A stretch of DNA of 64,000 nt from Crateriforma conspicua (GTDB lineage: Bacteria > Planctomycetota > Planctomycetia > Pirellulales > Pirellulaceae), in NCBI RefSeq assembly GCF_007752935.1, contig NZ_CP036319.1, positions 4,464,001 to 4,528,000 on the forward strand, written 5' to 3'. Positions 1 to 64,000 of this stretch are shown here, in pieces. How positions within the stretch are numbered: the stretch's first letter is position 1; each line of letters opens with the position of its first letter. The position numbers and the translations under genes were made by a program. A model generated the notes under the pieces. That model saw nothing but the letters and a program-made list of their open reading frames with translations, did not search any database and was not told where the DNA came from.

Positions 1-3000
1 CAACATAGCCATTCAGTCAAGGTTCCCGATGGGATCACCCCCGGTTCGTATTACCTGCTTGCCAGCCAGTCGGCGGACTTTGCCAAGTCGGACAACCAGC
101 TGAGCATCGCCGAGGTCTGGGTCAGCGATCTGGCGTTGGTCATTCGAAACGACAATCGCACCGGTCGCTTGTCAGGTTTCGTGCTGAACGCAAAATCCGG
201 TGAACCGATCCGTGGTGCCAGCGTGCGATCTTGGATGCGTGAACCGCGGACCAATCGTTTTCGCCCGCTTCGTACCGTTCGCAGCGATGCAAACGGGTTG
301 TTCCAAATCAACGCCGCCGATCGCAACAGCGTGATGCTGCTGGCCAGCCACGACGGAAATCGTCTGAGTTCACACAACTACTTCAACACCCGACGCGTTG
401 AACCGAATCACCGAACCAACGAATCCACTCAGTTTTTTACAGACCGCAGCCTGTATCGCCCCGGTCAAACGATCCGCTTCAAAGGCATCTGTTTGTCGGT
501 GTATCAACACCAAGACCAATACAAGGTCCTGAAGAATCGGTCGCTTAGCGTGACGTTGTCGGATCCGAACGGGAAAGAAGTCGAAACGCTGAAGGTTCGC
601 ACCAACGATTACGGCAGCTTTTCCGGCAGCTTCACCGCCCCTCGGGACCGGCTGACCGGACGTATGACGTTGAAAGTCGTCGATGGTCCTCGCGGTCAAG
701 CCAACATCAACGTCGAAGAATACAAACGTCCGAAATTTCAGGTCGAACTGGAACCGCTGGCCGACCAAGCGTCTTTGAATCAAGTCGTCACGGCGACGGG
801 CAAAGCAACGGCTTACACCGGAGCGGCGATCAACGATGCCAAAGTCACTTGGCGTGTCGTGCGATCGGTCAACTATCCGGTCTGGTGGTACTGGCGTTGC
901 TGGTGGATGCCGCCGCAAAGCAGCAGCCAAGAAATCGCCCATGGCACCAGCATGACCGACGGGTCCGGTCGATTTGAAATCGAATTTACGGCGAAACCGG
1001 ATGCCAGCGTTGCCAAGGATTCCGAGCCGACGTTCCGCTATGAGATTCACGCGGACGTCACCGACACGACCGGCGAAACACGATCCGACAAGCGGACGAT
1101 CAGCCTAGGTTACACCAGCCTGGCCGCATCAATGACGGCCGACGATTGGTTGACCGCGGACGAACCGGTATCGATCCGAATCCGCACAACTTCGCTGGAC
1201 GGACAACCCCAAGCGGCAACCGGAACCGTCAAGATTCACCGCTTGGTTCAGCCCGACCAGGTGACTCGTCAATCATTGACGCGTGCTCCTGATCCCTTCA
1301 GCCCGCCGGCGTTGTTCGACGAAGGTGAAACGAAATCGCCCGACGAAATCGATCCCACCAATCCAAACTCCTGGCCGCTGGGCGATGTCGTCGCGGAAAC
1401 CGAATTCGAAACCAACGCCAGCGGCCAGACCACGTTCAAAGCATCGCTGGATGCGGGCATCTATCGTGCGGTGCTGACCAGTCGGGACGATCGCGGAAAT
1501 GAGATCTCGGCGTTGCATCCGATGCAAGTGCTGGACTTGGACGCCAAGCAACTGGACATTCGGCTGCCCGAGATCTATCAAGCCAAATCGTGGTCGGTCG
1601 AAGTCGGCGAGGACTTTCAAGTCTTCTGGGGCAGCGGATATGAACAGGCGCGAGCATTCGTCGAAATCGAACATCGCGGTAAGGTGCTGAAATCTTTCTG
1701 GACGCCCGCCGATCGAACCCAAGCATTGATCGAACAGAAAGTCGAACCCGGAATGCGTGGCGGGTTCACGATCCGCACCACGATGGTTCGCGAAAACCGT
1801 GCTTTCCTGCACAGCAACACGGTTTCGGTTCCCTGGTCGAACAAGAATTTGTCGATCCGATGGGAACACTTCGTCAGCAAGCTTTCACCGGCGGAAAAAC
1901 AAACGTGGACCGCCATCATCGAAGGCCCTGACGCCGAACGAGCGGCCGCCGAAATGGTGGCGACGCTATATGACGTATCGCTAGACGCGTACCAACCGCA
2001 TCAGTGGTTGCAACGCTTCAGCGTCTTTCGCCGTGACGGATCATCGGTGCGATCCTATTTCCAAAACCACAACCAGAACTTGCAAGTTTTCTGGAACGAC
2101 TGGACCACCCGCAATCGCGACGGCAGCTTGGTGTACCCCAGCCTGGCCGGTGAATTGGTCCACAACTTCATGGGCTATCAATTCATGCGTGGCCGCATGA
2201 TGCGAGGCGGCATGGGTGGGGCCATGGGACGTTCGAACATGTTTTTTGGTGCCGCGCCCCAGGCCGCACCGATGGCAGCCAGCCCGGAAATGGCCGACGC
2301 ATTTGGAATGGACGATGCAGAGGTCGCCGAGGGAGCGATCATGTCCAAAGCGTCCGCGGGAATGGGGGGAATTGGCGGAGGCGGTGAGGCGGAACAAGCC
2401 CCACAGCCCGACATCGATCTGTCGGGTGTTCAAGCCCGCAAGAATTTGAACGAAACCGCGTTTTTCTTCCCACACTTGACCGCCAGTGACGACGGCACGG
2501 TGCGGATGGAATTCACGATGCCCGAAGCCCTGACCGAATGGAAATTCATGGGCTTCGCCCACGATACGGAATTGGCCAGCGGCGGTCTGATCGACAGCGT
2601 GGTGACCAGCAAGGATTTGATGATCCAGCCGAATCCGCCGCGTTTCTTACGCGAAGGCGACCAGATCGAATTCACCGTCAAGGTCAGCAACCTGTCGCCG
2701 TCACGGCAAACCGGCACTGTTCGACTGACGTTTGCAAACGCTCGCACCGGAGATACCGTCGATGCGTTGCTTGGAAACGATTCGGTCGATCAAACCTTTG
2801 AAGTCGCCGCCGGTGAATCCAAGTCTTATTCTTGGCGATTGAATGTTCCCGACGAAATCGGATTCCTGACCTACAAGGCGGTCGGCTCGACCGGGCGTCT
2901 TTCCGATGGCGAAGAAGGCTATCTGCCCGTCCTGTCGCGTCGCATTCTGGTCACCGAATCGTTGGCGTTGCCGATCCGTGGTGCACAAACCAAGGACTTT

Positions 3001-4731
3001 CGTTTCGACAAATTGGCCGATTCGGCGGGGTCGGAATCGCTGCGGCACCAGTCGCTGACCGTGCAAATGGTTTCCAACCCGTCGTGGTACGCCGTGATGG
3101 CACTTCCATACCTGATGGAGTTCCCGCACGAGTGCAGCGAACAATTGTTCAACCGAATTTATGCCAACGCGCTGGCGCGAAAGATCGTCAACAGCGATCC
3201 GAAGATCGAACGCATCTTTGAACAGTGGCGGGGCACCGAAACGCTGGACAGCCCACTGTTGAAAAACGAAGACTTGAAAGCGGTCATGATCGAAGAAACG
3301 CCCTGGTACCGCCAAGCCCAGGCCGAAAGCCAAGCTCGGCGAAACGTCGCGGTGCTTTTTGATACCAACCGTTTGAACGATGAACTTGATCGTGCGGTGG
3401 AAAAGCTTGCCGATCGTCAACTGGACGACGGCACCTGGTCGTGGTTCCCCGGTGGACGCCAAAACCGCTACATCACCCTGTACATCGTCACCGGCTTCGG
3501 CCGCCTGGATCATCTGGGTGTGAACATCGAAACCGACGTGGTCGACCTTGCGATCCCGGAACTGGATACCTGGATGACGGAGATCTACGAAGACATCAAA
3601 GCCAAGGACCGAGACAAGAATCACCTGTCATCCACGGTGGCGTTGTATTTGTACGGCCGCAGCTTTTTCTTGAAAGATCATCCGATCGCTGCGGAGCATC
3701 GCCAAGCCATCGACTACTGGGTCGATCAAGCATCCACGCACTGGTTGAAACTGGCCAACCGACAATCGCAGGCACACCTGGCGATCGCCCTGAAACGGTT
3801 CGGCAAAACGTCTTCCGCACGCGCTATCATGGTGTCGATCAAAGAACGCAGCGTCACCGACGAAGAAATGGGCATGTTCTGGCGTGACACCGAACTGTCA
3901 TGGTGGTGGTACCGTGCCCCGATCGAAACCCAGGCGATGATGATCGAAGCCTTCGACGAAGTCATGGACGACCAAGTTGCGGTCGAAGACTGCAAGGTCT
4001 GGTTGTTGAAGCAAAAACAAACCCAAGATTGGAAAACAACCAAGGCCACTGCCGACGCCGTGTACGCGTTGCTGTTGCGTGGTGGAAACGAATTGGCATC
4101 CGACGAAATCGTCACCGTCGCGCTGGGAGGTGAAGAGATTCAGCCCGAGCGGATCGAAGCGGGCACCGGTTTCTACGAACAACGATTCACCGGGTCAGAA
4201 ATTTCCGCCAAGCAAGCGGACGTTCGTGTCACGAAGGTCGACGACGGCGTCGCTTGGGGCAGCGTGCACTGGCAATACATGGAAGACATCGCCAACGTGA
4301 CCGCTCATGAAGGCACGCCGCTGAAACTGTCGAAACAGTTGTACGTCAAAAAGAATACGGCGTCGGGCCCCAAGTTGCAGCGTGTCGATGGCCCGGTGGA
4401 AGTCGGCGATGAATTGGTGGTGCGTCTCGTTTTGGCGACCGATCGCGACATGGAATACTTGCACCTGAAGGACCACCGCGGCAGCGGTACAGAACCTGTC
4501 AACGTGCTGTCGTCGTATCGCTATCAAGACGGATTGGCGTACTACGAATCCACTCGTGATACCGCCAGCCACTTCTTCATCGACTACCTGCCCAAAGGCA
4601 AGTACGTGTTCGAATACTCGACCCGCGTCCAACTGCGTGGTGAATATCAGACGGGTCTTGCGAACATCCAATGCATGTACGCACCGGAGTTCAACAGCCA
4701 CAGCGAAAGCCTGCCGATCCAGGTCCAGTGA
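1..4731 (+). CDS. Alpha-2-macroglobulin-like (MG-domain) protein, 5' end outside window
   Basis: The frame is open from base 1, so the true start lies upstream and about 1576 codons are visible. Family features are seen in order: repeated beta-sandwich MG segments, including the typical FFTDRSLYRPGQTI stretch near codon 140; a Gly/Met-rich linker at about 2166-2400; an A2M-type stretch beginning ETAFFFPHL and containing MEFTMPEALTEWKF; then an alpha-helical thioester domain with the motif CSEQ. The Cys codon is at 3133 and the Gln codon at 3142, so the C-x-E-Q thioester pair is kept although the usual Gly or Leu is Ser. Bacterial members are large envelope or secreted proteins thought to trap proteases by a thioester-linked conformational change. 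No PBP1C gene is visible next door. The product stands alone before a 216-bp gap. Family is sure; substrate and function are inferred. Confidence 0.85.
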   Translation, partial: QHSHSVKVPDGITPGSYYLLASQSADFAKSDNQLSIAEVWVSDLALVIRNDNRTGRLSGFVLNAKSGEPIRGASVRSWMREPRTNRFRPLRTVRSDANGLFQINAADRNSVMLLASHDGNRLSSHNYFNTRRVEPNHRTNESTQFFTDRSLYRPGQTIRFKGICLSVYQHQDQYKVLKNRSLSVTLSDPNGKEVETLKVRTNDYGSFSGSFTAPRDRLTGRMTLKVVDGPRGQANINVEEYKRPKFQVELEPLADQASLNQVVTATGKATAYTGAAINDAKVTWRVVRSVNYPVWWYWRCWWMPPQSSSQEIAHGTSMTDGSGRFEIEFTAKPDASVAKDSEPTFRYEIHADVTDTTGETRSDKRTISLGYTSLAASMTADDWLTADEPVSIRIRTTSLDGQPQAATGTVKIHRLVQPDQVTRQSLTRAPDPFSPPALFDEGETKSPDEIDPTNPNSWPLGDVVAETEFETNASGQTTFKASLDAGIYRAVLTSRDDRGNEISALHPMQVLDLDAKQLDIRLPEIYQAKSWSVEVGEDFQVFWGSGYEQARAFVEIEHRGKVLKSFWTPADRTQALIEQKVEPGMRGGFTIRTTMVRENRAFLHSNTVSVPWSNKNLSIRWEHFVSKLSPAEKQTWTAIIEGPDAERAAAEMVATLYDVSLDAYQPHQWLQRFSVFRRDGSSVRSYFQNHNQNLQVFWNDWTTRNRDGSLVYPSLAGELVHNFMGYQFMRGRMMRGGMGGAMGRSNMFFGAAPQAAPMAASPEMADAFGMDDAEVAEGAIMSKASAGMGGIGGGGEAEQAPQPDIDLSGVQARKNLNETAFFFPHLTASDDGTVRMEFTMPEALTEWKFMGFAHDTELASGGLIDSVVTSKDLMIQPNPPRFLREGDQIEFTVKVSNLSPSRQTGTVRLTFANARTGDTVDALLGNDSVDQTFEVAAGESKSYSWRLNVPDEIGFLTYKAVGSTGRLSDGEEGYLPVLSRRILVTESLALPIRGAQTKDFRFDKLADSAGSESLRHQSLTVQMVSNPSWYAVMALPYLMEFPHECSEQLFNRIYANALARKIVNSDPKIERIFEQWRGTETLDSPLLKNEDLKAVMIEETPWYRQAQAESQARRNVAVLFDTNRLNDELDRAVEKLADRQLDDGTWSWFPGGRQNRYITLYIVTGFGRLDHLGVNIETDVVDLAIPELDTWMTEIYEDIKAKDRDKNHLSSTVALYLYGRSFFLKDHPIAAEHRQAIDYWVDQASTHWLKLANRQSQAHLAIALKRFGKTSSARAIMVSIKERSVTDEEMGMFWRDTELSWWWYRAPIETQAMMIEAFDEVMDDQVAVEDCKVWLLKQKQTQDWKTTKATADAVYALLLRGGNELASDEIVTVALGGEEIQPERIEAGTGFYEQRFTGSEISAKQADVRVTKVDDGVAWGSVHWQYMEDIANVTAHEGTPLKLSKQLYVKKNTASGPKLQRVDGPVEVGDELVVRLVLATDRDMEYLHLKDHRGSGTEPVNVLSSYRYQDGLAYYESTRDTASHFFIDYLPKGKYVFEYSTRVQLRGEYQTGLANIQCMYAPEFNSHSESLPIQVQ
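2166..2400 (+). other. Met/Gly-rich linker inside the macroglobulin-like gene
   Basis: This segment encodes about 78 residues dominated by Met, Gly, Ala and Arg (for example GRMMRGGMGGAMGRSNM), with about 12 Met in 60 residues. It lies just before the conserved A2M-type domain, the position where animal macroglobulins carry the protease-sensitive bait region. Whether it acts as bait here is inference. Confidence 0.55.
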
Positions 4732-4785
4732 GCATTCACTGTTCGATTGGCGGGCATCGTGCGGTATGCGCTGGAGTCGCGAACA

Positions 4786-4863
4786 CGGCCGGTCGCTAAA
4801 CCGAACGCCAATCCAGACCCTCGTTCAATTCATTCAAATTGCGAGGGCCGTCGGGGGTGACGA
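4786..4863. repeat. Left copy of 78-bp direct repeat (displaced 3' end of M24 peptidase gene)
   Basis: This copy matches 7989-8066 in the same orientation with 7 mismatches in 78 bp, and 32 bp are identical (4818-4849 against 8021-8052). On the minus strand it would encode VTPDGPRNLNELNEGLDWRSV and a stop at 4796-4798, that is, the last residues of the M24 peptidase at 7999-9132. The five differences inside the reading frame are all third-codon-position changes, one of them giving Glu to Asp. The identical core is an imperfect dyad with arms CCCTCG/CGAGGG and CAATT/AATTG. Homology to the peptidase stops at about 4863. It is probably the resident gene end displaced by an insertion. Confidence 0.85.
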
Positions 4864-5190
4864 AACAAACGGACTCAAAATCCTATCCCCACCAGTTTCC
4901 ATGCAGCTATCGATGCCGCGCTATGGTCTCGGCAAACATGACTAACCGTGCCGCTCGTGCCTGAATCCTTCCCCACTGTCTCCCTTCTTTCGCGGCGAAC
5001 ACTTTTCATTCTTTTTGGCATTTTGCTGAAACATTTTGTTGCCCCCCCATTTTTTTCCGTTAAAACAGTTTTTGGTCAGGGTCAATTGGGCAACAAGCAA
5101 GTAAACAGTTGGGGCCAACGGCACGTGTTGTCGAAGCGATGTTTGAATTGGCGCGGTGCTCTGTCAGCCACCGCCACACGGCTCAATACG

Positions 5191-6348
5191 ATGTCGTTGA
5201 ACGAGCGGATCAAATTGGTCTCGCAAATGGGTCACCTGAGCAGATTCTGCGTTTCAGCTTTCTGGACGCGATGTTGTGTGGTTTTGCTGTGCATCCCATT
5301 TTCGGCATCCTCCCTTGCTAATCAGGTCAACACCGACAGTTCGGAAGGAGACGTCGTTAAAGGGCCCAGCAAACGTGTGGTGCAGATTGAGCGAGCCTGC
5401 GTCTTGACGAGAGTTGAGCGCAGGTTGCCGCGAGTCGAAGTGGATTTCGGTTCACACCTTCCCGGAACGGTTATCGATTGCTTGCTGACAGTGAAGAATC
5501 ACACCAATTCTGACTTGGTGTTCAGCTCTATCCAGCCCGGATGCCAATGCCTTTCGCTATCTCCACGCTCGGGTGTGCTGCCTGATAAATCTAATCAGGT
5601 TTTTCGAATCAGAATTTCAACGCCGACCAATCCTTCCAAAGTTCGTTCGGAAGTCGGAATCTTGGCCCGGCGTGCCAACGGTTCACCACTTTTTTCGATA
5701 CGACCATTCTTCTCGGCCAGTGGCGTTGTTGCCTTTGTCCCAAGCTATGTGGATACCGAAATCCCAGTGGACCAGGATAATCATGAGATCCAAATTCCAT
5801 TTTTGCTGGGGGCCGATACAAAGCAAGAACTTATTGACTTAACGGCAAGCCAATCTCTCGCGAATATCGAGACCGCGTTAGACTTTGAAAACTCAGTAGT
5901 TCGCATGCGAGTTAAGCGGAAAGCCATCAAGAATGGCCCCATCGCCGGATCGCTCAAGCTGACCAATATTGAAACCGGATCGTCAAGCGACGTCATGATT
6001 GACATCTCGACATCGCATCCGTTGACCGTTGCACCGCGGACGCTTGTCATGCACCTCGACGCGGAACAAGGCCGATATACGGGCAAGATCGTAGCGTCCG
6101 ACCGTCGGCCAGATGGTGACGGATCCAAGCTGAAATGTGATTTCTATGCTACTTCCAAACCATTGGCTTCTGAACGAGTGCGTCAAGTTGGCCAGGTTGG
6201 CATCTATCGAATCTTCTTCGATGCTCCTGATCCGGCGTCAGAACCGCCGGAAAACCTTGTGATCGAATGCCGGTTGATGGCTGGCAAGTTACTACGAACG
6301 GTCAAGATCCCAGTCGTTTTTTCTTCAAGATCTCCCAACCAGGAATGA
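5191..6348 (+). CDS. Secreted DUF1573-like protein (islet gene 1)
   Basis: The product is about 385 residues. The frame is open back to 4948, but the part before 5191 has no protein-like character and no secretion signal. ATG 5191 (MSLNERI) or ATG 5227 (MGHLSRF) both place a hydrophobic segment (CCVVLLCIPFSASSLA) as a signal peptide, and 5227 is an equally good start. After it comes a DUF1573/ASH-like beta-sandwich of the pattern VDFGSHLPGTVIDCLLTVKNHTNSDLVF followed by a Cys-x-Cys (PGCQCLSL). That family is common in planctomycete and Bacteroidetes exported proteins, but its role is not settled. The remaining 240 residues look like further beta-rich repeats. Codon usage is visibly more A/T-rich than the flanking genes. 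It is followed 3 bp later by the Cys-rich gene, so the two are surely cotranscribed. Confidence 0.7.
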   Translation: MSLNERIKLVSQMGHLSRFCVSAFWTRCCVVLLCIPFSASSLANQVNTDSSEGDVVKGPSKRVVQIERACVLTRVERRLPRVEVDFGSHLPGTVIDCLLTVKNHTNSDLVFSSIQPGCQCLSLSPRSGVLPDKSNQVFRIRISTPTNPSKVRSEVGILARRANGSPLFSIRPFFSASGVVAFVPSYVDTEIPVDQDNHEIQIPFLLGADTKQELIDLTASQSLANIETALDFENSVVRMRVKRKAIKNGPIAGSLKLTNIETGSSSDVMIDISTSHPLTVAPRTLVMHLDAEQGRYTGKIVASDRRPDGDGSKLKCDFYATSKPLASERVRQVGQVGIYRIFFDAPDPASEPPENLVIECRLMAGKLLRTVKIPVVFSSRSPNQE

Positions 6349-6351
6349 CAA

Positions 6352-6825
6352 ATGAAGCGAATCGCCAAGCTCCTTATTGCTATTGGACTCTTTATCGCTG
6401 CCTGCGTGGCAAACCTCTTGAGCACCAATTCCGCCCAAGCAATCTGCACAGTGGAAATCACCAACAATTGCATAGACATCGTTGAAGATGCCTCCGCATG
6501 CGCGGACACTGACTGCGAACCAGGCTACTACAGTCCCTTTTATTACTGCCCGGAAGACACTGTCGAACACGAAGTCAATGATCGCGACTTTACCACCACC
6601 GAAGAACGAGACTACGACGGTGGTCCCGAAATCAATTGGGGCGATGACTACGCCCCGGTTCCAGGTACGACAACTTGGTGCGATCGTTGGTGGGATTGCG
6701 ATTACAGTTCGCGATGCACTGCGGCAACAAACTACAAATGTCAAGTCGATTTTGGATCGGGTGCCCACTTCCTTAGTCAAGTTCAAGATCATACTGTGAT
6801 CGGACGCTGCCCCGACGACCAGTGA
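6352..6825 (+). CDS. Small secreted cysteine-rich protein (islet gene 2)
   Basis: This 157-residue product starts with a clean signal peptide (MKRIAKLLIAIGLF, cleavage expected after SAQA). The mature part is acidic, with about 11 Cys plus many Tyr, Trp and Asp residues, including CADTDCEPGYYSPFYYC and CDRWWDCDYSSRC. Paired Cys suggest disulfide-stabilised folding outside the cytoplasm. No known family is recognised. It begins 3 bp after the DUF1573-like gene and precedes the third islet gene by 80 bp, which implies one transcript. It could be a secreted effector, a surface peptide or a partner of the DUF1573 protein; none of these is shown by the sequence. Confidence 0.65.
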   Translation: MKRIAKLLIAIGLFIAACVANLLSTNSAQAICTVEITNNCIDIVEDASACADTDCEPGYYSPFYYCPEDTVEHEVNDRDFTTTEERDYDGGPEINWGDDYAPVPGTTTWCDRWWDCDYSSRCTAATNYKCQVDFGSGAHFLSQVQDHTVIGRCPDDQ

Positions 6826-6905
6826 CGTCCCTGAAAACCGTACCTCGCCGCACCGGTCTTCTATGCAATTCGATACGCATAGGTACTTTTCCTGAGGAAC
6901 GATCA

Positions 6906-7877
6906 ATGTTTATTATAGTTAGGGCATCTCGCGTCTTTTTATATGGATCCGCTTTTGGATTGTTGCTCTTCGCATGCCCGATGGTCCGGTCGGCAGATAA
7001 TAGGGCCAACGAGTTGATTGGATACATGGATGCGTCGACAGCGTTGCTCGACGCGATTGACTCGTACGACCTGGCTTGGCGAACCGAAGAATCGGTTGAG
7101 GTGATGGGCATGCCGATCATACCGCGAGAGAGTTTCTTGCGACTACACTATGATAAGCCGAATCGCCAACTGCTCCTTCTTTCGGTCAACTACAGCTACG
7201 ATATCGAGCAACTACTTAGAGGTGTCCCTGCTGATCGTCGTGCGGAAACCTTAATGGTTTTAATTGACGGTGATCGCACTATTCGGCGTTTGGTGGGACG
7301 TCCGCCTGAAGTTCTCCCACTTTCATTCGAACAAAGATCCGAATTACGAACCATTCCCAGACTTCGTTCACTGGGGTCATTGGGGTTCTTCGCATCTGTC
7401 TTTGGCCAGGAAAACAACCGCGAAAGCTTGGTGCGGGTTACGTCGATGGCCAAAACGCTCAGTACAAAAGTGACGGATCTTGAAATCAGCTTTACCGCAA
7501 AGATCGAAAGCAAATGTGACGAAACCTATCAATGGTTTTTCTCATCTCAAGAATTGCTCCCCATCCGACACGTGGTGCGTCAAAGATGTGGCGCCAATCA
7601 AAATTGGGATGTTGTTACCCGCCAAACAATCGACTGGAGCAAACATGATGGGGCTGGCCATCTTCCTTCCAGTGTCGTGGAAGAAACGCTCGGATCGATC
7701 AGGCTACCGCGCAAAGACGGTACGAAGAAACGCTTTCCGATGGAGAAAACGTTGGTGGTCGACATGCTTTGGCGACCACTCGGTTCGATCGGCGACATTG
7801 AACAGATTGCTCAGCGTGAACAGATCACACCTAAAAGCATTGAACAACTGATTGATTGGAAACGACCAGAGGGCTGA
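6906..7877 (+). CDS. Secreted protein of unknown function (islet gene 3)
   Basis: ATG 6906 is chosen because GAGGA lies about 8 bases upstream and it places a signal peptide (MFIIVRASRVFLYGSAFGLLLFACP, cleavage near RSA) at the N-terminus. An in-frame GTG at 6822 overlaps the stop of the previous gene but would bury the signal. The 323-residue product has a loose resemblance to LolA-like or outer-membrane-lipoprotein-sorting-style beta proteins (alternating short strands, SYDLAWRTEESVEV), but I do not recognise a family. A/T-rich codons are shared with the two preceding genes. It ends 111 bp before the right direct repeat, so it is the last cargo gene of the islet. Confidence 0.6.
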   Translation: MFIIVRASRVFLYGSAFGLLLFACPMVRSADNRANELIGYMDASTALLDAIDSYDLAWRTEESVEVMGMPIIPRESFLRLHYDKPNRQLLLLSVNYSYDIEQLLRGVPADRRAETLMVLIDGDRTIRRLVGRPPEVLPLSFEQRSELRTIPRLRSLGSLGFFASVFGQENNRESLVRVTSMAKTLSTKVTDLEISFTAKIESKCDETYQWFFSSQELLPIRHVVRQRCGANQNWDVVTRQTIDWSKHDGAGHLPSSVVEETLGSIRLPRKDGTKKRFPMEKTLVVDMLWRPLGSIGDIEQIAQREQITPKSIEQLIDWKRPEG

Positions 7878-7988
7878 TTCGCGAAGCGTCTTTGTGATCA
7901 ACGGCGTTGACACTGGAAGTGACCGAATACGCTTTTTTTCTTCGCCTGAATAGGCTCTCTGGTCCGATCAAGCCGATTTCCAGTCGAA

Positions 7989-8066
7989 CGGCCGACCGCT
8001 AAACCGATCGCCAATCCAGGCCCTCGTTCAATTCATTCAAATTGCGAGGGCCTTCTGGCGTGACGA
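7989..8066. repeat. Right copy of 78-bp direct repeat, inside the intact peptidase gene
   Basis: This is the partner of 4786-4863. It comprises the last 22 codons and stop (7999-8001) of the M24 peptidase gene plus 10 bp beyond. The distance between repeats is 3125 bp. The arrangement resembles an attR site in which the inserted DNA restored the 3' end of its target gene, but no recombinase gene is seen in between. Confidence 0.85.
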
Positions 8067-9132
8067 CGACCATGTCTTCGACGCGGATGCCACCGCAACG
8101 GCGACCGTATAGACCAGGTTCGACGGTGAAGACTTCACCAGCCAACATCTCACCACCGCCGGCATCCAGCAAAATCGGTTCGTGAACGTCCAAACCGATG
8201 CCGTGTCCGGTGCCGTGCTGGATCGACGGTTCATCGGTGATCGTCCCGCGGCTGGACGGATAGCCCTTTTGCAACAACACCGCTTCGCTGGCATGATGCG
8301 CCTGGTCGGCGGTGACGCCCGGCAATAGCTTGGCGATGCACGCCGATTTGGCTTCCAAAACCGCCGCGTGCATTTCCTTGACCACCGGATCGATGTCGCC
8401 GTGGACGACCGTCCGCGTGCAGTCGCCCCAGTAACGGGTCGCCTCACAACGCGGAAACAAATCCACGACGATCGGCGTTCCGGTCCGCAGTGGTCCGGTG
8501 CCACTGTGGTGACAGTCGGCCACTTGAGGCGCGGTCGCCACGATTGCGCCATGGGGCATCGTGTATTGCAATTTCAAAAATTCCACCGCGGCCAGACTGC
8601 GGACTCGTTCACTGGTCAGGACGGTGCCATCGAGCAACAGTTGGCCTTCGGCGTCGACGGTGGCGTCGGCAATCGTTTCGCACACCATTCGCATCACCGA
8701 TTCGGTGGTCGCCTGGGCCTGCGACAAGTACTCGATCTCTTGATCCGTTTTCGATCGTCGGTCGTTGACGCCAAGGTCGGGGTCGTAGTCGACCGTGACG
8801 CCGGCGGCAGTTAGGTGATGCGCAAAGATCAGCGGCAACGTTCGATCAGCGGACAAATGACCGACGCCGCGATCGCGCACCATGTTGGCCACCGCTGCGG
8901 CGGTCGCCGATTCGCGATCGGCGGGCAAGCCATCGGGGCCGGCATGATCGGCTGGGCAAGATACTTGCAAACCGGGTCGGTTCTGTCGCACGCGATCCAT
9001 CTCCAGATCACGCACAATTCCGAACGCCTGGTCGCCTAGCTGCAAAAACGCGGCCGGGTCGCCCAAGGGGACTCCCAAGCGTCGGTAAAGCGTCGCGTTC
9101 TTGTCGGCAAACCCGGCGATGATGAAATCCAT
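7999..9132 (-). CDS. M24-family metallopeptidase (Xaa-Pro aminopeptidase/dipeptidase-like)
   Basis: The product has 377 residues when started at ATG 9132 (MDFIIAGFADKNATLYRRL); the frame is open 20 codons further but that part is not family-like. The creatinase/aminopeptidase pita-bread fold is recognised from the five metal ligands in order: Asp in VVDLFPR, Asp in GDCTRTV, His in HGTGHGIGLDVHE, Glu in FTVEPGLY and Glu in IRVEDMV. It presumably cleaves Xaa-Pro bonds of peptides in the cytosol using two divalent metal ions. Pro specificity is inferred from family, not from residues. The 3' end is the target of the direct repeat that bounds the islet, and the last 22 residues may come from the inserted DNA. 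It is convergent with the islet genes and followed on the other side by a GntP permease on the same strand. Confidence 0.85.
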   Translation of the reverse strand: MDFIIAGFADKNATLYRRLGVPLGDPAAFLQLGDQAFGIVRDLEMDRVRQNRPGLQVSCPADHAGPDGLPADRESATAAAVANMVRDRGVGHLSADRTLPLIFAHHLTAAGVTVDYDPDLGVNDRRSKTDQEIEYLSQAQATTESVMRMVCETIADATVDAEGQLLLDGTVLTSERVRSLAAVEFLKLQYTMPHGAIVATAPQVADCHHSGTGPLRTGTPIVVDLFPRCEATRYWGDCTRTVVHGDIDPVVKEMHAAVLEAKSACIAKLLPGVTADQAHHASEAVLLQKGYPSSRGTITDEPSIQHGTGHGIGLDVHEPILLDAGGGEMLAGEVFTVEPGLYGRRCGGIRVEDMVVVTPEGPRNLNELNEGLDWRSV

Positions 9133-9220
9133 GGACGTCGATCCAAACGATGATGGGGAAACGAAAGCGGTCAGCGGGCAACATGCCGGCACAGACAGCG
9201 GTCACATTCGAGGTGCCGAA

Positions 9221-10669
9221 TCAACCCGCCATGGGTAGAAAATACGCGAAGCTGACCGTCACCAGTAAGGCCGCCAAGCCCATCGCGGTGCTCATCGGCG
9301 AAATCACCTTCAGCCCCTGAGCCTCCGTCATGCCGCTCATCCGAGTGATCACCCAGAACGCACTGTCGGTCATCCAAGAAACCGGTTTGCTGCCCGCGCC
9401 GATCGCCATCGCCAAGTAGACGGGATGAAAGGGCAACGTGCCGTCGGCGGCAAAACCTTGCATCACGCCGGCGGCGGTGATCATGGCGACCGTGGCACTG
9501 CCCTGCAGGGTTCGAATCGCCACCGTGACGATGAAAGCCAACGGCAGGATCATCAGTCCCGGAACGCCTTCGGCCAATCCTGCGACGGCACCCGCGATGC
9601 CTGCCTGCCGCAACATCGCGCCGAACGCGCCACCGGCCGCAGTGATCAGGATGATTGAACCGGCCGCCGCCAGAGATGTCGCGACCAGCTTGTTTTTTTC
9701 TTTCGGATCACAGTACCGCATCAACAAAAACGACAACGCACAGCCGATCGCCAAGGCGACGTTTTTGTCGCACAGGTTGTCGACGGCTTTGACCCAACCG
9801 CCCGTCGGCGATGACGACGACTGGGCCAGGTACGCAACGGTCGATCCGGTTGCGATCAACACGACCGGCACCACGATGGGCAACAACGACAGCATCAAGG
9901 ACGGCCGGTCGCCGGACGCAGTTTCGCCCAATGCTTGTTTCGCATCATGATCTTGCGTTTCGTCGGGAGTCGCCGCTTCCGGTAAAGGGATTTCGACAAA
10001 GCGATTGATGGTTCTTGCCGCCGCCAATGAAATCACGCTGGTCACACTGCCGATGCCCAAACCGGCAAGCAGCATCGTGCCGACATCCACACCAATGATT
10101 TCCGCCACCTGAAGCGGCCCCGGGGTCGGTGGGACCAGCGAGTGGGCGATCGAACCGCCGGCAAGGATCGCCAGCAAGAACAGCACGTAGTCTTTGCCGA
10201 CCTTTCGTCGCAGCGACTGGGCCAGCGGCACCATCAAGTAGAACACCGTGTCAAAAAAGACGGGCACGCCCAACACGAACGAACTCGCGGCCAACGCCTC
10301 CGGTGCACGCTTTGGTCCGGTCAAACGCAACATCGCATCGACGATCACCGAAGCGGCGCCCGAGGCCATCAATAGACTGCCGATCACGCCGGCCAGCGCG
10401 ATCAACACGCCGACTTTCCCGGCGGTTTCGCCGAACGCGTGGACAAGACGGTCGGCCGCCGATGACTTCACAAAGCTGTCGGCCTGCTGGGCCGTCATTT
10501 TCCCTTTGGCGACTTCCGTTGCCGCGTAATCCTGCAACGCGGCGGGCAACGTCAACAGCCCGACCAACCAGCCGGCCAACAACAGCGTTAAAAATGCGTG
10601 CAGTCGAAAAACTAGAATCGCGGACAATACCGCGACGACCGCAATCGCCACCAACCACCAAACGTGCAT
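9221..10669 (-). CDS. GntP-family permease (gluconate/H+ symporter type)
   Basis: Started at ATG 10669 (MHVWWLVAIAVVAVLSAIL) the product has 482 residues, close to the family's usual 440-460. The frame is open to 10912, but the additional N-terminal 81 residues are polar and not family-like. About 12 hydrophobic helices are seen. GntP-typical stretches are GVPVFFDTVFYLMVPLA, SLVPPTPGP and GSATVAMITAAGVM, all characteristic of gluconate and related sugar-acid or organic-acid symporters in the inner membrane. A larger than usual hydrophilic loop (about residues 225-250, ATPDETQDHDAKQ) interrupts the middle. The substrate cannot be read from sequence. It lies 88 bp upstream of the M24 peptidase gene on the same strand. 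Confidence 0.85.
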   Translation of the reverse strand: MHVWWLVAIAVVAVLSAILVFRLHAFLTLLLAGWLVGLLTLPAALQDYAATEVAKGKMTAQQADSFVKSSAADRLVHAFGETAGKVGVLIALAGVIGSLLMASGAASVIVDAMLRLTGPKRAPEALAASSFVLGVPVFFDTVFYLMVPLAQSLRRKVGKDYVLFLLAILAGGSIAHSLVPPTPGPLQVAEIIGVDVGTMLLAGLGIGSVTSVISLAAARTINRFVEIPLPEAATPDETQDHDAKQALGETASGDRPSLMLSLLPIVVPVVLIATGSTVAYLAQSSSSPTGGWVKAVDNLCDKNVALAIGCALSFLLMRYCDPKEKNKLVATSLAAAGSIILITAAGGAFGAMLRQAGIAGAVAGLAEGVPGLMILPLAFIVTVAIRTLQGSATVAMITAAGVMQGFAADGTLPFHPVYLAMAIGAGSKPVSWMTDSAFWVITRMSGMTEAQGLKVISPMSTAMGLAALLVTVSFAYFLPMAG

Positions 10670-11102
10670 AAACCAATCGATCAAACGTTGAAGGACGAAC
10701 CGGAAACGATGGGCCCACGCCAATCGCCACAGTCGGCCGTTGTTGCTGCGGGCCGCGTGCGAATCCGCCCGACGTGACGAACTGCCGCGATCGGCTACGG
10801 TATCACAGCCAAGGGCAGCTCGGGGCACCGTAGCGTCGACTTCGTGGGGCCGCTTCACGCCATGACGTGTCGGCAAATCCACCACGCGGTCTGTCAGATG
10901 GTTGTGGGACACGGTGGCGCACTAGCGGCGAACATTGCGGGCTCGTACATTGGCCCTGCGTCGCCGAACGGAGCGTGTTTTCCGCGAAAAACGCGGGAAA
11001 ATAAAACATCTTTCGGAGTGAAAAATCACTTCGGAACAGGGTTCCCACAAAGATCATCCGGCGATGCCGTTGCCGCGACCGTTGTTTTAGCGGTCGCATC
11101 GG
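10670..11102. other. Divergent intergenic region between gntP-like gene and sdhC
   Basis: No gene is supported here, only the unlikely N-terminal extension of the permease (to 10912). Near 10979-11005 there is a hairpin with arms ttttccgcg and cgcgggaaaa around AAAAA. A second (11017-11037, arms cggagtga and tcacttcgg) follows. They may belong to the sdhC leader or terminate a transcript. No clear -35/-10 pair was found. Confidence 0.3.
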
Positions 11103-12017
11103 ATGAATACAGTCTTCCAACCAAACAGCAAGAACGTGTCAGACGCAGCGGTCAGCGAAGTAAGCTTTTTCGAGAAACACGAGTTTGCGATCCGCCGGAT
11201 CCACTCTCTGTTGGGTTTGGTTCCCTTGGGCGCATACATGTGTGTGCACTTGGCGACCAACGCCAGCCTGCTCAACGGCGTGGCGACGTTCCAGCGTGCC
11301 GTGTTTTTGATTCACAGCCTGGGGTCCGTATTGCCGCTGGTGGAATGGGGATTCATCTTCCTGCCCCTGTTGTTCCACGCGATCCTTGGCGTCTGGATCA
11401 TTTACACCGGCAAGACCAACAGCAGCCAGTACCGCTTCACCGCAAACAAGCGATACACATGGCAACGCTGGACGGGGATGATCGCGTTTTTGTTCTTGAT
11501 GGTTCACGTGCTGCACCTGCACGGCTGGTTCCACGCCGAACCGTGGCTGGCTTTGATGGAACCGCTGGGGTTGGCCGGATTCAAACCGTACAACGCCGCC
11601 AGCACGTTGATCATGCAGATGGACGGTTTCATCTGGCCGACTTTCTACCTGCTGGGGGTCTTGGCCACAATCTACCACCTGGCCAACGGAATCTGGACGG
11701 CCGGAATCACTTGGGGCCTGTGGATTTCGCCTCAAGCTCAAGAACGTGCCACGAAACTATGTGTGGCCTTCGGACTCGTTTTGACGGTTCTTGGTACGGG
11801 TGCCTGGTGGGCCGCCGTTTCACCGTCGGTTGAAGAAGCCAAGGAAGCCCGCATGATCGAAGACGAGATGTACGAGGCGAACTTGAAGGGCGGTCTGGTT
11901 TACGAAAACGACGAGAAGCGCATTCCCGCGGACAAGGTCCTGGGCGAACCCCATGACGCGAGTGCGGACGACGAATCCCAAGATTCCGCCGACGCCCAAG
12001 CCATGTTGCTGCCCTGA
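11103..12017 (+). CDS. sdhC: Succinate dehydrogenase cytochrome b subunit
   Basis: The 304-residue product is of the single-polypeptide diheme cytochrome b558 type. It anchors SdhAB in the membrane and passes electrons to quinone. Five membrane helices are visible, with His residues at positions expected for heme ligands (H34, H49, H92, H135/H138 and H192, the last in IYHLANG). A charged C-terminal tail of about 65 residues (VEEAKEARMIEDEMYEAN onward) extends beyond the usual core. No sdhD follows, as expected for this type. It is the first gene of sdhCAB, with 91 bp to sdhA. ATG 11103 was chosen because the first helix region follows directly. Confidence 0.93.
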   Translation: MNTVFQPNSKNVSDAAVSEVSFFEKHEFAIRRIHSLLGLVPLGAYMCVHLATNASLLNGVATFQRAVFLIHSLGSVLPLVEWGFIFLPLLFHAILGVWIIYTGKTNSSQYRFTANKRYTWQRWTGMIAFLFLMVHVLHLHGWFHAEPWLALMEPLGLAGFKPYNAASTLIMQMDGFIWPTFYLLGVLATIYHLANGIWTAGITWGLWISPQAQERATKLCVAFGLVLTVLGTGAWWAAVSPSVEEAKEARMIEDEMYEANLKGGLVYENDEKRIPADKVLGEPHDASADDESQDSADAQAMLLP

Positions 12018-12108
12018 TTTTGAACAAAGCCCCCGGCGCGCGTCCCGCCGAGGAAAAAGCATTCACCACCCGATTTTGATTTATTGACCAAGCAAGCGAG
12101 CCGTATTC

Positions 12109-14085
12109 ATGGCAGAGAAACGAGTTGCCGTCGTCGGTGGCGGACTGGCCGGGTTGGCCAGCGTGATGAAACTGACCGAACTGGGTGTCAAAGTCGATTT
12201 GTTCAGCCTGACGCCGGTCAAGCGTTCCCACAGCGTGTGTGCCCAGGGCGGCATTAACAGCTGTAACGACCAGACGCGCCAGCTGGGCGACAGTGAGTGG
12301 AAACACTTCGACGATACTGTGTACGGCGGTGACTTTTTGAACCACCAGCCGCCCGTCAAAGAAATGGCGATGTGGGCGCCCAAGGTGATCGACCTGATGG
12401 ACCGCTTGGGGGTTCCGTTCAACCGCACCGGCGAAGGCTTCATTGATCGGCGTCGATTCGGCGGAACGCTTTACAAACGCACCGCATTCGCCGGCGCAAC
12501 TACTGGCCAACAACTGCTTTATGCTCTGGACGAACAGGTCCGGCGTCAGGAAGCCGAGGGCATGGTGCGAAAGTACGAGTTCTGGGATTTCCTGCGTCCG
12601 ATTTTGGACGAACAAGGCAACTGCCGTGGGATCGTCGCACAAGACATGGTGTCGATGGAAATCCGCAGCTTCCCCGCCGACGCCGCGGTGATGGCAACCG
12701 GTGGTTGCGGACTGGTTTACGGCCGCAGCACGATGAGCGTTTTCTGCAACGGCAGTGCCGCCAGCCGCTGTTTCCAAGCGGGTGCGAAATACGCCAACGG
12801 TGAATTCATCCAAGTTCACCCGACGGCGATCCCCGGTGCCGACAAGCTGCGTTTGATGAGCGAATCGGCTCGCGGCGAAGGCGGCCGAGTCTGGGTGCCG
12901 CGAAAGGCCCAAGACCCGCGTGCTCCGCAAGAAATCCCCGATTCGGATCGCTACTACTTCCTGGAAGAACGGTATCCGGAATACGGCAACTTGGTTCCGC
13001 GTGACATCGCGACCCGCGAAATCTTTGACATCTGTGTCAACGAAGGCCTCAGTGTCGAAGACGATCGGATGTGCGTCTACTTGGACCTGACCCATATTCC
13101 GGCGGCGGAATTGGATCGCAAGCTGGGCGGCATCCTGGAAATCTACGAAAAATTCCAGGGCGTCGATCCTCGGGTCGAACCGATGAAAATCTTCCCCGCC
13201 GTTCACTACAGCATGGGCGGATTGTGGGCCGATTACGTCAAGAGCAGCGATAATGGCCTGGAACCGGGGGCCCCGGAAAACCACATGACCAACATTCCCG
13301 GTTTGTATGCGATCGGCGAATGTGATTACCACTATCACGGTGGAAACCGTCTGGGTGCTAATTCGTTACTGTCGTGCATCTTTACCGGTTTGTTTACCGG
13401 ACCATCGATCGTCAACTACATCGATTCGCAGCCGCACGACGCGGTCTCCCAAGAACTATTGGATTCCGCCCGTCAGGCTGAAGTTGATCGCCACCAACAC
13501 TTGTTGACCGGCAATGAAGGCAGCCAGGAAAACCCGTACCTGATTCACCAGGAACTGGGCGACTTGATGACGCGTGTGGCGACCGTGGTTCGCAAGAACG
13601 ACCAGCTTTCCGAAGCCTTGGTGAAGGTCGACGAACTGCACCAACGTGCGATGAAGGTCAACCTGTCAGACACCGGCGGATGGACGAACCAAAACGTGCT
13701 GTTCGCCAAGGCCCTACAGGACATGTTCCCGCTGGCCAAGTGCATCCTGAAGGGTGCACTGCAACGCGACGAATGCCGCGGTGCCCATTACAAACCTGAT
13801 TTCCAAAAACCACCGCTGACCGCCGAAGACCCGGCCGAACGTCGCCGGCAAGCCGAAGCGTGGTGTGACGAATTCGAAGCCAACAACGAACGTTACTTGA
13901 AGAGTACGATCGCGACTTGGAACGCCGACACGATGCAACCCGACTTGACCTACGAAGACGTCGACACGTCATCGATCCCGCCGCGGCCTCGGCTGTACGG
14001 CTTGGTCGGTGCAGACATCATCGAAGAAGTCTGGAAGGAACGTGCCAAGGCGAAAGCCGAAGCGGGTCAGTACGCCACGACCTGA
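12109..14085 (+). CDS. sdhA: Succinate dehydrogenase flavoprotein subunit
   Basis: The 658-residue product carries an N-terminal dinucleotide fold (VVGGGLAGLAS), the FAD-attachment area (RSHSVCAQGGIN), the substrate-site region (HPTAIPG, RGEGGRVW) and the C-terminal flavin motif GECDYHYHGGNRLGANSLLSC. It oxidises succinate to fumarate and reduces FAD. The length matches the larger B. subtilis/epsilon-proteobacterial type that pairs with a b558 SdhC. It sits between sdhC and sdhB with short gaps (91 and 72 bp), so the three form one operon. Confidence 0.97.
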   Translation: MAEKRVAVVGGGLAGLASVMKLTELGVKVDLFSLTPVKRSHSVCAQGGINSCNDQTRQLGDSEWKHFDDTVYGGDFLNHQPPVKEMAMWAPKVIDLMDRLGVPFNRTGEGFIDRRRFGGTLYKRTAFAGATTGQQLLYALDEQVRRQEAEGMVRKYEFWDFLRPILDEQGNCRGIVAQDMVSMEIRSFPADAAVMATGGCGLVYGRSTMSVFCNGSAASRCFQAGAKYANGEFIQVHPTAIPGADKLRLMSESARGEGGRVWVPRKAQDPRAPQEIPDSDRYYFLEERYPEYGNLVPRDIATREIFDICVNEGLSVEDDRMCVYLDLTHIPAAELDRKLGGILEIYEKFQGVDPRVEPMKIFPAVHYSMGGLWADYVKSSDNGLEPGAPENHMTNIPGLYAIGECDYHYHGGNRLGANSLLSCIFTGLFTGPSIVNYIDSQPHDAVSQELLDSARQAEVDRHQHLLTGNEGSQENPYLIHQELGDLMTRVATVVRKNDQLSEALVKVDELHQRAMKVNLSDTGGWTNQNVLFAKALQDMFPLAKCILKGALQRDECRGAHYKPDFQKPPLTAEDPAERRRQAEAWCDEFEANNERYLKSTIATWNADTMQPDLTYEDVDTSSIPPRPRLYGLVGADIIEEVWKERAKAKAEAGQYATT

Positions 14086-14157
14086 TTCGACAACCGACTT
14101 CAGTTCAATTAATTCATCTCAGTCAGTCACTCGTTCATATCGTTTCAGGATCGCCGG

Positions 14158-15012
14158 ATGATCGCCCAGGAACCGACGCTGAAAAATCGACCGGAATTCA
14201 TCAACGTCCGTATCAAACGTCAAAACGGACCCGGGCAGGAACCGTATTGGGAACTGCACAAGATCAAGTACGAACCGGAAATGAACGTGATCAGCGTTCT
14301 GCAACGGATCGCCGCCCAAGCGACGACCGTTGACGGTAAACGCGTCACCCCGGTGACGTGGGACTGTGGATGCTTGGAAGAGGTGTGTGGCGCGTGCACG
14401 ATGGTCGTCAATGGCCGCGTCCGTCAAAGCTGCAGTGCCTTGGTGGATCGGTTGCTGGCCGATAATCCAGACGAAATCGTTTTGGAACCGATGTCCAAGT
14501 TCCCCGTCATCCGAGACTTGATGGTGGACCGCGAACGACTGTTCCGCGGACTGCAACGCGTCAAGGGTTGGGTGCCGGTCGACAGCTATTACGACATGGG
14601 TCCGGGCGAACGCCAACTGCGTGACACCCAAGAGCAAAACTATCCGCTCAGCCAGTGCATGAGCTGCGGATGTTGCTTGGAAGCATGCCCGCAGTTCCTG
14701 AAGATCGAAGTGCCACGTAAGGAAGGCGAAACCGACGAGCAGTACGAAGCACGCAAGTATGCCGAGTACGACAAGGGATTTGTGGGTGCGAATGCGATTT
14801 CACAGGTGATGTTGTTCAACAACCACCCGACCGGAAAAGCACTGGCCAAAGAGCGTTTGGACGCATTGACCGGGCCGGGCGGCATCGCGACATGTGGCAA
14901 CGCCCAAAACTGCGTGGCGGTTTGTCCGAAAGAAATTCCGCTGACCACATCGATCGCGCGTGCAGGACGTGCGACCACGGTCCACGCGATCAAGAAGTGG
15001 TTCGAGCGTTAG
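14158..15012 (+). CDS. sdhB: Succinate dehydrogenase iron-sulfur subunit
   Basis: The 284-residue product has the plant-ferredoxin-like 2Fe-2S domain with Cys in CGCLEEVCGACTM and a later Cys in RVRQSC. The C-terminal ferredoxin domain binds the other two clusters (CMSCGCCLEACPQF and CGNAQNCVAVCPKEIPL). It carries electrons from SdhA FAD to the SdhC hemes. An AGGA lies 7 bases before ATG 14158. This is the last gene of the operon; two strong hairpins follow. Confidence 0.97.
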   Translation: MIAQEPTLKNRPEFINVRIKRQNGPGQEPYWELHKIKYEPEMNVISVLQRIAAQATTVDGKRVTPVTWDCGCLEEVCGACTMVVNGRVRQSCSALVDRLLADNPDEIVLEPMSKFPVIRDLMVDRERLFRGLQRVKGWVPVDSYYDMGPGERQLRDTQEQNYPLSQCMSCGCCLEACPQFLKIEVPRKEGETDEQYEARKYAEYDKGFVGANAISQVMLFNNHPTGKALAKERLDALTGPGGIATCGNAQNCVAVCPKEIPLTTSIARAGRATTVHAIKKWFER

Positions 15013-15060
15013 TCGCTGGCCACCGGCGACCAACCTGAACAGACCGGCTGATTCCCAGGC

Positions 15061-15087
15061 GGCTTCACTCAAGTAATTGGTGAAGCC
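15061..15087. terminator. Hairpin downstream of sdhB
   Basis: A perfect 8-bp stem GGCTTCAC/GTGAAGCC surrounds an 11-nt loop, 48 bp after the sdhB stop. No T-run follows immediately, so it may be an mRNA-end stabiliser or part of a tandem terminator. Confidence 0.5.
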
Positions 15088-15134
15088 GGTCACGGAAAAT
15101 GGCCGGTCTTATTTTGCGCACCGGCGGCATGAAA

Positions 15135-15155
15135 ACGCCGTCCGAAAGACGGCGT
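15135..15155. terminator. Second hairpin between convergent sdhB and receiver gene
   Basis: A perfect 8-bp GC-rich stem ACGCCGTC/GACGGCGT has a CGAAA loop. It lies 28 bp before the end of the minus-strand receiver gene and could work in both directions. No long T-tract. Confidence 0.5.
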
Positions 15156-15183
15156 CCGGTGTAAGACGCTGTCCTGTGTCGAA

Positions 15184-15636
15184 CTAGACCGACGCCAGTG
15201 TCGGCGTGCTGTGAACCATCAGCGTCTTTTGATTGCGGACGACTCGCAGGAACTCGGCTTCGCTGACCGGTTTGGCGATGTAATCGTTGACCTGCAATTC
15301 TTCGCAGCGTGCTTTCAGCGCCGGATCATCGGCGGCGGTCAACACGACGGTGGTCAGCCCCAGCCGGTTCTTGGGGATCTCCGGCAACATTTCAAGAATG
15401 TCGATCCCGGTGCCGTCGGGCAACATCATGTCCAGCAGCAACAGATCGGGGGTGGGGGCCCGTGCGAAAACACCTTCACGCCGCAGAAATTTCATCGTTT
15501 CTGCCACATTGCGGCATAAGGTCACACGATGGTGAACACCGCTGCTGCGAAGGGCGTGAATCGTGACGCGGGCATCCATCAAGCCGTCTTCGACCAACAG
15601 GATCTCCATCGGCTTGGTTCGTGAATCACCCAACAT
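15184..15636 (-). CDS. Stand-alone response-regulator receiver protein
   Basis: The 150-residue product is a single CheY-like receiver domain of the Rcp1 type. Visible residues are the acidic pair in LLVEDG, phospho-acceptor Asp69 in LLLLDMMLPDG, a Thr in VVLTAA and Lys122 in YIAKPVS. There is no output domain, so it acts by protein contact. ATG 15636 is preferred over an in-frame TTG at 15651 because GAAGAGG lies 6 bases upstream. No histidine kinase is adjacent. The hemerythrin-like gene follows upstream on the same strand after 191 bp, which could be chance. Confidence 0.88.
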   Translation of the reverse strand: MLGDSRTKPMEILLVEDGLMDARVTIHALRSSGVHHRVTLCRNVAETMKFLRREGVFARAPTPDLLLLDMMLPDGTGIDILEMLPEIPKNRLGLTTVVLTAADDPALKARCEELQVNDYIAKPVSEAEFLRVVRNQKTLMVHSTPTLASV

Positions 15637-15827
15637 GTTCGGCCTCTTCAATTTCGGATTCCTCTGACAGATTGCATGTTAAGGCGAATCGCAATGCGGC
15701 GAAAACAGCGGAATTTCCGGCTTCGCCCGCACCCATCGGCGTCAAACGCCGGCGAAAGGTGCCGGGCTGCCCGGACCGGCCATTTTCAACGGTCCATTTT
15801 CGGTCGTCACGACGACCCGCCTTCATT

Positions 15828-16307
15828 TTAATTACCCGCCGACGCAATCAGATCGGCTTCCAGCTGTTCGTGTTGCCGCAGCCGAGCGTCGAAGGCTTCC
15901 ACGGCGGCGATCAGCCCCCGAAATCCCTCGATGCCAACACCGCGGTACTGCAGTTCCTCTGCCTGTTCGGCCAGCTCGCTTAGCCGCAGGTACAGTTGGC
16001 AATGCTGGTCATGGGCCAGCGACGTCTTTTGAAAGTGTTCCGGATCGGTCAGCATCCGCACCGAGCTGCCGACCGGGATTTCGACAAACCCGTAAGCCTC
16101 TTCTAGCGCAAACTGCATCGACAATTGGTCACGCAGCGTGTCCAGCAGCCGGGTCAACGAGCGGACCGTGGCCGCAGATCCGTCCTCCGTTTCGCACGTC
16201 TGCCGCAGCTGGTGGATGGTTTGCCACAGATCAGGATTGCTGTCCTTGATTTCCTGAAGGAACGCGGGATTCACCACCAGCGTCCGTTTTTCGGTCATCG
16301 TCGCCAT
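15828..16307 (-). CDS. Hemerythrin-like (HHE-type) small protein
   Basis: The 159-residue all-alpha product has an AHDQHCQLYLRL segment and a C-terminal RQHEQLEADL segment, similar to the H-x3-H and HExxE metal-ligand signatures of hemerythrin/HHE proteins. The expected first-helix His is not obvious, so metal binding is uncertain. ATG 16307 is preceded by AGGAAGAAG, a good ribosome site; the in-frame ATG 16298 is an alternative. If the family call is right, the role would be oxygen, nitric oxide or metal sensing in the cytosol. Confidence 0.55.
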   Translation of the reverse strand: MATMTEKRTLVVNPAFLQEIKDSNPDLWQTIHQLRQTCETEDGSAATVRSLTRLLDTLRDQLSMQFALEEAYGFVEIPVGSSVRMLTDPEHFQKTSLAHDQHCQLYLRLSELAEQAEELQYRGVGIEGFRGLIAAVEAFDARLRQHEQLEADLIASAGN

Positions 16308-16592
16308 GGTCGTTCGCTTCTTCCTGATGGATGGGAACACAGCGTTCGGAAATGGCTGCGGTCAGTGATCAGAATACCGCAACGGACGGAACGAGACACA
16401 TCGCGGCCTCGGCACGTTTTTGCATTCCCTGCGCTGCCGTAGAGAAGACTTTCATCAGACGTCAGTGGGCGGCCGGCGTCAAGTTTTTTCTGCCGCCCGG
16501 CGTTCCGCCCGCACCACAAGTTTCGGCCAGCATCGCGAGCGATATCGCCCAACGGATACCTGACCACTAGGATCGAAACCGATCGATCGGCG

Positions 16593-17444
16593 TCACACCG
16601 ACCGGGTGAATAATCCGTACCAAATGATGCAGCGAATCGCGCTGACACCATCCCGCCAGCCGATTTTTTTCCCTTCGCCGTACCAACGATGGCGATAGCG
16701 AATGGGTTTTTCGGCAAACCGCAGCCGGGCACGTGAAAACCGAGCCGTCAGCTCGATTTCAATACCGAAACGATTTTCGCCGCATGCCGCCGCGGTGCGC
16801 CGGAACACGTCTCCGCGGGCCATCTTGTAGCACGTTTCGACGTCGGTCAGCCGTGGTCCGATCAGCATCCCGGACAAATTACTCAGGAAGCGATTGACCA
16901 TTTGGTGCCACCAGGGAGACACCAGGCGGTCGGCCGATCCGTAGCGGGTTCCATACACCACGTCGGCCTCATTCTGCACGATCGGGCGCAAGAGCCGGCG
17001 AAAGTCCTGGGGATCATACTCCAGGTCCGCGTCCTGGATCACGACGACGTCACCGTCGGTGGCCGCAACGCCGGTTCGGATCGCCGCGCCTTTGCCGCGG
17101 TTGACCGGATGTTCAAGAACCACCACGCGGGCGTCACAGGCCGCTGGCAAGTCGCCACCGGCCGACAGCGACGCGGCGATCTGGTGAAGCTGCTGGGCCG
17201 AATCGTCGCTGCTGCCATCGTCGACCAAAACGATCTGCAGCGGCAGCCCCGTTGCAATCAGACGATCGATCACCATTCGCACCGTCGACGCTTCGTTGTA
17301 GACAGGCACGACGACCGAAAGGGTGAATCCGTCGGGCAGAGAAAAGTAGTTCAGCGTGTCGCAAAAATGATCACCGAATTGACGTCGACACTGCTGGACG
17401 AACGACTCGGTCCACGCCTCAGCGGCGGACACACCCGAGACCAA
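16593..17444 (-). CDS. Family 2 glycosyltransferase (dolichyl-phosphate-sugar synthase-like)
   Basis: The product of about 283 residues has a GT-A domain: VVVPVYNEAST for nucleotide binding, VLVDDGSSDDS, NRGKGAAIRTG and VVIQDADLEYDP (the DxD metal site), then the YGTRYG segment. It lacks C-terminal membrane helices, so it resembles DPM1/GtrB-like enzymes that load a lipid carrier with a sugar from a nucleotide sugar. No ATG precedes the fold: the frame is closed at 17507 and only TTG 17444 or GTG 17432 (or a rarer codon) can start it. TTG is used here with low confidence in the exact start. Confidence 0.83.
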   Translation of the reverse strand: MVSGVSAAEAWTESFVQQCRRQFGDHFCDTLNYFSLPDGFTLSVVVPVYNEASTVRMVIDRLIATGLPLQIVLVDDGSSDDSAQQLHQIAASLSAGGDLPAACDARVVVLEHPVNRGKGAAIRTGVAATDGDVVVIQDADLEYDPQDFRRLLRPIVQNEADVVYGTRYGSADRLVSPWWHQMVNRFLSNLSGMLIGPRLTDVETCYKMARGDVFRRTAAACGENRFGIEIELTARFSRARLRFAEKPIRYRHRWYGEGKKIGWRDGVSAIRCIIWYGLFTRSV

Positions 17445-18530
17445 ATTGCTAGCAACACTGTCATCACCAGTGTTCGATTCAGCTTCCGGATTCAGAATGC
17501 CACCTCATTAAAAACGCACAGTGGAAACGTGTCGACGCGAAGCAGAAACCGTCCACCCGATCACCATGCCAACAATGTACAAAACCTGCACGCACGCATG
17601 GGCGGTGGCGTTTCAAACCGTTGTCTTGAAGCCCACAAATTGGCAAACGCCGTGTTCGTACGGATCTCCGGTGCATTGGCAATTTCTTCGAAAAATTCTT
17701 GGCCCATGATCGCTCGTGTTTTACCGAGCCAACGAGCCGAGTCCGATCGAATTGTACGATCGGTCGCAGCGATCGTTGTTGACATTCCAAAGGGGCAAGC
17801 GCACATTCTTCCCGTCATCGACATGGATCGTTCACGCAAGGAACGGTCGCTTCTTTTCAGCGCGGAGTCATCCACATGCTTCTTGTCTGCGACTCGACTT
17901 TGGTTTGCTTCAACCGGTCGACCCAGCTTCCCAAGGTCGCGCCAGACACCCGTTGATTTTCAACGTGCTGTTGATTGCTGATGGCATGACGCCGCCGAAA
18001 CTTTTGGCACGGCAACAACGCACTCTTGGTTCGGAAACTTTGCTTCCGGCCGATCCCTGCGAAACCATGACGCGACGCAGCGGTTGAAGGCAGAAGAGTT
18101 TCGAGCCGACGTTCCGATCAAGGGAGAGGGCATGATGGAACGCGCCTGCGGATAATGCTTCCGCGGTACATGGACGTCGCTCCCTTTTTTTTCGGATCCG
18201 CGAACTCACGTCGGACTTTAAAACGATTGGTTTTAAAACGTTTGGTTCGCTCCGGTGCAACAGATGGTCACCAACGCTTGATGAATCGGCATCACTACTG
18301 AAATTCCCGCCTGGAATGGATGCCCAAGGTCTTCGGACCCGGAACGGCGGATGCGAGCCGGCTTTGCATGATGCAAAGTCGGCTCGTTTCATTTGGCGCC
18401 GTCATGGACGCGTCTTTTCGCTCTTTTGCCCGCCGATTCGCAAACGCGAATGTGCGGTGATGCGCAGTTGTCACAGATAATCTTGGTTGCACCATCACCG
18501 CATGATTTCGGCCTTGGCGAAGGTCCTGAT
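17445..18530. other. 1.1-kb region without a supported gene
   Basis: Reading frames of up to 160 codons exist, but none has a ribosome site, family motif or balanced amino-acid usage. It contains a near-tandem pair of 14-15-mers (two ttttaaaacgNttgg-like units at about 18218-18246) and a strong inverted repeat at 18355-18385. It separates two minus-strand genes, so it would hold the promoter of the glycosyltransferase and the 3' side of the esterase gene. Confidence 0.4.
18355..18385. repeat. Long inverted repeat, hairpin of about 14 bp
   Basis: Arms GAGCCGgCTTTGCAT and ATGCAAAGtCGGCTC pair almost perfectly (one G-T opposition) around a single base. A TTTC run follows on the plus strand. It lies about 150 bp outside the esterase gene end. 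It could be a terminator, a small-RNA end or a protein site. Confidence 0.55.
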
Positions 18531-20141
18531 CTACAGTCGCGGCTTGGGTGGCTTCGCCGGCGGTGACGATTCATCGTGTCCCACCAATTGCAGGTCACGT
18601 GCGAAGATGTCGTCGCCACAAACAACAAACAAGGTTTGCATGTCTTCGCCCCCGAACGCGCAATCACGCATCCGACCACCGGCGACCGGACGGTTCAGAA
18701 TGGCGTGAACGCGCCCCGGTTGATCAAAGATTTGAACACCCAAATCCGTGGCGACCACCAAACGTCCTTCACGCGTCATCGCCGCGCCGGCCGCAACGGG
18801 ATCCGTCGCATCGACTGCTTGATGCAAGAATGAATACGGTTGACCGTCGACAAGATTTCCGTCTGGATCGATTCGGTACGACCACACGTAACGTCCGCCC
18901 GCATCGGTGACCAACAAGAACCGACGATCCGGCGTCACGGCCAACCCGGCGGGCCGCGACGGACACGGACGAACGCTTGCACCGGAGCCGCCGTCGACGA
19001 ACTGAGTCAGCGTTCCCTTCTGTGGATCGGCTTGGTATCGGAGATCACCGACACGAATCTGGTCGCCACGACGATCCATGTTTTGGCGAATGGACTCGGG
19101 GGCTTCATCGATGCTGACCGATCGCCAGCTTTCACCCGCGATGGTGATGTCTTTTAATTCCGGATGGGATGTGGTGTCGGTGGTGATGGGCGTTTGCCAG
19201 TCGGCCCACAACCACTTCATCGCGTCAGGAAAAATCGCACTTCCGTGTTTGCCGTTATGGCCGCCTTCGCCCCAAACGTTTTCCACGTCGTATCCGGCCC
19301 ACTGCAGCGCGGACAACATGGTTCGGTTGGCGTTCCACCAGTCGCCGGCGTAGATGTTCAAATCGTTGCTGCCGTCCTGCAAGAAGATCTTCAGCGGTTT
19401 CGGTTCGGTCTTTCGAATCATCGTCGGATAATTGTGACCGCCCCGAAGACCGACATACGTGCCAACGGTGCTGAAGACACGGCGAAACTGATCCGGCCGA
19501 TGCCAGGCGACGCCCAGCGCGGCGATGGCGCCGCTGCTGCTGCCGCCGATCGCACGCAGATTCGGATCGTCCGTCAAACGATACTTTTTGCCGACGGTGG
19601 GCAAGATTTCGTCGATGACAAACCGGGCGTATCGATCGCTGACGGAATCGTATTCGAAACTGCGATTGAATCGATCCTGTGATTCCGCATCACCGCCCGG
19701 CACGACGCCGGGATTGATACAGATGGCGATCGTGACGGGCATTTCGCCACGATGGATCAAATTGTCGAACACGTTGGGCAGGGCCCAGGTGCTGTTTTTG
19801 CGGACGTATTTCTGGCCATCCTGGAACACCATCACCGCCGCCGGTTCGGTACCGTCGTACTGTGATGGGACGTAAACGAAGTAATCGCGGTGAGTGCCGG
19901 GGTAAATCTTGCTGTCGTTCCAGGTGTGCGCGGTGACTTCACCACGCGGGACGCTGTCTTGGGCAACCGCATCGGGATGCACGGGATACGATTCGGCGAC
20001 TTGGGCATTCAGCGGGGCGGCCGAAACCGCGGCCAACAGGAACAGGCCGCTGCAGCGGGTCAAAACCTGGCGTGTCATCGTCGTGGCGGTGCCAGCGGCG
20101 TGACTGGCGGCGGGAAGGGAAGTGTGGCGGGGCGTTTTCAT
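18531..20141 (-). CDS. Secreted esterase fused to SMP-30/gluconolactonase-like propeller
   Basis: The product of about 536 residues has two domains. After a signal peptide (hydrophobic SGLFLLAAVSAAPLNAQ) comes an enterochelin-esterase/esterase-D-like alpha/beta hydrolase with nucleophile Ser in GGSSSGA near residue 202, an acid in LQDGSND near 262 and a His in GEGGHNGKHG near 295. Residues about 370-530 form an SMP-30-like beta-propeller (GLAVTPDRRFLLVTDAGGRYVWSYR). Substrate is unknown; the joining suggests a polysaccharide ester or lactone outside the cytoplasm. ATG 20141 is used; ATG 20078 (MTRQVLTRCSG) would give a more standard short signal peptide. It is divergent from the rhomboid gene, with 117 bp between starts. 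Confidence 0.8.
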   Translation of the reverse strand: MKTPRHTSLPAASHAAGTATTMTRQVLTRCSGLFLLAAVSAAPLNAQVAESYPVHPDAVAQDSVPRGEVTAHTWNDSKIYPGTHRDYFVYVPSQYDGTEPAAVMVFQDGQKYVRKNSTWALPNVFDNLIHRGEMPVTIAICINPGVVPGGDAESQDRFNRSFEYDSVSDRYARFVIDEILPTVGKKYRLTDDPNLRAIGGSSSGAIAALGVAWHRPDQFRRVFSTVGTYVGLRGGHNYPTMIRKTEPKPLKIFLQDGSNDLNIYAGDWWNANRTMLSALQWAGYDVENVWGEGGHNGKHGSAIFPDAMKWLWADWQTPITTDTTSHPELKDITIAGESWRSVSIDEAPESIRQNMDRRGDQIRVGDLRYQADPQKGTLTQFVDGGSGASVRPCPSRPAGLAVTPDRRFLLVTDAGGRYVWSYRIDPDGNLVDGQPYSFLHQAVDATDPVAAGAAMTREGRLVVATDLGVQIFDQPGRVHAILNRPVAGGRMRDCAFGGEDMQTLFVVCGDDIFARDLQLVGHDESSPPAKPPKPRL

Positions 20142-20258
20142 GGGGCGTTCCAAGAAAGCGGTTGTCGGTGTGAAATCGTGACAGGGCGATCGGCCGCGGA
20201 ACGGTTCCGAGGTCGAATCCGCATCGCATCACGCAGCGTCAACGTTAACCCAAAGCCA

Positions 20259-21029
20259 ATGATCCCGCTTCGCGACGACATCCCCAGCCGAACCACGCCG
20301 TTGGTCAATTACCTGATCATTGCGATTTGCACGATCGCTTTTTTGGCTCAGGTCGCATCGGTGGATTCCGGCAACACGATCGTCCAGCGGTTCGGAATGG
20401 TGCCGCTGCGGTTGAGCGAACCGAACAAGGAAATCGTCGTCCCTCAAGCCGAAGTCGTCTCCACGCCCTTCGGCCCTCGCCAAGTGATCACCGAAAAAGT
20501 GTTGCCGCCGCCGGCGGTTCCGGCTTGGGCGACGATTTTGACGTGCATGTTTCTGCACGGCGGCTGGATGCATTTCCTGGGGAATATGTGGTTTTTGTAC
20601 ATCTTCGGCGACAACGTCGAAGACCGGCTTGGTCCGCTGGGATATGCGATCGCGTATTTGGGGACCGGAGTGGCGGCAGGGCTGGCCCACTATTTCGCGG
20701 ATCCGTCCAGCCCGGTGCCGACGATCGGTGCCAGCGGTGCGATCGCCGGGGTGATGGGGGCCTACGCGTTTCTGTACCCGCACGCTCGAGTGCTGGCGGT
20801 GCTGCCGATTTTCATCTTCATCCAGACGTTTGTTGTTCCCGCACCCGTGTTTTTGGGGATCTGGTTTTTGCTGCAGACTTTCAGCGGGATCGGGTCGACG
20901 ATGGGCGGCCAGGCGGGCGGCGTGGCCTGGTGGGCACACGTGGGCGGGTTTGTGGCCGGTGGGCTGGTTGCTTTAGTGGTGGGCCGTTCACCGCTTGCGC
21001 ATGACGCGGTGACCGAGCGGCGATTTTGA
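20259..21029 (+). CDS. Rhomboid-family intramembrane serine protease
   Basis: The 256-residue product has about six membrane helices. The catalytic Ser159 lies in GASGAIAG and His227 in WAHVGG, and the first loop carries HGGWMHFLGNMWFLYIFGDNVED, the rhomboid signature. It would cleave within the membrane segments of single-pass substrates. A long hydrophilic insert (residues 48-88, with FGPRQVITEKVLPPP) sits between helix 1 and the first loop, as in other bacterial members of this subgroup. ATG 20259 starts MIPLRDDIPSRT, the usual N-terminus of this group. Overlapping sequence further upstream in frame belongs to the opposite strand. Confidence 0.92.
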   Translation: MIPLRDDIPSRTTPLVNYLIIAICTIAFLAQVASVDSGNTIVQRFGMVPLRLSEPNKEIVVPQAEVVSTPFGPRQVITEKVLPPPAVPAWATILTCMFLHGGWMHFLGNMWFLYIFGDNVEDRLGPLGYAIAYLGTGVAAGLAHYFADPSSPVPTIGASGAIAGVMGAYAFLYPHARVLAVLPIFIFIQTFVVPAPVFLGIWFLLQTFSGIGSTMGGQAGGVAWWAHVGGFVAGGLVALVVGRSPLAHDAVTERRF

Positions 21030-21271
21030 CGCAGACTGCCAGTCCGACCGACGGCCCAGGTGCCGAAGCCGACTGGATCGCCGCAAGTCATTCACATCAT
21101 TCGACTTGTGACACAAAAAAAGGTTTCGGCACGGCACTTGCAACATTGGCGTGCGCCAGCGACCGGGCTGCCAGTACGGCGGTGCGTCGCGTCAAACCAT
21201 ATCGGCCCAACGAATCTTACGATTCACAACCTCACGATTCTTCGAACCGTCATTGCAAAGGTGTCACGGAA

Positions 21272-21589
21272 ATGGCAACTGCCACGAAATCAAAGTCCAA
21301 CGTCAAGCTTCAGCCCCTCGGGGAACGCATCGTGGTGCAACGTGAAGAAAGCGAAGACGTCACCGCCGGCGGCATCGTGCTGCCCGATTCGGCCAAAGAA
21401 AAGCCGGCCCGAGGCGTGGTCATCGCCGTCGGAACCGGAAAGCTTTTGGACGACGGCAGCCGCAGCGAAAGCCAGTTGAAGGACGGCGACCGCGTGCTGT
21501 TCAGCAGCTATGCGGGTGAAAGCGTCGAAGTCGGCGACGTGGAATACCTGTTGATGCGTGAAGACGACGTCTTGGCCGTCATCGAATGA
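21272..21589 (+). CDS. groES: Co-chaperonin GroES
   Basis: The 105-residue product, with family landmarks LQPLGERIVVQREE, TAGGIVLPDSAKEKP, GDRVLFSSYAG and DVLAVIE, forms the heptameric lid of GroEL. The start ATG 21272 gives the usual length plus a 10-residue basic N-terminal extension (MATATKSKSN). An AAGGTG lies 11 bases upstream. It is followed by groEL after 95 bp. The 240 bp before it holds no clear CIRCE or sigma-32 site. Confidence 0.97.
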   Translation: MATATKSKSNVKLQPLGERIVVQREESEDVTAGGIVLPDSAKEKPARGVVIAVGTGKLLDDGSRSESQLKDGDRVLFSSYAGESVEVGDVEYLLMREDDVLAVIE

Positions 21590-21678
21590 TCCGGACCGCC
21601 GGAGGCCACTGAATTCGATCGCGGCATCCGGTCCCCGCCGTCCGAATACCAATTCATCTTTTGAAACAAGGTTTGTAA

Positions 21679-23301
<1,623 letters not shown>

Positions 23302-23369
23302 TCCCTTCGACCCAGTCGATCGAATCATCTTTCGATCGATCGAGTTACCGAGCCCCAACATCAAAATCG

Positions 23370-23405
23370 CGACTCGTCCGACCCGCTCGGACGAGTCGTT
23401 TTTTT
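23370..23405 (+). terminator. Intrinsic terminator of groESL
   Basis: A perfect 12-bp stem CGACTCGTCCGA/TCGGACGAGTCG with a CCCGC loop is followed by seven T. It lies 68 bp after the groEL stop. This is the best textbook terminator in the window. Confidence 0.93.
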
Positions 23406-23551
23406 GTTGTGTTGGTCGGCGACGCCCGCGATCGCTGCGGAAGGCGGATCTTATCAACGCTTGGGCATTGACGACGCGGACGGCTTGTCGCCAACCGGGG
23501 CACCCATCGAACAGCTATTCGCCGGCATCGTCGCCCCAACGACCGATCTTG

Positions 23552-24220
23552 ATGGACAATGCGACCAATGCCGCCGACCAGGGACTTCACTGGTTGGCCG
23601 ATCACGGCGACACGCTTTACCGATTCGCATTGCATCGGGTCAGTGATCCGGCCACCGCCGAGGACTTGGTCCAAGAGACGTTTTTGGCGGCGATTCGGTG
23701 TCAAAGGTCCCCGGCCGATGGCGATGATCGGGGCAGCGATTCGGGATCAGACGTTGACGAAATCCGCTGCGTGCAAGCTTGGCTGATCGGAATCTTGAAA
23801 CACAAGATTTGCGACCATTTTCGCCAAGCCCGCCGCCAGAATGCGACTGGTGATCCGGACGCCGGGCCGACTTGGAAATCCATCGACACAGACAACATTG
23901 CGCCGGCGACCGACCAGCCCGATCCGTCGGCTTCGCTGGACCAGGCGGAGTTTCGCGATGCGTTGGCGGCCTGCATCGAACGGTTGCCGATTGCAATCGG
24001 CCAAGCAATCCGTTTGACTTTGGTGGGCGGACTGGACGCCGCCGAAAGCAGCGAACTACTGGGCATTTCACGCGATGCGTTGGCGGCCCGACTGTATCGG
24101 GGACGCCTGGCGCTGCGACAATGCTTGACGCGAACCTGGTCGACCGAGACCGACGACGAAAACCATGCGCGGCCGACCAAGCCCCCCGGGACCATCGCGG
24201 TGACAAAGAAATCCGAATGA
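23552..24220 (+). CDS. ECF-like RNA polymerase sigma factor
   Basis: The 222-residue product has sigma region 2 (DTLYRFALHRVSDPATAEDLVQETFLAAIR, WLIGILKHKICDHFRQ) and region 4 (RLPIAIGQAIRLTLVGGLDAAESSELLGISRDALAARLYRGRLALRQCL). A short acidic insert separates them. It would direct RNA polymerase to a specific regulon. The ATG at 23552 is the first in frame that gives a family-like N-terminus; no strong ribosome site is seen. It overlaps the next gene by 4 bp (ATGA), the typical translational coupling of a sigma/anti-sigma pair. Confidence 0.88.
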   Translation: MDNATNAADQGLHWLADHGDTLYRFALHRVSDPATAEDLVQETFLAAIRCQRSPADGDDRGSDSGSDVDEIRCVQAWLIGILKHKICDHFRQARRQNATGDPDAGPTWKSIDTDNIAPATDQPDPSASLDQAEFRDALAACIERLPIAIGQAIRLTLVGGLDAAESSELLGISRDALAARLYRGRLALRQCLTRTWSTETDDENHARPTKPPGTIAVTKKSE

Positions 24221-24576
24221 ATCGTTCCCTCGGACAAAATCTGCGGATGGTGCTGTCGCTTCGCTGCGACGAAAACCGGCATCTGCACAACCAGCGTCTG
24301 CTGCGTCGGTTGACCGCCACCGAGCGGTTCGCGATGTGGGGCCATTGGTTGGCCTGCGGCCCGTGCCGCCGCTTGATCCGTCAATTGTCCCGAATCGATC
24401 ATGCGGCCCGGCGTCTGGGCGACGACTTGCAACGCAACCGTGAAGGCCAATCAACGTTGCCGTCCGATTCATATGACCGCATCGCCCGGGCCATTCATTC
24501 GGCATCCCCCCGCCCAACCCGCGGCGTCGATCCACCCCGTGAATCCGGCCAGGACCGTGGCAGGGACGACGACTGA
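24217..24576 (+). CDS. Putative zinc-binding anti-sigma factor
   Basis: The 119-residue product has the pattern His43-x3-Cys47-x2-Cys50 (HWLACGPC), the core of zinc-binding anti-sigma domains, and basic helical segments around it. It overlaps the sigma factor stop by ATGA, so it is cotranslated and likely binds that sigma factor. No membrane helix is seen, so it would be cytosolic, unlike many anti-sigmas. The C-terminal 35 residues are Pro/Arg/Asp-rich and disordered. Confidence 0.75.
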   Translation: MNRSLGQNLRMVLSLRCDENRHLHNQRLLRRLTATERFAMWGHWLACGPCRRLIRQLSRIDHAARRLGDDLQRNREGQSTLPSDSYDRIARAIHSASPRPTRGVDPPRESGQDRGRDDD

Positions 24577-24744
24577 AACGCCGCAGCCGAAGGCGAAAGG
24601 CAACGAACGGAAAGTTTTTTCTGATTTTGACGCAGATTCTGCGTCATCGCTCGGCTGCTGCAGCGACTACGCCCAAAACGGGATGCCGTCGGAAGACCCA
24701 TCGCCGTTGATTTGGTCCTTCCTTTTCACGCTGCAGCTAACACC

Positions 24745-25596
24745 ATGCGAATTTCTTCTCTGTGCCGATCGGCGCTGGCTTTGACCCTGACTTTGGCTTG
24801 CGGAAGCCTTCACCACGCCCATGCGGCCACCATCCAAGTGACGATTGAAAACTTGGGACTGGACGGCAGCACGCACGTCACCCCAGTGTTCATCGGATTC
24901 GGCGACGGAACCTTCACACCGTTCACCCCCGGACAATCGGCGACCACCGCGATTGAACGCTTGGCCGAAGACGGCAACACCGGTCCACTGGAATCCGCTT
25001 TTCCCTTTCCATCGGAAAATCGCACCACGCTGGTCCAGGGTGACGGCCCGCCGACGTTCGACGCCGGCGAATCGGCGACCGCGACGTTTGATATCGATCT
25101 GAATGGTGGGGCCAATCGATTGTTGCTGGCGACCATGTTGTTGCCGACCAACGACTGGTTCATCGCGACCCAAGGCAACGGTGTCGACCTGTCCGGTTTG
25201 ACCGCGTCATCACCGATCAGTTTTGAACTGAATCGTTTGTACGACGCGGGAACGGAAGTCAACGACTTTGCCACGTCAGCGGCCAACGGACTGTTCGGGC
25301 TGTCCGGCGGTCAAACGGGACCCGACATTGGCACCGACGAAAACGGCGTGGTGACTTTCCTGGGTGAAATCGGCATCAACGATCGGCTGGCTGACTTCGA
25401 AGGAAGCGACCCGTTCGACGGCCGTCCGGTGGATTTCAATCCGACGCTGTCACCGCTGCGGGTCACCGTGTCGGCCGTGCCGGAACCGGCAACCTGTGTG
25501 GCGGCGGGCGCATTCGCGATCGGCGGCTTGGTGGCACAGCGTCGTCGCCGACGCAAAGACCGATCGCAGAGGTCCAAGACAGATCCGGCGTCCTGA
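24745..25596 (+). CDS. Spondin-domain protein with PEP-CTERM sorting signal
   Basis: The 283-residue product begins with a signal peptide (MRISSLCRSALALTLTLACG, cleavage after AHA). A spondin-N-like domain follows (IQVTIENLGLDGSTHVTPVF, FGDGTFTPF, ERLAEDGNTGPLESAF). The C-terminus is a PEP-CTERM signal: VPEPA, a hydrophobic stretch and RRRRRK. PEP-CTERM proteins are thought to be processed by an exosortase and placed on the surface or in the exopolysaccharide. It is 168 bp downstream of the sigma/anti-sigma pair, which could control it; that is inference. ATG 24745 is chosen by the signal peptide. Confidence 0.87.
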   Translation: MRISSLCRSALALTLTLACGSLHHAHAATIQVTIENLGLDGSTHVTPVFIGFGDGTFTPFTPGQSATTAIERLAEDGNTGPLESAFPFPSENRTTLVQGDGPPTFDAGESATATFDIDLNGGANRLLLATMLLPTNDWFIATQGNGVDLSGLTASSPISFELNRLYDAGTEVNDFATSAANGLFGLSGGQTGPDIGTDENGVVTFLGEIGINDRLADFEGSDPFDGRPVDFNPTLSPLRVTVSAVPEPATCVAAGAFAIGGLVAQRRRRRKDRSQRSKTDPAS

Positions 25597-25761
25597 TTCG
25601 ATACGGACAACGATGACGCAAACGGTTTGTCGCAGCCTTGTGCCTCTCAGGTATCGATCGCACGAAGTGATCAGTGGCTAGAATTGGGAAAAATTGACGT
25701 CGGCCGGTGCAACCTCATCAGCCGACGGATCTGATTTCCCAACGCTTTCTTACCGCCGTTC

Positions 25762-27462
25762 ATGATCTGCAAACCCAAGTCTGACGTCTTACCGTTCCGC
25801 CGGTTGGTCGCTGTCGCGATTGGTTCGTTATTGTGCACCTGCATCGCCACCGCCCAACATGCCGACATTCCGCGACCGGAAGCCTGGAACGACCTGGTTC
25901 CCGGCGGACGATTCATGGATCGATTCGAACCGATCCCGTTATTGCAACCTCGGGTAAGTGCGGGCTGGGGTGTGGATGGCGTATGGCAGCGCGACGTTCA
26001 AAACGGAATCGAAGACGAATCGTTTTCCTACTGGGGTGGCAACATCCTGCAGGACGACGACGGCCGGTTCCACCTGTTTGTTTGCCGCTGGGACGAAGAC
26101 CATCCCAAGGGCCACATGGCTTGGCGTGAATCGATCGTCGTCCGCGCGACATCCGACCATCGGCTGGGCCCTTACCGCGTCGCCGAGATCATCGGCCAGG
26201 GGCACAACCCCGAAGCTTATCGAACGGCCGATGGGCGAGTCGTTTGCTATGTGATCGATCGCAAGTTTGAGTGCCAAAGTTATGTCGGCCGATCCATCAC
26301 AGGCCCTTGGGAAAAGGTTACCCCGGTCTATGACACACGTGACCGAAAGGTCATCGCCAACCTGACCAACAACAGCTTCAGCCGACGAGAAGACGGTTCG
26401 TTTTTGATGGTCAATCGTGGTGGTGGCATGTGGGTCAGCCGCGACGGGCTGGCACCTTGGGAACAAATCACCCAAGGCAGCAATTACCCGAAAGTCGAAG
26501 GCCGGTTCGAAGACCCCGTGCTGTGGCGCAGCAACGTCCAATACCACATGATCGTCAACGACTGGTACGGCCGTATCGCGTACCATTTGCGCAGCAAGAA
26601 CGGTGTGCACTGGAAAGTGGATCCCGGCGAAGCCTACATGCCGGGGATCGCCGTTTCACAAGACGGCCAAAGCGACGACTGGTACAAGTACGAGCGGATC
26701 AAAATCTTTCAAGACGAACACGGTCGCGGCATCCAAGCCAATTTTGCCGTCATCGATTTCAGCAAGCACGATGACCTGCCCAACGACCAGCACAGTTCGA
26801 AAAATATCTCCATTCCGCTGAAGCCCGGACGCCTATTGACGCTATCCAACCCGACGGCGATCACCGACGACACCGCGGAGGTCCGCTTGCGAATCGATGC
26901 GGAAGAAGGCTTCGACCCGATCCGTGATCTGGACCTGGAAAGCCTGCGATTCGGTGCGCCGGAAGAAGTCGACTTTGGACGTGGCGCGACTCTGATTGGC
27001 ACTGAACACGATGATCGTGGGTTGGTCTTGATCTTCGCCGGTACAGACTGCAATTTCGAAGACCATAACTTCGCCGGTAAACTGATCGGCCGCACCCGCG
27101 ACGGTCAAATGACGTTCGGCTATTGCCGACTGCCTTGGGTCACGTATGTCGAACCGATCGTCACGGCAAAGCGTCCCGAAGCGATGGCCAACGATGCGGG
27201 CCTGTGGGTGTTGCGGATTCCGGTGGCCAACCACGGTCAAGTCGATGCGGCGGGATCAAAGATGTCCCTCCAAATCGACCAGACCGATCCCATCATTCTC
27301 GAATGCCCGCCGCTGAAACCCTATCAGTCGGCAAACGTTGTGGCCGCGATCCCGGATGACCTTCTGGACGGAAAGCCACACCAGGTGACGATCGGCTGTG
27401 GCATCGGGATCACCCGAACCAACGTCTTTGTCGCGGACAAGTTTCGATTGCCCGCGAAATGA
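25762..27462 (+). CDS. Secreted five-bladed propeller glycoside-hydrolase-like protein
   Basis: The 566-residue product has a signal peptide (FRRLVAVAIGSLLCTCIATAQ). Its central part resembles the GH43/GH32/GH117-like propeller fold (WGGNILQDDDGRFHLFVCRW, SYVGRSITGPWEKV, NNSFSRREDGSFLMVNRG, GRFEDPVLWRSNVQYHMIVNDW). The Asp and Glu in GRFEDPVLW are plausible active-site residues. The C-terminal ~200 residues are beta-rich and of unknown role. Planctomycetes use many such enzymes on sulfated algal polysaccharides; no sulfatase is next to this gene, so substrate is unknown. Confidence 0.72.
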   Translation: MICKPKSDVLPFRRLVAVAIGSLLCTCIATAQHADIPRPEAWNDLVPGGRFMDRFEPIPLLQPRVSAGWGVDGVWQRDVQNGIEDESFSYWGGNILQDDDGRFHLFVCRWDEDHPKGHMAWRESIVVRATSDHRLGPYRVAEIIGQGHNPEAYRTADGRVVCYVIDRKFECQSYVGRSITGPWEKVTPVYDTRDRKVIANLTNNSFSRREDGSFLMVNRGGGMWVSRDGLAPWEQITQGSNYPKVEGRFEDPVLWRSNVQYHMIVNDWYGRIAYHLRSKNGVHWKVDPGEAYMPGIAVSQDGQSDDWYKYERIKIFQDEHGRGIQANFAVIDFSKHDDLPNDQHSSKNISIPLKPGRLLTLSNPTAITDDTAEVRLRIDAEEGFDPIRDLDLESLRFGAPEEVDFGRGATLIGTEHDDRGLVLIFAGTDCNFEDHNFAGKLIGRTRDGQMTFGYCRLPWVTYVEPIVTAKRPEAMANDAGLWVLRIPVANHGQVDAAGSKMSLQIDQTDPIILECPPLKPYQSANVVAAIPDDLLDGKPHQVTIGCGIGITRTNVFVADKFRLPAK

Positions 27463-27490
27463 GTCGCCTGGTCCTGCAACCAGGGCACCG

Positions 27491-28591
27491 CTATTTGACG
27501 AAGACGTCGACGCCGAATGATTCCAATTCGGCTTTGGCGTTTTGCAACGTCTTTTCGTCCAGCGGATTGCCGCCCAGATAGACCTGCAAGTAAGGCGCAA
27601 ACCGTCGATCCGATTCCGCATCCTTTCGACACGCGTCAACCAGCGGCGACAAGTCTTTCACTTGGTTGCGAGACATCAGCAACATCTTTAGATCCGTCAG
27701 TCCCGCGACGGGCTTGAGCGAATCGACTTGGTTGCCGGAAAACTCCAACGTGGTCAGCCACGACAGCCCCGAAACCGGACGCAAATCGCGGATCTGATTT
27801 TTGGCGACGTCCAACGACCACAGCTTGGGCAACTTGGCCACCACCGCAATGTCGGGCAGCCGATTGTCGGCGGCGTAAAGCGTCCGCAGGTTGGACATGT
27901 TCGCGACCGGCGATAGATCGGCAATCTTGTTGCCCGAAAGGTCCAGGTATTGCATGGACGTCAGGTCTTTCAACGGACCAATGTCGCGGATCTTGTTGTC
28001 GCTAAGCGATACGGATTGCAACCGCTTCAAATTCGCGATCGGCGAAAGATCGCTGATCGCATTGTCACGCAGATCGATCAGCATCAATTCTTTGCAGTGC
28101 TGAAGTCCTTCCAGACTGGTGATCTTTTGATCGATCCCGACGACTCGTGAAATCTTGGCGACGTCGGACGCGGTGATCGGTTCGTCGTTGTAGCGTTTGG
28201 CAAACACTTCGCGGCGAACCGCGTCTTCCAAAGCTTCGTCGGCAAAGATCGACTTCACCGGTGCGGCGACCGGCTTCTTGTCGGCTTCATTCTTCCTTGC
28301 GTCCTGATTCTTAGCGTCTTCTTTCTTAGCGTCTTCTTTCTTAGCGTCTTCTTTCTTGTTGTTTTCTTTTTTCGCGTCGTCCTTCTTCACGTCCGCTTTT
28401 TTGGCGGGCGCGGGATCGTCCTTCTTCTCCGTCGCCTTTTCCGATCCTTCCTTCGCTTGTGCCGCTACCGGCTTTTCTTTATCCGTCGGTGGGTCGTCGG
28501 CGAACGCATTGGTCGATGTTGGGGCTAAAACCAGCGTGGTCAATCCGAACAGGGCAGCAAACCGAAGATGTCGATGAAGTTCTGCGATCAT
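27491..28591 (-). CDS. Secreted leucine-rich-repeat protein with Lys/Glu-rich linker
   Basis: The 366-residue product has a signal peptide (MIAELHRHLRFAALFGLTTLVL) and a long charged linker (residues 34-108) of Lys, Glu, Asp and Ala. At least six leucine-rich repeats of the internalin-like LRR kind follow (LMLIDLRDNAISDLSPIANL, YLDLSGNKIADLSPVANM). It is presumably an extracytoplasmic binding protein. ATG 28591 is chosen because it gives the signal peptide; the frame upstream to 28858 is not protein-like. The linker contains three identical 15-bp units (28311-28355). Confidence 0.85.
   Translation of the reverse strand: MIAELHRHLRFAALFGLTTLVLAPTSTNAFADDPPTDKEKPVAAQAKEGSEKATEKKDDPAPAKKADVKKDDAKKENNKKEDAKKEDAKKEDAKNQDARKNEADKKPVAAPVKSIFADEALEDAVRREVFAKRYNDEPITASDVAKISRVVGIDQKITSLEGLQHCKELMLIDLRDNAISDLSPIANLKRLQSVSLSDNKIRDIGPLKDLTSMQYLDLSGNKIADLSPVANMSNLRTLYAADNRLPDIAVVAKLPKLWSLDVAKNQIRDLRPVSGLSWLTTLEFSGNQVDSLKPVAGLTDLKMLLMSRNQVKDLSPLVDACRKDAESDRRFAPYLQVYLGGNPLDEKTLQNAKAELESFGVDVFVK
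28311..28355. repeat. Three perfect tandem 15-bp repeats in LRR gene
   Basis: The unit TTAGCGTCTTCTTTC is present three times in a row, with a degenerate fourth copy after it. It encodes KKEDA on the minus strand. In-frame length variation by slippage is likely. Confidence 0.9.
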
Positions 28592-28815
28592 GTTGTCAGT
28601 CAAATCGATGGTCGAAGTAGGGGATGGAGGCGGGTACGGTCCGCTACCCCGGTGCGATAAACGCCGCGGTTGATCACGGGCCGCCGAGGCGCATTCTAAC
28701 CCGGCTCGCGCGGGTTCGCATTGCGTTCGTCCCCGCAGGACCCACACCACCTGCGACCAAGCTTTGGTTGGAAGGCCCCTTTTGAAACGGCCCTTCAAAG
28801 CCATGCCCTGAACGC

Positions 28816-30096
28816 TCAAGCGATCAAAATTCCGGCGATCGCCCCGGTCATGCAACACGCCAGCAAACCGCCGAACATCGCCCGCAATCCCAGGGCAGCC
28901 AAGTCTTGCCGTCGACTGGGTTCCAAACCACCGATGCCGCCGACCTGGATGCCGATCGCACCGAAATTACTGAACCCCGCCAACGCATAGGTCAGCACCA
29001 CGGCGGTTCGTTCGCTCAACACACCTTCCGGCCCAACGTCTGCTCGGCCGAGCGCGTCAAAGGCGATGAATTCGTTGGCAACGGTTTTCAGCCCGATCAG
29101 CCGTCCGGCTTCCATGCATTCGTCCGCCGGAATCCCCATCAGCCACGCGAAAGGCCAGCACAGGTATCCCAGTATTTGCCCCAGGCTGAACGTAAAGTCC
29201 GTCGCCGGCTGGAAAACGCCCAGCCGTAGGCCGGCCCATATCAGCGCATCGGCCAGATGCCCCAACAAGACATCGATCAACGCAATCAACGCCAAGAATG
29301 CGATCAACATCGCGCCGACGTTCAGCGCCAACTTCAATCCGTCACTGGCGCCTTGGACGGCCGCCCCGATCATGTTGTCATGCCCGCTGGCGGCAAATAC
29401 CGACACCGCGTCGGCCACCCGGTCGGATTCGGTTTCCGGCACCATGACTTTAGCGATCAGCAACGCGGCCGGTGCGCTGATAACCGATGCGGTCAGCAGG
29501 TGAGAAATGTCGATGCCCATCCCGGCATACACGCCCAGCAACCCACCGGTCACGGTCGCAAAACCGCCGGTCATCATCGCGCACAATTCGCTGCGGGTCA
29601 TCGTTGCCAAGTAAGGCTTGACCACCAGCGGGGCTTCGGTGTGACCGACGAAGACGTTGGCCGCGGCGGCCAAAGTTTCGGCGCCGGTGGTGCCCAACGA
29701 AAAACGCATCACCCACGCCATCGCAGCGACCAGCCGCTGCATGATGCCCAAGTGATAAAGAACGCTCATCAGCGAACTGAAGAAAATCACCGTCGGCAAC
29801 ACGCCGAATGCGAACGTGCCCAACAGCGAATCGCCCAGCGGGTTGTCACCGCCGGCGCGAAACAGAAAACCGCTGCCGGCATCGACACACGCCATGACTT
29901 CTTGAAAGACGTCGCCGATGAAGACGAAGAATGCTTTGCCGGGATTCGTCGCCAACACCAAGAACGCGAGGGTCAACTGCAACAACAGCCCGCCGACGAC
30001 CACCCGCCAAGGAAACTTTCTGCGGTCACTGCTGATCGCCCAAGCCGCTGCGATGAAACAAGCCAGCCCCAGAACACAAATCAGCCTTGCTTGCAC
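28816..30096 (-). CDS. CNT-family nucleoside transporter
   Basis: The 426-residue product has about ten membrane helices. It carries typical concentrative nucleoside transporter stretches (VLPTVIFFSSLMSVLYHLG, NVFVGHTEAPLVVKPYL, MMTGGFATVTGG, GLKTVANEF and YALAGFSNFGAIGIQVGG). It imports nucleosides with Na+ or H+. The start is GTG 30096, since no ATG precedes the first helix. It follows upp by 6 bp on the same strand, so the two form a salvage operon. Confidence 0.93.
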   Translation of the reverse strand: MQARLICVLGLACFIAAAWAISSDRRKFPWRVVVGGLLLQLTLAFLVLATNPGKAFFVFIGDVFQEVMACVDAGSGFLFRAGGDNPLGDSLLGTFAFGVLPTVIFFSSLMSVLYHLGIMQRLVAAMAWVMRFSLGTTGAETLAAAANVFVGHTEAPLVVKPYLATMTRSELCAMMTGGFATVTGGLLGVYAGMGIDISHLLTASVISAPAALLIAKVMVPETESDRVADAVSVFAASGHDNMIGAAVQGASDGLKLALNVGAMLIAFLALIALIDVLLGHLADALIWAGLRLGVFQPATDFTFSLGQILGYLCWPFAWLMGIPADECMEAGRLIGLKTVANEFIAFDALGRADVGPEGVLSERTAVVLTYALAGFSNFGAIGIQVGGIGGLEPSRRQDLAALGLRAMFGGLLACCMTGAIAGILIA

Positions 30097-30102
30097 CGCT
30101 TA

Positions 30103-30750
30103 TTAATCCTGGTTGGGCGTGTCAAAAATGCGGTCGCCGGCATCGCCCAAACCGGGCACGATGAACGCGTGTTCGTTCAGTTCGGGGTCAATGGCGGCGA
30201 CAAAGATCTTCACGTCAGGAAAGTCTTTGGCGATTCGCTCGATTCCCGGCTTGGCCGCGATGATGCTTAACACGCGAATGTCGCCGACGCCCCAACGTTG
30301 CAATCGACGCACGACCAAATCGATCGATCCGCCGGTCGCCAGCATCGGATCCAAAATCATGGCGACGTCCGGCGGGCTGCCGTTGGGCAGCTTGTCGTAA
30401 TAGCCCACCGGCTGTGCGGTTTCTTCATTGCGGTACATGCCCAAGTGCCAAACGCTGGCATCGGGCAAGATCTGCAGCACCGGATCGACCATCCCCAAGC
30501 CCGCTCGCAACACGGGAACCAATCCCACATCGGCATTGATTCGGCGGCAATCCGCCATCGCAACAGGCGTCTGAATCTGGACCCGATCGGTCGGCAAATG
30601 ATCGGTCGCCGGCACGCTGATCAACATCGTCAATCGATGGACCGCGGCGCGGAATTCGGCGGGACAAGTCGTTTCACAACGGACGACCGACAGATGGTGG
30701 TCGACCAAAGGGTGCGAAACCCGAACGACATTACTTGGTTCGCTGGTCAA
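30103..30750 (-). CDS. upp: Uracil phosphoribosyltransferase
   Basis: The product is about 215 residues with HPLVDHHLSVVRCETT at the N-terminus, VPVLRAGLGMVDP in the middle and the PRPP-binding loop ILDPMLATGGSID. It converts uracil and PRPP to UMP. No ATG or GTG lies in the proper place; TTG 30750 is the likely start, 9 codons before the conserved HPL. The frame is open for 143 further codons, but these run through the tRNA gene and are not coding. It is cotranscribed with the nucleoside transporter downstream. Confidence 0.9.
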   Translation of the reverse strand: MTSEPSNVVRVSHPLVDHHLSVVRCETTCPAEFRAAVHRLTMLISVPATDHLPTDRVQIQTPVAMADCRRINADVGLVPVLRAGLGMVDPVLQILPDASVWHLGMYRNEETAQPVGYYDKLPNGSPPDVAMILDPMLATGGSIDLVVRRLQRWGVGDIRVLSIIAAKPGIERIAKDFPDVKIFVAAIDPELNEHAFIVPGLGDAGDRIFDTPNQD

Positions 30751-30914
30751 ACGGTCGGTTCTCCCGCATCGGCCCCGATGAAACGTTTGGTCGATCAATG
30801 ACCGCCGCCGTGCACTTGGCACGAAACGGACAGGCCCACGCGATGGAGCCCCGACCAATGGGCCGCAACGCCGGATCCGACGCGTCGGCGTCATCAAAGT
30901 CCGGCGCGGCCGAG

Positions 30915-31001
30915 CGGATGGGGTGGGATTCGAACCCACGGTAGAGTCTCCCCTACGACGGTTTTCAAGACCGTTGCCTTCGACCACTCGGCCACCCATC
31001 C
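30915..31001 (-). tRNA. tRNA-Ser (anticodon UGA)
   Basis: The 87-nt gene on the minus strand folds with acceptor GGATGGG/CCCATCC and discriminator G. It has a D arm GCC..GGC, anticodon stem ACGGT/ACCGT with loop CTTGAAA (anticodon TGA), a long class-II variable arm and T arm GTGGG-TTCGAAT-CCCAC. CCA is not encoded. It sits alone between upp and the YtrA-type operon. Confidence 0.96.
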
Positions 31002-31061
31002 GGACGTAGGACGCAAATCTACCAAGTCCGTTCCCAGGACGAAACCGACCCAAAATTCGGT

Positions 31062-31089
31062 TTGACTCGGCCGGCCCCACTTGTATCAT
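31062..31089 (+). promoter_or_regulatory. Predicted sigma-70-type promoter of the YtrA-type operon
   Basis: A TTGACT -35 box (31062-31067) and TATCAT -10 box (31084-31089) are 16 bp apart, 25 bp before ATG 31114. An AAGAGG ribosome site is at 31101-31106. The -10 box lies within the palindrome at 31080-31103. Confidence 0.6.
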
Positions 31090-31103
31090 TGAATTAATAC
31101 AAG
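31080..31103. promoter_or_regulatory. Palindromic operator candidate for the GntR/YtrA-type regulator
   Basis: Perfect 7-bp arms CTTGTAT and ATACAAG are separated by 10 bp. The site covers the -10 box and transcription start area just before the regulator gene. GntR-family proteins of this type bind such dyads and repress their own operon, so autorepression is likely (inference). Confidence 0.6.
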
Positions 31104-31113
31104 AGGCCAAGCA

Positions 31114-31509
31114 ATGCAAATCCACGTCCGATCCGATTCGACACCGATCTATCAGCAGATCGTCGATCAGGTTCGGCACCGAATCGTCGCCGGTTTACTG
31201 AAACCTGGCGAGGAGATGCCGACGATCCGCGGGCTGGCCGAATCGCTGCGGGTCAACCCGAACACCATTCAGCGGGCTTATCGCGAATTGGAAAATGAGG
31301 GTCTGGTTGAAAAGCGTCGAACCCGTGGAACGTTCGTCGCCGAATCGCCCACCCGCCAAGGCGTCCGTGAGCGGCGACGCCTGTTGATCCCCCACGTCGA
31401 CCACTTGCTGGTACGTGCCGAAGGCCTGGGCATCGATTTCGATGAACTGGTCGATCTGCTTGACAAACGTCGCCAGAAAATCCTTTCCGATCAGGAGCCC
31501 TCGTCATGA
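31114..31509 (+). CDS. GntR-family (YtrA-type) transcriptional regulator
   Basis: The 131-residue product has an N-terminal winged helix (PIYQQIVDQVRHRIVAGLLKP, MPTIRGLAESLRVNPNTIQR, LENEGLVEKRRTRGTFVAE) and only a short C-terminal helical part. This is the YtrA subtype, usually encoded next to ABC transporters. An AAGAGG lies 7 bases before ATG 31114. The stop overlaps the next start by 4 bp (ATGA), so it forms an operon with the ATPase and membrane protein and probably represses it. Confidence 0.93.
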   Translation: MQIHVRSDSTPIYQQIVDQVRHRIVAGLLKPGEEMPTIRGLAESLRVNPNTIQRAYRELENEGLVEKRRTRGTFVAESPTRQGVRERRRLLIPHVDHLLVRAEGLGIDFDELVDLLDKRRQKILSDQEPSS

Positions 31510-32432
31510 ATCACGCGATCAAACCATCCGGCAATGAATTGGCTGTGAAGGTCAGCGGACTGACGCGCCGTTTTCGTGGCAAGGTGGCCGTGGACGACGT
31601 CGATCTACAAATCCCTGCGGGCCAAGTGTTCGGATTGGTGGGCGTCAACGGCAGCGGAAAAACCACACTGATCCGCCACTTGATCGGCGGATTGATGCCA
31701 CAATGCGGCTCGGTCCGGGTCCTGGGGCTGGATCCGATCGCCGACCGCGTCGACGTCCTGCGACGCACCGGATACCTGACCGAAGAAGACACGCTGCCGC
31801 GTTGGATGCGTGTCGGTGAACTGTTGGATTTCTATCGTGGCGTTCAGCCCAATTGGGACCAACGATTTGCTGGCGAGCTGTGCGACATGTTCCGGCTGGA
31901 CCGGACTCAGAAACTGTCCAGTCTTTCTAAAGGCGGACGTGCACGGGTGGGATTACTTGCGGCGATCGCTCATCGGCCGGAACTGTTGATCCTGGACGAA
32001 CCGAGCAGCGGATTGGATCCGATCGCACGGGGCGAGATCCTGGAAACCGTCATTCGGACCGTGAACGACGATGGCCGAACGGTCTTGTTTTCCAGCCATT
32101 TGCTGGACGAAGTCGACCGCGTTTGCGATCGCGTCGCGCTGATCCACGGCGGTCGCATCATCGAAGAAGTCGAATTGCTGTCGCTGGGGCAACAGTACGA
32201 AGAAGTCGTGGGGCGGTCCGACGGCCCGGAAGCCCCCCTGGGCGACTCCTATGCATCCTTTGGTTACAAGTCGGACGGTCAAGAATGGTCGGTGCTGCGG
32301 CGGACAGACGATTCGATCAACCGGTCCGAAACGGATCCGTCTTGGGTGTCACGCCCCGCCACGCTGTCTCGCTGGTTCGACGCCCGCGTCAGCCAGCAAG
32401 AGAATCGGATCCCGCAGGAGTCGGCATCATGA
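31506..32432 (+). CDS. ABC transporter ATP-binding protein
   Basis: The 308-residue product has Walker A GVNGSGKTTL, a degenerate signature LSKGGRARVGLLAA (SKGGR in place of LSGGQ) and Walker B LLILDEPSSGLDP, followed by the switch His in FSSHLLDE. It is of the bacitracin/Na+/CcmA-like exporter type. The last 80 residues (about 228-308) are an unusual hydrophilic tail. It overlaps the neighbours on both sides by 4 bp. Substrate is unknown; YtrA-type contexts often relate to envelope stress or antibiotic export. Confidence 0.92.
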   Translation: MNHAIKPSGNELAVKVSGLTRRFRGKVAVDDVDLQIPAGQVFGLVGVNGSGKTTLIRHLIGGLMPQCGSVRVLGLDPIADRVDVLRRTGYLTEEDTLPRWMRVGELLDFYRGVQPNWDQRFAGELCDMFRLDRTQKLSSLSKGGRARVGLLAAIAHRPELLILDEPSSGLDPIARGEILETVIRTVNDDGRTVLFSSHLLDEVDRVCDRVALIHGGRIIEEVELLSLGQQYEEVVGRSDGPEAPLGDSYASFGYKSDGQEWSVLRRTDDSINRSETDPSWVSRPATLSRWFDARVSQQENRIPQESAS

Positions 32433-34138
32433 ATTCGACCGCATTTTTGGGACGTTTGCTGTTTGCACGACATCGATGGTTCTTGCTGACCATGGTCCCG
32501 ATGTTGATCGTCACGGCCTTGCTCGGACACACATCACTGTCGTTGGCACCCCAGACAACCTTGTCGGATGTCTGCGTTCAGCTGTTCTGCCTCACCATGA
32601 TCGTCGCGTTTTGCGGCGGTGCGATCTTGCTGGATTTTTGCCCCCAAGGCGACGTGGGCGGCTTGTCGGGAATGTTCGAACCTTGGCTGCTTCGCACACC
32701 ATTATCCACTTGGCGTTTGGCGTTGGTTCCGATCATCGCCAAAACCGTTTGGATCCTGACGCTTTGGTTACTGCTATTGGCCTTGTTCGTACACAGCGCC
32801 GTCAACGTTCGGTTGGATTTGGTTTCGATCCTGGCACCCCCGATCACGTTGTCAGCAATCAGCGTTGGTCTGAGCGCGATTTTGTGGCGTCCCTACGCCA
32901 GCAGCCTGCGACGCATGGCGCTGCTGATGCTGTACGCGGTGGTCTGCTACGGCCTGTTGTTTGCAGTGCTGACGGCCTGTTTTGAACAACAGCGGTTCCA
33001 CTGGATTGTGCGAACGGGCACGTTGGTCGGCTGTGTTTTGTTGTGGATGTTGCTTGTCCGTGTTGCCGTCGCGCAATTGGAACAATCGCGTAGCCACAGC
33101 TTGGGCCGCATCGCGGCATCGCCCCGCCCGGATCTTCAATCGTGGTGGTGGACGTTGGACCGACAACCGCGGCCCTGGGCGACGGGCGATTGCAGCTGCG
33201 CGTTGCGATGGCACGACGCGGCGCGGGCCCGCCGTGACGTCACCCGATCGTTGTGCTGGATCGCCGCTCCGGTGCTTTTCTTGATTTGTTGGCAATGGCC
33301 AATGATTGGCATGCTGGCGTTTCTGGTGCCTTGCATGGTTCTTTGGACGTTGTTCAACGCCTGCGCCGCGATCTATGAACCACGTGGCTTCAGCGACCGA
33401 TCGCCGTTGCCTGAATATCTAATTTCACTGCCGTTGTCGCAATTCGACCTTTTCCGTTCCCGTTTGTCGGTGACCGTGCGAACGGCAGTGACTTGGTCTG
33501 CCGCCTTGGTAACGGGGATCGCGATCGCGACGTGGCTGGGCGGACATCACGAAACGATGTTTCGGCTGTGGCGGTTGGGCGACACGGGGTGGATCAAGCC
33601 GACATGGATGGGGGTGGGGGCGACGCCAAAACTGATCAGCTTGTGGGTGGTTCTTTGGGCGTCATTGTTGACGCTGGGACTGGGGCGGGTCATCGCGTTT
33701 CAGTGGATTGTTTCCTCCGAGCACGCACGCTGGCTGGTCTACGGTTGCCTGACGGTGATTTTGTCAGTCATCGTCGGAACCATCGCTTGGATCTTGTGGC
33801 AAATCAGCAATCGTCCTTGGGATCAGATCCGCGAAGACGTGGTGGCGGCGACGCAGTACCTACCCTGGATCATTGGCACTCTGTTGACGGCCAAAGGGAT
33901 TCTGGCGATTGCCGAAAGCCACCGTTTGACTCGGAATGACTGGATCAAGCCGCGCCAATTGTGTTTCATCTGGGCAAGCTGGGCAGCCTTTATCGCCACC
34001 ATCGCAATCATTTTGTGGTTATTGAAACCTTATACCCCGTTGGGATTCGCCGCCGTTTTGTCGGGCACTGCGTTGACGATGCCTCTGTGGCGTTTGCTGC
34101 GAATCATCGGCGGAATTCGGTCCAGCCTTCACCAGTGA
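32429..34138 (+). CDS. Integral membrane protein, probable ABC-2-type permease partner
   Basis: The 569-residue product has about 12 hydrophobic helices and begins at ATG 32429 overlapping the ATPase stop (ATGA), with GGAG upstream. No strong family motif is recognised. The coupling to an ATP-binding gene and the two hydrophobic halves separated by a hydrophilic central part (about residues 215-265) suggest a fused two-domain permease. Confidence 0.72.
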   Translation: MNSTAFLGRLLFARHRWFLLTMVPMLIVTALLGHTSLSLAPQTTLSDVCVQLFCLTMIVAFCGGAILLDFCPQGDVGGLSGMFEPWLLRTPLSTWRLALVPIIAKTVWILTLWLLLLALFVHSAVNVRLDLVSILAPPITLSAISVGLSAILWRPYASSLRRMALLMLYAVVCYGLLFAVLTACFEQQRFHWIVRTGTLVGCVLLWMLLVRVAVAQLEQSRSHSLGRIAASPRPDLQSWWWTLDRQPRPWATGDCSCALRWHDAARARRDVTRSLCWIAAPVLFLICWQWPMIGMLAFLVPCMVLWTLFNACAAIYEPRGFSDRSPLPEYLISLPLSQFDLFRSRLSVTVRTAVTWSAALVTGIAIATWLGGHHETMFRLWRLGDTGWIKPTWMGVGATPKLISLWVVLWASLLTLGLGRVIAFQWIVSSEHARWLVYGCLTVILSVIVGTIAWILWQISNRPWDQIREDVVAATQYLPWIIGTLLTAKGILAIAESHRLTRNDWIKPRQLCFIWASWAAFIATIAIILWLLKPYTPLGFAAVLSGTALTMPLWRLLRIIGGIRSSLHQ

Positions 34139-34530
34139 CAATCATGGTTGAAGAGGCGTATTTTCGCGGGGGCGCCACCATTCGCTGCGGGTTCGTCGCG
34201 TCAGCCCGTCATGTGGCATCCATGTGCGACAAATGAAGATTTCATAAATCTTCGAATCCCGGAAACTGGGCGGTTAAGCTTTCGATCACAGAAAGCTTGC
34301 ATCAAGCCTAACGTTTTGCTCACTGAACACGTTTCATTGGTGGACAATCGTCCGTTAGCAGCGGCGGGACTTTCGTCGCTGCGTGCGGGCGGTTTCAATG
34401 CAACGAACACGCGTCTTGGTGCGCCCCAGAAACCGCCCCAATGGATCGACGGAACGGGCGGCTATCCCGACGGATCGTCCTTTTTTCACACAGTATTTTT
34501 TTCATCTCCATCCGACGGACAAAACGAGTG
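34139..34530. other. Structured intergenic region before DUF1559 gene
   Basis: No gene is supported. Three hairpins are visible: 34235-34253 (GAAGATTT/AAATCTTC around CAT), 34276-34298 (AAGCTTT/AAAGCTT) and 34358-34382 (GCAGCG/CGCTGC). The last 50 bp are T- and A-rich (for example ttttttcacacagtattttt) and may hold the promoter. The first hairpin may end the upstream operon. Confidence 0.4.
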
Positions 34531-35565
34531 ATGAAGCGAAACGGTTTCACTCTGGTCGAATTGCTGGTGGTCATCGCGATCATCGGTATCTTGGTCGCCC
34601 TGCTGTTGCCTGCCGTTCAATCGGCCCGTGGCGCGGCACGGCGAATGAGCTGCCAGAACAACATGAAGCAGTTGGGACTTGCCGCCCACAACTTTGAAAG
34701 CACCTACAAGAAGTTCCCGCCGGGGCTGACGACGTTCGTCAACAATAGCCCCCGGGACTGGTACGGCAACACCGTCTTCACCTACATCCTGCCCTACCTG
34801 GAACAACAGTCGATCTACGACAAGTGGGACTGGTCGGACACGTACGAAGCGGCCCAAAACAACACCAGCGACCCGTTGGACCCGACGATCAAGTCGGTCG
34901 ACGCGGCATCGGCCCAAGTGGTTCCGACTTACCTGTGCCCGAGCGACGTGGCGCCGGAAACGGTGTTCGAATTAGATTATGACGTCACCGGATACGCGAC
35001 CGGTTATTTCAGCCTGTGTAGCTACTTGGCCAACGGCGGAACACACAGCACCTACTTCCGCGACACCGACATGCAAGACGACGGCATGTTCTTCATGACC
35101 GGTGACGACAGCCAACCGGAAAGCTACCAGCGATTCCTGGAAGACGGAAAAGCACCGGCCCGTTTCGCCGATTGCATCGACGGCACCAGCCAAACGTTCT
35201 TGTTCGGCGAACGATTCCATTACGACCAGTTCTTCGACGCCAAGCTGCACAACGTTTCGCGTAAGTACAGCCGTTACCCGATCAACCGCTGGGGTGCCTG
35301 GGCCTGGACCGGTGGCGGCAACGGCACGACGCACGTCTTCGGATCGACTCGCGTTCCGCCGAACTATCAAACGCCCGAAGATGCACCGTCGTCTTACGCT
35401 TCGGTCAACTTGCGGATGTCGGCTTTTGGCAGCGGTCACGTCGGCGGAACCAACTTTGCTTTCACCGACGGCAGCGTCGCTTTTATCAGCGATTCGATCA
35501 ACATGGTGACTTACCAAGCCCTGAGCACCAAATCGGGTCGCGAGATTCTGGACGAAGAATATTGA
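34531..35565 (+). CDS. DUF1559 domain protein with type IV pilin-like N-terminus
   Basis: The 344-residue product begins with MKRNGFTLVELLVVIAIIGILVALLLPAVQ written here in part: the prepilin motif GFTLVE plus one long hydrophobic helix. The DUF1559 domain follows (SCQNNMKQLGLAAHNF, YLCPSD) and ends with the His-x9-Asp-Gly pattern (GHVGG...FTDGS). This family is hugely expanded in planctomycetes. Processing by a prepilin peptidase and assembly with type II/IV secretion machinery are inferred from the N-terminus. A lipoprotein gene follows, which is the normal neighbour. Confidence 0.95.
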   Translation: MKRNGFTLVELLVVIAIIGILVALLLPAVQSARGAARRMSCQNNMKQLGLAAHNFESTYKKFPPGLTTFVNNSPRDWYGNTVFTYILPYLEQQSIYDKWDWSDTYEAAQNNTSDPLDPTIKSVDAASAQVVPTYLCPSDVAPETVFELDYDVTGYATGYFSLCSYLANGGTHSTYFRDTDMQDDGMFFMTGDDSQPESYQRFLEDGKAPARFADCIDGTSQTFLFGERFHYDQFFDAKLHNVSRKYSRYPINRWGAWAWTGGGNGTTHVFGSTRVPPNYQTPEDAPSSYASVNLRMSAFGSGHVGGTNFAFTDGSVAFISDSINMVTYQALSTKSGREILDEEY

Positions 35566-35574
35566 TCCGTCGGT

Positions 35575-35600
35575 CGTTACCGAACGAGTGTTCGGTAACG
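35575..35600. other. Perfect 11-bp hairpin after DUF1559 gene
   Basis: Arms CGTTACCGAAC and GTTCGGTAACG with a GAGT loop lie 9 bp after the stop. No T-run follows, so it is more likely an mRNA-stabilising end structure that precedes the real terminator. Confidence 0.55.
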
Positions 35601-35625
35601 GCAATCCGACGCTGATCGAATCCCC

Positions 35626-35669
35626 CGCGTCTGTCACGGGCTCCGCCGCGTGCAGACGCGATTTTTTTT
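35626..35669 (+). terminator. Intrinsic terminator after DUF1559 gene
   Basis: An 8-bp stem CGCGTCTG/CAGACGCG with a GC-rich loop of 19 nt is followed directly by A and eight T. It should end most DUF1559 transcripts before the lipoprotein gene. Confidence 0.85.
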
Positions 35670-35780
35670 GAATCGTCCCGTCGATATCTGGCGGGCCCGT
35701 CGACCAAAACACCACCTGCGAAAACGACCGTGCGGTGCCAGACGATTTTGCGTCGCACCGGCCCGGCGTATGAATGAATC

Positions 35781-36203
35781 ATGCAACGCCACGTTATCTT
35801 TGCTTTGTTGATCCCCGCCGTGCTGTTGATGGTGGGATGTGATTCCGGAATCGAACTGGGACAGGTCACCGGGACAGTGACCAAGGACGGCGAGCCTGCG
35901 CCGGAAATCTGGATCAACTTCATGCCCGATCCGGATGAGGGAACCGAGGGTGCGATCTCCAGCGCGATCACCGACCAAGACGGCCGCTATGAATTGCAGT
36001 ACCAGGGCGAAAACAAAGAGCCCGGTGCTGCTGTTGGCGCCCATCGCGTGGTGGTCAACGACCTGGTCCCCGAAAACTTTCGTGGACAAGGTCGTCCTCC
36101 AAAATCCCGCGTTCGACCGGAGATGATGCACGCGGGCGACACGCCGTTTCGATTCGAAGTCAAACCGGGCCAGCAACAGATTGATATCGATCTGGATATC
36201 TAG
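35781..36203 (+). CDS. Lipoprotein with carboxypeptidase-regulatory-like fold
   Basis: The 140-residue product has a lipoprotein signal peptide ending in the lipobox LLMVGC. A single beta-sandwich follows, with GQVTGTVTKDGEPAPEIWINFMP and a conserved TDQDGRYEL turn. Small lipoproteins of this kind regularly follow DUF1559 genes in planctomycetes. Its stop overlaps the convergent SNF2 helicase stop (CTAG). Confidence 0.83.
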   Translation: MQRHVIFALLIPAVLLMVGCDSGIELGQVTGTVTKDGEPAPEIWINFMPDPDEGTEGAISSAITDQDGRYELQYQGENKEPGAAVGAHRVVVNDLVPENFRGQGRPPKSRVRPEMMHAGDTPFRFEVKPGQQQIDIDLDI

Positions 36204-38056
36204 GCGACTTTTTTTCCGCCCGGTGCACGCAGATCAAACAGCCCAAAGATCTCTTCTTTGGTCAGCCCGCTGCTGCGTGTCGGCGCATCGGTTTCGCCTT
36301 GGGCAAACAGTTCATCGAACATTTGCCGCTTCTGGTCCAGCACGTCGGCAATTCGTTGTTCGATCGTGTTCGCCGCTAACATCCGTGTCACGGTGACCGA
36401 ACCGGCGGCACCGATGCGATGGGCGCGGTTGATCGCTTGGTCTTCCACGGCAGGATTCCACCAGCGGTCGAACAGAAACACATAGCGACAGAACTGTAGG
36501 TTCAGACCGACACTGCCGGCGCCGTAGCTCATCAGGATCACGTGAGAATCCGGATCGTTTTTGAAGCGATCGATGACCTGTTCGCGTTGCTTGTGGGGCA
36601 CTTTGCCGTGGTACTCCAGCGGCCCGAAAGCTTGCAGCGGACCTTTCAGCTTTTCGATCGTCTTGGTCCATTGGCTAAACACGATTGCCTTTTGGCCACT
36701 GGCGGCGACCTCTTCCATGTCGGCGACCAACTGATTTTTCTTGGCACTGCTGCCGGTGACCGGGTCAAAGTTGCAGATTTGCTTCAATCGCAACACCAAT
36801 TCGAACACATGCTGGACGGTCAGTGCCTGTTCCAGTTCCTCCAGGTGAATCACGCCTTCCGATTCGGCTGCTTCGTACCGTTCCCATTGCTCCGGTGTCA
36901 GGTCTAGTTCGGAATCGCGATACAGCTTTGGCGGCATGTCGTCCAAGACCATGTCTTTGGTACGCCGCAAAATGTGTTCGCGTGATGCCTTGGCCATTGC
37001 GGTCATCGGCATGCCTGGCGACAGATACCCAGGCGACAGAAAATCGAAGATGCCGACCAAATCGTCGGGACTGTTTTCCACCGGCGTACCGGTCAGCGCC
37101 CAAGATCGCGTACGCGAGATGCTTTTGACGACTTCGCTGGTGGTGCTGGTTCGGTTCTTGATGCGTTGGGCTTCGTCCAACACGCACAGGTCGAAATGAT
37201 TGCCTTCATCCAAGACGTCATCTCGGTCCCGCATCAACAGTTCGTAGTTGGCAATCTTGACGGGCACTTCGCGGCTGGCCCACTGGAAGCGCCGCTTGGC
37301 CTGATTGCCTTCGATCGCCGCAACGGGGACTTCCGGCGCCCAAGTCTTGAATTCCCTCAGCCAGTTCGACACCAGTGGTTTTGGACAGATCAACAGGACA
37401 CTGCGGACTTCGCCGCTGCACAACAACAGACGAATCGTGCTGATTGCCTGCATCGTCTTTCCCAGCCCCATTTCGTCGGCCAGCACGCAACTGTACCGCG
37501 GGAACATGAACGCAATGCCGTCCAGCTGGTATGGGAACGGTTGGAAAGGAAAGTTCAATTGGCCGCTGCCGACCAGCGAATCCAGTGGCGGTTGCAACAG
37601 GTAGTACAGCCGGTCTTGAAGTTTGACCACGTCGCTGGGCGGTCGAATGCGAGTGGACGTGCGAGCCGGTCGATCCTTTTTGGGACGTTTCCGTCTCTGC
37701 GTCGACGCGTCTGCATTGCCAGAGTTCGACGCGGTGTCGTTTGGCAATTGCCAATGACTGCCTTCGGGGAACACGAACCCGGTCGCGCGGCACTTCAGCG
37801 TTGTCGCACGAATCGTCACGGACCGAGGACGAATCGGTTCGATGTCCAGAGTGTGTGTACCGGAGGGAACTAGATCCTTGACCGACCAACTGTTGGCGTC
37901 ATCCAACGTTGCGACGAGGTCTCCGCCAGAACGTGAATGTCCCAAGCGCATCGCGACCGGATCAGGCCGGACGACTTGGCTGGCGGGAAGGTCGGCCGGC
38001 CGAAAGGGACGCAGCAACGGTGGGCGCGATTCGAATGAGTGATCGTCCGCGGTCAT
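36200..38056 (-). CDS. SNF2/Swi2-family DNA-dependent ATPase (HepA-like helicase)
   Basis: The 618-residue product has motif I DEMGLGKTMQA, Walker B with DEAQ in place of DEAH (LDEAQRIKN), motif III LTGTPVENS, motif V SYGAGSVGLNLQ and motif VI QAINRAHRIG. The first 130 residues carry an uncommon basic/Pro-rich N-terminus (RRKRPKKDRPARTSTR). Members remodel DNA-protein contacts. It overlaps the upstream gene by ATGA and its stop overlaps the convergent lipoprotein stop. Its exact target cannot be read. Confidence 0.93.
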   Translation of the reverse strand: MTADDHSFESRPPLLRPFRPADLPASQVVRPDPVAMRLGHSRSGGDLVATLDDANSWSVKDLVPSGTHTLDIEPIRPRSVTIRATTLKCRATGFVFPEGSHWQLPNDTASNSGNADASTQRRKRPKKDRPARTSTRIRPPSDVVKLQDRLYYLLQPPLDSLVGSGQLNFPFQPFPYQLDGIAFMFPRYSCVLADEMGLGKTMQAISTIRLLLCSGEVRSVLLICPKPLVSNWLREFKTWAPEVPVAAIEGNQAKRRFQWASREVPVKIANYELLMRDRDDVLDEGNHFDLCVLDEAQRIKNRTSTTSEVVKSISRTRSWALTGTPVENSPDDLVGIFDFLSPGYLSPGMPMTAMAKASREHILRRTKDMVLDDMPPKLYRDSELDLTPEQWERYEAAESEGVIHLEELEQALTVQHVFELVLRLKQICNFDPVTGSSAKKNQLVADMEEVAASGQKAIVFSQWTKTIEKLKGPLQAFGPLEYHGKVPHKQREQVIDRFKNDPDSHVILMSYGAGSVGLNLQFCRYVFLFDRWWNPAVEDQAINRAHRIGAAGSVTVTRMLAANTIEQRIADVLDQKRQMFDELFAQGETDAPTRSSGLTKEEIFGLFDLRAPGGKKVA

Positions 38057-38589
38057 GCTGCCCGCGCCAACTGAGAATGCGCCTCGCGAATCGCTTCGTG
38101 AATTCGGTCGAAGGGTTCTTCGACATCCGGAAAGCTGGGCAATGCTTCGTTCAACGATTCAACGCGTGGCAAATGCTCCATCGCGACCAGCAAATCGCTG
38201 CCGGCGAAATGGGCTTCGGCGGCCCCGGCGATCATGTCCGACGCGATCGGCCCCTCGTCGTCCTGGGCAGCTTGACGCACCAGTGCGACCGGACAATCCG
38301 CCAAAGTGTCCAGCGCCATCGCTTCGGCTTGGCGACACAAAATCATCGACAGCGGACAGCGACAACTCTTCAGCAGCACCGAGGCAATGACCTCCCCGAT
38401 CAAGTGGTCACGGATCGTGGGCCCGAACAAAATTTCGTGTGTTTTGGTCGGGCGAACTGGCAGCGTGCAACGAAACTCCAGCGGCCGCCCTGTCTCATTC
38501 AACACCAACAGCCCGCCCGTCCAGCCGGTCGCTTCGCTGTGGACGACACCGTAAAAACCGAGAGCTGGAGGCGAACTAGTGTGCGTCAT
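38053..38589 (-). CDS. Conserved hypothetical protein coupled to SNF2 gene
   Basis: The 178-residue product has no recognised family. It has an N-terminal beta-rich part (LGFYGVVHSEATGWTGGLLVLN), two Cys in CRCP and a helical C-terminal half. It shares a 4-bp overlap (ATGA) with the SNF2 helicase, so they are translationally coupled and probably work together. ATG 38589 is the only reasonable start. Confidence 0.65.
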   Translation of the reverse strand: MTHTSSPPALGFYGVVHSEATGWTGGLLVLNETGRPLEFRCTLPVRPTKTHEILFGPTIRDHLIGEVIASVLLKSCRCPLSMILCRQAEAMALDTLADCPVALVRQAAQDDEGPIASDMIAGAAEAHFAGSDLLVAMEHLPRVESLNEALPSFPDVEEPFDRIHEAIREAHSQLARAA

Positions 38590-38813
38590 GCGGCTGGAAT
38601 TGGGGGGTGCAATGGCGGACGCGGATCGGTCAGAAAAAAATCCGCGACGCCGACTTCAGGTGATACTTCCGAAAGTTGGTTTCGGTCACCAAGCGATTCG
38701 GACTTTAACGGTCGATCCGAATCAATCGATCAGGGATTCGGGCGGACAATTCCAGCCTTTTACGAGGTTTCGCTCACGACACCGCGCAAATTTGCCGGGT
38801 CATCCGCATTTCC

Positions 38814-38843
38814 TGGTCACCCCTGGAAACGCCGGGTTATAAT
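38814..38843 (+). promoter_or_regulatory. Candidate promoter before coiled-coil gene
   Basis: A consensus TATAAT (38838-38843) lies 51 bp before ATG 38894, with a weak -35 TGGTCA (38814-38819) 18 bp upstream. It overlaps no gene. Confidence 0.45.
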
Positions 38844-38893
38844 CGGCCAAGTTGTCACACCTTGTCCGATTCCCGCTGCCCCAAAGTGACGCG

Positions 38894-39358
38894 ATGTCAT
38901 ACGAACAAGAGCCGCTTTCGCCCATGTTTCGCATCGATGTTTCGCCCGAAGCGGAAACACGCCCCGAGGCGACTTTTGAACAAGTGACGATCCAGTTGCT
39001 GCAACAACTTGTTTCCACCCAGCAGCAACAGAACAAGTTGCTGGAGTCATTGGTGCAGCAAAACGCGGCCGCCCAGCAACAGCGTTCCAATGAACTGCAA
39101 CAGTGGCGTCAAGCGAACCCGGGATTGTCCAAAGACTGTCGCGAAGCTGCCGAGCTGTTAAGCGAGGTGCAGACCCGTTTTCTGGCGAATCTGACCGAAG
39201 AAATTCGTGATTCCGGCGAGCACTTGGTCGAAGGCGAATTCATGATGAACGAGTTCGTCGATCGCTTTGGCCCGCGGATGGCTCATCTGAATGGCATCCT
39301 GCAAGTTTTGGCTCAACTGGGCACCGGCGAATCCGCCGCCCAGCAACAAGAACAGTAG
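38894..39358 (+). CDS. Gln-rich coiled-coil protein
   Basis: The 154-residue soluble product has a Gln-rich helix (VTIQLLQQLVSTQQQQNKLLESLVQQNAAAQQQRSNELQQ in pieces) and a second helical part ending AQQQEQ. No family is recognised. There is no signal peptide. ATG 38894 (MSYEQEPL) follows the TATAAT promoter candidate. Confidence 0.7.
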   Translation: MSYEQEPLSPMFRIDVSPEAETRPEATFEQVTIQLLQQLVSTQQQQNKLLESLVQQNAAAQQQRSNELQQWRQANPGLSKDCREAAELLSEVQTRFLANLTEEIRDSGEHLVEGEFMMNEFVDRFGPRMAHLNGILQVLAQLGTGESAAQQQEQ

Positions 39359-39465
39359 TCTTCGCTGGCTTTTGGCCGACGGACGACGTGATCCGCTGAC
39401 GGAACACGATTCCGCCGGCCGACTCTTTTTGCCGAATCGATCGGACGACAGTTATTTCTGCTGGA

Positions 39466-40479
39466 TCAGTCGGTGGCGATGTCGATTCGTTGACCGGTGC
39501 GGCTGCTCTGTCCGGCGGCGACCAAGATCTCGTTGGCTCGGAATGCGTCCTGCAAATCACTGATGCTGCGGACCAGACTGGTGACCCCGCGGTGAAACTG
39601 GACCAGCAACTGCTCGCCCACGGGGCATTCGGCGTCCAGGGATTCGACGTGCCGGCCGGCATCATCGAACCAGACTAAAGAGCTGGGCAGATCCAAAAAC
39701 GCGATACCTCTTTCGCAACAAACGTGCATGTCGGCGGGCCGGCGGAAGGTCAACGCTTCTTGCCACTGCGATGGGATGTAGTTTCCGCTGCTCATTTGTG
39801 CGATCACAGGCGGGAGATCACCGTCGGGTCCGAAGTTAAGCGTCAAACTGCGATAGCCAGATCCCGGTCTTCCACCACCACCTTCTTGGGTCGGTGGATC
39901 GGCCGACAAAACCGTCGACGGTTCGCGTCCGACCACATAGCGGCACCAATCGATCGTCTCGACCAACTCACGCTCGTTATCGCAGTGACCGTTGTCGCCA
40001 CGGGGCGACGGTTGGTCCAAACGACGGTGGCAAAACAGCATTTTCGGCTGGCCCAATCGCGTCGCGATCAGCTCCTTTAACCGCAAGGTCGCGGGTGCAA
40101 ATCGACGCGGAAATTCCGTCATGAAGGCGACGCCGGAATGCTCGATCCGCTCGCGGATTTCACGGTCGGCCGCCGGATCGAATCTTAGATCACTGGCCCA
40201 ATAAACCGCTTTGCCGGCTTCGCATGCGGCCAGAGCGGGCAACCAGCCCAGCCAGGATCGTTCCAAAACCAAAATCGCATCGATATCGGACCGAGCGCAA
40301 ATCGCACGATAGCCATCGACCGGATCGGCCTGAAATTCCGCCGCACAGCTTTCGGCAAGCTTGGGCACCGTACCGTAGACCGCACGGACGTCGAAACGGT
40401 CCTGCAGCACGCGTAATGCGGGACGATGGCGTGTTTGCCAAGCGGTCCCCAGCCCGATCAATCCAAGGTTCAATTTCAT
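39466..40479 (-). CDS. Gfo/Idh/MocA-family oxidoreductase (cytosolic)
   Basis: The 337-residue product has an N-terminal Rossmann fold (LGLIGLGTAWQTRHRPAL) and a second alpha/beta domain with RRFAPATLRL. The usual EKP of the family is replaced by SDL in YWASDLRFD, so the catalytic Lys motif appears altered. It has no Tat or Sec signal. It may be a NAD(P)-dependent sugar dehydrogenase or a non-catalytic relative. It is convergent with the coiled-coil gene. Confidence 0.8.
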   Translation of the reverse strand: MKLNLGLIGLGTAWQTRHRPALRVLQDRFDVRAVYGTVPKLAESCAAEFQADPVDGYRAICARSDIDAILVLERSWLGWLPALAACEAGKAVYWASDLRFDPAADREIRERIEHSGVAFMTEFPRRFAPATLRLKELIATRLGQPKMLFCHRRLDQPSPRGDNGHCDNERELVETIDWCRYVVGREPSTVLSADPPTQEGGGGRPGSGYRSLTLNFGPDGDLPPVIAQMSSGNYIPSQWQEALTFRRPADMHVCCERGIAFLDLPSSLVWFDDAGRHVESLDAECPVGEQLLVQFHRGVTSLVRSISDLQDAFRANEILVAAGQSSRTGQRIDIATD

Positions 40480-41216
40480 TCACGCCCCCGTAGCGCGACG
40501 CGCCGCCGACGTTCAAACGCATCGGATAGGGTCGACGCGATCCATCGGCGTAACAAGTTGTCACCAAGGCGGCTCTGGGGAGGAAAACAGGGTCCCCTCC
40601 GCATGACGGAACCTCGGATTAAAAAACGGATTCCTCGTAACCGCTTGGCTTCGAACAGTTTAGCGTTTGCTGGTCGGCGAGACAGCCCGCCGAAACGGAA
40701 CCTTAACAAGGCACTACCGGTCGGCAATCTGCCATGAAGCCACAGCCCCTTGCGGCCCCCTTGTCGACTCCTATACTCCGCCCAGCTTGCCCGGCAGCGA
40801 TAGTCGCCAAAGCTTCGCCAGACTCACTATCTGGGGGGTGATTGGCCCAGGAGGCCGGGTATTTGGGATGCTCGATGCGACGGACGGTCCCCGAAAGAAC
40901 TCGGGCCAATTTCGTCACGGACGGCTCTCTTTTCGTTTTCCGACACGACACGGGTTTTTCGCGTGTCCGACCGTTCGCCTTGGAAACAAGGGTTCGTTCG
41001 GAACAGCGTCAAACACTGGGTCAATTCGAAAAGAATTCGAATCGTCGGCTGATCTTCGAGAAGTTTGGCTGGGGTTCAAGGATTCTGTTTTTCTCCCTTT
41101 TCACCTCGGGAAACCGCATCCAACGCCTGACGTCGTGCGGTGGTGCCCGTCTGATTTGCCGGCAAGGTGCCGGCACCTTGGTCCCAAAGCCAGTCCCTGG
41201 AACGAGGAAGCTTTGC
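40480..41216. other. 737-bp region without a supported gene
   Basis: Open frames on both strands cover it but lack ribosome sites or family features. The first part has the promoter side of the Gfo/Idh/MocA gene. The last 60 bp hold the perfect palindrome at 41163-41180 and the ribosome site of the thioredoxin-like gene. Confidence 0.4.
41163..41180. promoter_or_regulatory. Perfect 18-bp palindrome before thioredoxin-like gene
   Basis: CAAGGTGCCGGCACCTTG reads the same on both strands and lies 36 bp before ATG 41217. It may be a regulator site or an RNA hairpin in the leader; the sequence itself cannot tell. Confidence 0.5.
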
Positions 41217-41621
41217 ATGTTTTTGCTGCTATTTGCCGCAGCCGTCACGACAGCCAGCCACGTTGAAACGCTGCCCAGCGATTACAACCTGGCGTACAAG
41301 CAATCTGTCGCTGAACACAAACCCCTGATGGTCATGGTCGGCGCCCCCTGGTGCCCGGCATGCAACGTCATGAAGGACACCACGCTGAAGAGTATCGAAC
41401 AGTCCGGCGAACTGTCTCAAGTCAGCTTTGCCGTTGTCGATCGCGACGCTCAGCCTGAATTGGCCGAACAGTTGCTGAAGGGTGAAAAGATGATCCCGCG
41501 ATTGATCGTCTTCACCAAGATCGATGGCGCGTGGAAGCGAGAAGAGCTGAAGGGTTACCAGCCCACGCAGCCGGTCCGATCATTGATCCGCCGTGCCGTT
41601 TCGCGCGTGCATCACAACTGA
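41217..41621 (+). CDS. Thioredoxin-like protein
   Basis: The 134-residue product starts with a short hydrophobic stretch (MFLLLFAAAVTTAS), probably a signal peptide. The thioredoxin fold carries Cys46-x2-Cys49 in GAPWCPACNVM and a Pro in KMIPRLIVF at the cis-Pro position. It would reduce or form disulfides outside the cytoplasm. GAGGA lies about 8 bases before ATG 41217. Upstream in-frame sequence (to 40842) is not protein-like. Confidence 0.85.
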   Translation: MFLLLFAAAVTTASHVETLPSDYNLAYKQSVAEHKPLMVMVGAPWCPACNVMKDTTLKSIEQSGELSQVSFAVVDRDAQPELAEQLLKGEKMIPRLIVFTKIDGAWKREELKGYQPTQPVRSLIRRAVSRVHHN

Positions 41622-41953
41622 TTCTTTGGATTGCTGACCACATTTTCGGCAATCCGGGATCGATCGACATGGCTCCGGGATCAGAAAATCCCCGCGTTTG
41701 CGGGTCTGGGAATCAGGGCCTAGCGAAAATCTGCGACGAATCGCCCCGGCCTGTTTGCACCGGTCGGGGCTTCTGGGTCGCGTGTTTGGTAAAAAACCAT
41801 TGCGATCGGTGAATCCGTGTGCGGCTCACCGATCCGTCGGGATGTGCAGTCGCGGCGTCCATCAGGTGTGATTCTTCTGCGATCGTCGCGAAACAGGCCG
41901 CCACTTCGGGCTGAACGCGGACGTCATTTCTCGCTAGGATTGTCGCTGCACCG
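41622..41953. other. 332-bp intergenic region
   Basis: No gene, repeat or clear promoter is seen between the thioredoxin-like gene and murB. Confidence 0.4.
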
Positions 41954-42958
41954 ATGACCGCCGGCTCCCACTCATTGGTTTCAATGGTGTGGAACGACGA
42001 ATATCTGAATGATCGCGTCGGCGCAACTGCCACCTCTCACTCCCCACCCACTGACGCCATGGAAGCCGAAGCGAAGGGCATGAACTTTCCAGACGAATTG
42101 TCCCATTTGGTCCGCACTGATGAACCGCTCGGCCCTCTGGTTTGGCTGGGAATCGGCGGCCCCGCTCGTTTCTTTGCCGAGCCCTTGGACTGGGACCAAT
42201 TTGCCCAGCTCTACTCGTTTGCCGTCGCCGAGGGGATGGCCGTGCGAGTTTTGGGTAGCGGCAGCAATGTCTTGGTGCGTGAAGCCGGATTTGACGGGCT
42301 GGTCTTGTCGATGGCCGCAGCCCCGACCAGTGAATTGAGGATTGATGGCAACCGTTTGGTCGCCGGGGCGGGCGCAAAATTGTCCAACGCCGTGATCAAA
42401 TCCGTCGGCGCCGGCTTGGCAGGGCTGGAGCATCTTATCGGGATCCCGGGAACGGTGGGCGGCGGCGTGATCGGCAACGCTTCGGCCGGCGGACGCGATC
42501 TTGGATCGGCAGTGGCGGAGATTTCCGTGCTCGACAGCACCGGTACACGGCGATCAATCAGCCAAGAAGATGCCGGATTTGGTCACCGAAAAACGTCGTT
42601 GGTCGGCCAAATTGTCTGCGAAGTCACCTTTCAGTTGGAACCCAGCGACATCACCGCGCTGAACAAGCGGATGCAAAAGCTGTGGATCAGCCGTAATTCA
42701 CAGCGGCCCAGTCAGCATAGCCGAATCGCCATGCCCTTTGTCGATCCCGACGGGATATCGGCGGATGAATTGATTCAGAATGTTGGACTGGCGGGCATCC
42801 GCGAGGGCGACGTGTCGCTGGACAGTCGCCAACCGAATTATTTGATCGCCCACGAAGGGGCGACCAGCGAACAGTGCGTGCGGTTGATCGATCGCATCCG
42901 CGAACAAGTCCATCTGCAAACCGGGGTCGACTTGCAGCTGAATCTACAGATTTGGTAG
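41954..42958 (+). CDS. murB: UDP-N-acetylenolpyruvoylglucosamine reductase
   Basis: The product is 334 residues from ATG 41954; ATG 42080 (MNFPDELSHLV) would give 292 residues, nearer the family length, but its ribosome site is very close. FAD-binding motifs are VLGSGSNVLV and GIPGTVGGGVIGNASAGG; RKTS takes the place of YRxS. The proton-donor Ser is in GDVSLDSRQP. In the terminal motif, usually GvxLexEV, the sequence reads GVDLQLNLQ, so the conserved Glu appears as Asn. It reduces UDP-GlcNAc-enolpyruvate to UDP-MurNAc for peptidoglycan. The next gene is FtsQ-like, as in dcw clusters. Confidence 0.88.
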   Translation: MTAGSHSLVSMVWNDEYLNDRVGATATSHSPPTDAMEAEAKGMNFPDELSHLVRTDEPLGPLVWLGIGGPARFFAEPLDWDQFAQLYSFAVAEGMAVRVLGSGSNVLVREAGFDGLVLSMAAAPTSELRIDGNRLVAGAGAKLSNAVIKSVGAGLAGLEHLIGIPGTVGGGVIGNASAGGRDLGSAVAEISVLDSTGTRRSISQEDAGFGHRKTSLVGQIVCEVTFQLEPSDITALNKRMQKLWISRNSQRPSQHSRIAMPFVDPDGISADELIQNVGLAGIREGDVSLDSRQPNYLIAHEGATSEQCVRLIDRIREQVHLQTGVDLQLNLQIW

Positions 42959-43025
42959 CACAGATCAAAGTGAAACGCGTTGGGCCAGGGAAAACCAGGC
43001 CGTTGACTTTGGAAGGATCAGAACC

Positions 43026-43937
43026 TTGGCGAAGGATTCGCCCCCACAGGATTCGCCACGGCCTATTCGCCGTCTGCTGACCCGGCTGATCAAAGCTCCC
43101 GCGGTCCTGGCTATCCTTTGGCCTGCACTCTTGCTGTGTGTGGGCTACTGGGCCTGGCATCAATGGGGCGCCGAACACTTGGCACGCCGGTATTTCGGTG
43201 TCCGCGAAGAACAGATCACCGTATCCGAACCGCCGGAATCAATCCGCAGCAAAGTTGCTGATTTGGTCACGGATGTCTACGAAGACACCGCGATGGACCA
43301 ATTGTCTTTGTTGGACGCCGGTGCGTCATCAAAAATTGCCTCGGCGTTTGCAATCCATCCGTGGGTTCGCCAAGTCATCAGCGTGCGAAAATTGCCCGGT
43401 GGCGCGGTCGACGTCCGCCTGGCGTATCGTCGCCCCGCCGCAATGATTTACTCGGCCGGCGAAAACGGGTTTTTTGCCGTCGACGGTGACGCGGTGTTGT
43501 TGCCCGACAAACATTTCAGCCCCAGCGATACCGAGCGGTACTGCCATATTTTCGTCCCACAGTTCAAACCGTCGCGGAATCAATTGATTCCCGGTCAAGC
43601 GTTTGGGGATCCTCGGATCCGAGCTGCGGCGAAACTGGCCGATTACTTGAACATTGCCAAGTCCGTCTCGGATGCCGGCGATGTTCAAGTCCGGGCGATC
43701 CAAGTGGTCGGTGATCCCAGGCAAAATCCTGAACCGCAGCTGGAGGTGCTACAGGGCACCCGTCAGCAGTTGGCCGCCCATTACCGCGGCGACAGCAATG
43801 CGTTACAGCGTGTGTTCTGGGGCAGCGCACCGGGCTCGGAGATGCCCGGTGAAGTCGCCGCCTCGATCAAGCTACAACGCCTGATCGCCGGCGTCGCCCC
43901 CGGCGCCAATCTCAGCATGGCCACTCAACCTCACTAA
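43026..43937 (+). CDS. FtsQ/DivIB-like single-pass membrane protein
   Basis: The 303-residue product has one membrane helix (VLAILWPALLLCVGYWAW, residues 27-44). A POTRA/FtsQ-like pattern follows: IASAFAIHPWVRQVISVRKLPGGAVDV and a later FFAVDGDAVLL. Both match the family form PWV..v.V.r..P..l.V and yaVD..G. The start is TTG 43026 with AAGGA about 8 bases upstream. It lies 67 bp after murB. Most planctomycetes lack FtsZ, so the role is unclear; a divisome remnant or another envelope function is possible. Confidence 0.6.
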   Translation: MAKDSPPQDSPRPIRRLLTRLIKAPAVLAILWPALLLCVGYWAWHQWGAEHLARRYFGVREEQITVSEPPESIRSKVADLVTDVYEDTAMDQLSLLDAGASSKIASAFAIHPWVRQVISVRKLPGGAVDVRLAYRRPAAMIYSAGENGFFAVDGDAVLLPDKHFSPSDTERYCHIFVPQFKPSRNQLIPGQAFGDPRIRAAAKLADYLNIAKSVSDAGDVQVRAIQVVGDPRQNPEPQLEVLQGTRQQLAAHYRGDSNALQRVFWGSAPGSEMPGEVAASIKLQRLIAGVAPGANLSMATQPH

Positions 43938-44052
43938 GCGTACAGACCGTCGAAGCAACCACCAGTTCCAGCCTTCCTAGATGGTGCCACCCACCATTCA
44001 CTTGACTCCGGTGAACGGATGTGACAGATTCTGGATCAGGAGGAGATGCCCG

Positions 44053-45219
44053 ATGCCGCGACCGAAGCGTTCTGAACAATTCGACCCTGGCGAAGTCTGC
44101 ATTGTGCACGTGGTGCAACGGTGCGTTCGTCGAGCGTTTTTGGCCGGCGTCGATCGAGAATCCGGAAAAGACTATTCGTTCCGCAAGGAGTGGATTCGCC
44201 GGCGAATGGAAGCACTCGCCTCGGTCTTTGCGGTCGATGTGCTTTCGTACGCGGTGATGAGCAACCACATGCACCAGATCCTCCGCAATCGCCCGGATGT
44301 CTGCTGCCGGTGGTCCGACGAAGACGTTGCGATCCGCTGGTTGCGAGTATTCCCCGGTCGCAGACTCGAGGAACATCTTGCCGAACCTACGGAAAACGAC
44401 GTCCAAACGTTGGTGCGGGACAAGGAAAGACTGGCCGAAATCCGCAGGCGTCTGGCGGACATCTCGTGGTTCATGCGGGCGCTGTCCGAACCGATCGCTC
44501 GAATGGCGAACAAACAGGACGATTGCACAGGGCGTTTCTGGGAAGGACGCTTCAAATGCCAGCGGATCGTCGACGAGGCGGGACTGTTGGCGTGCAGCAT
44601 TTACGTGGATCTGAATCCGGTTCGTGCCGCGATGGCGGAGTCGCCCGAACAAACGCCACACACCAGCGTTTACGACCGGGTCAAAGCATGCCAGGGTGCC
44701 AAACTGGATTCGGCTGCATTCGATTTGAGACCGATTCCGACTGACGAAACGGGCACAAAAATCCGCGACACCCCGGTGGACGAACTTCGTCAGGAACGGA
44801 AAAAGAAACGACAATACCCGACTTGTCGAAAGATCTTGCGCGATGGCTGGCTCAGCCCGCTGACTCTGTTACCGGACAAACTATCCGATGAACCGGAGGT
44901 CCACACTGGTGGCGTGCGTAGCAGCGACAAAGGTTTTCTGAACATGACATGGAAGGATTACTGGGAACTGCTTCGCTGGACGGCCAGACGATCAGTCGAA
45001 GAAACGAATCTCAAAGTTCCTGCGTCCTTGCGGAAGACACTGCAAGCGCTAGGCATCGACCTGTCGATGTGGCGGGATCTGGTTTGGAACTGGCAGAAGT
45101 ACTTTGGCAATAGCGTCTGTGTGGGCCATCCGGAATCAATCAAACAGCATGCCGCCGAGACCGGCCATCATCACCATCGTGGTCAAGCGTCGGTCAAAAG
45201 TTGCTTTGCACCAGGTTGA
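44053..45219 (+). CDS. Y1/HUH transposase-like protein (RAYT/IS200-type)
   Basis: The 388-residue product has an N-terminal Y1 domain: the HUH pair in SNHMHQIL and the catalytic Tyr in SIYVDLNPVRA. It is longer than classical IS200 TnpA (about 150) and has a C-terminal extension of about 200 residues of unknown role. That is typical of REP-associated tyrosine transposases. GGAGG lies before ATG 44053. Such proteins make single-strand cuts at hairpin repeats. The DNA on either side shows no obvious terminal repeat pair, so it may be domesticated. Confidence 0.82.
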   Translation: MPRPKRSEQFDPGEVCIVHVVQRCVRRAFLAGVDRESGKDYSFRKEWIRRRMEALASVFAVDVLSYAVMSNHMHQILRNRPDVCCRWSDEDVAIRWLRVFPGRRLEEHLAEPTENDVQTLVRDKERLAEIRRRLADISWFMRALSEPIARMANKQDDCTGRFWEGRFKCQRIVDEAGLLACSIYVDLNPVRAAMAESPEQTPHTSVYDRVKACQGAKLDSAAFDLRPIPTDETGTKIRDTPVDELRQERKKKRQYPTCRKILRDGWLSPLTLLPDKLSDEPEVHTGGVRSSDKGFLNMTWKDYWELLRWTARRSVEETNLKVPASLRKTLQALGIDLSMWRDLVWNWQKYFGNSVCVGHPESIKQHAAETGHHHHRGQASVKSCFAPG

Positions 45220-45648
45220 TCAAAGAGCCCCTTCCGATTCAGTGCCGTTGGAATTGGTCTGCGTTTGTTTCGCACGCAACGAGAAGATCTCGCGCCGCAG
45301 CGACGACAACTTGGAGACCATCCAAACCAAAGGCTGCTCTCTATCGCCTGTGTTTCAGGCAACTGCATCGGAACTGAATAACGGAAGCCCAATCGCTGCA
45401 CAGAGCCGAAGAAACGGCGGGCCAACGACACGCTCACCAAGGTTCGCAGTATGCTTGCGATCAAAGCGAATCAATCACGCTTGGCCATGAATTTGATTCT
45501 CGGACGCACGACCAACAGACACCTGCTGAAGTGCCGGCCGAGACGATCGCCGCCGATACAACAGCCACGGTCAAATCTGAAAGCCAAGACCGCTGAACGC
45601 TGCAACTGAACTGACTCGCATTGCCCCGCTTTAATTCCCCCCGTCCCC
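45220..45648. other. 429-bp region after transposase-like gene
   Basis: No gene is supported. The final 40 bp contain a pyrimidine-rich stretch (ttaattccccccgtcccctt) next to the sufS stop. No perfect inverted repeat was found. Confidence 0.35.
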
Positions 45649-46926
45649 TTAAACGCGGCGGCGGCGAGAGGTGCGGTTCAGGAAGCGGTCGCGGGTGGTT
45701 TTGACCGCGTCGATCAGACGCGAAGCTTCGTCGGCAGAATTGTAAAGATAAAAACTGGCGCGACAGGTTTGAGCCAACCCCAGCGATTCATGCAGCGGCA
45801 TCGTGCAGTGGTGACCGGCACGAACCGCAATGCCGTCCAAGTCCAGGGACTGCGACAAGTCATGGGCGTGGATGCCGTCAACAACAAAGCTGACAATCCC
45901 ACTTTTGTGTTGCGGTGCAGGTCCGATCACAGTCAGACCATCGATCTGACGTAACCCTTTATCGGCAATCTGGCACAACTGTTGTTCGTGATGATGGATG
46001 CGATCGAGTCCGATCGATTGAAGATAACGAATCGCGGCGGCCAGGCCGACAGCTTGCGCTATCGGCGGCGTTCCGGCTTCAAATTTCTCCGGAAGCCGGG
46101 CGGGTTGGAAACCGTCGCGGGTCACCAAGTGAATCATTCCGCCGCCGCCCAGAAACGGTGGCATCGCATCCAACAACTTTTCTTTGCCGTACAGCACGCC
46201 AATGCCTGTGGGGCCGCACGCCTTGTGCCCACTGAAGACGACAAAGTCGGCATCCCAATCACGAACGTTGACAGTGTGATGGGGAGCGGCCTGTGCGGCA
46301 TCGACCAAAACCGTGGCACCATACTGGTGCCCAAGTTCGGTCCAGCGTTTGACCGGATATTCGGTTCCCAGTGTGTTGCTGGCCGCGGCGAACGCGAACA
46401 ACTTGGGCTGATAGGTTTCTAACGCATCGGCGACCACTTGCGAGTCAATCAGGTAGTCATCACCGACGGGCAGCCATTGCAAACGACATCCGGTACGCGC
46501 CGCCACTTGTTGCCAAGGGACGATGTTCGCATGATGCTCGCTGATCGGCAGCAAGACCACGTCGCCCGCGCCAAGGTTGGTCACACCCCAGCTATGGGCG
46601 ACCGTATTGATCGCCGCGGTACATCCGGCGGTGAAGATGATTTCGCGGCTGGTGCCGGCCCCGAGGAATTCGGCCACCGTTTGACGCGCCGCTTCGTATT
46701 CGGCGGTCGCTTCTTCGCTGAGCGTATGAATGCCACGATGCACATTCGCATAGCCTTCGCGATAAAACAAATTGACCGCTTCGATCACCTGATCGGGACG
46801 CTGGGTGCTGGCGGCGTTATCCAAGTAGATCAGGTCCGCGCCGCTAGCGGCTTTGCGCGCCAAGATCGGAAAGTCCGCGCGAATCGCGTCGACGTTCAGC
46901 GGGGATGTCATGACGTCTGTGTTCAT
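45649..46926 (-). CDS. sufS: Cysteine desulfurase
   Basis: The 425-residue product is a group II desulfurase. The PLP Lys is in FSGHKACGPTG, the PLP-stacking His in ISEHHANIVPW, and the persulfide Cys in RAGHHCTMP. It takes sulfur from cysteine for Fe-S clusters. ATG 46926 (MNTDVMTSPLNVD) or ATG 46911 are plausible; a GTG at 46950 also exists. The sufU-like gene lies 67 bp upstream on the same strand, so both are one operon, like the Gram-positive SUF system. Confidence 0.93.
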   Translation of the reverse strand: MNTDVMTSPLNVDAIRADFPILARKAASGADLIYLDNAASTQRPDQVIEAVNLFYREGYANVHRGIHTLSEEATAEYEAARQTVAEFLGAGTSREIIFTAGCTAAINTVAHSWGVTNLGAGDVVLLPISEHHANIVPWQQVAARTGCRLQWLPVGDDYLIDSQVVADALETYQPKLFAFAAASNTLGTEYPVKRWTELGHQYGATVLVDAAQAAPHHTVNVRDWDADFVVFSGHKACGPTGIGVLYGKEKLLDAMPPFLGGGGMIHLVTRDGFQPARLPEKFEAGTPPIAQAVGLAAAIRYLQSIGLDRIHHHEQQLCQIADKGLRQIDGLTVIGPAPQHKSGIVSFVVDGIHAHDLSQSLDLDGIAVRAGHHCTMPLHESLGLAQTCRASFYLYNSADEASRLIDAVKTTRDRFLNRTSRRRRV

Positions 46927-46993
46927 CAAACTGGGTTGCTTCGTTGGCACTTGGAATGTTGTGAACGGCTCATCGCATCAAGTTACGTCGAAA

Positions 46994-47539
46994 TCAGCTT
47001 TCTTCACCCAAACTTGGGCCACCGAACTGAACCACGGAGTCGTCGGATTCATCATCCAGTGGGCGATCAATGGCACGATCCAGACACCGCCAGGGCAGCA
47101 AAGCGCACTTCTGCTGTCCCGGCGTCAAACTTTCGCCATACAGATCGACCATGTCCGATGCGGTCATTCTGCGGACCACATCGATCGTTTGACCGTCGAC
47201 ATGTTGGCACAGCATCGATGCGGCGGCCTGACATACGACTCCTCCATCGGCATGAAATCCGACTTCGTCGATCTCGCCGTCTTCCAGACGTAGTTCGATT
47301 CGAACATAATCGCCACAAAACGGGTTAGCGATTTCCGCGGCGTGCGTGGGCTGATCGACGCCGCCAAGCCCGAACGGATCCTCGTAGTGATCACGCACTC
47401 GGTCATCACCACCGACTTGGGCAACGGGGTCATCGTGCGAAAGGGAGTCGCCTTGCTGAACAGGGCTATCGGGCGGGTCGGCAGCGGGCTGGCACATGAA
47501 CTTGATCGACTTTTTCGCTACAGCAGATGTTTTTAACAT
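46994..47539 (-). CDS. sufU: SufU-like Fe-S/zinc sulfur-acceptor protein
   Basis: The core resembles NifU-N/SufU: a Cys in NPFCGDYV, a Cys in GGVVCQAAASM and a Cys in KCALLPWRCL. It accepts sulfur from SufS. The start is unclear: ATG 47539 gives 181 residues and ATG 47497 gives 167; both are longer than the usual 145 because of a hydrophilic N-terminus. It lies directly upstream of sufS. The protein lacks the Gly insert marks I could use to split SufU from IscU. Confidence 0.78.
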   Translation of the reverse strand: MLKTSAVAKKSIKFMCQPAADPPDSPVQQGDSLSHDDPVAQVGGDDRVRDHYEDPFGLGGVDQPTHAAEIANPFCGDYVRIELRLEDGEIDEVGFHADGGVVCQAAASMLCQHVDGQTIDVVRRMTASDMVDLYGESLTPGQQKCALLPWRCLDRAIDRPLDDESDDSVVQFGGPSLGEES

Positions 47540-47667
47540 CAGTGTAGGAGTCAATGACCGTTTCGACGAGCGGGACGTTCACGAAAAAGGCGAGGATTCC
47601 GAATTCGAAACCCTCGCCGATGATCCGCCGAGCCGGACAAACGCCAATCAGGTGGACTGGAGCACCA

Positions 47668-49578
47668 CTATTCCAGCGGTTTCAGCGTGAAGGTGCCGAT
47701 ATGGATCCCGCCAGATTCGTCGTAGGCGAACATACCGCCGGCGCCGAAGTATTTTTCGAACTGAGAGAATTCGGGCAGCTCATCACGTTCCAACAGGTCG
47801 ACAAACTTCCGTGCCAAGACGTTGTCTTCGCCGACGCGGCGAAGAAACTGTCGCGTGCTGGGATTCTTGGTCAGTTCAAACATCTGGCGAAAATAGTCCG
47901 AGCCACGAACATAGCTGATCATAAACGGTTGTTCGCCGTCCAGCTTGCCGCCCAATTCACCGGACACCAACCCATATTCCGGTTCACCGTCCAAACCGGG
48001 CAGCACACCGGCGTTGGTTTGCACCATCCGCTGGATGAATGCTTGGCTGTCGCAAAAAACGATCCAGTTGCCCAATTGGAACAGCGTTGGTTCGGGACGC
48101 CGAAGTCCCTCCGGCAATTTCTGGTTGCGATTTCGATTCAAGTCATAGGTCATCGTGCCGGCGATCACGACCGGCTTCATGGCGTTGGGAAAACGCTTCA
48201 CCAAACGATCAAAGACTTCGGTCGCCTGATCACGATCGTTGACTTCGAATGCGAAACAGTTGATTTGGCTGTTGATTCGCATCGGCGGTTCCAACCAACG
48301 AACGCTGACCATCCGCCCGGTCGACAGCGGCAAGATTTCGTTCTGCAAACTGATGCCGGTACGTTTCTGCAACGGTTCTTCCATGAAACGGTCGACGCTG
48401 CCTTCACCGTTGAACTTGTCCAGGATCTTGCCCAAGTTTTCCAGGGTCTGAGGAAAGTCCCAGTGAACCGTCATGTAGCTGGTCGCATCGGCCGGCACCC
48501 AAGCCGGGGGAACGGTGTCACCAGTGGACGGACGCAAAACACCAAAAAACCCATCACGGGGTGTATCGATGACGATGTGCAAGTGCGAAATATCGTCAAA
48601 GAACTCGCCGCCTTGAAAAGTGCTGCCGCCGATGCCGCGAATCTTTGAGATGCCCAATTGTTCGATCAGCGGCCAAGCCAGCGCGGCTGCACCGCCGTTG
48701 GCTTTGATGATGCGTTCGACAATGTGGTAGGGATCCACGAAGAACGTCAGCTGGGGCATCGTGTCTTCGGCACCGACGCTACGGCTGAGCACGGAAGTGA
48801 AGTCGTTGTTGTTGGCAAACGAAGGACTGGTATCTTCTTTGACCCAACGCTTCAGCACGCTTCCGGCGGTATCCTGGCCGACACCGATTGCCATCGCACC
48901 GTCGCGCACAAAGTATTCCACCGGAGGACGGCCGACGCGTGGCGGCAACCAACGCACTAACTTCGTCCCGTCGATGGTGGCATCGCGTCGGATCAGCCGA
49001 TCCTTGGCCAACTGAGTTTCGAACTTTTCCAACAACCGATTGATGGTATCAATGTTGTCCTTGGCATCGACAATTAAAACGAAAGCGAAGCCGTTTTGCT
49101 GGCGGCGTTTTTGGGCAAGACGACGCTTGATGGCTTCTTCCGATTCATCGTCATCTTCATCGCGAACCTCTTGATCGGGATCCGGTTCGGGCATCAGTTG
49201 CGGCACCAGGGCCAATGCGACTTGGCCCTGCGGGATGTTCAACAACTCTCCCAATTCGACGCCGATCACCGCGGAAATTTCCTGGAACGATTCGTCCAGC
49301 ACGCCATACACGTCCGACACAAAGGGTTTCATCTGTGGGTCCTGCATCATGCGACCCATGGAGGTGCGTCCGAATCCTTCGCGGATGTCTTGCACGTCGG
49401 CGATGCGGATGTACGCCAACGTGTCCTGCGGCAGCAGCATTGGCGCGCCCGGCAGCGATGACTCGGCATCGGCCGCCACGGCAGATCGATGCCAAGGCAG
49501 CACCGCGGAGACGACCAAAAGCGGCATCAACAATCGACAGAACCGATCAAGACGGCAGCGGCGAGATCGCGGAAACAT
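47668..49578 (-). CDS. Secreted protein of unknown function (DUF3352-like architecture)
   Basis: The 636-residue product has a signal peptide (CRLLMPLLVVSAVLPW, cleavage near AVA). A repeating alpha/beta pattern follows (TLAYIRIADVQDIREGFGRTSMG near residue 53 and TSYMTVHWDFPQTLENLGK later). This is like the DUF3352 proteins found in planctomycetes. An acidic low-complexity stretch (PEPDPDQEVRDEDDDESEE) follows at about residue 128. ATG 49578 is chosen for the signal peptide. Confidence 0.65.
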   Translation of the reverse strand: MFPRSRRCRLDRFCRLLMPLLVVSAVLPWHRSAVAADAESSLPGAPMLLPQDTLAYIRIADVQDIREGFGRTSMGRMMQDPQMKPFVSDVYGVLDESFQEISAVIGVELGELLNIPQGQVALALVPQLMPEPDPDQEVRDEDDDESEEAIKRRLAQKRRQQNGFAFVLIVDAKDNIDTINRLLEKFETQLAKDRLIRRDATIDGTKLVRWLPPRVGRPPVEYFVRDGAMAIGVGQDTAGSVLKRWVKEDTSPSFANNNDFTSVLSRSVGAEDTMPQLTFFVDPYHIVERIIKANGGAAALAWPLIEQLGISKIRGIGGSTFQGGEFFDDISHLHIVIDTPRDGFFGVLRPSTGDTVPPAWVPADATSYMTVHWDFPQTLENLGKILDKFNGEGSVDRFMEEPLQKRTGISLQNEILPLSTGRMVSVRWLEPPMRINSQINCFAFEVNDRDQATEVFDRLVKRFPNAMKPVVIAGTMTYDLNRNRNQKLPEGLRRPEPTLFQLGNWIVFCDSQAFIQRMVQTNAGVLPGLDGEPEYGLVSGELGGKLDGEQPFMISYVRGSDYFRQMFELTKNPSTRQFLRRVGEDNVLARKFVDLLERDELPEFSQFEKYFGAGGMFAYDESGGIHIGTFTLKPLE

Positions 49579-50006
49579 CGTGGGGAATCCGGAGGGGTAG
49601 TGGGGAATGGCTGTTGCGCAGACGAAAACCTTCGCTCGGTCGCCGGTGACACCGCTGGACGCGGGCAATGGGTCGGCATTTTCCGTGCGTCAGCCAGCTT
49701 ATTCGATTTGACCGTTACGATCTTGGCATCTGTTCAACCTGAACAGGCAAATCAGCCACCGGTCGACCTGATTCAGAACCTTCGACGCGGCCGATGGTTA
49801 AAATCATGTGAACCATCAAGCAGGCCGGTCGGGCGATCCGATGGAAGCGATGTGATGATTTGCATCGTCACAGGCGCAGGCATCGGTTCCCAGCGGTGGG
49901 CTTGAAGATGTCCATCGGGTCACGCCGAATAGTGGCCATTGATTCCTGGCAATACACGCCAGACGACACCCCGTCACGCAAACGCACAGTCCCCGGGAAC
50001 GCTTCT
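49579..50006. other. 428-bp intergenic region
   Basis: The divergent starts of the secreted protein and the BON protein flank it. No gene is supported. A TTGACC at about 49708 could be a -35 box but no matching -10 is clear. Confidence 0.35.
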
Positions 50007-50636
50007 ATGCTTCACCGAATTCGCTTCATTGCCACTTTTCTTGCCGCCAGTGCCGCGATGTCCTGCGGAATCGCGTCGGCACAAACCGCCCCGACCAGCG
50101 GCGCGGCGACCGACAGTGCGGCATCGCAAGTGTCGGGTGGTTTGACCAATTCGTCGCTGAACCAAGCGATCGACGCGACGATCGAACGCTCCGGCGGCAT
50201 CGGCGAATCGACCAGCGAAGGCATCGGATCGACACGCAATTCATCCACGACCACCACCACGGGCCGGACCGGCGGCGGTGGGGCGACCGGCGGATTCGGC
50301 GGCCTGGGCGGCGGAGGCTTGGGATCGCTGTTCGGCAGCGCTTTTGGATTCGGCGGCAACGCGGGGGGAAGCAATCAACCCAGCATTCGCACCCGCGTCC
50401 GCAGCGCCGTGCAAGTGCCCCCGCGTCCGGCCACGCAGGTTCGAAGTTCTGCCGTGAAGACTTTCAGCCGCTTGAACCGTCGCGGCTACGGCGGTGTGAA
50501 TGTTCAGGTCACCGGGCAAACCGCAACGCTTCAGGGGACGGTCGCCAGCGAAAAAGATCGACGAATGAGCGAGCTGTTGATGCGACTGGAACCCGGCATC
50601 TACGACGTCCAGAACAATTTGCAGGTCGCCCCGTGA
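50007..50636 (+). CDS. Secreted Gly-rich protein with C-terminal BON domain
   Basis: The 209-residue product has a signal peptide (MLHRIRFIATFLAASAAMSCG). A Ser/Thr/Gly-rich middle (TRTGGGGATGGFGGLGGGGL) and a C-terminal BON-like domain (RRGYGGVNVQVTGQTATLQGTV, EPGIYDVQNNLQV) follow. BON domains bind phospholipid or envelope components. The start ATG 50007 is chosen by the signal peptide. Confidence 0.75.
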   Translation: MLHRIRFIATFLAASAAMSCGIASAQTAPTSGAATDSAASQVSGGLTNSSLNQAIDATIERSGGIGESTSEGIGSTRNSSTTTTTGRTGGGGATGGFGGLGGGGLGSLFGSAFGFGGNAGGSNQPSIRTRVRSAVQVPPRPATQVRSSAVKTFSRLNRRGYGGVNVQVTGQTATLQGTVASEKDRRMSELLMRLEPGIYDVQNNLQVAP

Positions 50637-50710
50637 GCCCGCCGTTAAGTTGCGCTGGCACAACCGCCAACGGACCGGCGAACTGATTCACGATCGGCCC
50701 AAAACAACGA

Positions 50711-50755
50711 CAGGCTCGAACTGATTCCATCTCTGTTCGAGCCTGATTTTCGTTT
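50711..50755. terminator. Bidirectional terminator between BON gene and tpx
   Basis: A perfect 11-bp stem CAGGCTCGAAC/GTTCGAGCCTG is followed by ATTTTCGTTT on the plus strand and by TCGTTGTTTT on the minus strand. It serves both converging transcripts. Confidence 0.8.
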
Positions 50756-50776
50756 GGCAAGGTCTGATGACCGGCT

Positions 50777-51292
50777 TCAGACCAGCTTTTTCAGCTCGGC
50801 AAGTGCCGCATCGTAGTCCGGTTCTTCGGCGACTTCCGGAACGATTTGGGTGTAAACGACCTTGCCATCGGCATCCAGCAAGACGACCGCACGCGCCAAC
50901 AGTTTCAGTTCGGCGATGGTCAAACCGTAATCGCGACCGAAATCGTGGGTCTGGTAATCGCTGGCCGTTTTCATTTCGATATCTTCGGCACCGCAAAATC
51001 GCTTCTGTGCGAACGGCAAATCGCGGCTTACTGTCACAGCGTTGATGGAATCGCCCATCGCCGCCAGTTCTTGATTAAACCGTTTGGTCTGGATCGCACA
51101 CGTGGGCGTATCCAGGCTGGGAACGACGCTGATGATCGTCGGCTTGCCCTTCAAATCGGCCAAGGTCAGCGTTTCCAACCCGTTGCCTGCGAAATGCAAC
51201 GTGAAATCCGGCGCCGGGCCGCCGACGGTCAACTCGTCACCTTCCAAGGTCATCGGATTGCCCTTGAAAGTGATCACTCCACTGCGGCTCAT
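50777..51292 (-). CDS. tpx: Thiol peroxidase (Tpx, atypical 2-Cys peroxiredoxin)
   Basis: The 171-residue product has peroxidatic Cys65 in SLDTPTCAIQTKRFN and resolving Cys100 in QKRFCGAEDI, the two Tpx landmarks. It reduces peroxides using thioredoxin. A perfect AAGGAG lies 8 bases before ATG 51292. The divergent start of the cytochrome gene is 174 bp away. Confidence 0.96.
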   Translation of the reverse strand: MSRSGVITFKGNPMTLEGDELTVGGPAPDFTLHFAGNGLETLTLADLKGKPTIISVVPSLDTPTCAIQTKRFNQELAAMGDSINAVTVSRDLPFAQKRFCGAEDIEMKTASDYQTHDFGRDYGLTIAELKLLARAVVLLDADGKVVYTQIVPEVAEEPDYDAALAELKKLV

Positions 51293-51465
51293 CGGAAAAC
51301 TCCTTAAAATCTGGATTTCGCGTAATCGGTCGTCGCGTTGCGAGGAAGAACCATCGGCGTCACACCGATGGGGGCGGAAAGTATGTCGGCTTCCTCTGGT
51401 CCAGTGAATGGGGCAAACTTGGACAGTGCCGCGATCTTGGATGTGTTGCCGGAAGGTTGATTGAA

Positions 51466-53703
51466 GTGATTCGTTTTGTCATAGGAACCCTGACGCTTTT
51501 CGGGCTGCTATCTGGCGGTATTTGCCGGCAAGCCATCGCCGCGGACGGCTCGCGGTATGCACACCACGACGGCAACGCCAGATTTCTGCACCACATCGAT
51601 TTGTACGATGTCAACAATCGCAAGATCACGCCGGAATCCGATCAGCCGTATTCACCGCTGAACACCTGTGGCCGCTGCCACGATTACCAAACGATTGCAC
51701 ACGGCTGGCACTTCAACGCGTTGCTGGAATCGGGTTTGCGCCCCGATGACGGTCGTGCATCGGAACCATGGATTTGGACCGACCCGCGGACCGGAACCCA
51801 GTTGCCGCTGTCGACACGCGATCACGGAGACCGCTTCGATCCACACGAAATTGGAATCAGCGATTTCGAATTGATTCGTCACTTTGGTGCGCGGCTTCCC
51901 GGCACCATCGCGGTTCCCGTCGAATCCGATTCGAAGGAACCACCCGCCGAGGACTCCGAGGATGATTCGTCAGAACCCAATGTGGAAACACGCTGGGAAT
52001 TGACCGGAACGTTGGAAATCGATTGCATGGTTTGTCACGCGGTGTCGGGTCGATACGACATGGAAGTTCGCCGCGAACAAGTCGAAAAAGAAAACTTCGC
52101 GTGGGTCCCCACCGCCGCGATTCGCCTGGGCATCGTCAACGGCGAAGCGTCGCGCATCAAAACCGGTTCGGACATCAGCGACGAATCGGTCCAGTCGAAA
52201 CTGCCGACCGTCGAATATGACGCCAACCGATTCGGCCAAGATGGAACCGTGTTTTTTGACCTGGTCCGCATGCCCGAGGACAACGCGTGTTACCAGTGCC
52301 ACAGCAATCGCAGCGTTGATGATCACGGAATCGAACCTCGCTGGATTCACGACGAAGACATTCACTTGCGTGCCGGCATGGCGTGTGTCGATTGCCATCG
52401 CAACGGCATCGATCACGACATCGTGCGGGGGTTCGAAGGCCAAAATCACGTGACCGGCCAATCGATCCAAACACTCAGTTGTCGCGGCTGCCATTACGGT
52501 GTTACCGACGAAAGCACCGGAGAAACGATCGCACTTGCCGGTCGGCTTGCGTCCCCGATGCCCGAGCACGCCGGATTGCCCGCGTTACACTTCGAAAAAT
52601 TGGCCTGCACGACTTGTCACAGCGGGCCGGTCCCGAGTGATTCGGCCGCACGGATGATGACGTCGCTGGCCCATTCGCTGGGATCCAAGGATCACCGCAC
52701 CGGCGATGAATGGCCGGCCATCATCGGCCCGATTTACGATCAATTGACACAACGATCGGATCGGCCGGCGTCTGACGGAGAAACAGATGAGGAATCGTCA
52801 GATTCATCAGATGACGACGCTGACACCGGGCACCATTCCGAATCGGGCCACCAACATCACCCGCCCGAATCGATGATCTATCCCCAGCGTGGCATGTGGC
52901 CGTCGTTCTTTGCATCGGTTGATGGCGATTCGTTGACGCCGCTGCCACCGGAGACCGTCTTTGAAGTCACGCGTCGTTCGCTGCGAGTTCGCAAGGACTT
53001 TGTCGCCGAATTGACGCTTCCAAAACTTAGCCGCAGCGACCGCCAAGAAGCCTTGGGAGAAGAACGCGGTGGGCTGAAAGACGAAGAATTGACAGCCGAT
53101 GAGCTGGCTAAACTGGAACTGAAACAAGCCGAACTTGGCAGAGCCGAGTTTGATGAGAAGCTGGCGGAGGCCTTGGAAGCAATCCAAAAGGAAATGGAAG
53201 TCGAACGTGCCGCCTATGTATCGGCCGGCAAAGTGTATGTCACGCGAACATCGGCGGACCTGAACGACGACGTCTGGGACGCGCCGAGCACTGCGGAATC
53301 ATTGACCGACCTCGCACTGTTGGATCCGGGCAAGTTCGCGGAATCGACACAGCAGTCGATCGACCTGTTGACTTGGCCGCTGGCCCACAACGTTCGCGGC
53401 GCCGGCCAAGCATTGGGTGCCAAAGGTTGTTTGGAATGCCACAGCGATCAGGGCAAAGTCTTTACATCCACGGTCCAGGCGGTTGGTCCGGCACCCTTTG
53501 ACGGGGACGTACGTACGATGGCGTCCCTGCAAGGCATCGACGAAGACCAGCGTTTGCGATGGAACCAGATGTTTACCGGACGCTATCTGTTCAAATACGT
53601 CATCGGCGGATCGCTGTTGGTCGTGTTCATCGCGATCCTGGGCGGCCTGGCCGCCAAAGCCGGTGCACTGTCCGTCTTCGGTGAAAACTATCGCGCATCG
53701 TGA
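51466..53703 (+). CDS. Secreted heptaheme cytochrome c with C-terminal membrane anchor
   Basis: The 745-residue product has a signal peptide and seven CxxCH heme c sites at about residues 68, 187, 275, 307, 339, 381 and 655. A C-terminal membrane helix (YVIGGSLLVVFIAILGGL) follows. Between hemes 6 and 7 there is an acidic/His-rich stretch (ESSDSSDDDADTGHHSESG) and a charged helix. It should be periplasmic or envelope-anchored and carry electrons to an unknown partner. GTG 51466 is preferred over TTG 51457, because GGAAGG lies at a proper distance only for the former. Confidence 0.87.
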   Translation: MIRFVIGTLTLFGLLSGGICRQAIAADGSRYAHHDGNARFLHHIDLYDVNNRKITPESDQPYSPLNTCGRCHDYQTIAHGWHFNALLESGLRPDDGRASEPWIWTDPRTGTQLPLSTRDHGDRFDPHEIGISDFELIRHFGARLPGTIAVPVESDSKEPPAEDSEDDSSEPNVETRWELTGTLEIDCMVCHAVSGRYDMEVRREQVEKENFAWVPTAAIRLGIVNGEASRIKTGSDISDESVQSKLPTVEYDANRFGQDGTVFFDLVRMPEDNACYQCHSNRSVDDHGIEPRWIHDEDIHLRAGMACVDCHRNGIDHDIVRGFEGQNHVTGQSIQTLSCRGCHYGVTDESTGETIALAGRLASPMPEHAGLPALHFEKLACTTCHSGPVPSDSAARMMTSLAHSLGSKDHRTGDEWPAIIGPIYDQLTQRSDRPASDGETDEESSDSSDDDADTGHHSESGHQHHPPESMIYPQRGMWPSFFASVDGDSLTPLPPETVFEVTRRSLRVRKDFVAELTLPKLSRSDRQEALGEERGGLKDEELTADELAKLELKQAELGRAEFDEKLAEALEAIQKEMEVERAAYVSAGKVYVTRTSADLNDDVWDAPSTAESLTDLALLDPGKFAESTQQSIDLLTWPLAHNVRGAGQALGAKGCLECHSDQGKVFTSTVQAVGPAPFDGDVRTMASLQGIDEDQRLRWNQMFTGRYLFKYVIGGSLLVVFIAILGGLAAKAGALSVFGENYRAS

Positions 53704-53760
53704 CGATGCCGCCACGGCGGGCAAGTGGCTTTCCGCCGCCAGGCATTGCGTCAGCGCATG

Positions 53761-53791
53761 AAAAAACGCCTGACCGTATTCGGGTCAGGCG
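53761..53791 (-). terminator. Intrinsic terminator of the Cys-rich protein gene
   Basis: On the minus strand a perfect 9-bp stem CGCCTGACC/GGTCAGGCG with a short loop is followed by six T. It lies 57 bp after the stop of 53848-54198. Confidence 0.9.
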
Positions 53792-53847
53792 CGATGCGCA
53801 TTTCTGCGATTGTTTCATTTGTCGATTACCAATCACGTATCACGTGA

Positions 53848-54198
53848 TCAGTCGCGGACGATCACTTTGCCAAAGTGAGTGATGACCACATCGACGCAGT
53901 GACCACAGCATTGGAACTTGTAGGTCAAAATCTTGCGTCCCAAGAATCCACGCTTGCAAGAAACCAAGCAGGGAACTTCACCCGCACAGCAAGCCGGCAC
54001 GCATGCGGTGACTTGGTGCTTGCAGCAGGTGGTCGGGTCGGTCACGCACCAGGTGACCGGAACCGGCGGCGGTGGGCAGCAGCAAACCGGAGCCGGTTCG
54101 CAGCAGGAGCTCAGACAACCCGCATCGGCGGGGGCGGCCGTAATGGCCACGAGTGCAGCGGCGGTCAGCGCCAGCGTCACGTTTCGCAGTGATTTCAT
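53848..54198 (-). CDS. Small secreted cysteine-rich protein
   Basis: The 116-residue product has a signal peptide (MKSLRNVTLALTAAALVAI, cleavage after ADA). Of the roughly 90 mature residues, 17 are Cys (SCCEPAPVCCCPPPP, TTCCKHQ, PACCAG, QCCGHC). The C-terminal 25 residues are a plain beta-like end (VDVVITHFGKVIVRD). It may form a disulfide-rich surface structure or bind metal. GAGAGG lies before ATG 54198, and a dedicated terminator follows, so it is a real single gene. No family is recognised. Confidence 0.75.
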   Translation of the reverse strand: MKSLRNVTLALTAAALVAITAAPADAGCLSSCCEPAPVCCCPPPPVPVTWCVTDPTTCCKHQVTACVPACCAGEVPCLVSCKRGFLGRKILTYKFQCCGHCVDVVITHFGKVIVRD

Positions 54199-54374
54199 CG
54201 TTGTACCTCTCGTTTAGTCGTCGACGAACTGGAAAGATGTTCCAAATTCAATATTGGTGATCTTTCTGACGACATCAACCAGACACAACGACGCGGGGCA
54301 AAACAGTCAAACCGCTGTCGGCACATCCGCGACGACCGGTACGACACGGTCGCCAAACGGCCGCCGACCACTCC

Positions 54375-55037
54375 TTAGCCGCGAAAATCTGGATCCACCA
54401 AGGCCAACAGCCGGGGATCCACCAAGGAATCGGCGACCAAATGAGCCCCCGCGAAGTCTTGGTTTTTTGTGTGACAACTGGGGACAGAAACCGTGACGGC
54501 GCCACTGGCCACCGCCGCGGCGGTGCCATTTCCGCTGTCTTCCAGCACCAACATGGTCGTGGGATCGATCCCCATTTGATCGGCCGCCATTTGATAAATC
54601 TGCGGGTCGGGTTTGCCGCGGGTGACATCGTCACCGGACAAGATGAAGTGCAAATCCCCCGCCCATGAAACCGTCGGCAAAATCCGATCGACGAATTTGC
54701 GGCGGCTGCTGGTGGCCAGGCCAAACGGCAGCCCGCTTCGCTTCAGGGTGTCGATCCATTGCTGCAGCCCCGGCATTGGATCCGGCCCCTTGTCAAGTTG
54801 AACCGCATACAGCTGCTCGCTTTCGGCCAACAGATCCACGGGATCATCGTCCAGCGAATGAAAATCGATCATTTGCTGCATCGCGGCCACGCCGACACGT
54901 CCCATCATGCGATCTTGCAATGGCTGGCTGAACCGATGCCCCCGTCGAATCAAGATTTCATCACCGACGGCCCAGTAGAGCTTTTCGGTATCGAACAACA
55001 GGCCGTCCATGTCCAAAGCTACGCCACAAATTTTCAT
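54375..55037 (-). CDS. HAD-superfamily phosphatase (beta-phosphoglucomutase-like)
   Basis: The 220-residue product has nucleophile motif DMDGLLFDTE, Ser/Thr motif ATSS, Lys in GKPDPQIY and acidic motif VLEDSGNG, in the subclass I order. It acts on a small phosphorylated metabolite in the cytosol; the substrate is not known. ATG 55037 fits the family N-terminus. Confidence 0.92.
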   Translation of the reverse strand: MKICGVALDMDGLLFDTEKLYWAVGDEILIRRGHRFSQPLQDRMMGRVGVAAMQQMIDFHSLDDDPVDLLAESEQLYAVQLDKGPDPMPGLQQWIDTLKRSGLPFGLATSSRRKFVDRILPTVSWAGDLHFILSGDDVTRGKPDPQIYQMAADQMGIDPTTMLVLEDSGNGTAAAVASGAVTVSVPSCHTKNQDFAGAHLVADSLVDPRLLALVDPDFRG

Positions 55038-55240
55038 CGTCTGGCTCTATCATCCCCATCGTCGGGTGGAATCGTGATCGCGGTTCCGATAATGTTCCGC
55101 CATCTTCATTTCAGTCGTTTGCTGATTTTGATGCCGCGGAACCACATCGACAATCACAGTGCATCGACGTCGTGGCGAAGGTGGCACATCATCCGCGACT
55201 GTCTTTTCATTCCTAAATCTGCGATTCACCGAGACATCCG

Positions 55241-56053
55241 ATGCCCGAATTCCTTCAGGAACTGCTTTCACTGCACGGGATTTTCACACTAGGAATGCTG
55301 GTGCTGCTGCAAGTCGTGTTGGGATTCGACAACCTGCTGTACATCTCAATCGAAAGCAAACGAGTCGAACCGTCGGAGCAATCCAAGGTTCGCAAATTGG
55401 GAATCGGACTGGCGATCGTGTTTCGCATCGTCTTGCTGTTCGTGGTCGTGAATTTGATCGAAATGCTAAAGGATCCCTTTCTGTCGATCACAGACAACAA
55501 CATTTTGACCATGGCATTGTCCGGCCATGCGTTGATCGTTCTGTTCGGCGGCGGCTTCATTCTTTGGACCGCGATCAAAGAGATCTATCACTTGTTGGCG
55601 GTCGAAGAAATCGATCACGACACGAAGCGAAGTGCACAAACAAGCGTCGCCAAAGCCATCACGATGATCGTGTTGATGAACTTGGTGTTTTCGTTCGATT
55701 CCATTCTCAGTGCACTCGCACTGACCGACGACATGCTGATCATGGCACTGGCAATCATCACCAGCGGATGCCTGATGATTTTGCTGGCCGATCGAGTGGC
55801 CGAGTTTTTGAAGAAGAACCGGATGTACGAAGTCTTGGGACTGTTCATCCTGTTCATTGTCGGTGTGATGCTGGTCAGCGAAGGGGGTGAACTTGCCGCG
55901 TTGCATCTGTTCGGTCACGAAGTCCATGCGATGGCCAAGAGCACGTTCTACTTCGTCTTGGCCGTCCTGATCATCGTGGACGTGGTGCAGAGCCGTTATC
56001 AAAGGCGTTTACTGGCACAAAAGCAGGCGGAAACGGCCAAGGCAGCGGCCTAG
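55241..56053 (+). CDS. TerC-family integral membrane protein
   Basis: The 270-residue product has about seven membrane helices with acidic TerC motifs GFDNLLYIS and FSFDSILSALAL, which probably bind metal ions. TerC/Alx-type proteins are linked to manganese export and metal supply to exported enzymes. No tellurite cluster is visible. ATG 55241 is the usual start (MPEFLQELLSLHGI). Confidence 0.92.
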   Translation: MPEFLQELLSLHGIFTLGMLVLLQVVLGFDNLLYISIESKRVEPSEQSKVRKLGIGLAIVFRIVLLFVVVNLIEMLKDPFLSITDNNILTMALSGHALIVLFGGGFILWTAIKEIYHLLAVEEIDHDTKRSAQTSVAKAITMIVLMNLVFSFDSILSALALTDDMLIMALAIITSGCLMILLADRVAEFLKKNRMYEVLGLFILFIVGVMLVSEGGELAALHLFGHEVHAMAKSTFYFVLAVLIIVDVVQSRYQRRLLAQKQAETAKAAA

Positions 56054-56121
56054 CCACCAGAGCCCGCATCGGCGATTAGATCCACACCGGTTTTCGGCAG
56101 CAAGAAATCGATGTGCTATGC

Positions 56122-59040
56122 CTAGACGGTTTCGTTGGACAACAGATCCAGCCAAGGATCCAGTTCGTCGTCGTCATCATCGTTGTGATTGCGGATGACA
56201 ATGTCCACGGCCTGTGGATGATCGATTGCCATGGATGATGCCGCGGGTTTCGGCTGTGCCATTTGGAACGCCTTGGGTTCGGCCGGTGGATCGGTTTCCG
56301 CCCCCTCGCCCTCGGCTTGGCCGCCACCATTGTTTCCACCGGTGCTGACCAGTTCACCGCGATTCAACCGATTCACGATCAACAACACGTCCAACGCCGT
56401 CACCATGCCGTCGCCGTTGACGTCATAGGACATCGCCGGGTTCCCTTCGCCCACGGGTCCGGGACCATAGGTGTTCAAGTAATTGATCACCAGCAAAGCG
56501 TCTTGGGCCGTGATGTCGTTGCTGCCGTTGACGTCCAACGGCTGGTCTTCGTTATGGAACGGACGGTCATTGGCCAACACCGTGACGACGTACGATCGCA
56601 CCAGCGGTGCAATGGCGGCGTTGTCGTTTTGCGCCGTGATTTCGACTTGGATTTCTGGGGTGTCGTTCCGAACGACCCAGCTTCCCGGCAACAGCTTCAA
56701 CGTGCCCGCGACGACTTCAAAACTGGGGTCGTCGACGCCAAAGGAATAGCCGTTGGGGCGGGCCACGCCATCGATCGCCAGAACGCCGACCACATCGCCC
56801 GGCACGTACTCGGTCACCGTGTCGCCGTCCAAAGTCATGTCGGACGGTGCTTCGACTTCGTCACGGACCACCACCGTCACCGCTTGGGTGAATCGGTCAT
56901 CGTTGAACGCATCAAACGCGGTCACATTGACCGTGACCTCTTTTTCGGCCTCGTAGTCCAACGCAACGCCCGGTGCCAGACGCAAATGCGTTTCTTCGAT
57001 CGTGAACCGTTCGTCATCGACCGACAATTCGTAAAACTGTTCGACGTCCTGGTCTTCGACAATCAATTCGGCCACGATGTCACCGAACGCGTTTTCCGAA
57101 ACAAACGCTCGGTCCGGCGTGATGCCGGTGATCGGATCGTTCGCGTCAATCAGCGACACGGTGACTTGTTCGGTCAAGACCGTCTGGGTGTCGGGGTCTT
57201 GGATGGACAATTCCATCTGAATGATGGGTTCTTCTTCGAAATCCAACTGCCCGCCGGCGAAAATGATGTCGCCGTCGATTTCGCCGAACCGCGGATCACT
57301 GATTTGGATCGTGTGATCTTGCCCATCGGGATCATGGACATCGATGGAACCCAAGACCGCACCGATCAGCACGGATTCGGCGACCGACGGCAAATGGATC
57401 GTGACGCCGGTGGGATCGTCGGGAACCGACGTGACCACAACCGGAATTTGAATGGGGGTCACCGAACGCCCGTCGGCCAAGATCAGCTGCAACACATCGT
57501 TGCCGTTGAAGTCCATCACCGGGCGATAGATCAGGCTGCCGTCGGGGTTAACAGTCACGTCGGAATGATCGCTGGGCGGTCCAGGCAGCACGACGACCCT
57601 ATCACCGTCACCGTCTTCGATCGCCGATCCGATGGTTGCGGCGGGCACCGTCAAGTTCTGGTCTTCGGGCGTTTGCAGCCCGGGCACATTGGCCAATGCC
57701 GGCGATTGATTCGAACCAACCAAACGGACGCCAAAACCGATTCGCGTTTCGGCTTCCTCGGACGTCAGCGTGACACGATGAGCGGTGGGCGATTGCAGTT
57801 TGACTTCCGCGATTCCTGCGGCACCAACCAGAGCCAACGATTCGATGCCCGATGAAGGGTCGATTCGGCCCGGCAGGAACGCGCTGATTGCGCCAACACT
57901 GGTCGCTTCGACGGGTAACTGTGCGATCTGGTTGCCGCCCCCGAGTTCCAATACTTTCAGCGTGCTGTCGATCGGCGAAAAGGCCCACAACAGTTCTCGC
58001 GCCGGATCCAGGCGAACCGGACCGGCCAGATCGTCAAACTGGAACAGCGGTGCAAATTGGTTATTGACGTCGACCACGGTGACACCACCGCTGGTGTCCC
58101 GCAGCAACAACAAACCGGCCGCGTCGTCGAAATCCAAGACGTCGCCGGCGCCGGAAATCTCGGTCGCCGTCGTCGGAATCGGAGACGCCGTCAAATTGCT
58201 CCACAATTCCACCGCGACGCCGTCTTCACCGGGGGTGACCAAGACGCTGCGCGGGCCGCTGCGGCTGGACACAAACTGGCTATCGGCCGCGACAACTTGC
58301 TGTGTCGACAAAAGCGAAATGTTGCCCGGATCGGTCGCATCGATGGAATGAACGACGGTCGATGATTCGCCGGATTCTTCGACCGTGGCGATCGCCAGAC
58401 CTCGCCCGTCTCCGTCGACGGCAACCTTGTGCCAAGTCCGCGACTGGCCTTCGGCCGCGTTACCAACATCCAACGTGTCGATCGACTGGTCCTGGTGATT
58501 GGCGATGAACAGTTCGCCGGCATCGGCGCCGGCGCCGATGACCAAGGTTCGTTCGCTGGAAAGCGTGGCCGCGTCGCCCAAAGCCGCACCGACGCCCAAT
58601 CGGCTGACGCCCGCACCATTCAGGTCGGCGATGACCAATTCCGTACCATCAACGCCGATGATCCGCTGGCCGTCACTGTGAAGGGAATCCAATCCGGTCA
58701 AGGAAAACTGGTTCGCGGTGGCGGCCAACTGCGCCGGGAAATGTTGCGACTGAGAAGCCGCGCCATCGAAAAGCCGAACCGCGTAACTGCCGGGATCCAG
58801 ATCCAAGAATTCGAATCGTCCCTGAGCATCGGTCAACGCAAAGGATTCACCCGCGTCGTAGTCGCCGTTTTCGTTGGCGTCCAAAAACACCAGCCGCTGG
58901 GGCAGGGGATTTTCGCCGTCGCCGCGACGAAAACTGTGATCAACGTCGTCGAAAACGACGCCCGTGATCGCAGCCAAGACCCGCCGGTTGCTTAACCGTT
59001 CCAGCCGCAGTCGTCGTCGTGTGGTTTGCCGCCTGGACAT
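56122..59040 (-). CDS. Large exported protein with SdrD-B-like, cadherin-like and dockerin domains
   Basis: The 972-residue product starts with the planctomycete export N-terminus (RRRLRLERLSNRRVLAA). An SdrD-B-like Ca-binding domain follows (FLDANENGDYDAGESF). A propeller-like part runs to about residue 450, then three or four cadherin-like repeats (VTVSLIDANDPITG, VVVRDEVEAPSD). At the C-terminus, dockerin-I-like EF repeats are PLDVNGSNDITAQDALLVINYLN and SYDVNGDGMVTALDVLLIVNRLN. The end is very acidic (NDDDDDELDPW). It is probably anchored or released at the cell surface in a Ca-dependent way. No scaffoldin is near. Confidence 0.87.
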   Translation of the reverse strand: MSRRQTTRRRLRLERLSNRRVLAAITGVVFDDVDHSFRRGDGENPLPQRLVFLDANENGDYDAGESFALTDAQGRFEFLDLDPGSYAVRLFDGAASQSQHFPAQLAATANQFSLTGLDSLHSDGQRIIGVDGTELVIADLNGAGVSRLGVGAALGDAATLSSERTLVIGAGADAGELFIANHQDQSIDTLDVGNAAEGQSRTWHKVAVDGDGRGLAIATVEESGESSTVVHSIDATDPGNISLLSTQQVVAADSQFVSSRSGPRSVLVTPGEDGVAVELWSNLTASPIPTTATEISGAGDVLDFDDAAGLLLLRDTSGGVTVVDVNNQFAPLFQFDDLAGPVRLDPARELLWAFSPIDSTLKVLELGGGNQIAQLPVEATSVGAISAFLPGRIDPSSGIESLALVGAAGIAEVKLQSPTAHRVTLTSEEAETRIGFGVRLVGSNQSPALANVPGLQTPEDQNLTVPAATIGSAIEDGDGDRVVVLPGPPSDHSDVTVNPDGSLIYRPVMDFNGNDVLQLILADGRSVTPIQIPVVVTSVPDDPTGVTIHLPSVAESVLIGAVLGSIDVHDPDGQDHTIQISDPRFGEIDGDIIFAGGQLDFEEEPIIQMELSIQDPDTQTVLTEQVTVSLIDANDPITGITPDRAFVSENAFGDIVAELIVEDQDVEQFYELSVDDERFTIEETHLRLAPGVALDYEAEKEVTVNVTAFDAFNDDRFTQAVTVVVRDEVEAPSDMTLDGDTVTEYVPGDVVGVLAIDGVARPNGYSFGVDDPSFEVVAGTLKLLPGSWVVRNDTPEIQVEITAQNDNAAIAPLVRSYVVTVLANDRPFHNEDQPLDVNGSNDITAQDALLVINYLNTYGPGPVGEGNPAMSYDVNGDGMVTALDVLLIVNRLNRGELVSTGGNNGGGQAEGEGAETDPPAEPKAFQMAQPKPAASSMAIDHPQAVDIVIRNHNDDDDDELDPWLDLLSNETV

Positions 59041-59542
59041 ATGTAACCGTCAGCTCAATCGTGCCGTTGTTTTGATCCCGATGCTCATTTGATTTGCCCC
59101 ACCGCGACGTGGAATCACCCGGCCGCGGCTTTGAATTCGCTGGTCGGCACCACCACGAAATCCATCCATCATCCTAGACCGCAACACTGCGTCACGAACT
59201 TGGAAGCGTTCACCGATGCAAAAGTTCCCTCTTTGGTCTGGTCAAATCGCCGACAATCGGGGCACTTTCGTTGACGATCATACGCCACGCCCCGAAAGAG
59301 GGGACTGCGGTCCGTTCGCCGGTGGTTTTCACACGATTCTAGGCCAAAGCCTTCGCCGTTGAATGCCCTAGCACGCGTGTTTTCGGGATTTTCGCCGCCC
59401 AAGATCCGGTCGCAATGGTCTATCATGACACGAGCCCAAGCGGATCGAACGCGCGCGCCCTCTGGTGTCTATAAAACCCGTCGGCGGCCGGCCGAACCCA
59501 TCGACTCCGCGGTTTTCGTTAAGAAAAAGGACGCTTTCCCCG
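59041..59542. other. 502-bp intergenic region between divergent genes
   Basis: It separates the starts of the dockerin protein and the YGYGDE protein. No gene is supported. A small CCCC/GGGG hairpin with CGAAAGA loop lies near 59300. A TATCAT at about 59421 could be a -10 box of the plus-strand gene, without a clear -35. Confidence 0.35.
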
Positions 59543-61117
59543 ATGCGACTTTCCCATCTCCTGCGGGCCGCCTGTTTGGCCCTTTTCGCCATGTTGTTGG
59601 TATCCGCCGGCCCTGTTTCGGCCCAAGGGTACGGTGAAGACGACGGCGAGGAGGACTACGGATACGGTGAAGAGGAAGAATACGGCTATGGCGACGAGTA
59701 CATGGACGGATACGGGTCTTCGTCCAGCCGAGGTGGTTCGACGTCGGAAATTCTGACGGCGATGCAAACCCAATTCAAATCCGAAATCGACATGACCGAC
59801 TTGGCCGACCTGTTTGGTCCGTCCGCCGGTGGATCGGTCAACGCGGGGCCGGAATTGCTGAATCAGGCCCGGTCGGCCTACATGTCCGGTAATTTGCCGG
59901 TCGCCATGAAGCTGTACCACGCTCACTTGGCCGCAGAATACGACCAAGCCCAAAACGAAATCGCCAAGCTTCGCCTCAGCAAACTGCTCAGCCGACCGGT
60001 TTGGAACATCCGATTCGGCGTGTCCATGATGGTCCGTGGCGATATCGAAGAAGGGTACAACCCGATTTCCGCGAACATGCGGACTGCATCAAGCGGCGGC
60101 TACGGCGGGGATGATTACGGCTACGGCGACGAAGGCGGCGGCGATGGCTTTGGCGGCGAAGAAGATTACGGTTACGGCGACGAGGAACCCGACTACGGCT
60201 ATGGCGACGAATACGGCGGCGGATCGGGAATGGACGCCTATGGATCGGGCGGCCCGGGCCGGAATCAGCCGCCGCCGCGTATCGTGGAAATGCTAAGCGG
60301 TACCGTCGACGCCCGATTCAAAGAAGTCATTGGTTCGGTCAGCGAGTTGTTCGCACAACGTTTCGGCGAACACTACCAGGCCGGACATTTCGGCGCCGCT
60401 TTGGCCGACGTCACGCCGCCGCCGAAGAAGGAAAACAACCGTGGCGGATACGGCGGCCGCCGTGGCGAAGAGCCTGAACCGGAGGCCCAGTACGCGATCA
60501 CCGACGAATTTTCGCCCAACACGGACTATCCGCTTTGGCAACCAGGGCTGTTGTTCATCGGCGAAGGCGAACACGAATCCATGCTGGACAAGGCCAAGCA
60601 GGCCGGGTGTGATTTCCTGTTTCACTTCGACGTCGCGATTCGGCTGGAAGGCAAAAAACCGCCGCGGAACATCTGTCGCTGCCGTCTGTACCATGTCGGT
60701 TCGGGCAAAGCCTTTGCCGCCAGCGGTGCGTTTGACAATTACGAGGTCATGGCCAGCAAGCAGCGTCGCGGACGCGGTCGACAACAGACCGAAGATTACG
60801 ATCCGGGCACCGCACACATCAATGATTCGTTGGACCAGCTGTTCGCAACGATCAAATTGAAATTGGTAACCGCGGACATGCCCGAGCTAAGCGAACAAGC
60901 CGCGGAGTATCGCGTCAGCAAGTTGCTCAGCGGTGACCCCGGTCAAGTCTTGGAACGGTTGGCCGAAATTCGGGCCTACCAATCGCGCGGATTGCTGAAC
61001 GAAGACGACGTTGCGAAAGCGTATCAAATCATCGCGGGCAATGACGGGCTGACGCTACTGTACGGCAGCGATGACGCGAAAACGAAAGTCGTCCAAGAGA
61101 TGATCAACGCCGATTGA
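59543..61117 (+). CDS. Secreted protein with two YGYGDE-rich acidic segments
   Basis: The 524-residue product has a signal peptide (LLRAACLALFAMLLVSAGPVSA). An acidic Tyr/Gly/Glu segment (residues 29-60, DYGYGEEEEYGYGDEYMDG) and a second, longer one (about 185-235) follow. A helical part lies between them and an alpha/beta part (residues 300-524) ends the protein. The family is not known. AAGG lies about 12 bases upstream of ATG 59543. Confidence 0.72.
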   Translation: MRLSHLLRAACLALFAMLLVSAGPVSAQGYGEDDGEEDYGYGEEEEYGYGDEYMDGYGSSSSRGGSTSEILTAMQTQFKSEIDMTDLADLFGPSAGGSVNAGPELLNQARSAYMSGNLPVAMKLYHAHLAAEYDQAQNEIAKLRLSKLLSRPVWNIRFGVSMMVRGDIEEGYNPISANMRTASSGGYGGDDYGYGDEGGGDGFGGEEDYGYGDEEPDYGYGDEYGGGSGMDAYGSGGPGRNQPPPRIVEMLSGTVDARFKEVIGSVSELFAQRFGEHYQAGHFGAALADVTPPPKKENNRGGYGGRRGEEPEPEAQYAITDEFSPNTDYPLWQPGLLFIGEGEHESMLDKAKQAGCDFLFHFDVAIRLEGKKPPRNICRCRLYHVGSGKAFAASGAFDNYEVMASKQRRGRGRQQTEDYDPGTAHINDSLDQLFATIKLKLVTADMPELSEQAAEYRVSKLLSGDPGQVLERLAEIRAYQSRGLLNEDDVAKAYQIIAGNDGLTLLYGSDDAKTKVVQEMINAD

Positions 61118-61201
61118 CGTCGATCGTTTGTTCATCGCACAGGTTTCTGCCAGCCGGTCACGTCATCGGCTGGGCCGTTAGTGGCCGTCTGCTGAATCGA
61201 A

Positions 61202-62650
61202 TCAGCCGATCACCGGGCAGACGTCAAACCATTCGCGTTTCTGCCTGGCCATCCAGTCGGTGCTTTCGGTCGGTCCCCAGAATCCGGCCGGATACCGGAA
61301 CAGTGGCGGTGCCGCGGGACTTCGCCACGCTTCGATGATCGGATCGATGATGCCCCAGGCCAATTCGACTTCGTCGCTGCGTGCAAACAAGCTGGCGTCA
61401 CCGCTGATCGCATCCATCAACAGCCGTTGATACGCGTCGGGCATCGACCCGCCGTTGCGACAGAAATTGAAGTCCAGCGTGCTGGTCCGCGTCTTCATCC
61501 CGGCATCGGGCACTTTGGTTTGGAAGTGGATTTGGATGCCTTCGGCAGGCTGGACCTGGATGACCAAACGGTTGCGATCGGGCGACTTTCCAACTTCCCC
61601 GAACAACATGTGGGGAACCTGCCGAAACTGGATGACGATTTGCGTCGTGCGACAGGACAAACCTTTGCCGCTGCGCAGATAAAATGGCACGTTTTTCCAT
61701 CGCCAGGTGTCACAGTACAGCTTCAGAGCGGCAAAGGTTTCCGTTTGGCTGTTGGCCGGAACGCCTTCTTCGTCCAAGTAACCGTCGTACTGACCGCGAA
61801 CGGTGTGGTTGGCAAAATCGCCGCCGGTCATCGGGCGGATGCTGTGCAGCACCTTGACCTTTTCGTCGCGATTCATCGTCGAATCGTATTTCGCCGGCGG
61901 TTCCATCGCCGTGATCATCATCAGTTGCAACAGGTGATTCTGGAACATGTCGCGCAAGATGCCCGACGTGTCGTAATACCCGGCACGACGACCGATAACG
62001 ACCTCCTCGGCCACCGTGATTTGGACGTGATCGACGTAGTTTCGATTCCACAGCGGTTCGAAAATCGTGTTCCCGAAACGCATCGCGAAGATGTTTTGAA
62101 CCGTTTCTTTGCCCAAGTAATGATCGATACGATAGATCTGGTCTTCGCGAAAGACTTGGTGAATGGACTCGTTCAGTTTGCGGGCCGATTTCAAATCCGT
62201 ACCGAACGGTTTTTCGATGATCACCCGACGATAGCCATCGCTGTCATCGGCCAACCCGGCGGCGCCAAGCTGACGAATGGCTTCTTCGTACAACTGGGGC
62301 ATCGTCGACAGATAATACAGCCGTCCGTCGGCCGGCGTGTCTTCGATCTCGCTTAGAAACCCCGCCAATGCCGTGAAGTCTTCGGCGCTCTTGATGTCAC
62401 CGGGTTGATAGAAGACGTGCTGACTGAATTGGTCCCACGTTTCGGCATCGAACAACTTGGGTGAAAACTTGGCCGTCGTTTCCCGCAGCGAATCCCGCCA
62501 CTGCTGGTGTTCGAACTTGCTGCGTGACACGCCGACAATTCGCGTCGTCTTGGCCAAGCGTTTCTTGGCAAACATGCTATACAAGGCGGGAATCAGTTTT
62601 CGACTGGTCAGGTCGCCCGAAGCGCCAAAGATCACGATCGTGTCGGTCAT
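61202..62650 (-). CDS. zwf: Glucose-6-phosphate 1-dehydrogenase
   Basis: The 482-residue product has the NADP fold FGASGDLTSRKL, the conserved EKPFGTDL, the active-site RIDHYLGKE and the later LRSGKGL. It starts the oxidative pentose phosphate pathway. ATG 62650 (MTDTIVIFG) with GGAG upstream fits; ATG 62668 or 62686 would add 6 or 12 residues. Sequence further upstream in this frame overlaps yidD on the other strand and is not coding. Confidence 0.96.
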   Translation of the reverse strand: MTDTIVIFGASGDLTSRKLIPALYSMFAKKRLAKTTRIVGVSRSKFEHQQWRDSLRETTAKFSPKLFDAETWDQFSQHVFYQPGDIKSAEDFTALAGFLSEIEDTPADGRLYYLSTMPQLYEEAIRQLGAAGLADDSDGYRRVIIEKPFGTDLKSARKLNESIHQVFREDQIYRIDHYLGKETVQNIFAMRFGNTIFEPLWNRNYVDHVQITVAEEVVIGRRAGYYDTSGILRDMFQNHLLQLMMITAMEPPAKYDSTMNRDEKVKVLHSIRPMTGGDFANHTVRGQYDGYLDEEGVPANSQTETFAALKLYCDTWRWKNVPFYLRSGKGLSCRTTQIVIQFRQVPHMLFGEVGKSPDRNRLVIQVQPAEGIQIHFQTKVPDAGMKTRTSTLDFNFCRNGGSMPDAYQRLLMDAISGDASLFARSDEVELAWGIIDPIIEAWRSPAAPPLFRYPAGFWGPTESTDWMARQKREWFDVCPVIG

Positions 62651-62791
62651 GGTTCGCGATTGCTCCATCGGTTCCAAAAACGTCATCGATGCGAAACGGA
62701 ACGATCCGCCGCTGCGTCCGCAGGATAGGCGACCAATCGTCGCAGCGGAACGGCACCAATTTTTGAAACGGCCGCCGGAAAGGTTCGCCCC

Positions 62792-63001
62792 ATGCTTCAG
62801 CGTTTGGCCATCGCCGCGGTGCGAATGTATCAGACCACCATCAGCCCACTGATCGGTGCCAGTTGCCGCTACACGCCCACGTGCAGCGAATACACCGTCC
62901 AAGCGATTCAGAAATACGGTTTGTGCCGGGGAATTTGGAAAGGCGTCTGCCGCATCGCGCGGTGCCATCCTTTTTCCCGCGGCGGATATGACCCGCCCTG
63001 A
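62792..63001 (+). CDS. yidD: Membrane protein insertion efficiency factor YidD
   Basis: The 69-residue product has the complete family pattern: [23 protein letters not shown], then a Cys in GLCRGIWKG and [15 protein letters not shown]. It helps insertion of membrane proteins near YidC. No yidC or rnpA is next to it. It is divergent from zwf with 141 bp between starts. Confidence 0.93.
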
Positions 63002-63216
63002 AAATAGGACAGACCGCTCCGCCCGCGCTCCACAACTCTCACGGCCCGATTCCCTGGCCACCCGGCATACGTATGCGGCCAGCGATGAAAGCGCCGGCGG
63101 ATGAAAGCGGACCGCCTGTGGTGCATAATGGGCGTTCTCGGCCGCGACGCGTGCCGCCCTACCTGAAACTTCGGTTTTCAATTCCCCAACATCTCTCCTG
63201 CCAGGATTTCACCGCC

Positions 63217-64000
63217 GTGACCCGGAAAGCTCTCGCCAAAACCTTGCCCCAACGCCTGTCTCGTCGCCAGTTCCATGGCATCGCCGGATCGGCGGCCGCA
63301 TTGATGGTCCATTCGTCGGTATCGGCCGACAGCCCCAGCGGCGATATCGGCGTCGCGGTCTGCGGTGTCAACGGACGTGGCGGCAGCCACCTGGCCGCGT
63401 TCATGAAAGAACCGCGCACGGTCGTCAACGTGATCGTCGACATCGACGAAGCGGTGGGACAAAAACGTGCCAGCGAGGTCGAACGACAACAGGGCAAACG
63501 TCCCGTCGTGATCTCCGACGTCCGTGAAGCGGTCCAGCGGGATGACGTCAAAGTCGTCAGTTGTGCGACGCCGAACCACTGGCACGCATTGATCGGCGTT
63601 CTGGCGATGCAAAACGGCAAAGACGTCTATCTGGAAAAACCCATCAGCCACAACGTTCAAGAAGGCAGCGCCCTGGTGGCCGCCGCCAAGAAGTACGGCC
63701 GCATGTTGCAAACCGGCACCCAATGCCGCAGCAGCACCGCGTGCCAGGACGCAGTCGAGTTCATCAGGTCGGGCGGAATCGGCGAAGTCAAATTTGCACG
63801 CGGCCTGTGTTACAAACGCCGCAAGTCAATTGGCGCGTTGGGCGATTACGAGATCCCCGAACAAGTCGACTTTGATCTGTGGAGCGGTCCGGCCACGTTG
63901 ACGGATCCCAAACTGACTCGGCAACGCTTCCATTACGATTGGCACTGGCAACGTCACTACGGCAACGGCGACTTGGGTAACCAAGGTCCCCACCAAACCG
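63217..64000 (+). CDS. Tat-exported Gfo/Idh/MocA-family oxidoreductase, 3' end outside window
   Basis: The visible 261 residues have a twin-arginine signal (LSRRQFHGIAGSAAAL) and a Rossmann fold (GVAVCGVNGRGGSHL). The catalytic Lys motif is in VYLEKPISHN. Planctomycetes carry many Tat-exported members, thought to process sugars outside the cytoplasm. GTG 63217 with AGGA about 10 bases upstream is the start. The gene runs off the window end. Confidence 0.9.
   Translation, partial: MTRKALAKTLPQRLSRRQFHGIAGSAAALMVHSSVSADSPSGDIGVAVCGVNGRGGSHLAAFMKEPRTVVNVIVDIDEAVGQKRASEVERQQGKRPVVISDVREAVQRDDVKVVSCATPNHWHALIGVLAMQNGKDVYLEKPISHNVQEGSALVAAAKKYGRMLQTGTQCRSSTACQDAVEFIRSGGIGEVKFARGLCYKRRKSIGALGDYEIPEQVDFDLWSGPATLTDPKLTRQRFHYDWHWQRHYGNGDLGNQGPHQT

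What the first reader, a model, noticed from the sequence alone, without database searches (positions are those of the whole stretch)
4786..8066. Three-gene islet bounded by direct repeats of the neighbouring peptidase gene's 3' end
Seen directly: 78-bp direct repeats (7 mismatches) flank 3125 bp that hold only three plus-strand genes with more A/T-rich codons than their surroundings. Each repeat is the 3' terminus of an M24 peptidase gene and only the right one is attached to a full gene. Known: tyrosine-recombinase elements often integrate at a gene's 3' end and restore it. Inferred: the islet was acquired horizontally at this site. No integrase, phage or plasmid gene is visible, so either the recombinase was lost, acts in trans, or the transfer came by homologous recombination of flanks.
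Basis: partly seen in the sequence, partly recalled or inferred. Interest (0 to 1): 0.82.

Follow-up and report, generated by a model that had tools for sequence, protein, structure and literature searches.

The report
Imported three-gene islet beside peptidase gene
A small unit of three genes, one of a patchily spread family in these planctomycete-like bacteria, seems to have entered this site by recombination in the end of a neighbouring gene, leaving a spare copy of that gene's end behind, and has recently passed between two species.

Summary
In detail: 79-bp direct repeats (7 mismatches) of an M24 peptidase 3' end bracket 3,124 bp with three plus-strand genes. The islet is an import, though not on integrase evidence: against the only held congener it has 8 mismatches in 3.28 kb, where five equal spans nearby have 182-241, so it was recently exchanged with its flanks. 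The genes are one copy of a family I found undescribed (DUF1573-like; often a small Cys-rich protein; unknown protein), present in at least 38 of 241 family genomes at many sites; low G+C is a family trait. Direct repeats flank 15 of 51 such loci against 2 of 193 control spans. In five other loci, in four other genera, the repeat is again the 3' part of a neighbouring gene, a different gene each time. At one of these, two sister species show the empty site, and the intact gene looks like a native/donor hybrid while the remnant looks native. Best reading: insertion anchored by homology in the host gene's 3' end with an illegitimate far junction, not site-specific integration. The empty state of the window's own site was not seen. 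Cargo function is unknown.

The parts
4785..4863 (-). left direct repeat: 3' remnant of an M24 peptidase gene (last 21 codons, stop, 11 bp beyond)
   Evidence: 72 of 79 identical to the right copy; all 5 coding mismatches at third codon positions (4 synonymous, 1 Asp/Glu)
4864..7987 (.). islet, 3,124 bp; in the span 4786-8066 only 8 mismatches to the sister species
5191..6348 (+). gene 1: exported-looking DUF1573/Ig-like protein (an in-frame GTG start at 4948 is also possible)
   Evidence: PF07610, 21.0 bits, below the curated 26.1; all 8 rows of the family alignment match PF07610 at E <= 0.01
6352..6825 (+). gene 2: small Cys-rich exported-looking protein, 157 aa, 11 Cys
   Evidence: no Pfam or NCBIfam match up to E 1
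6906..7877 (+). gene 3: exported-looking protein of an unnamed family (an in-frame GTG start at 6822 is also possible)
   Evidence: no Pfam, NCBIfam, PHROGs or PADLOC match up to E 1, best PDB E 0.57; 61 matching stretches in 38 of 241 family genomes
7988..8066 (-). right direct repeat: 3' end of the intact M24 gene
7999..9135 (-). intact M24 peptidase gene; 7988-8229 has 1 mismatch to the sister species, 8230-8776 has 22, 8777-9135 none
136..4731 (+). alpha-2-macroglobulin family gene (frame begins left of the window), left neighbour; 98-99% identical to the sister species per kilobase

Best explanation
The islet is one copy of a dispersed operon family (gene 1 DUF1573-like, often a small Cys-rich gene 2, gene 3 of unknown family). 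It entered by recombination without an integrase. Donor DNA carrying the unit next to the 3' end of an orthologous M24 gene paired with the resident M24 gene; a homologous crossover inside that gene gave a working hybrid whose 3' end is the donor's and is followed by the unit; the far end of the unit was joined illegitimately to the resident locus near its own M24 3' end, which stays behind as the 79-bp remnant beside the A2M gene. Later the islet with its flanks was exchanged between two species of the genus by ordinary homologous recombination. Shown: remnant anatomy and third-position differences in the window, recent inter-species sharing, recurrence of gene-end repeats at other genes, and at one sister locus an empty site and a hybrid gene. 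Inferred: that the window's M24 gene is itself a donor/native hybrid and which allele is resident, the illegitimate far junction, the route of DNA entry, and that the cargo acts outside the cytoplasm.
For: Mismatches to congener G001 fall from 182-241 per 3,280 bp (5 spans, one only partly aligned) to 8 in the islet, with mosaic edges in A2M and M24. The window's repeat mismatches are 5 of 5 at third codon positions, so both copies evolved as coding DNA: two alleles rather than a decayed duplicate; L026 7 of 10 and L204 10 of 11 agree. Gene-end repeats elsewhere: L026 (DUF4272, 259 bp), L134 (sulfotransferase, 195), L187 (PQQ_2, 71), L204 (PALP, 796), L138 (helicase-like, in pieces of 113 and 41), each one full gene and one 3' remnant. 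In the window and four of these five, the full gene is convergent with gene 3 and the remnant lies beyond gene 1. Flanking repeats: 15 of 51 loci, 2 of 112 in-locus control spans, 0 of 81 gene-centred spans, Fisher p 4e-9 without the window; 8e-8 if two gene-3-only loci are also left out. L204: G188 and G144 have one PALP gene and no unit. All 15 differences between G200's two copies lie in the last 248 of 796 bp, 10 of 11 coding ones at third positions; both empty-site species agree with the remnant at 11, with the full gene at 0, and split at 4.
Against: No congener without the islet is held, so the empty state of this very site was not seen. Third-position bias is absent in L134 (6, 3, 5) and L187 (4, 3, 3); with all five counted it is 30 of 50. 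L134 does not fit the simple picture: its complete unit lies on the same strand as the sulfotransferase gene, only a second, gene-3-only piece is convergent, and the remnant has lost its stop codon. L148 doubles a whole gene with much non-coding divergence. 36 of 51 loci show no flanking repeat within 1.5 kb, the copy between ruvC and ruvA among them, and several of the 15 repeats are dispersed or local intergenic repeats. G144 and G188 might have lost the unit by recombination between repeats. A single crossover with a circle followed by gene conversion would look alike. The hybrid gene was resolved at one locus only.
Confidence: 0.6

Rival explanations
1. Site-specific integration: a recombinase acting in trans, or since lost, inserted the islet at an attachment site in the M24 3' end; the repeats are attL and attR and the hairpin in the repeat is the core.
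For: Gene 3' end as target, gene kept, direct repeats; a hairpin lies in the perfectly matching middle of the repeat (z -4.9 for 50 nt of the right copy; the 96-nt folds give -3.2 right and -0.4 left); the genome has 26 PF00589 matches elsewhere.
Against: None of those lies within 400 kb. Six different target genes and repeats of 71-796 bp for one cargo family. In L204 the 548 bp of the remnant upstream of the differences equal the native gene, where reciprocal integration would leave element sequence. No shared junction motif seen by eye in 6 cases. The hairpin sequence is not seen by eye in the 28 printed M24 3' ends of other genera.
Confidence: 0.15
2. Single-crossover (Campbell) insertion of a circular DNA that carried the unit and part of the host gene, followed in places by gene conversion between the repeats.
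For: Same anatomy; in E. coli conjugation such events left lacZ duplications of 109-950 bp (PMC3240628, passages), close to the range seen here.
Against: In L204 the remnant's upstream 548 bp should be donor-like but are identical to the native copy, so a conversion step must be added.
Confidence: 0.16
3. Old local duplication: the host gene or the gene-unit segment was duplicated in tandem and decayed, with the unit long resident; no import.
For: L187 keeps scraps of three neighbouring genes on the far side, L148 doubles a whole gene, and L134 and L187 repeats look decayed.
Against: Third-position differences in the window, hybrid gene and empty sites at L204, and an islet far less diverged between species than its surroundings.
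Confidence: 0.06
4. The islet is ancestral to the genus and its low divergence reflects constraint, not transfer.
For: Both held congeners carry it at the same site.
Against: Few mismatches of any kind inside (2, 0 and 3 in genes 1, 2 and 3), and the low-divergence tract runs into flanking genes in a mosaic.
Confidence: 0.03

Closest known systems
Homology-facilitated illegitimate recombination (Acinetobacter, Streptococcus, Pseudomonas stutzeri; E. coli in PMC3240628)
   Same: one homologous anchor and one illegitimate junction, no recombinase; the E. coli study also met duplications of 109-950 bp of the anchor in 14 sequenced clones, which it ascribes to single crossovers
   Different: there rare laboratory events with marker DNA; here a natural pattern that recurs with one cargo family at 3' ends of different genes
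Vibrio cholerae T6SS effector-immunity module displacement (PMC5361080)
   Same: horizontally moved module anchored by homology at one side, old material left beyond the insert; the authors propose a mechanism of this kind
   Different: there the module replaces its own kind at a fixed locus; here it is added beside unrelated genes that stay intact
Small variable segments of bacterial genomes (PMC2884548)
   Same: short variable segments; 10-18% have flanking direct repeats
   Different: their repeats are mostly under 30 bp; here several are 71-822 bp and are gene ends or a whole gene
Integrative elements that insert at gene 3' ends (recalled)
   Same: direct repeat of a gene 3' end, gene kept
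   Different: no integrase found, varied targets, repeats of varied length, hybrid host gene at one locus

Membership tests
Integrase-borne genomic island / ICE / IME | integrase gene in or beside the element | tested here: not met
   three genes, none with a recombinase match; nearest PF00589 match over 400 kb away; serine recombinases not searched
Integrase-borne genomic island / ICE / IME | one target site and a repeat of fixed length for one element family | tested here: not met
   six host genes; 71-796 bp
Integrase-borne genomic island / ICE / IME | direct repeat of the target gene's 3' end, gene kept intact | tested here: met
Insertion by homology-facilitated illegitimate recombination | homologous crossover with donor DNA at one end | tested here: inconclusive
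   hybrid PALP gene at L204; in the window only a mosaic boundary in M24 near 8230 between the two species
Insertion by homology-facilitated illegitimate recombination | other end joined without homology | tested here: inconclusive
   junctions share no motif by eye, but the donor sequence beyond the join is unknown
Insertion by homology-facilitated illegitimate recombination | empty site in a close relative | tested here: inconclusive
   met at L204 in G144 and G188; no islet-free congener held for the window
DUF1573 (PF07610), gene 1 | score over the curated cut-off | tested here: not met
   21.0 against 26.1 bits for the window protein; all 8 alignment rows match at E <= 0.01, best 9e-8
Transposon with target-site duplication | short identical target duplication and a transposase | tested here: not met
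   79 bp with 7 mismatches; no transposase match among the three genes

The most novel reading that the evidence does not exclude
The operon family is a recombinase-free mobile cassette: it travels with the captured 3' end of whatever gene it lies beside, uses that end as a homology arm to re-enter the orthologous gene in other species without breaking it, and so carries a fast-changing Cys-rich exported protein through the family.
Probability: 0.25. Interest if true: 0.8.

Novelty: new variant of a known kind. Interest (0 to 1): 0.6.

Why it matters
Small genomic islets without integrases are common and their entry route is usually guessed. Here one cargo family recurs beside different genes with the same kind of scar, a gene end left over on the far side, with an empty site and a hybrid gene at one locus, so the route can be read from sequence. 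It also brings to light an operon family of exported-looking proteins, patchily spread in a little-studied group, for which I found no description.

Tried and rejected
Low G+C as evidence of import: rejected, a family trait (47 of 49 units). Dispersed repeat family: rejected for the 79-bp repeat, two copies in the genome. M24 or A2M neighbourhood of other genera as empty site: within the 1.5 kb held on each side, A2M lies next to M24 in none of the 28 M24 and 28 A2M loci returned (of 118 and 137 genomes with matches), so it says nothing; in G063 the two genes lie about 5 kb apart in another orientation. GntP is next to M24 in 10 of 28. One weak unit-like hit near M24 in L042 (E 0.002) was not followed. 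Named relatives: a genome-contig scan with M24 found none; one with the L026 host gene found one, Roseimaritima sediminicola at 62%, no unit within 8 kb. Plasmid scan with gene 3 and phage scan with gene 1: no match. Structure of gene 3 from one sequence: mean pLDDT 36, unusable. Gene-1 tree (50 rows, quick method): genera mixed, but long branches and many open forks, so only a hint. Literature: DUF1573 searches returned no paper; the listings (none; 8 of 45 shown) hold no title on this operon family; one search tested a guess about the genus and settled nothing.
Full report
OBSERVATION. The repeat is real and isolated: 4785-4863 and 7988-8066, 72 of 79 bases equal. It scores 58 in a flank-to-flank test in which 30 Markov simulations of the same flanks reach 17 and 60 other spans of the window reach 15. 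The right copy ends the intact M24 gene; the left has the last 21 codons and the stop only. The five coding mismatches are all at third codon positions: four synonymous, one Asp/Glu. The left copy was therefore probably still part of a working gene while it diverged: another allele, not a drifting duplicate.

THE ISLET IS SHARED RECENTLY. The one held congener, G001, has the same islet and repeats at the same place. Along 84 kb the two genomes are 85-97% identical per kilobase in most kilobases outside the tract, but 99.6-99.8% across 4-8 kb of the window. In 3,281 bp of islet there are 8 mismatches; five spans of 3,280 bp nearby have 182, 241, 231, 205 and 197, one of them only partly aligned. 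The tract has mosaic edges: A2M 98-99%; further left 94.4, 98.9 and 96.4% per kilobase; M24 with 1 mismatch up to 8229, 22 from 8230 to 8776, none to about 9340, then background. Islet and flanks thus moved together between the species by homologous recombination. A caveat: G001's two contigs break inside gene 2 with a 12-bp overlap.

CARGO. The three proteins begin like exported proteins (by eye, window copies). Gene 1 is DUF1573/Ig-like, below Pfam's cut-off alone but matched by all 8 rows of its alignment. Genes 2 and 3 have no match up to E 1 in NCBIfam, Pfam, PHROGs or PADLOC; the gene-3 profile has none of note in the PDB. The unit recurs: gene 3 in 30 of 199 genomes with a first profile and in 38 of 241 with a better one, 61 matching stretches, one gene split by an insertion counting twice. 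Only the 8 or 10 best candidates per genome were scored, so these are lower bounds. In 49 of 59 loci examined genes 1 and 3 form a same-strand neighbouring pair; in 26 of the 49 a small frame with at least 6 Cys lies between them, by a simple rule that may include chance frames; in L151, L197 and L199 genes 1 and 3 are one frame. Units have lower G+C than their flanks in 47 of 49, so composition is no sign of import. This genome has further copies near 2.86, 3.89 and 6.65 Mb. The one at 6.65 Mb lies between ruvC and ruvA, which are 9-259 bp apart in 21 of the 28 other loci returned (of 74 genomes with a ruvC match); in the other 7 ruvA was not found within 1.5 kb. There gene 2 is present in this species and its stretch has no match in G001, within DNA that is 94-96% identical.

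REPEATS AROUND OTHER UNITS. With one blastn threshold and 1.5-kb flanks, 15 of 51 loci have a direct repeat across the unit, against 2 of 112 spans elsewhere in the same loci and 0 of 81 spans around M24, A2M and ruvC; Fisher p 1e-9, 4e-9 without the window. Of 59 loci, 4 were dropped as incomplete (L137, L190, L196, L210) and 4 had under 500 bp of flank. L029 and L141, with gene 3 only, were kept and both count as positive; without them it is 13 of 49, p 2e-8, and 8e-8 without the window too. The weakest positive is 21 bp (L192). The test followed an earlier look at 28 loci, 9 positive, against 1 of 81 and 1 of 41 controls, so it is not fully independent, and loci of one genus are not independent either. 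Several repeats are dispersed or local intergenic repeats (L029, L132, L135, L141). But in L134, L138, L187, L204 and, with 4-kb flanks, L026, the repeat is the 3' part of a neighbouring gene, long on one side and a remnant on the other: a sulfotransferase, a helicase-like protein, a PQQ_2 protein, a PALP enzyme and a DUF4272 protein. With the window that is six host genes in five genera. In five of the six the full gene is convergent with gene 3 and the remnant lies beyond gene 1. L134 is different: it holds a complete unit on the strand of the sulfotransferase gene and a second, gene-3-only piece that is convergent with it. L148 doubles a whole small gene instead. The two control hits were not classified in this way.

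MECHANISM FROM L204. Unit in G200; 13 genomes of its genus were searched, and six besides G200 were taken for a closer look. G188 has one PALP gene and unbroken flanks; G144 likewise with about 100 bp unaligned just behind the gene; G206 has a truncated gene and no unit; G180 has 5.2 kb of other DNA; G194 and G155 match the right flank only. The six others gave only weaker partial matches. G200's two copies differ at 15 of 796 positions, all in the last 248 bp; 10 of 11 coding differences are third-position. Both empty-site species agree with the remnant at 11 of 15, with the full gene at none; 4 are split. So the full gene appears native up to about 8676 and foreign from there into the unit, and the remnant native throughout. 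Site-specific integration, or a plain single crossover with a circle, would put foreign sequence into the upstream part of the remnant; at 15 differences in 248 bp about 33 would be expected in those 548 bp (my arithmetic) and none is seen.

CODON POSITIONS OF ALL GENE-END REPEATS (first/second/third): window 0/0/5, L026 2/1/7, L204 1/0/10 (together 22 of 26 third, binomial p 1e-7), but L187 4/3/3 and L134 6/3/5, so 30 of 50 over five loci; L148, a whole gene, 40/28/82. L138, in pieces, was not counted. L134's remnant has lost its stop codon. L134 and L187, which has scraps of three genes beyond the unit, look like older, eroded cases; the allele reading rests on the window, L026 and above all L204.

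For the window this gives: donor DNA with the unit beside an M24 3' end, crossover in the resident M24 gene upstream of the repeat, far end joined near the resident M24 end beside A2M. Which allele is resident here is inferred from L204, not shown.

COMPARISON. This resembles homology-facilitated illegitimate recombination. Of PMC3240628 I saw the start of the abstract in a listing and passages: conjugation gave mostly lacZ duplications, 109-950 bp in 14 sequenced clones, which the authors ascribe to single crossovers rather than to that mechanism. Of PMC5361080 I saw passages: such a mechanism is proposed for T6SS modules. Of PMC2884548 I saw passages: direct repeats at 10-18% of small variable segments, mostly under 30 bp. 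The use of 3' ends of several different genes by one cargo family is what I did not find described in the searches named under Tried and rejected; those searches were few and cover only an open-access library.

FUNCTION OF THE CARGO. Inference only, perhaps 30% likely: a secreted, disulfide-rich, fast-changing protein with two envelope helpers, in surface or inter-bacterial interaction. No call tests this.

Noticed in passing
L022:7380-8640 (G000:C1 near 6650400-6651600): Gene 3 of the unit between ruvC and ruvA is interrupted by an IS3-like insertion (two transposase-like frames; family by recall); G001 has gene 3 whole but lacks gene 2.
   Followed up: partly
window 8013-8062: The repeat holds a strong hairpin (z -4.9 for 50 nt of the right copy), present in both copies, not seen by eye in the printed M24 ends of other genera; perhaps a terminator for convergent genes.
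   Followed up: partly
L187:12271-13826: Beyond the unit lie scraps of three neighbouring genes from the other side, one fused to another's 3' end, as if a larger duplication had eroded.
   Followed up: partly
L243 (reverse complement) 3404-8012: Where G200 has the unit, G180 has a transposase-like frame (by recall) and a 1,121-aa frame, and no PALP gene matched: other cargo at the same site.
   Followed up: partly
L151, L197, L199: Genes 1 and 3 are fused into one reading frame of 609-714 aa.
   Followed up: no
flanks of L134, L142, L148, L132, L133: Short palindromic intergenic repeats of the kind I recall as REP-like lie on both sides of several units.
   Followed up: partly
G001 contigs C5 and C10 (starts of L007 and L008): The draft assembly breaks exactly inside gene 2 of the islet, with a 12-bp overlap, for no visible reason.
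   Followed up: no
L155, L157, L158, L164, L165, L172, L178: ruvA was not found within 1.5 kb of ruvC in these seven genomes; no unit gene was found there, and what lies between was not examined.
   Followed up: no
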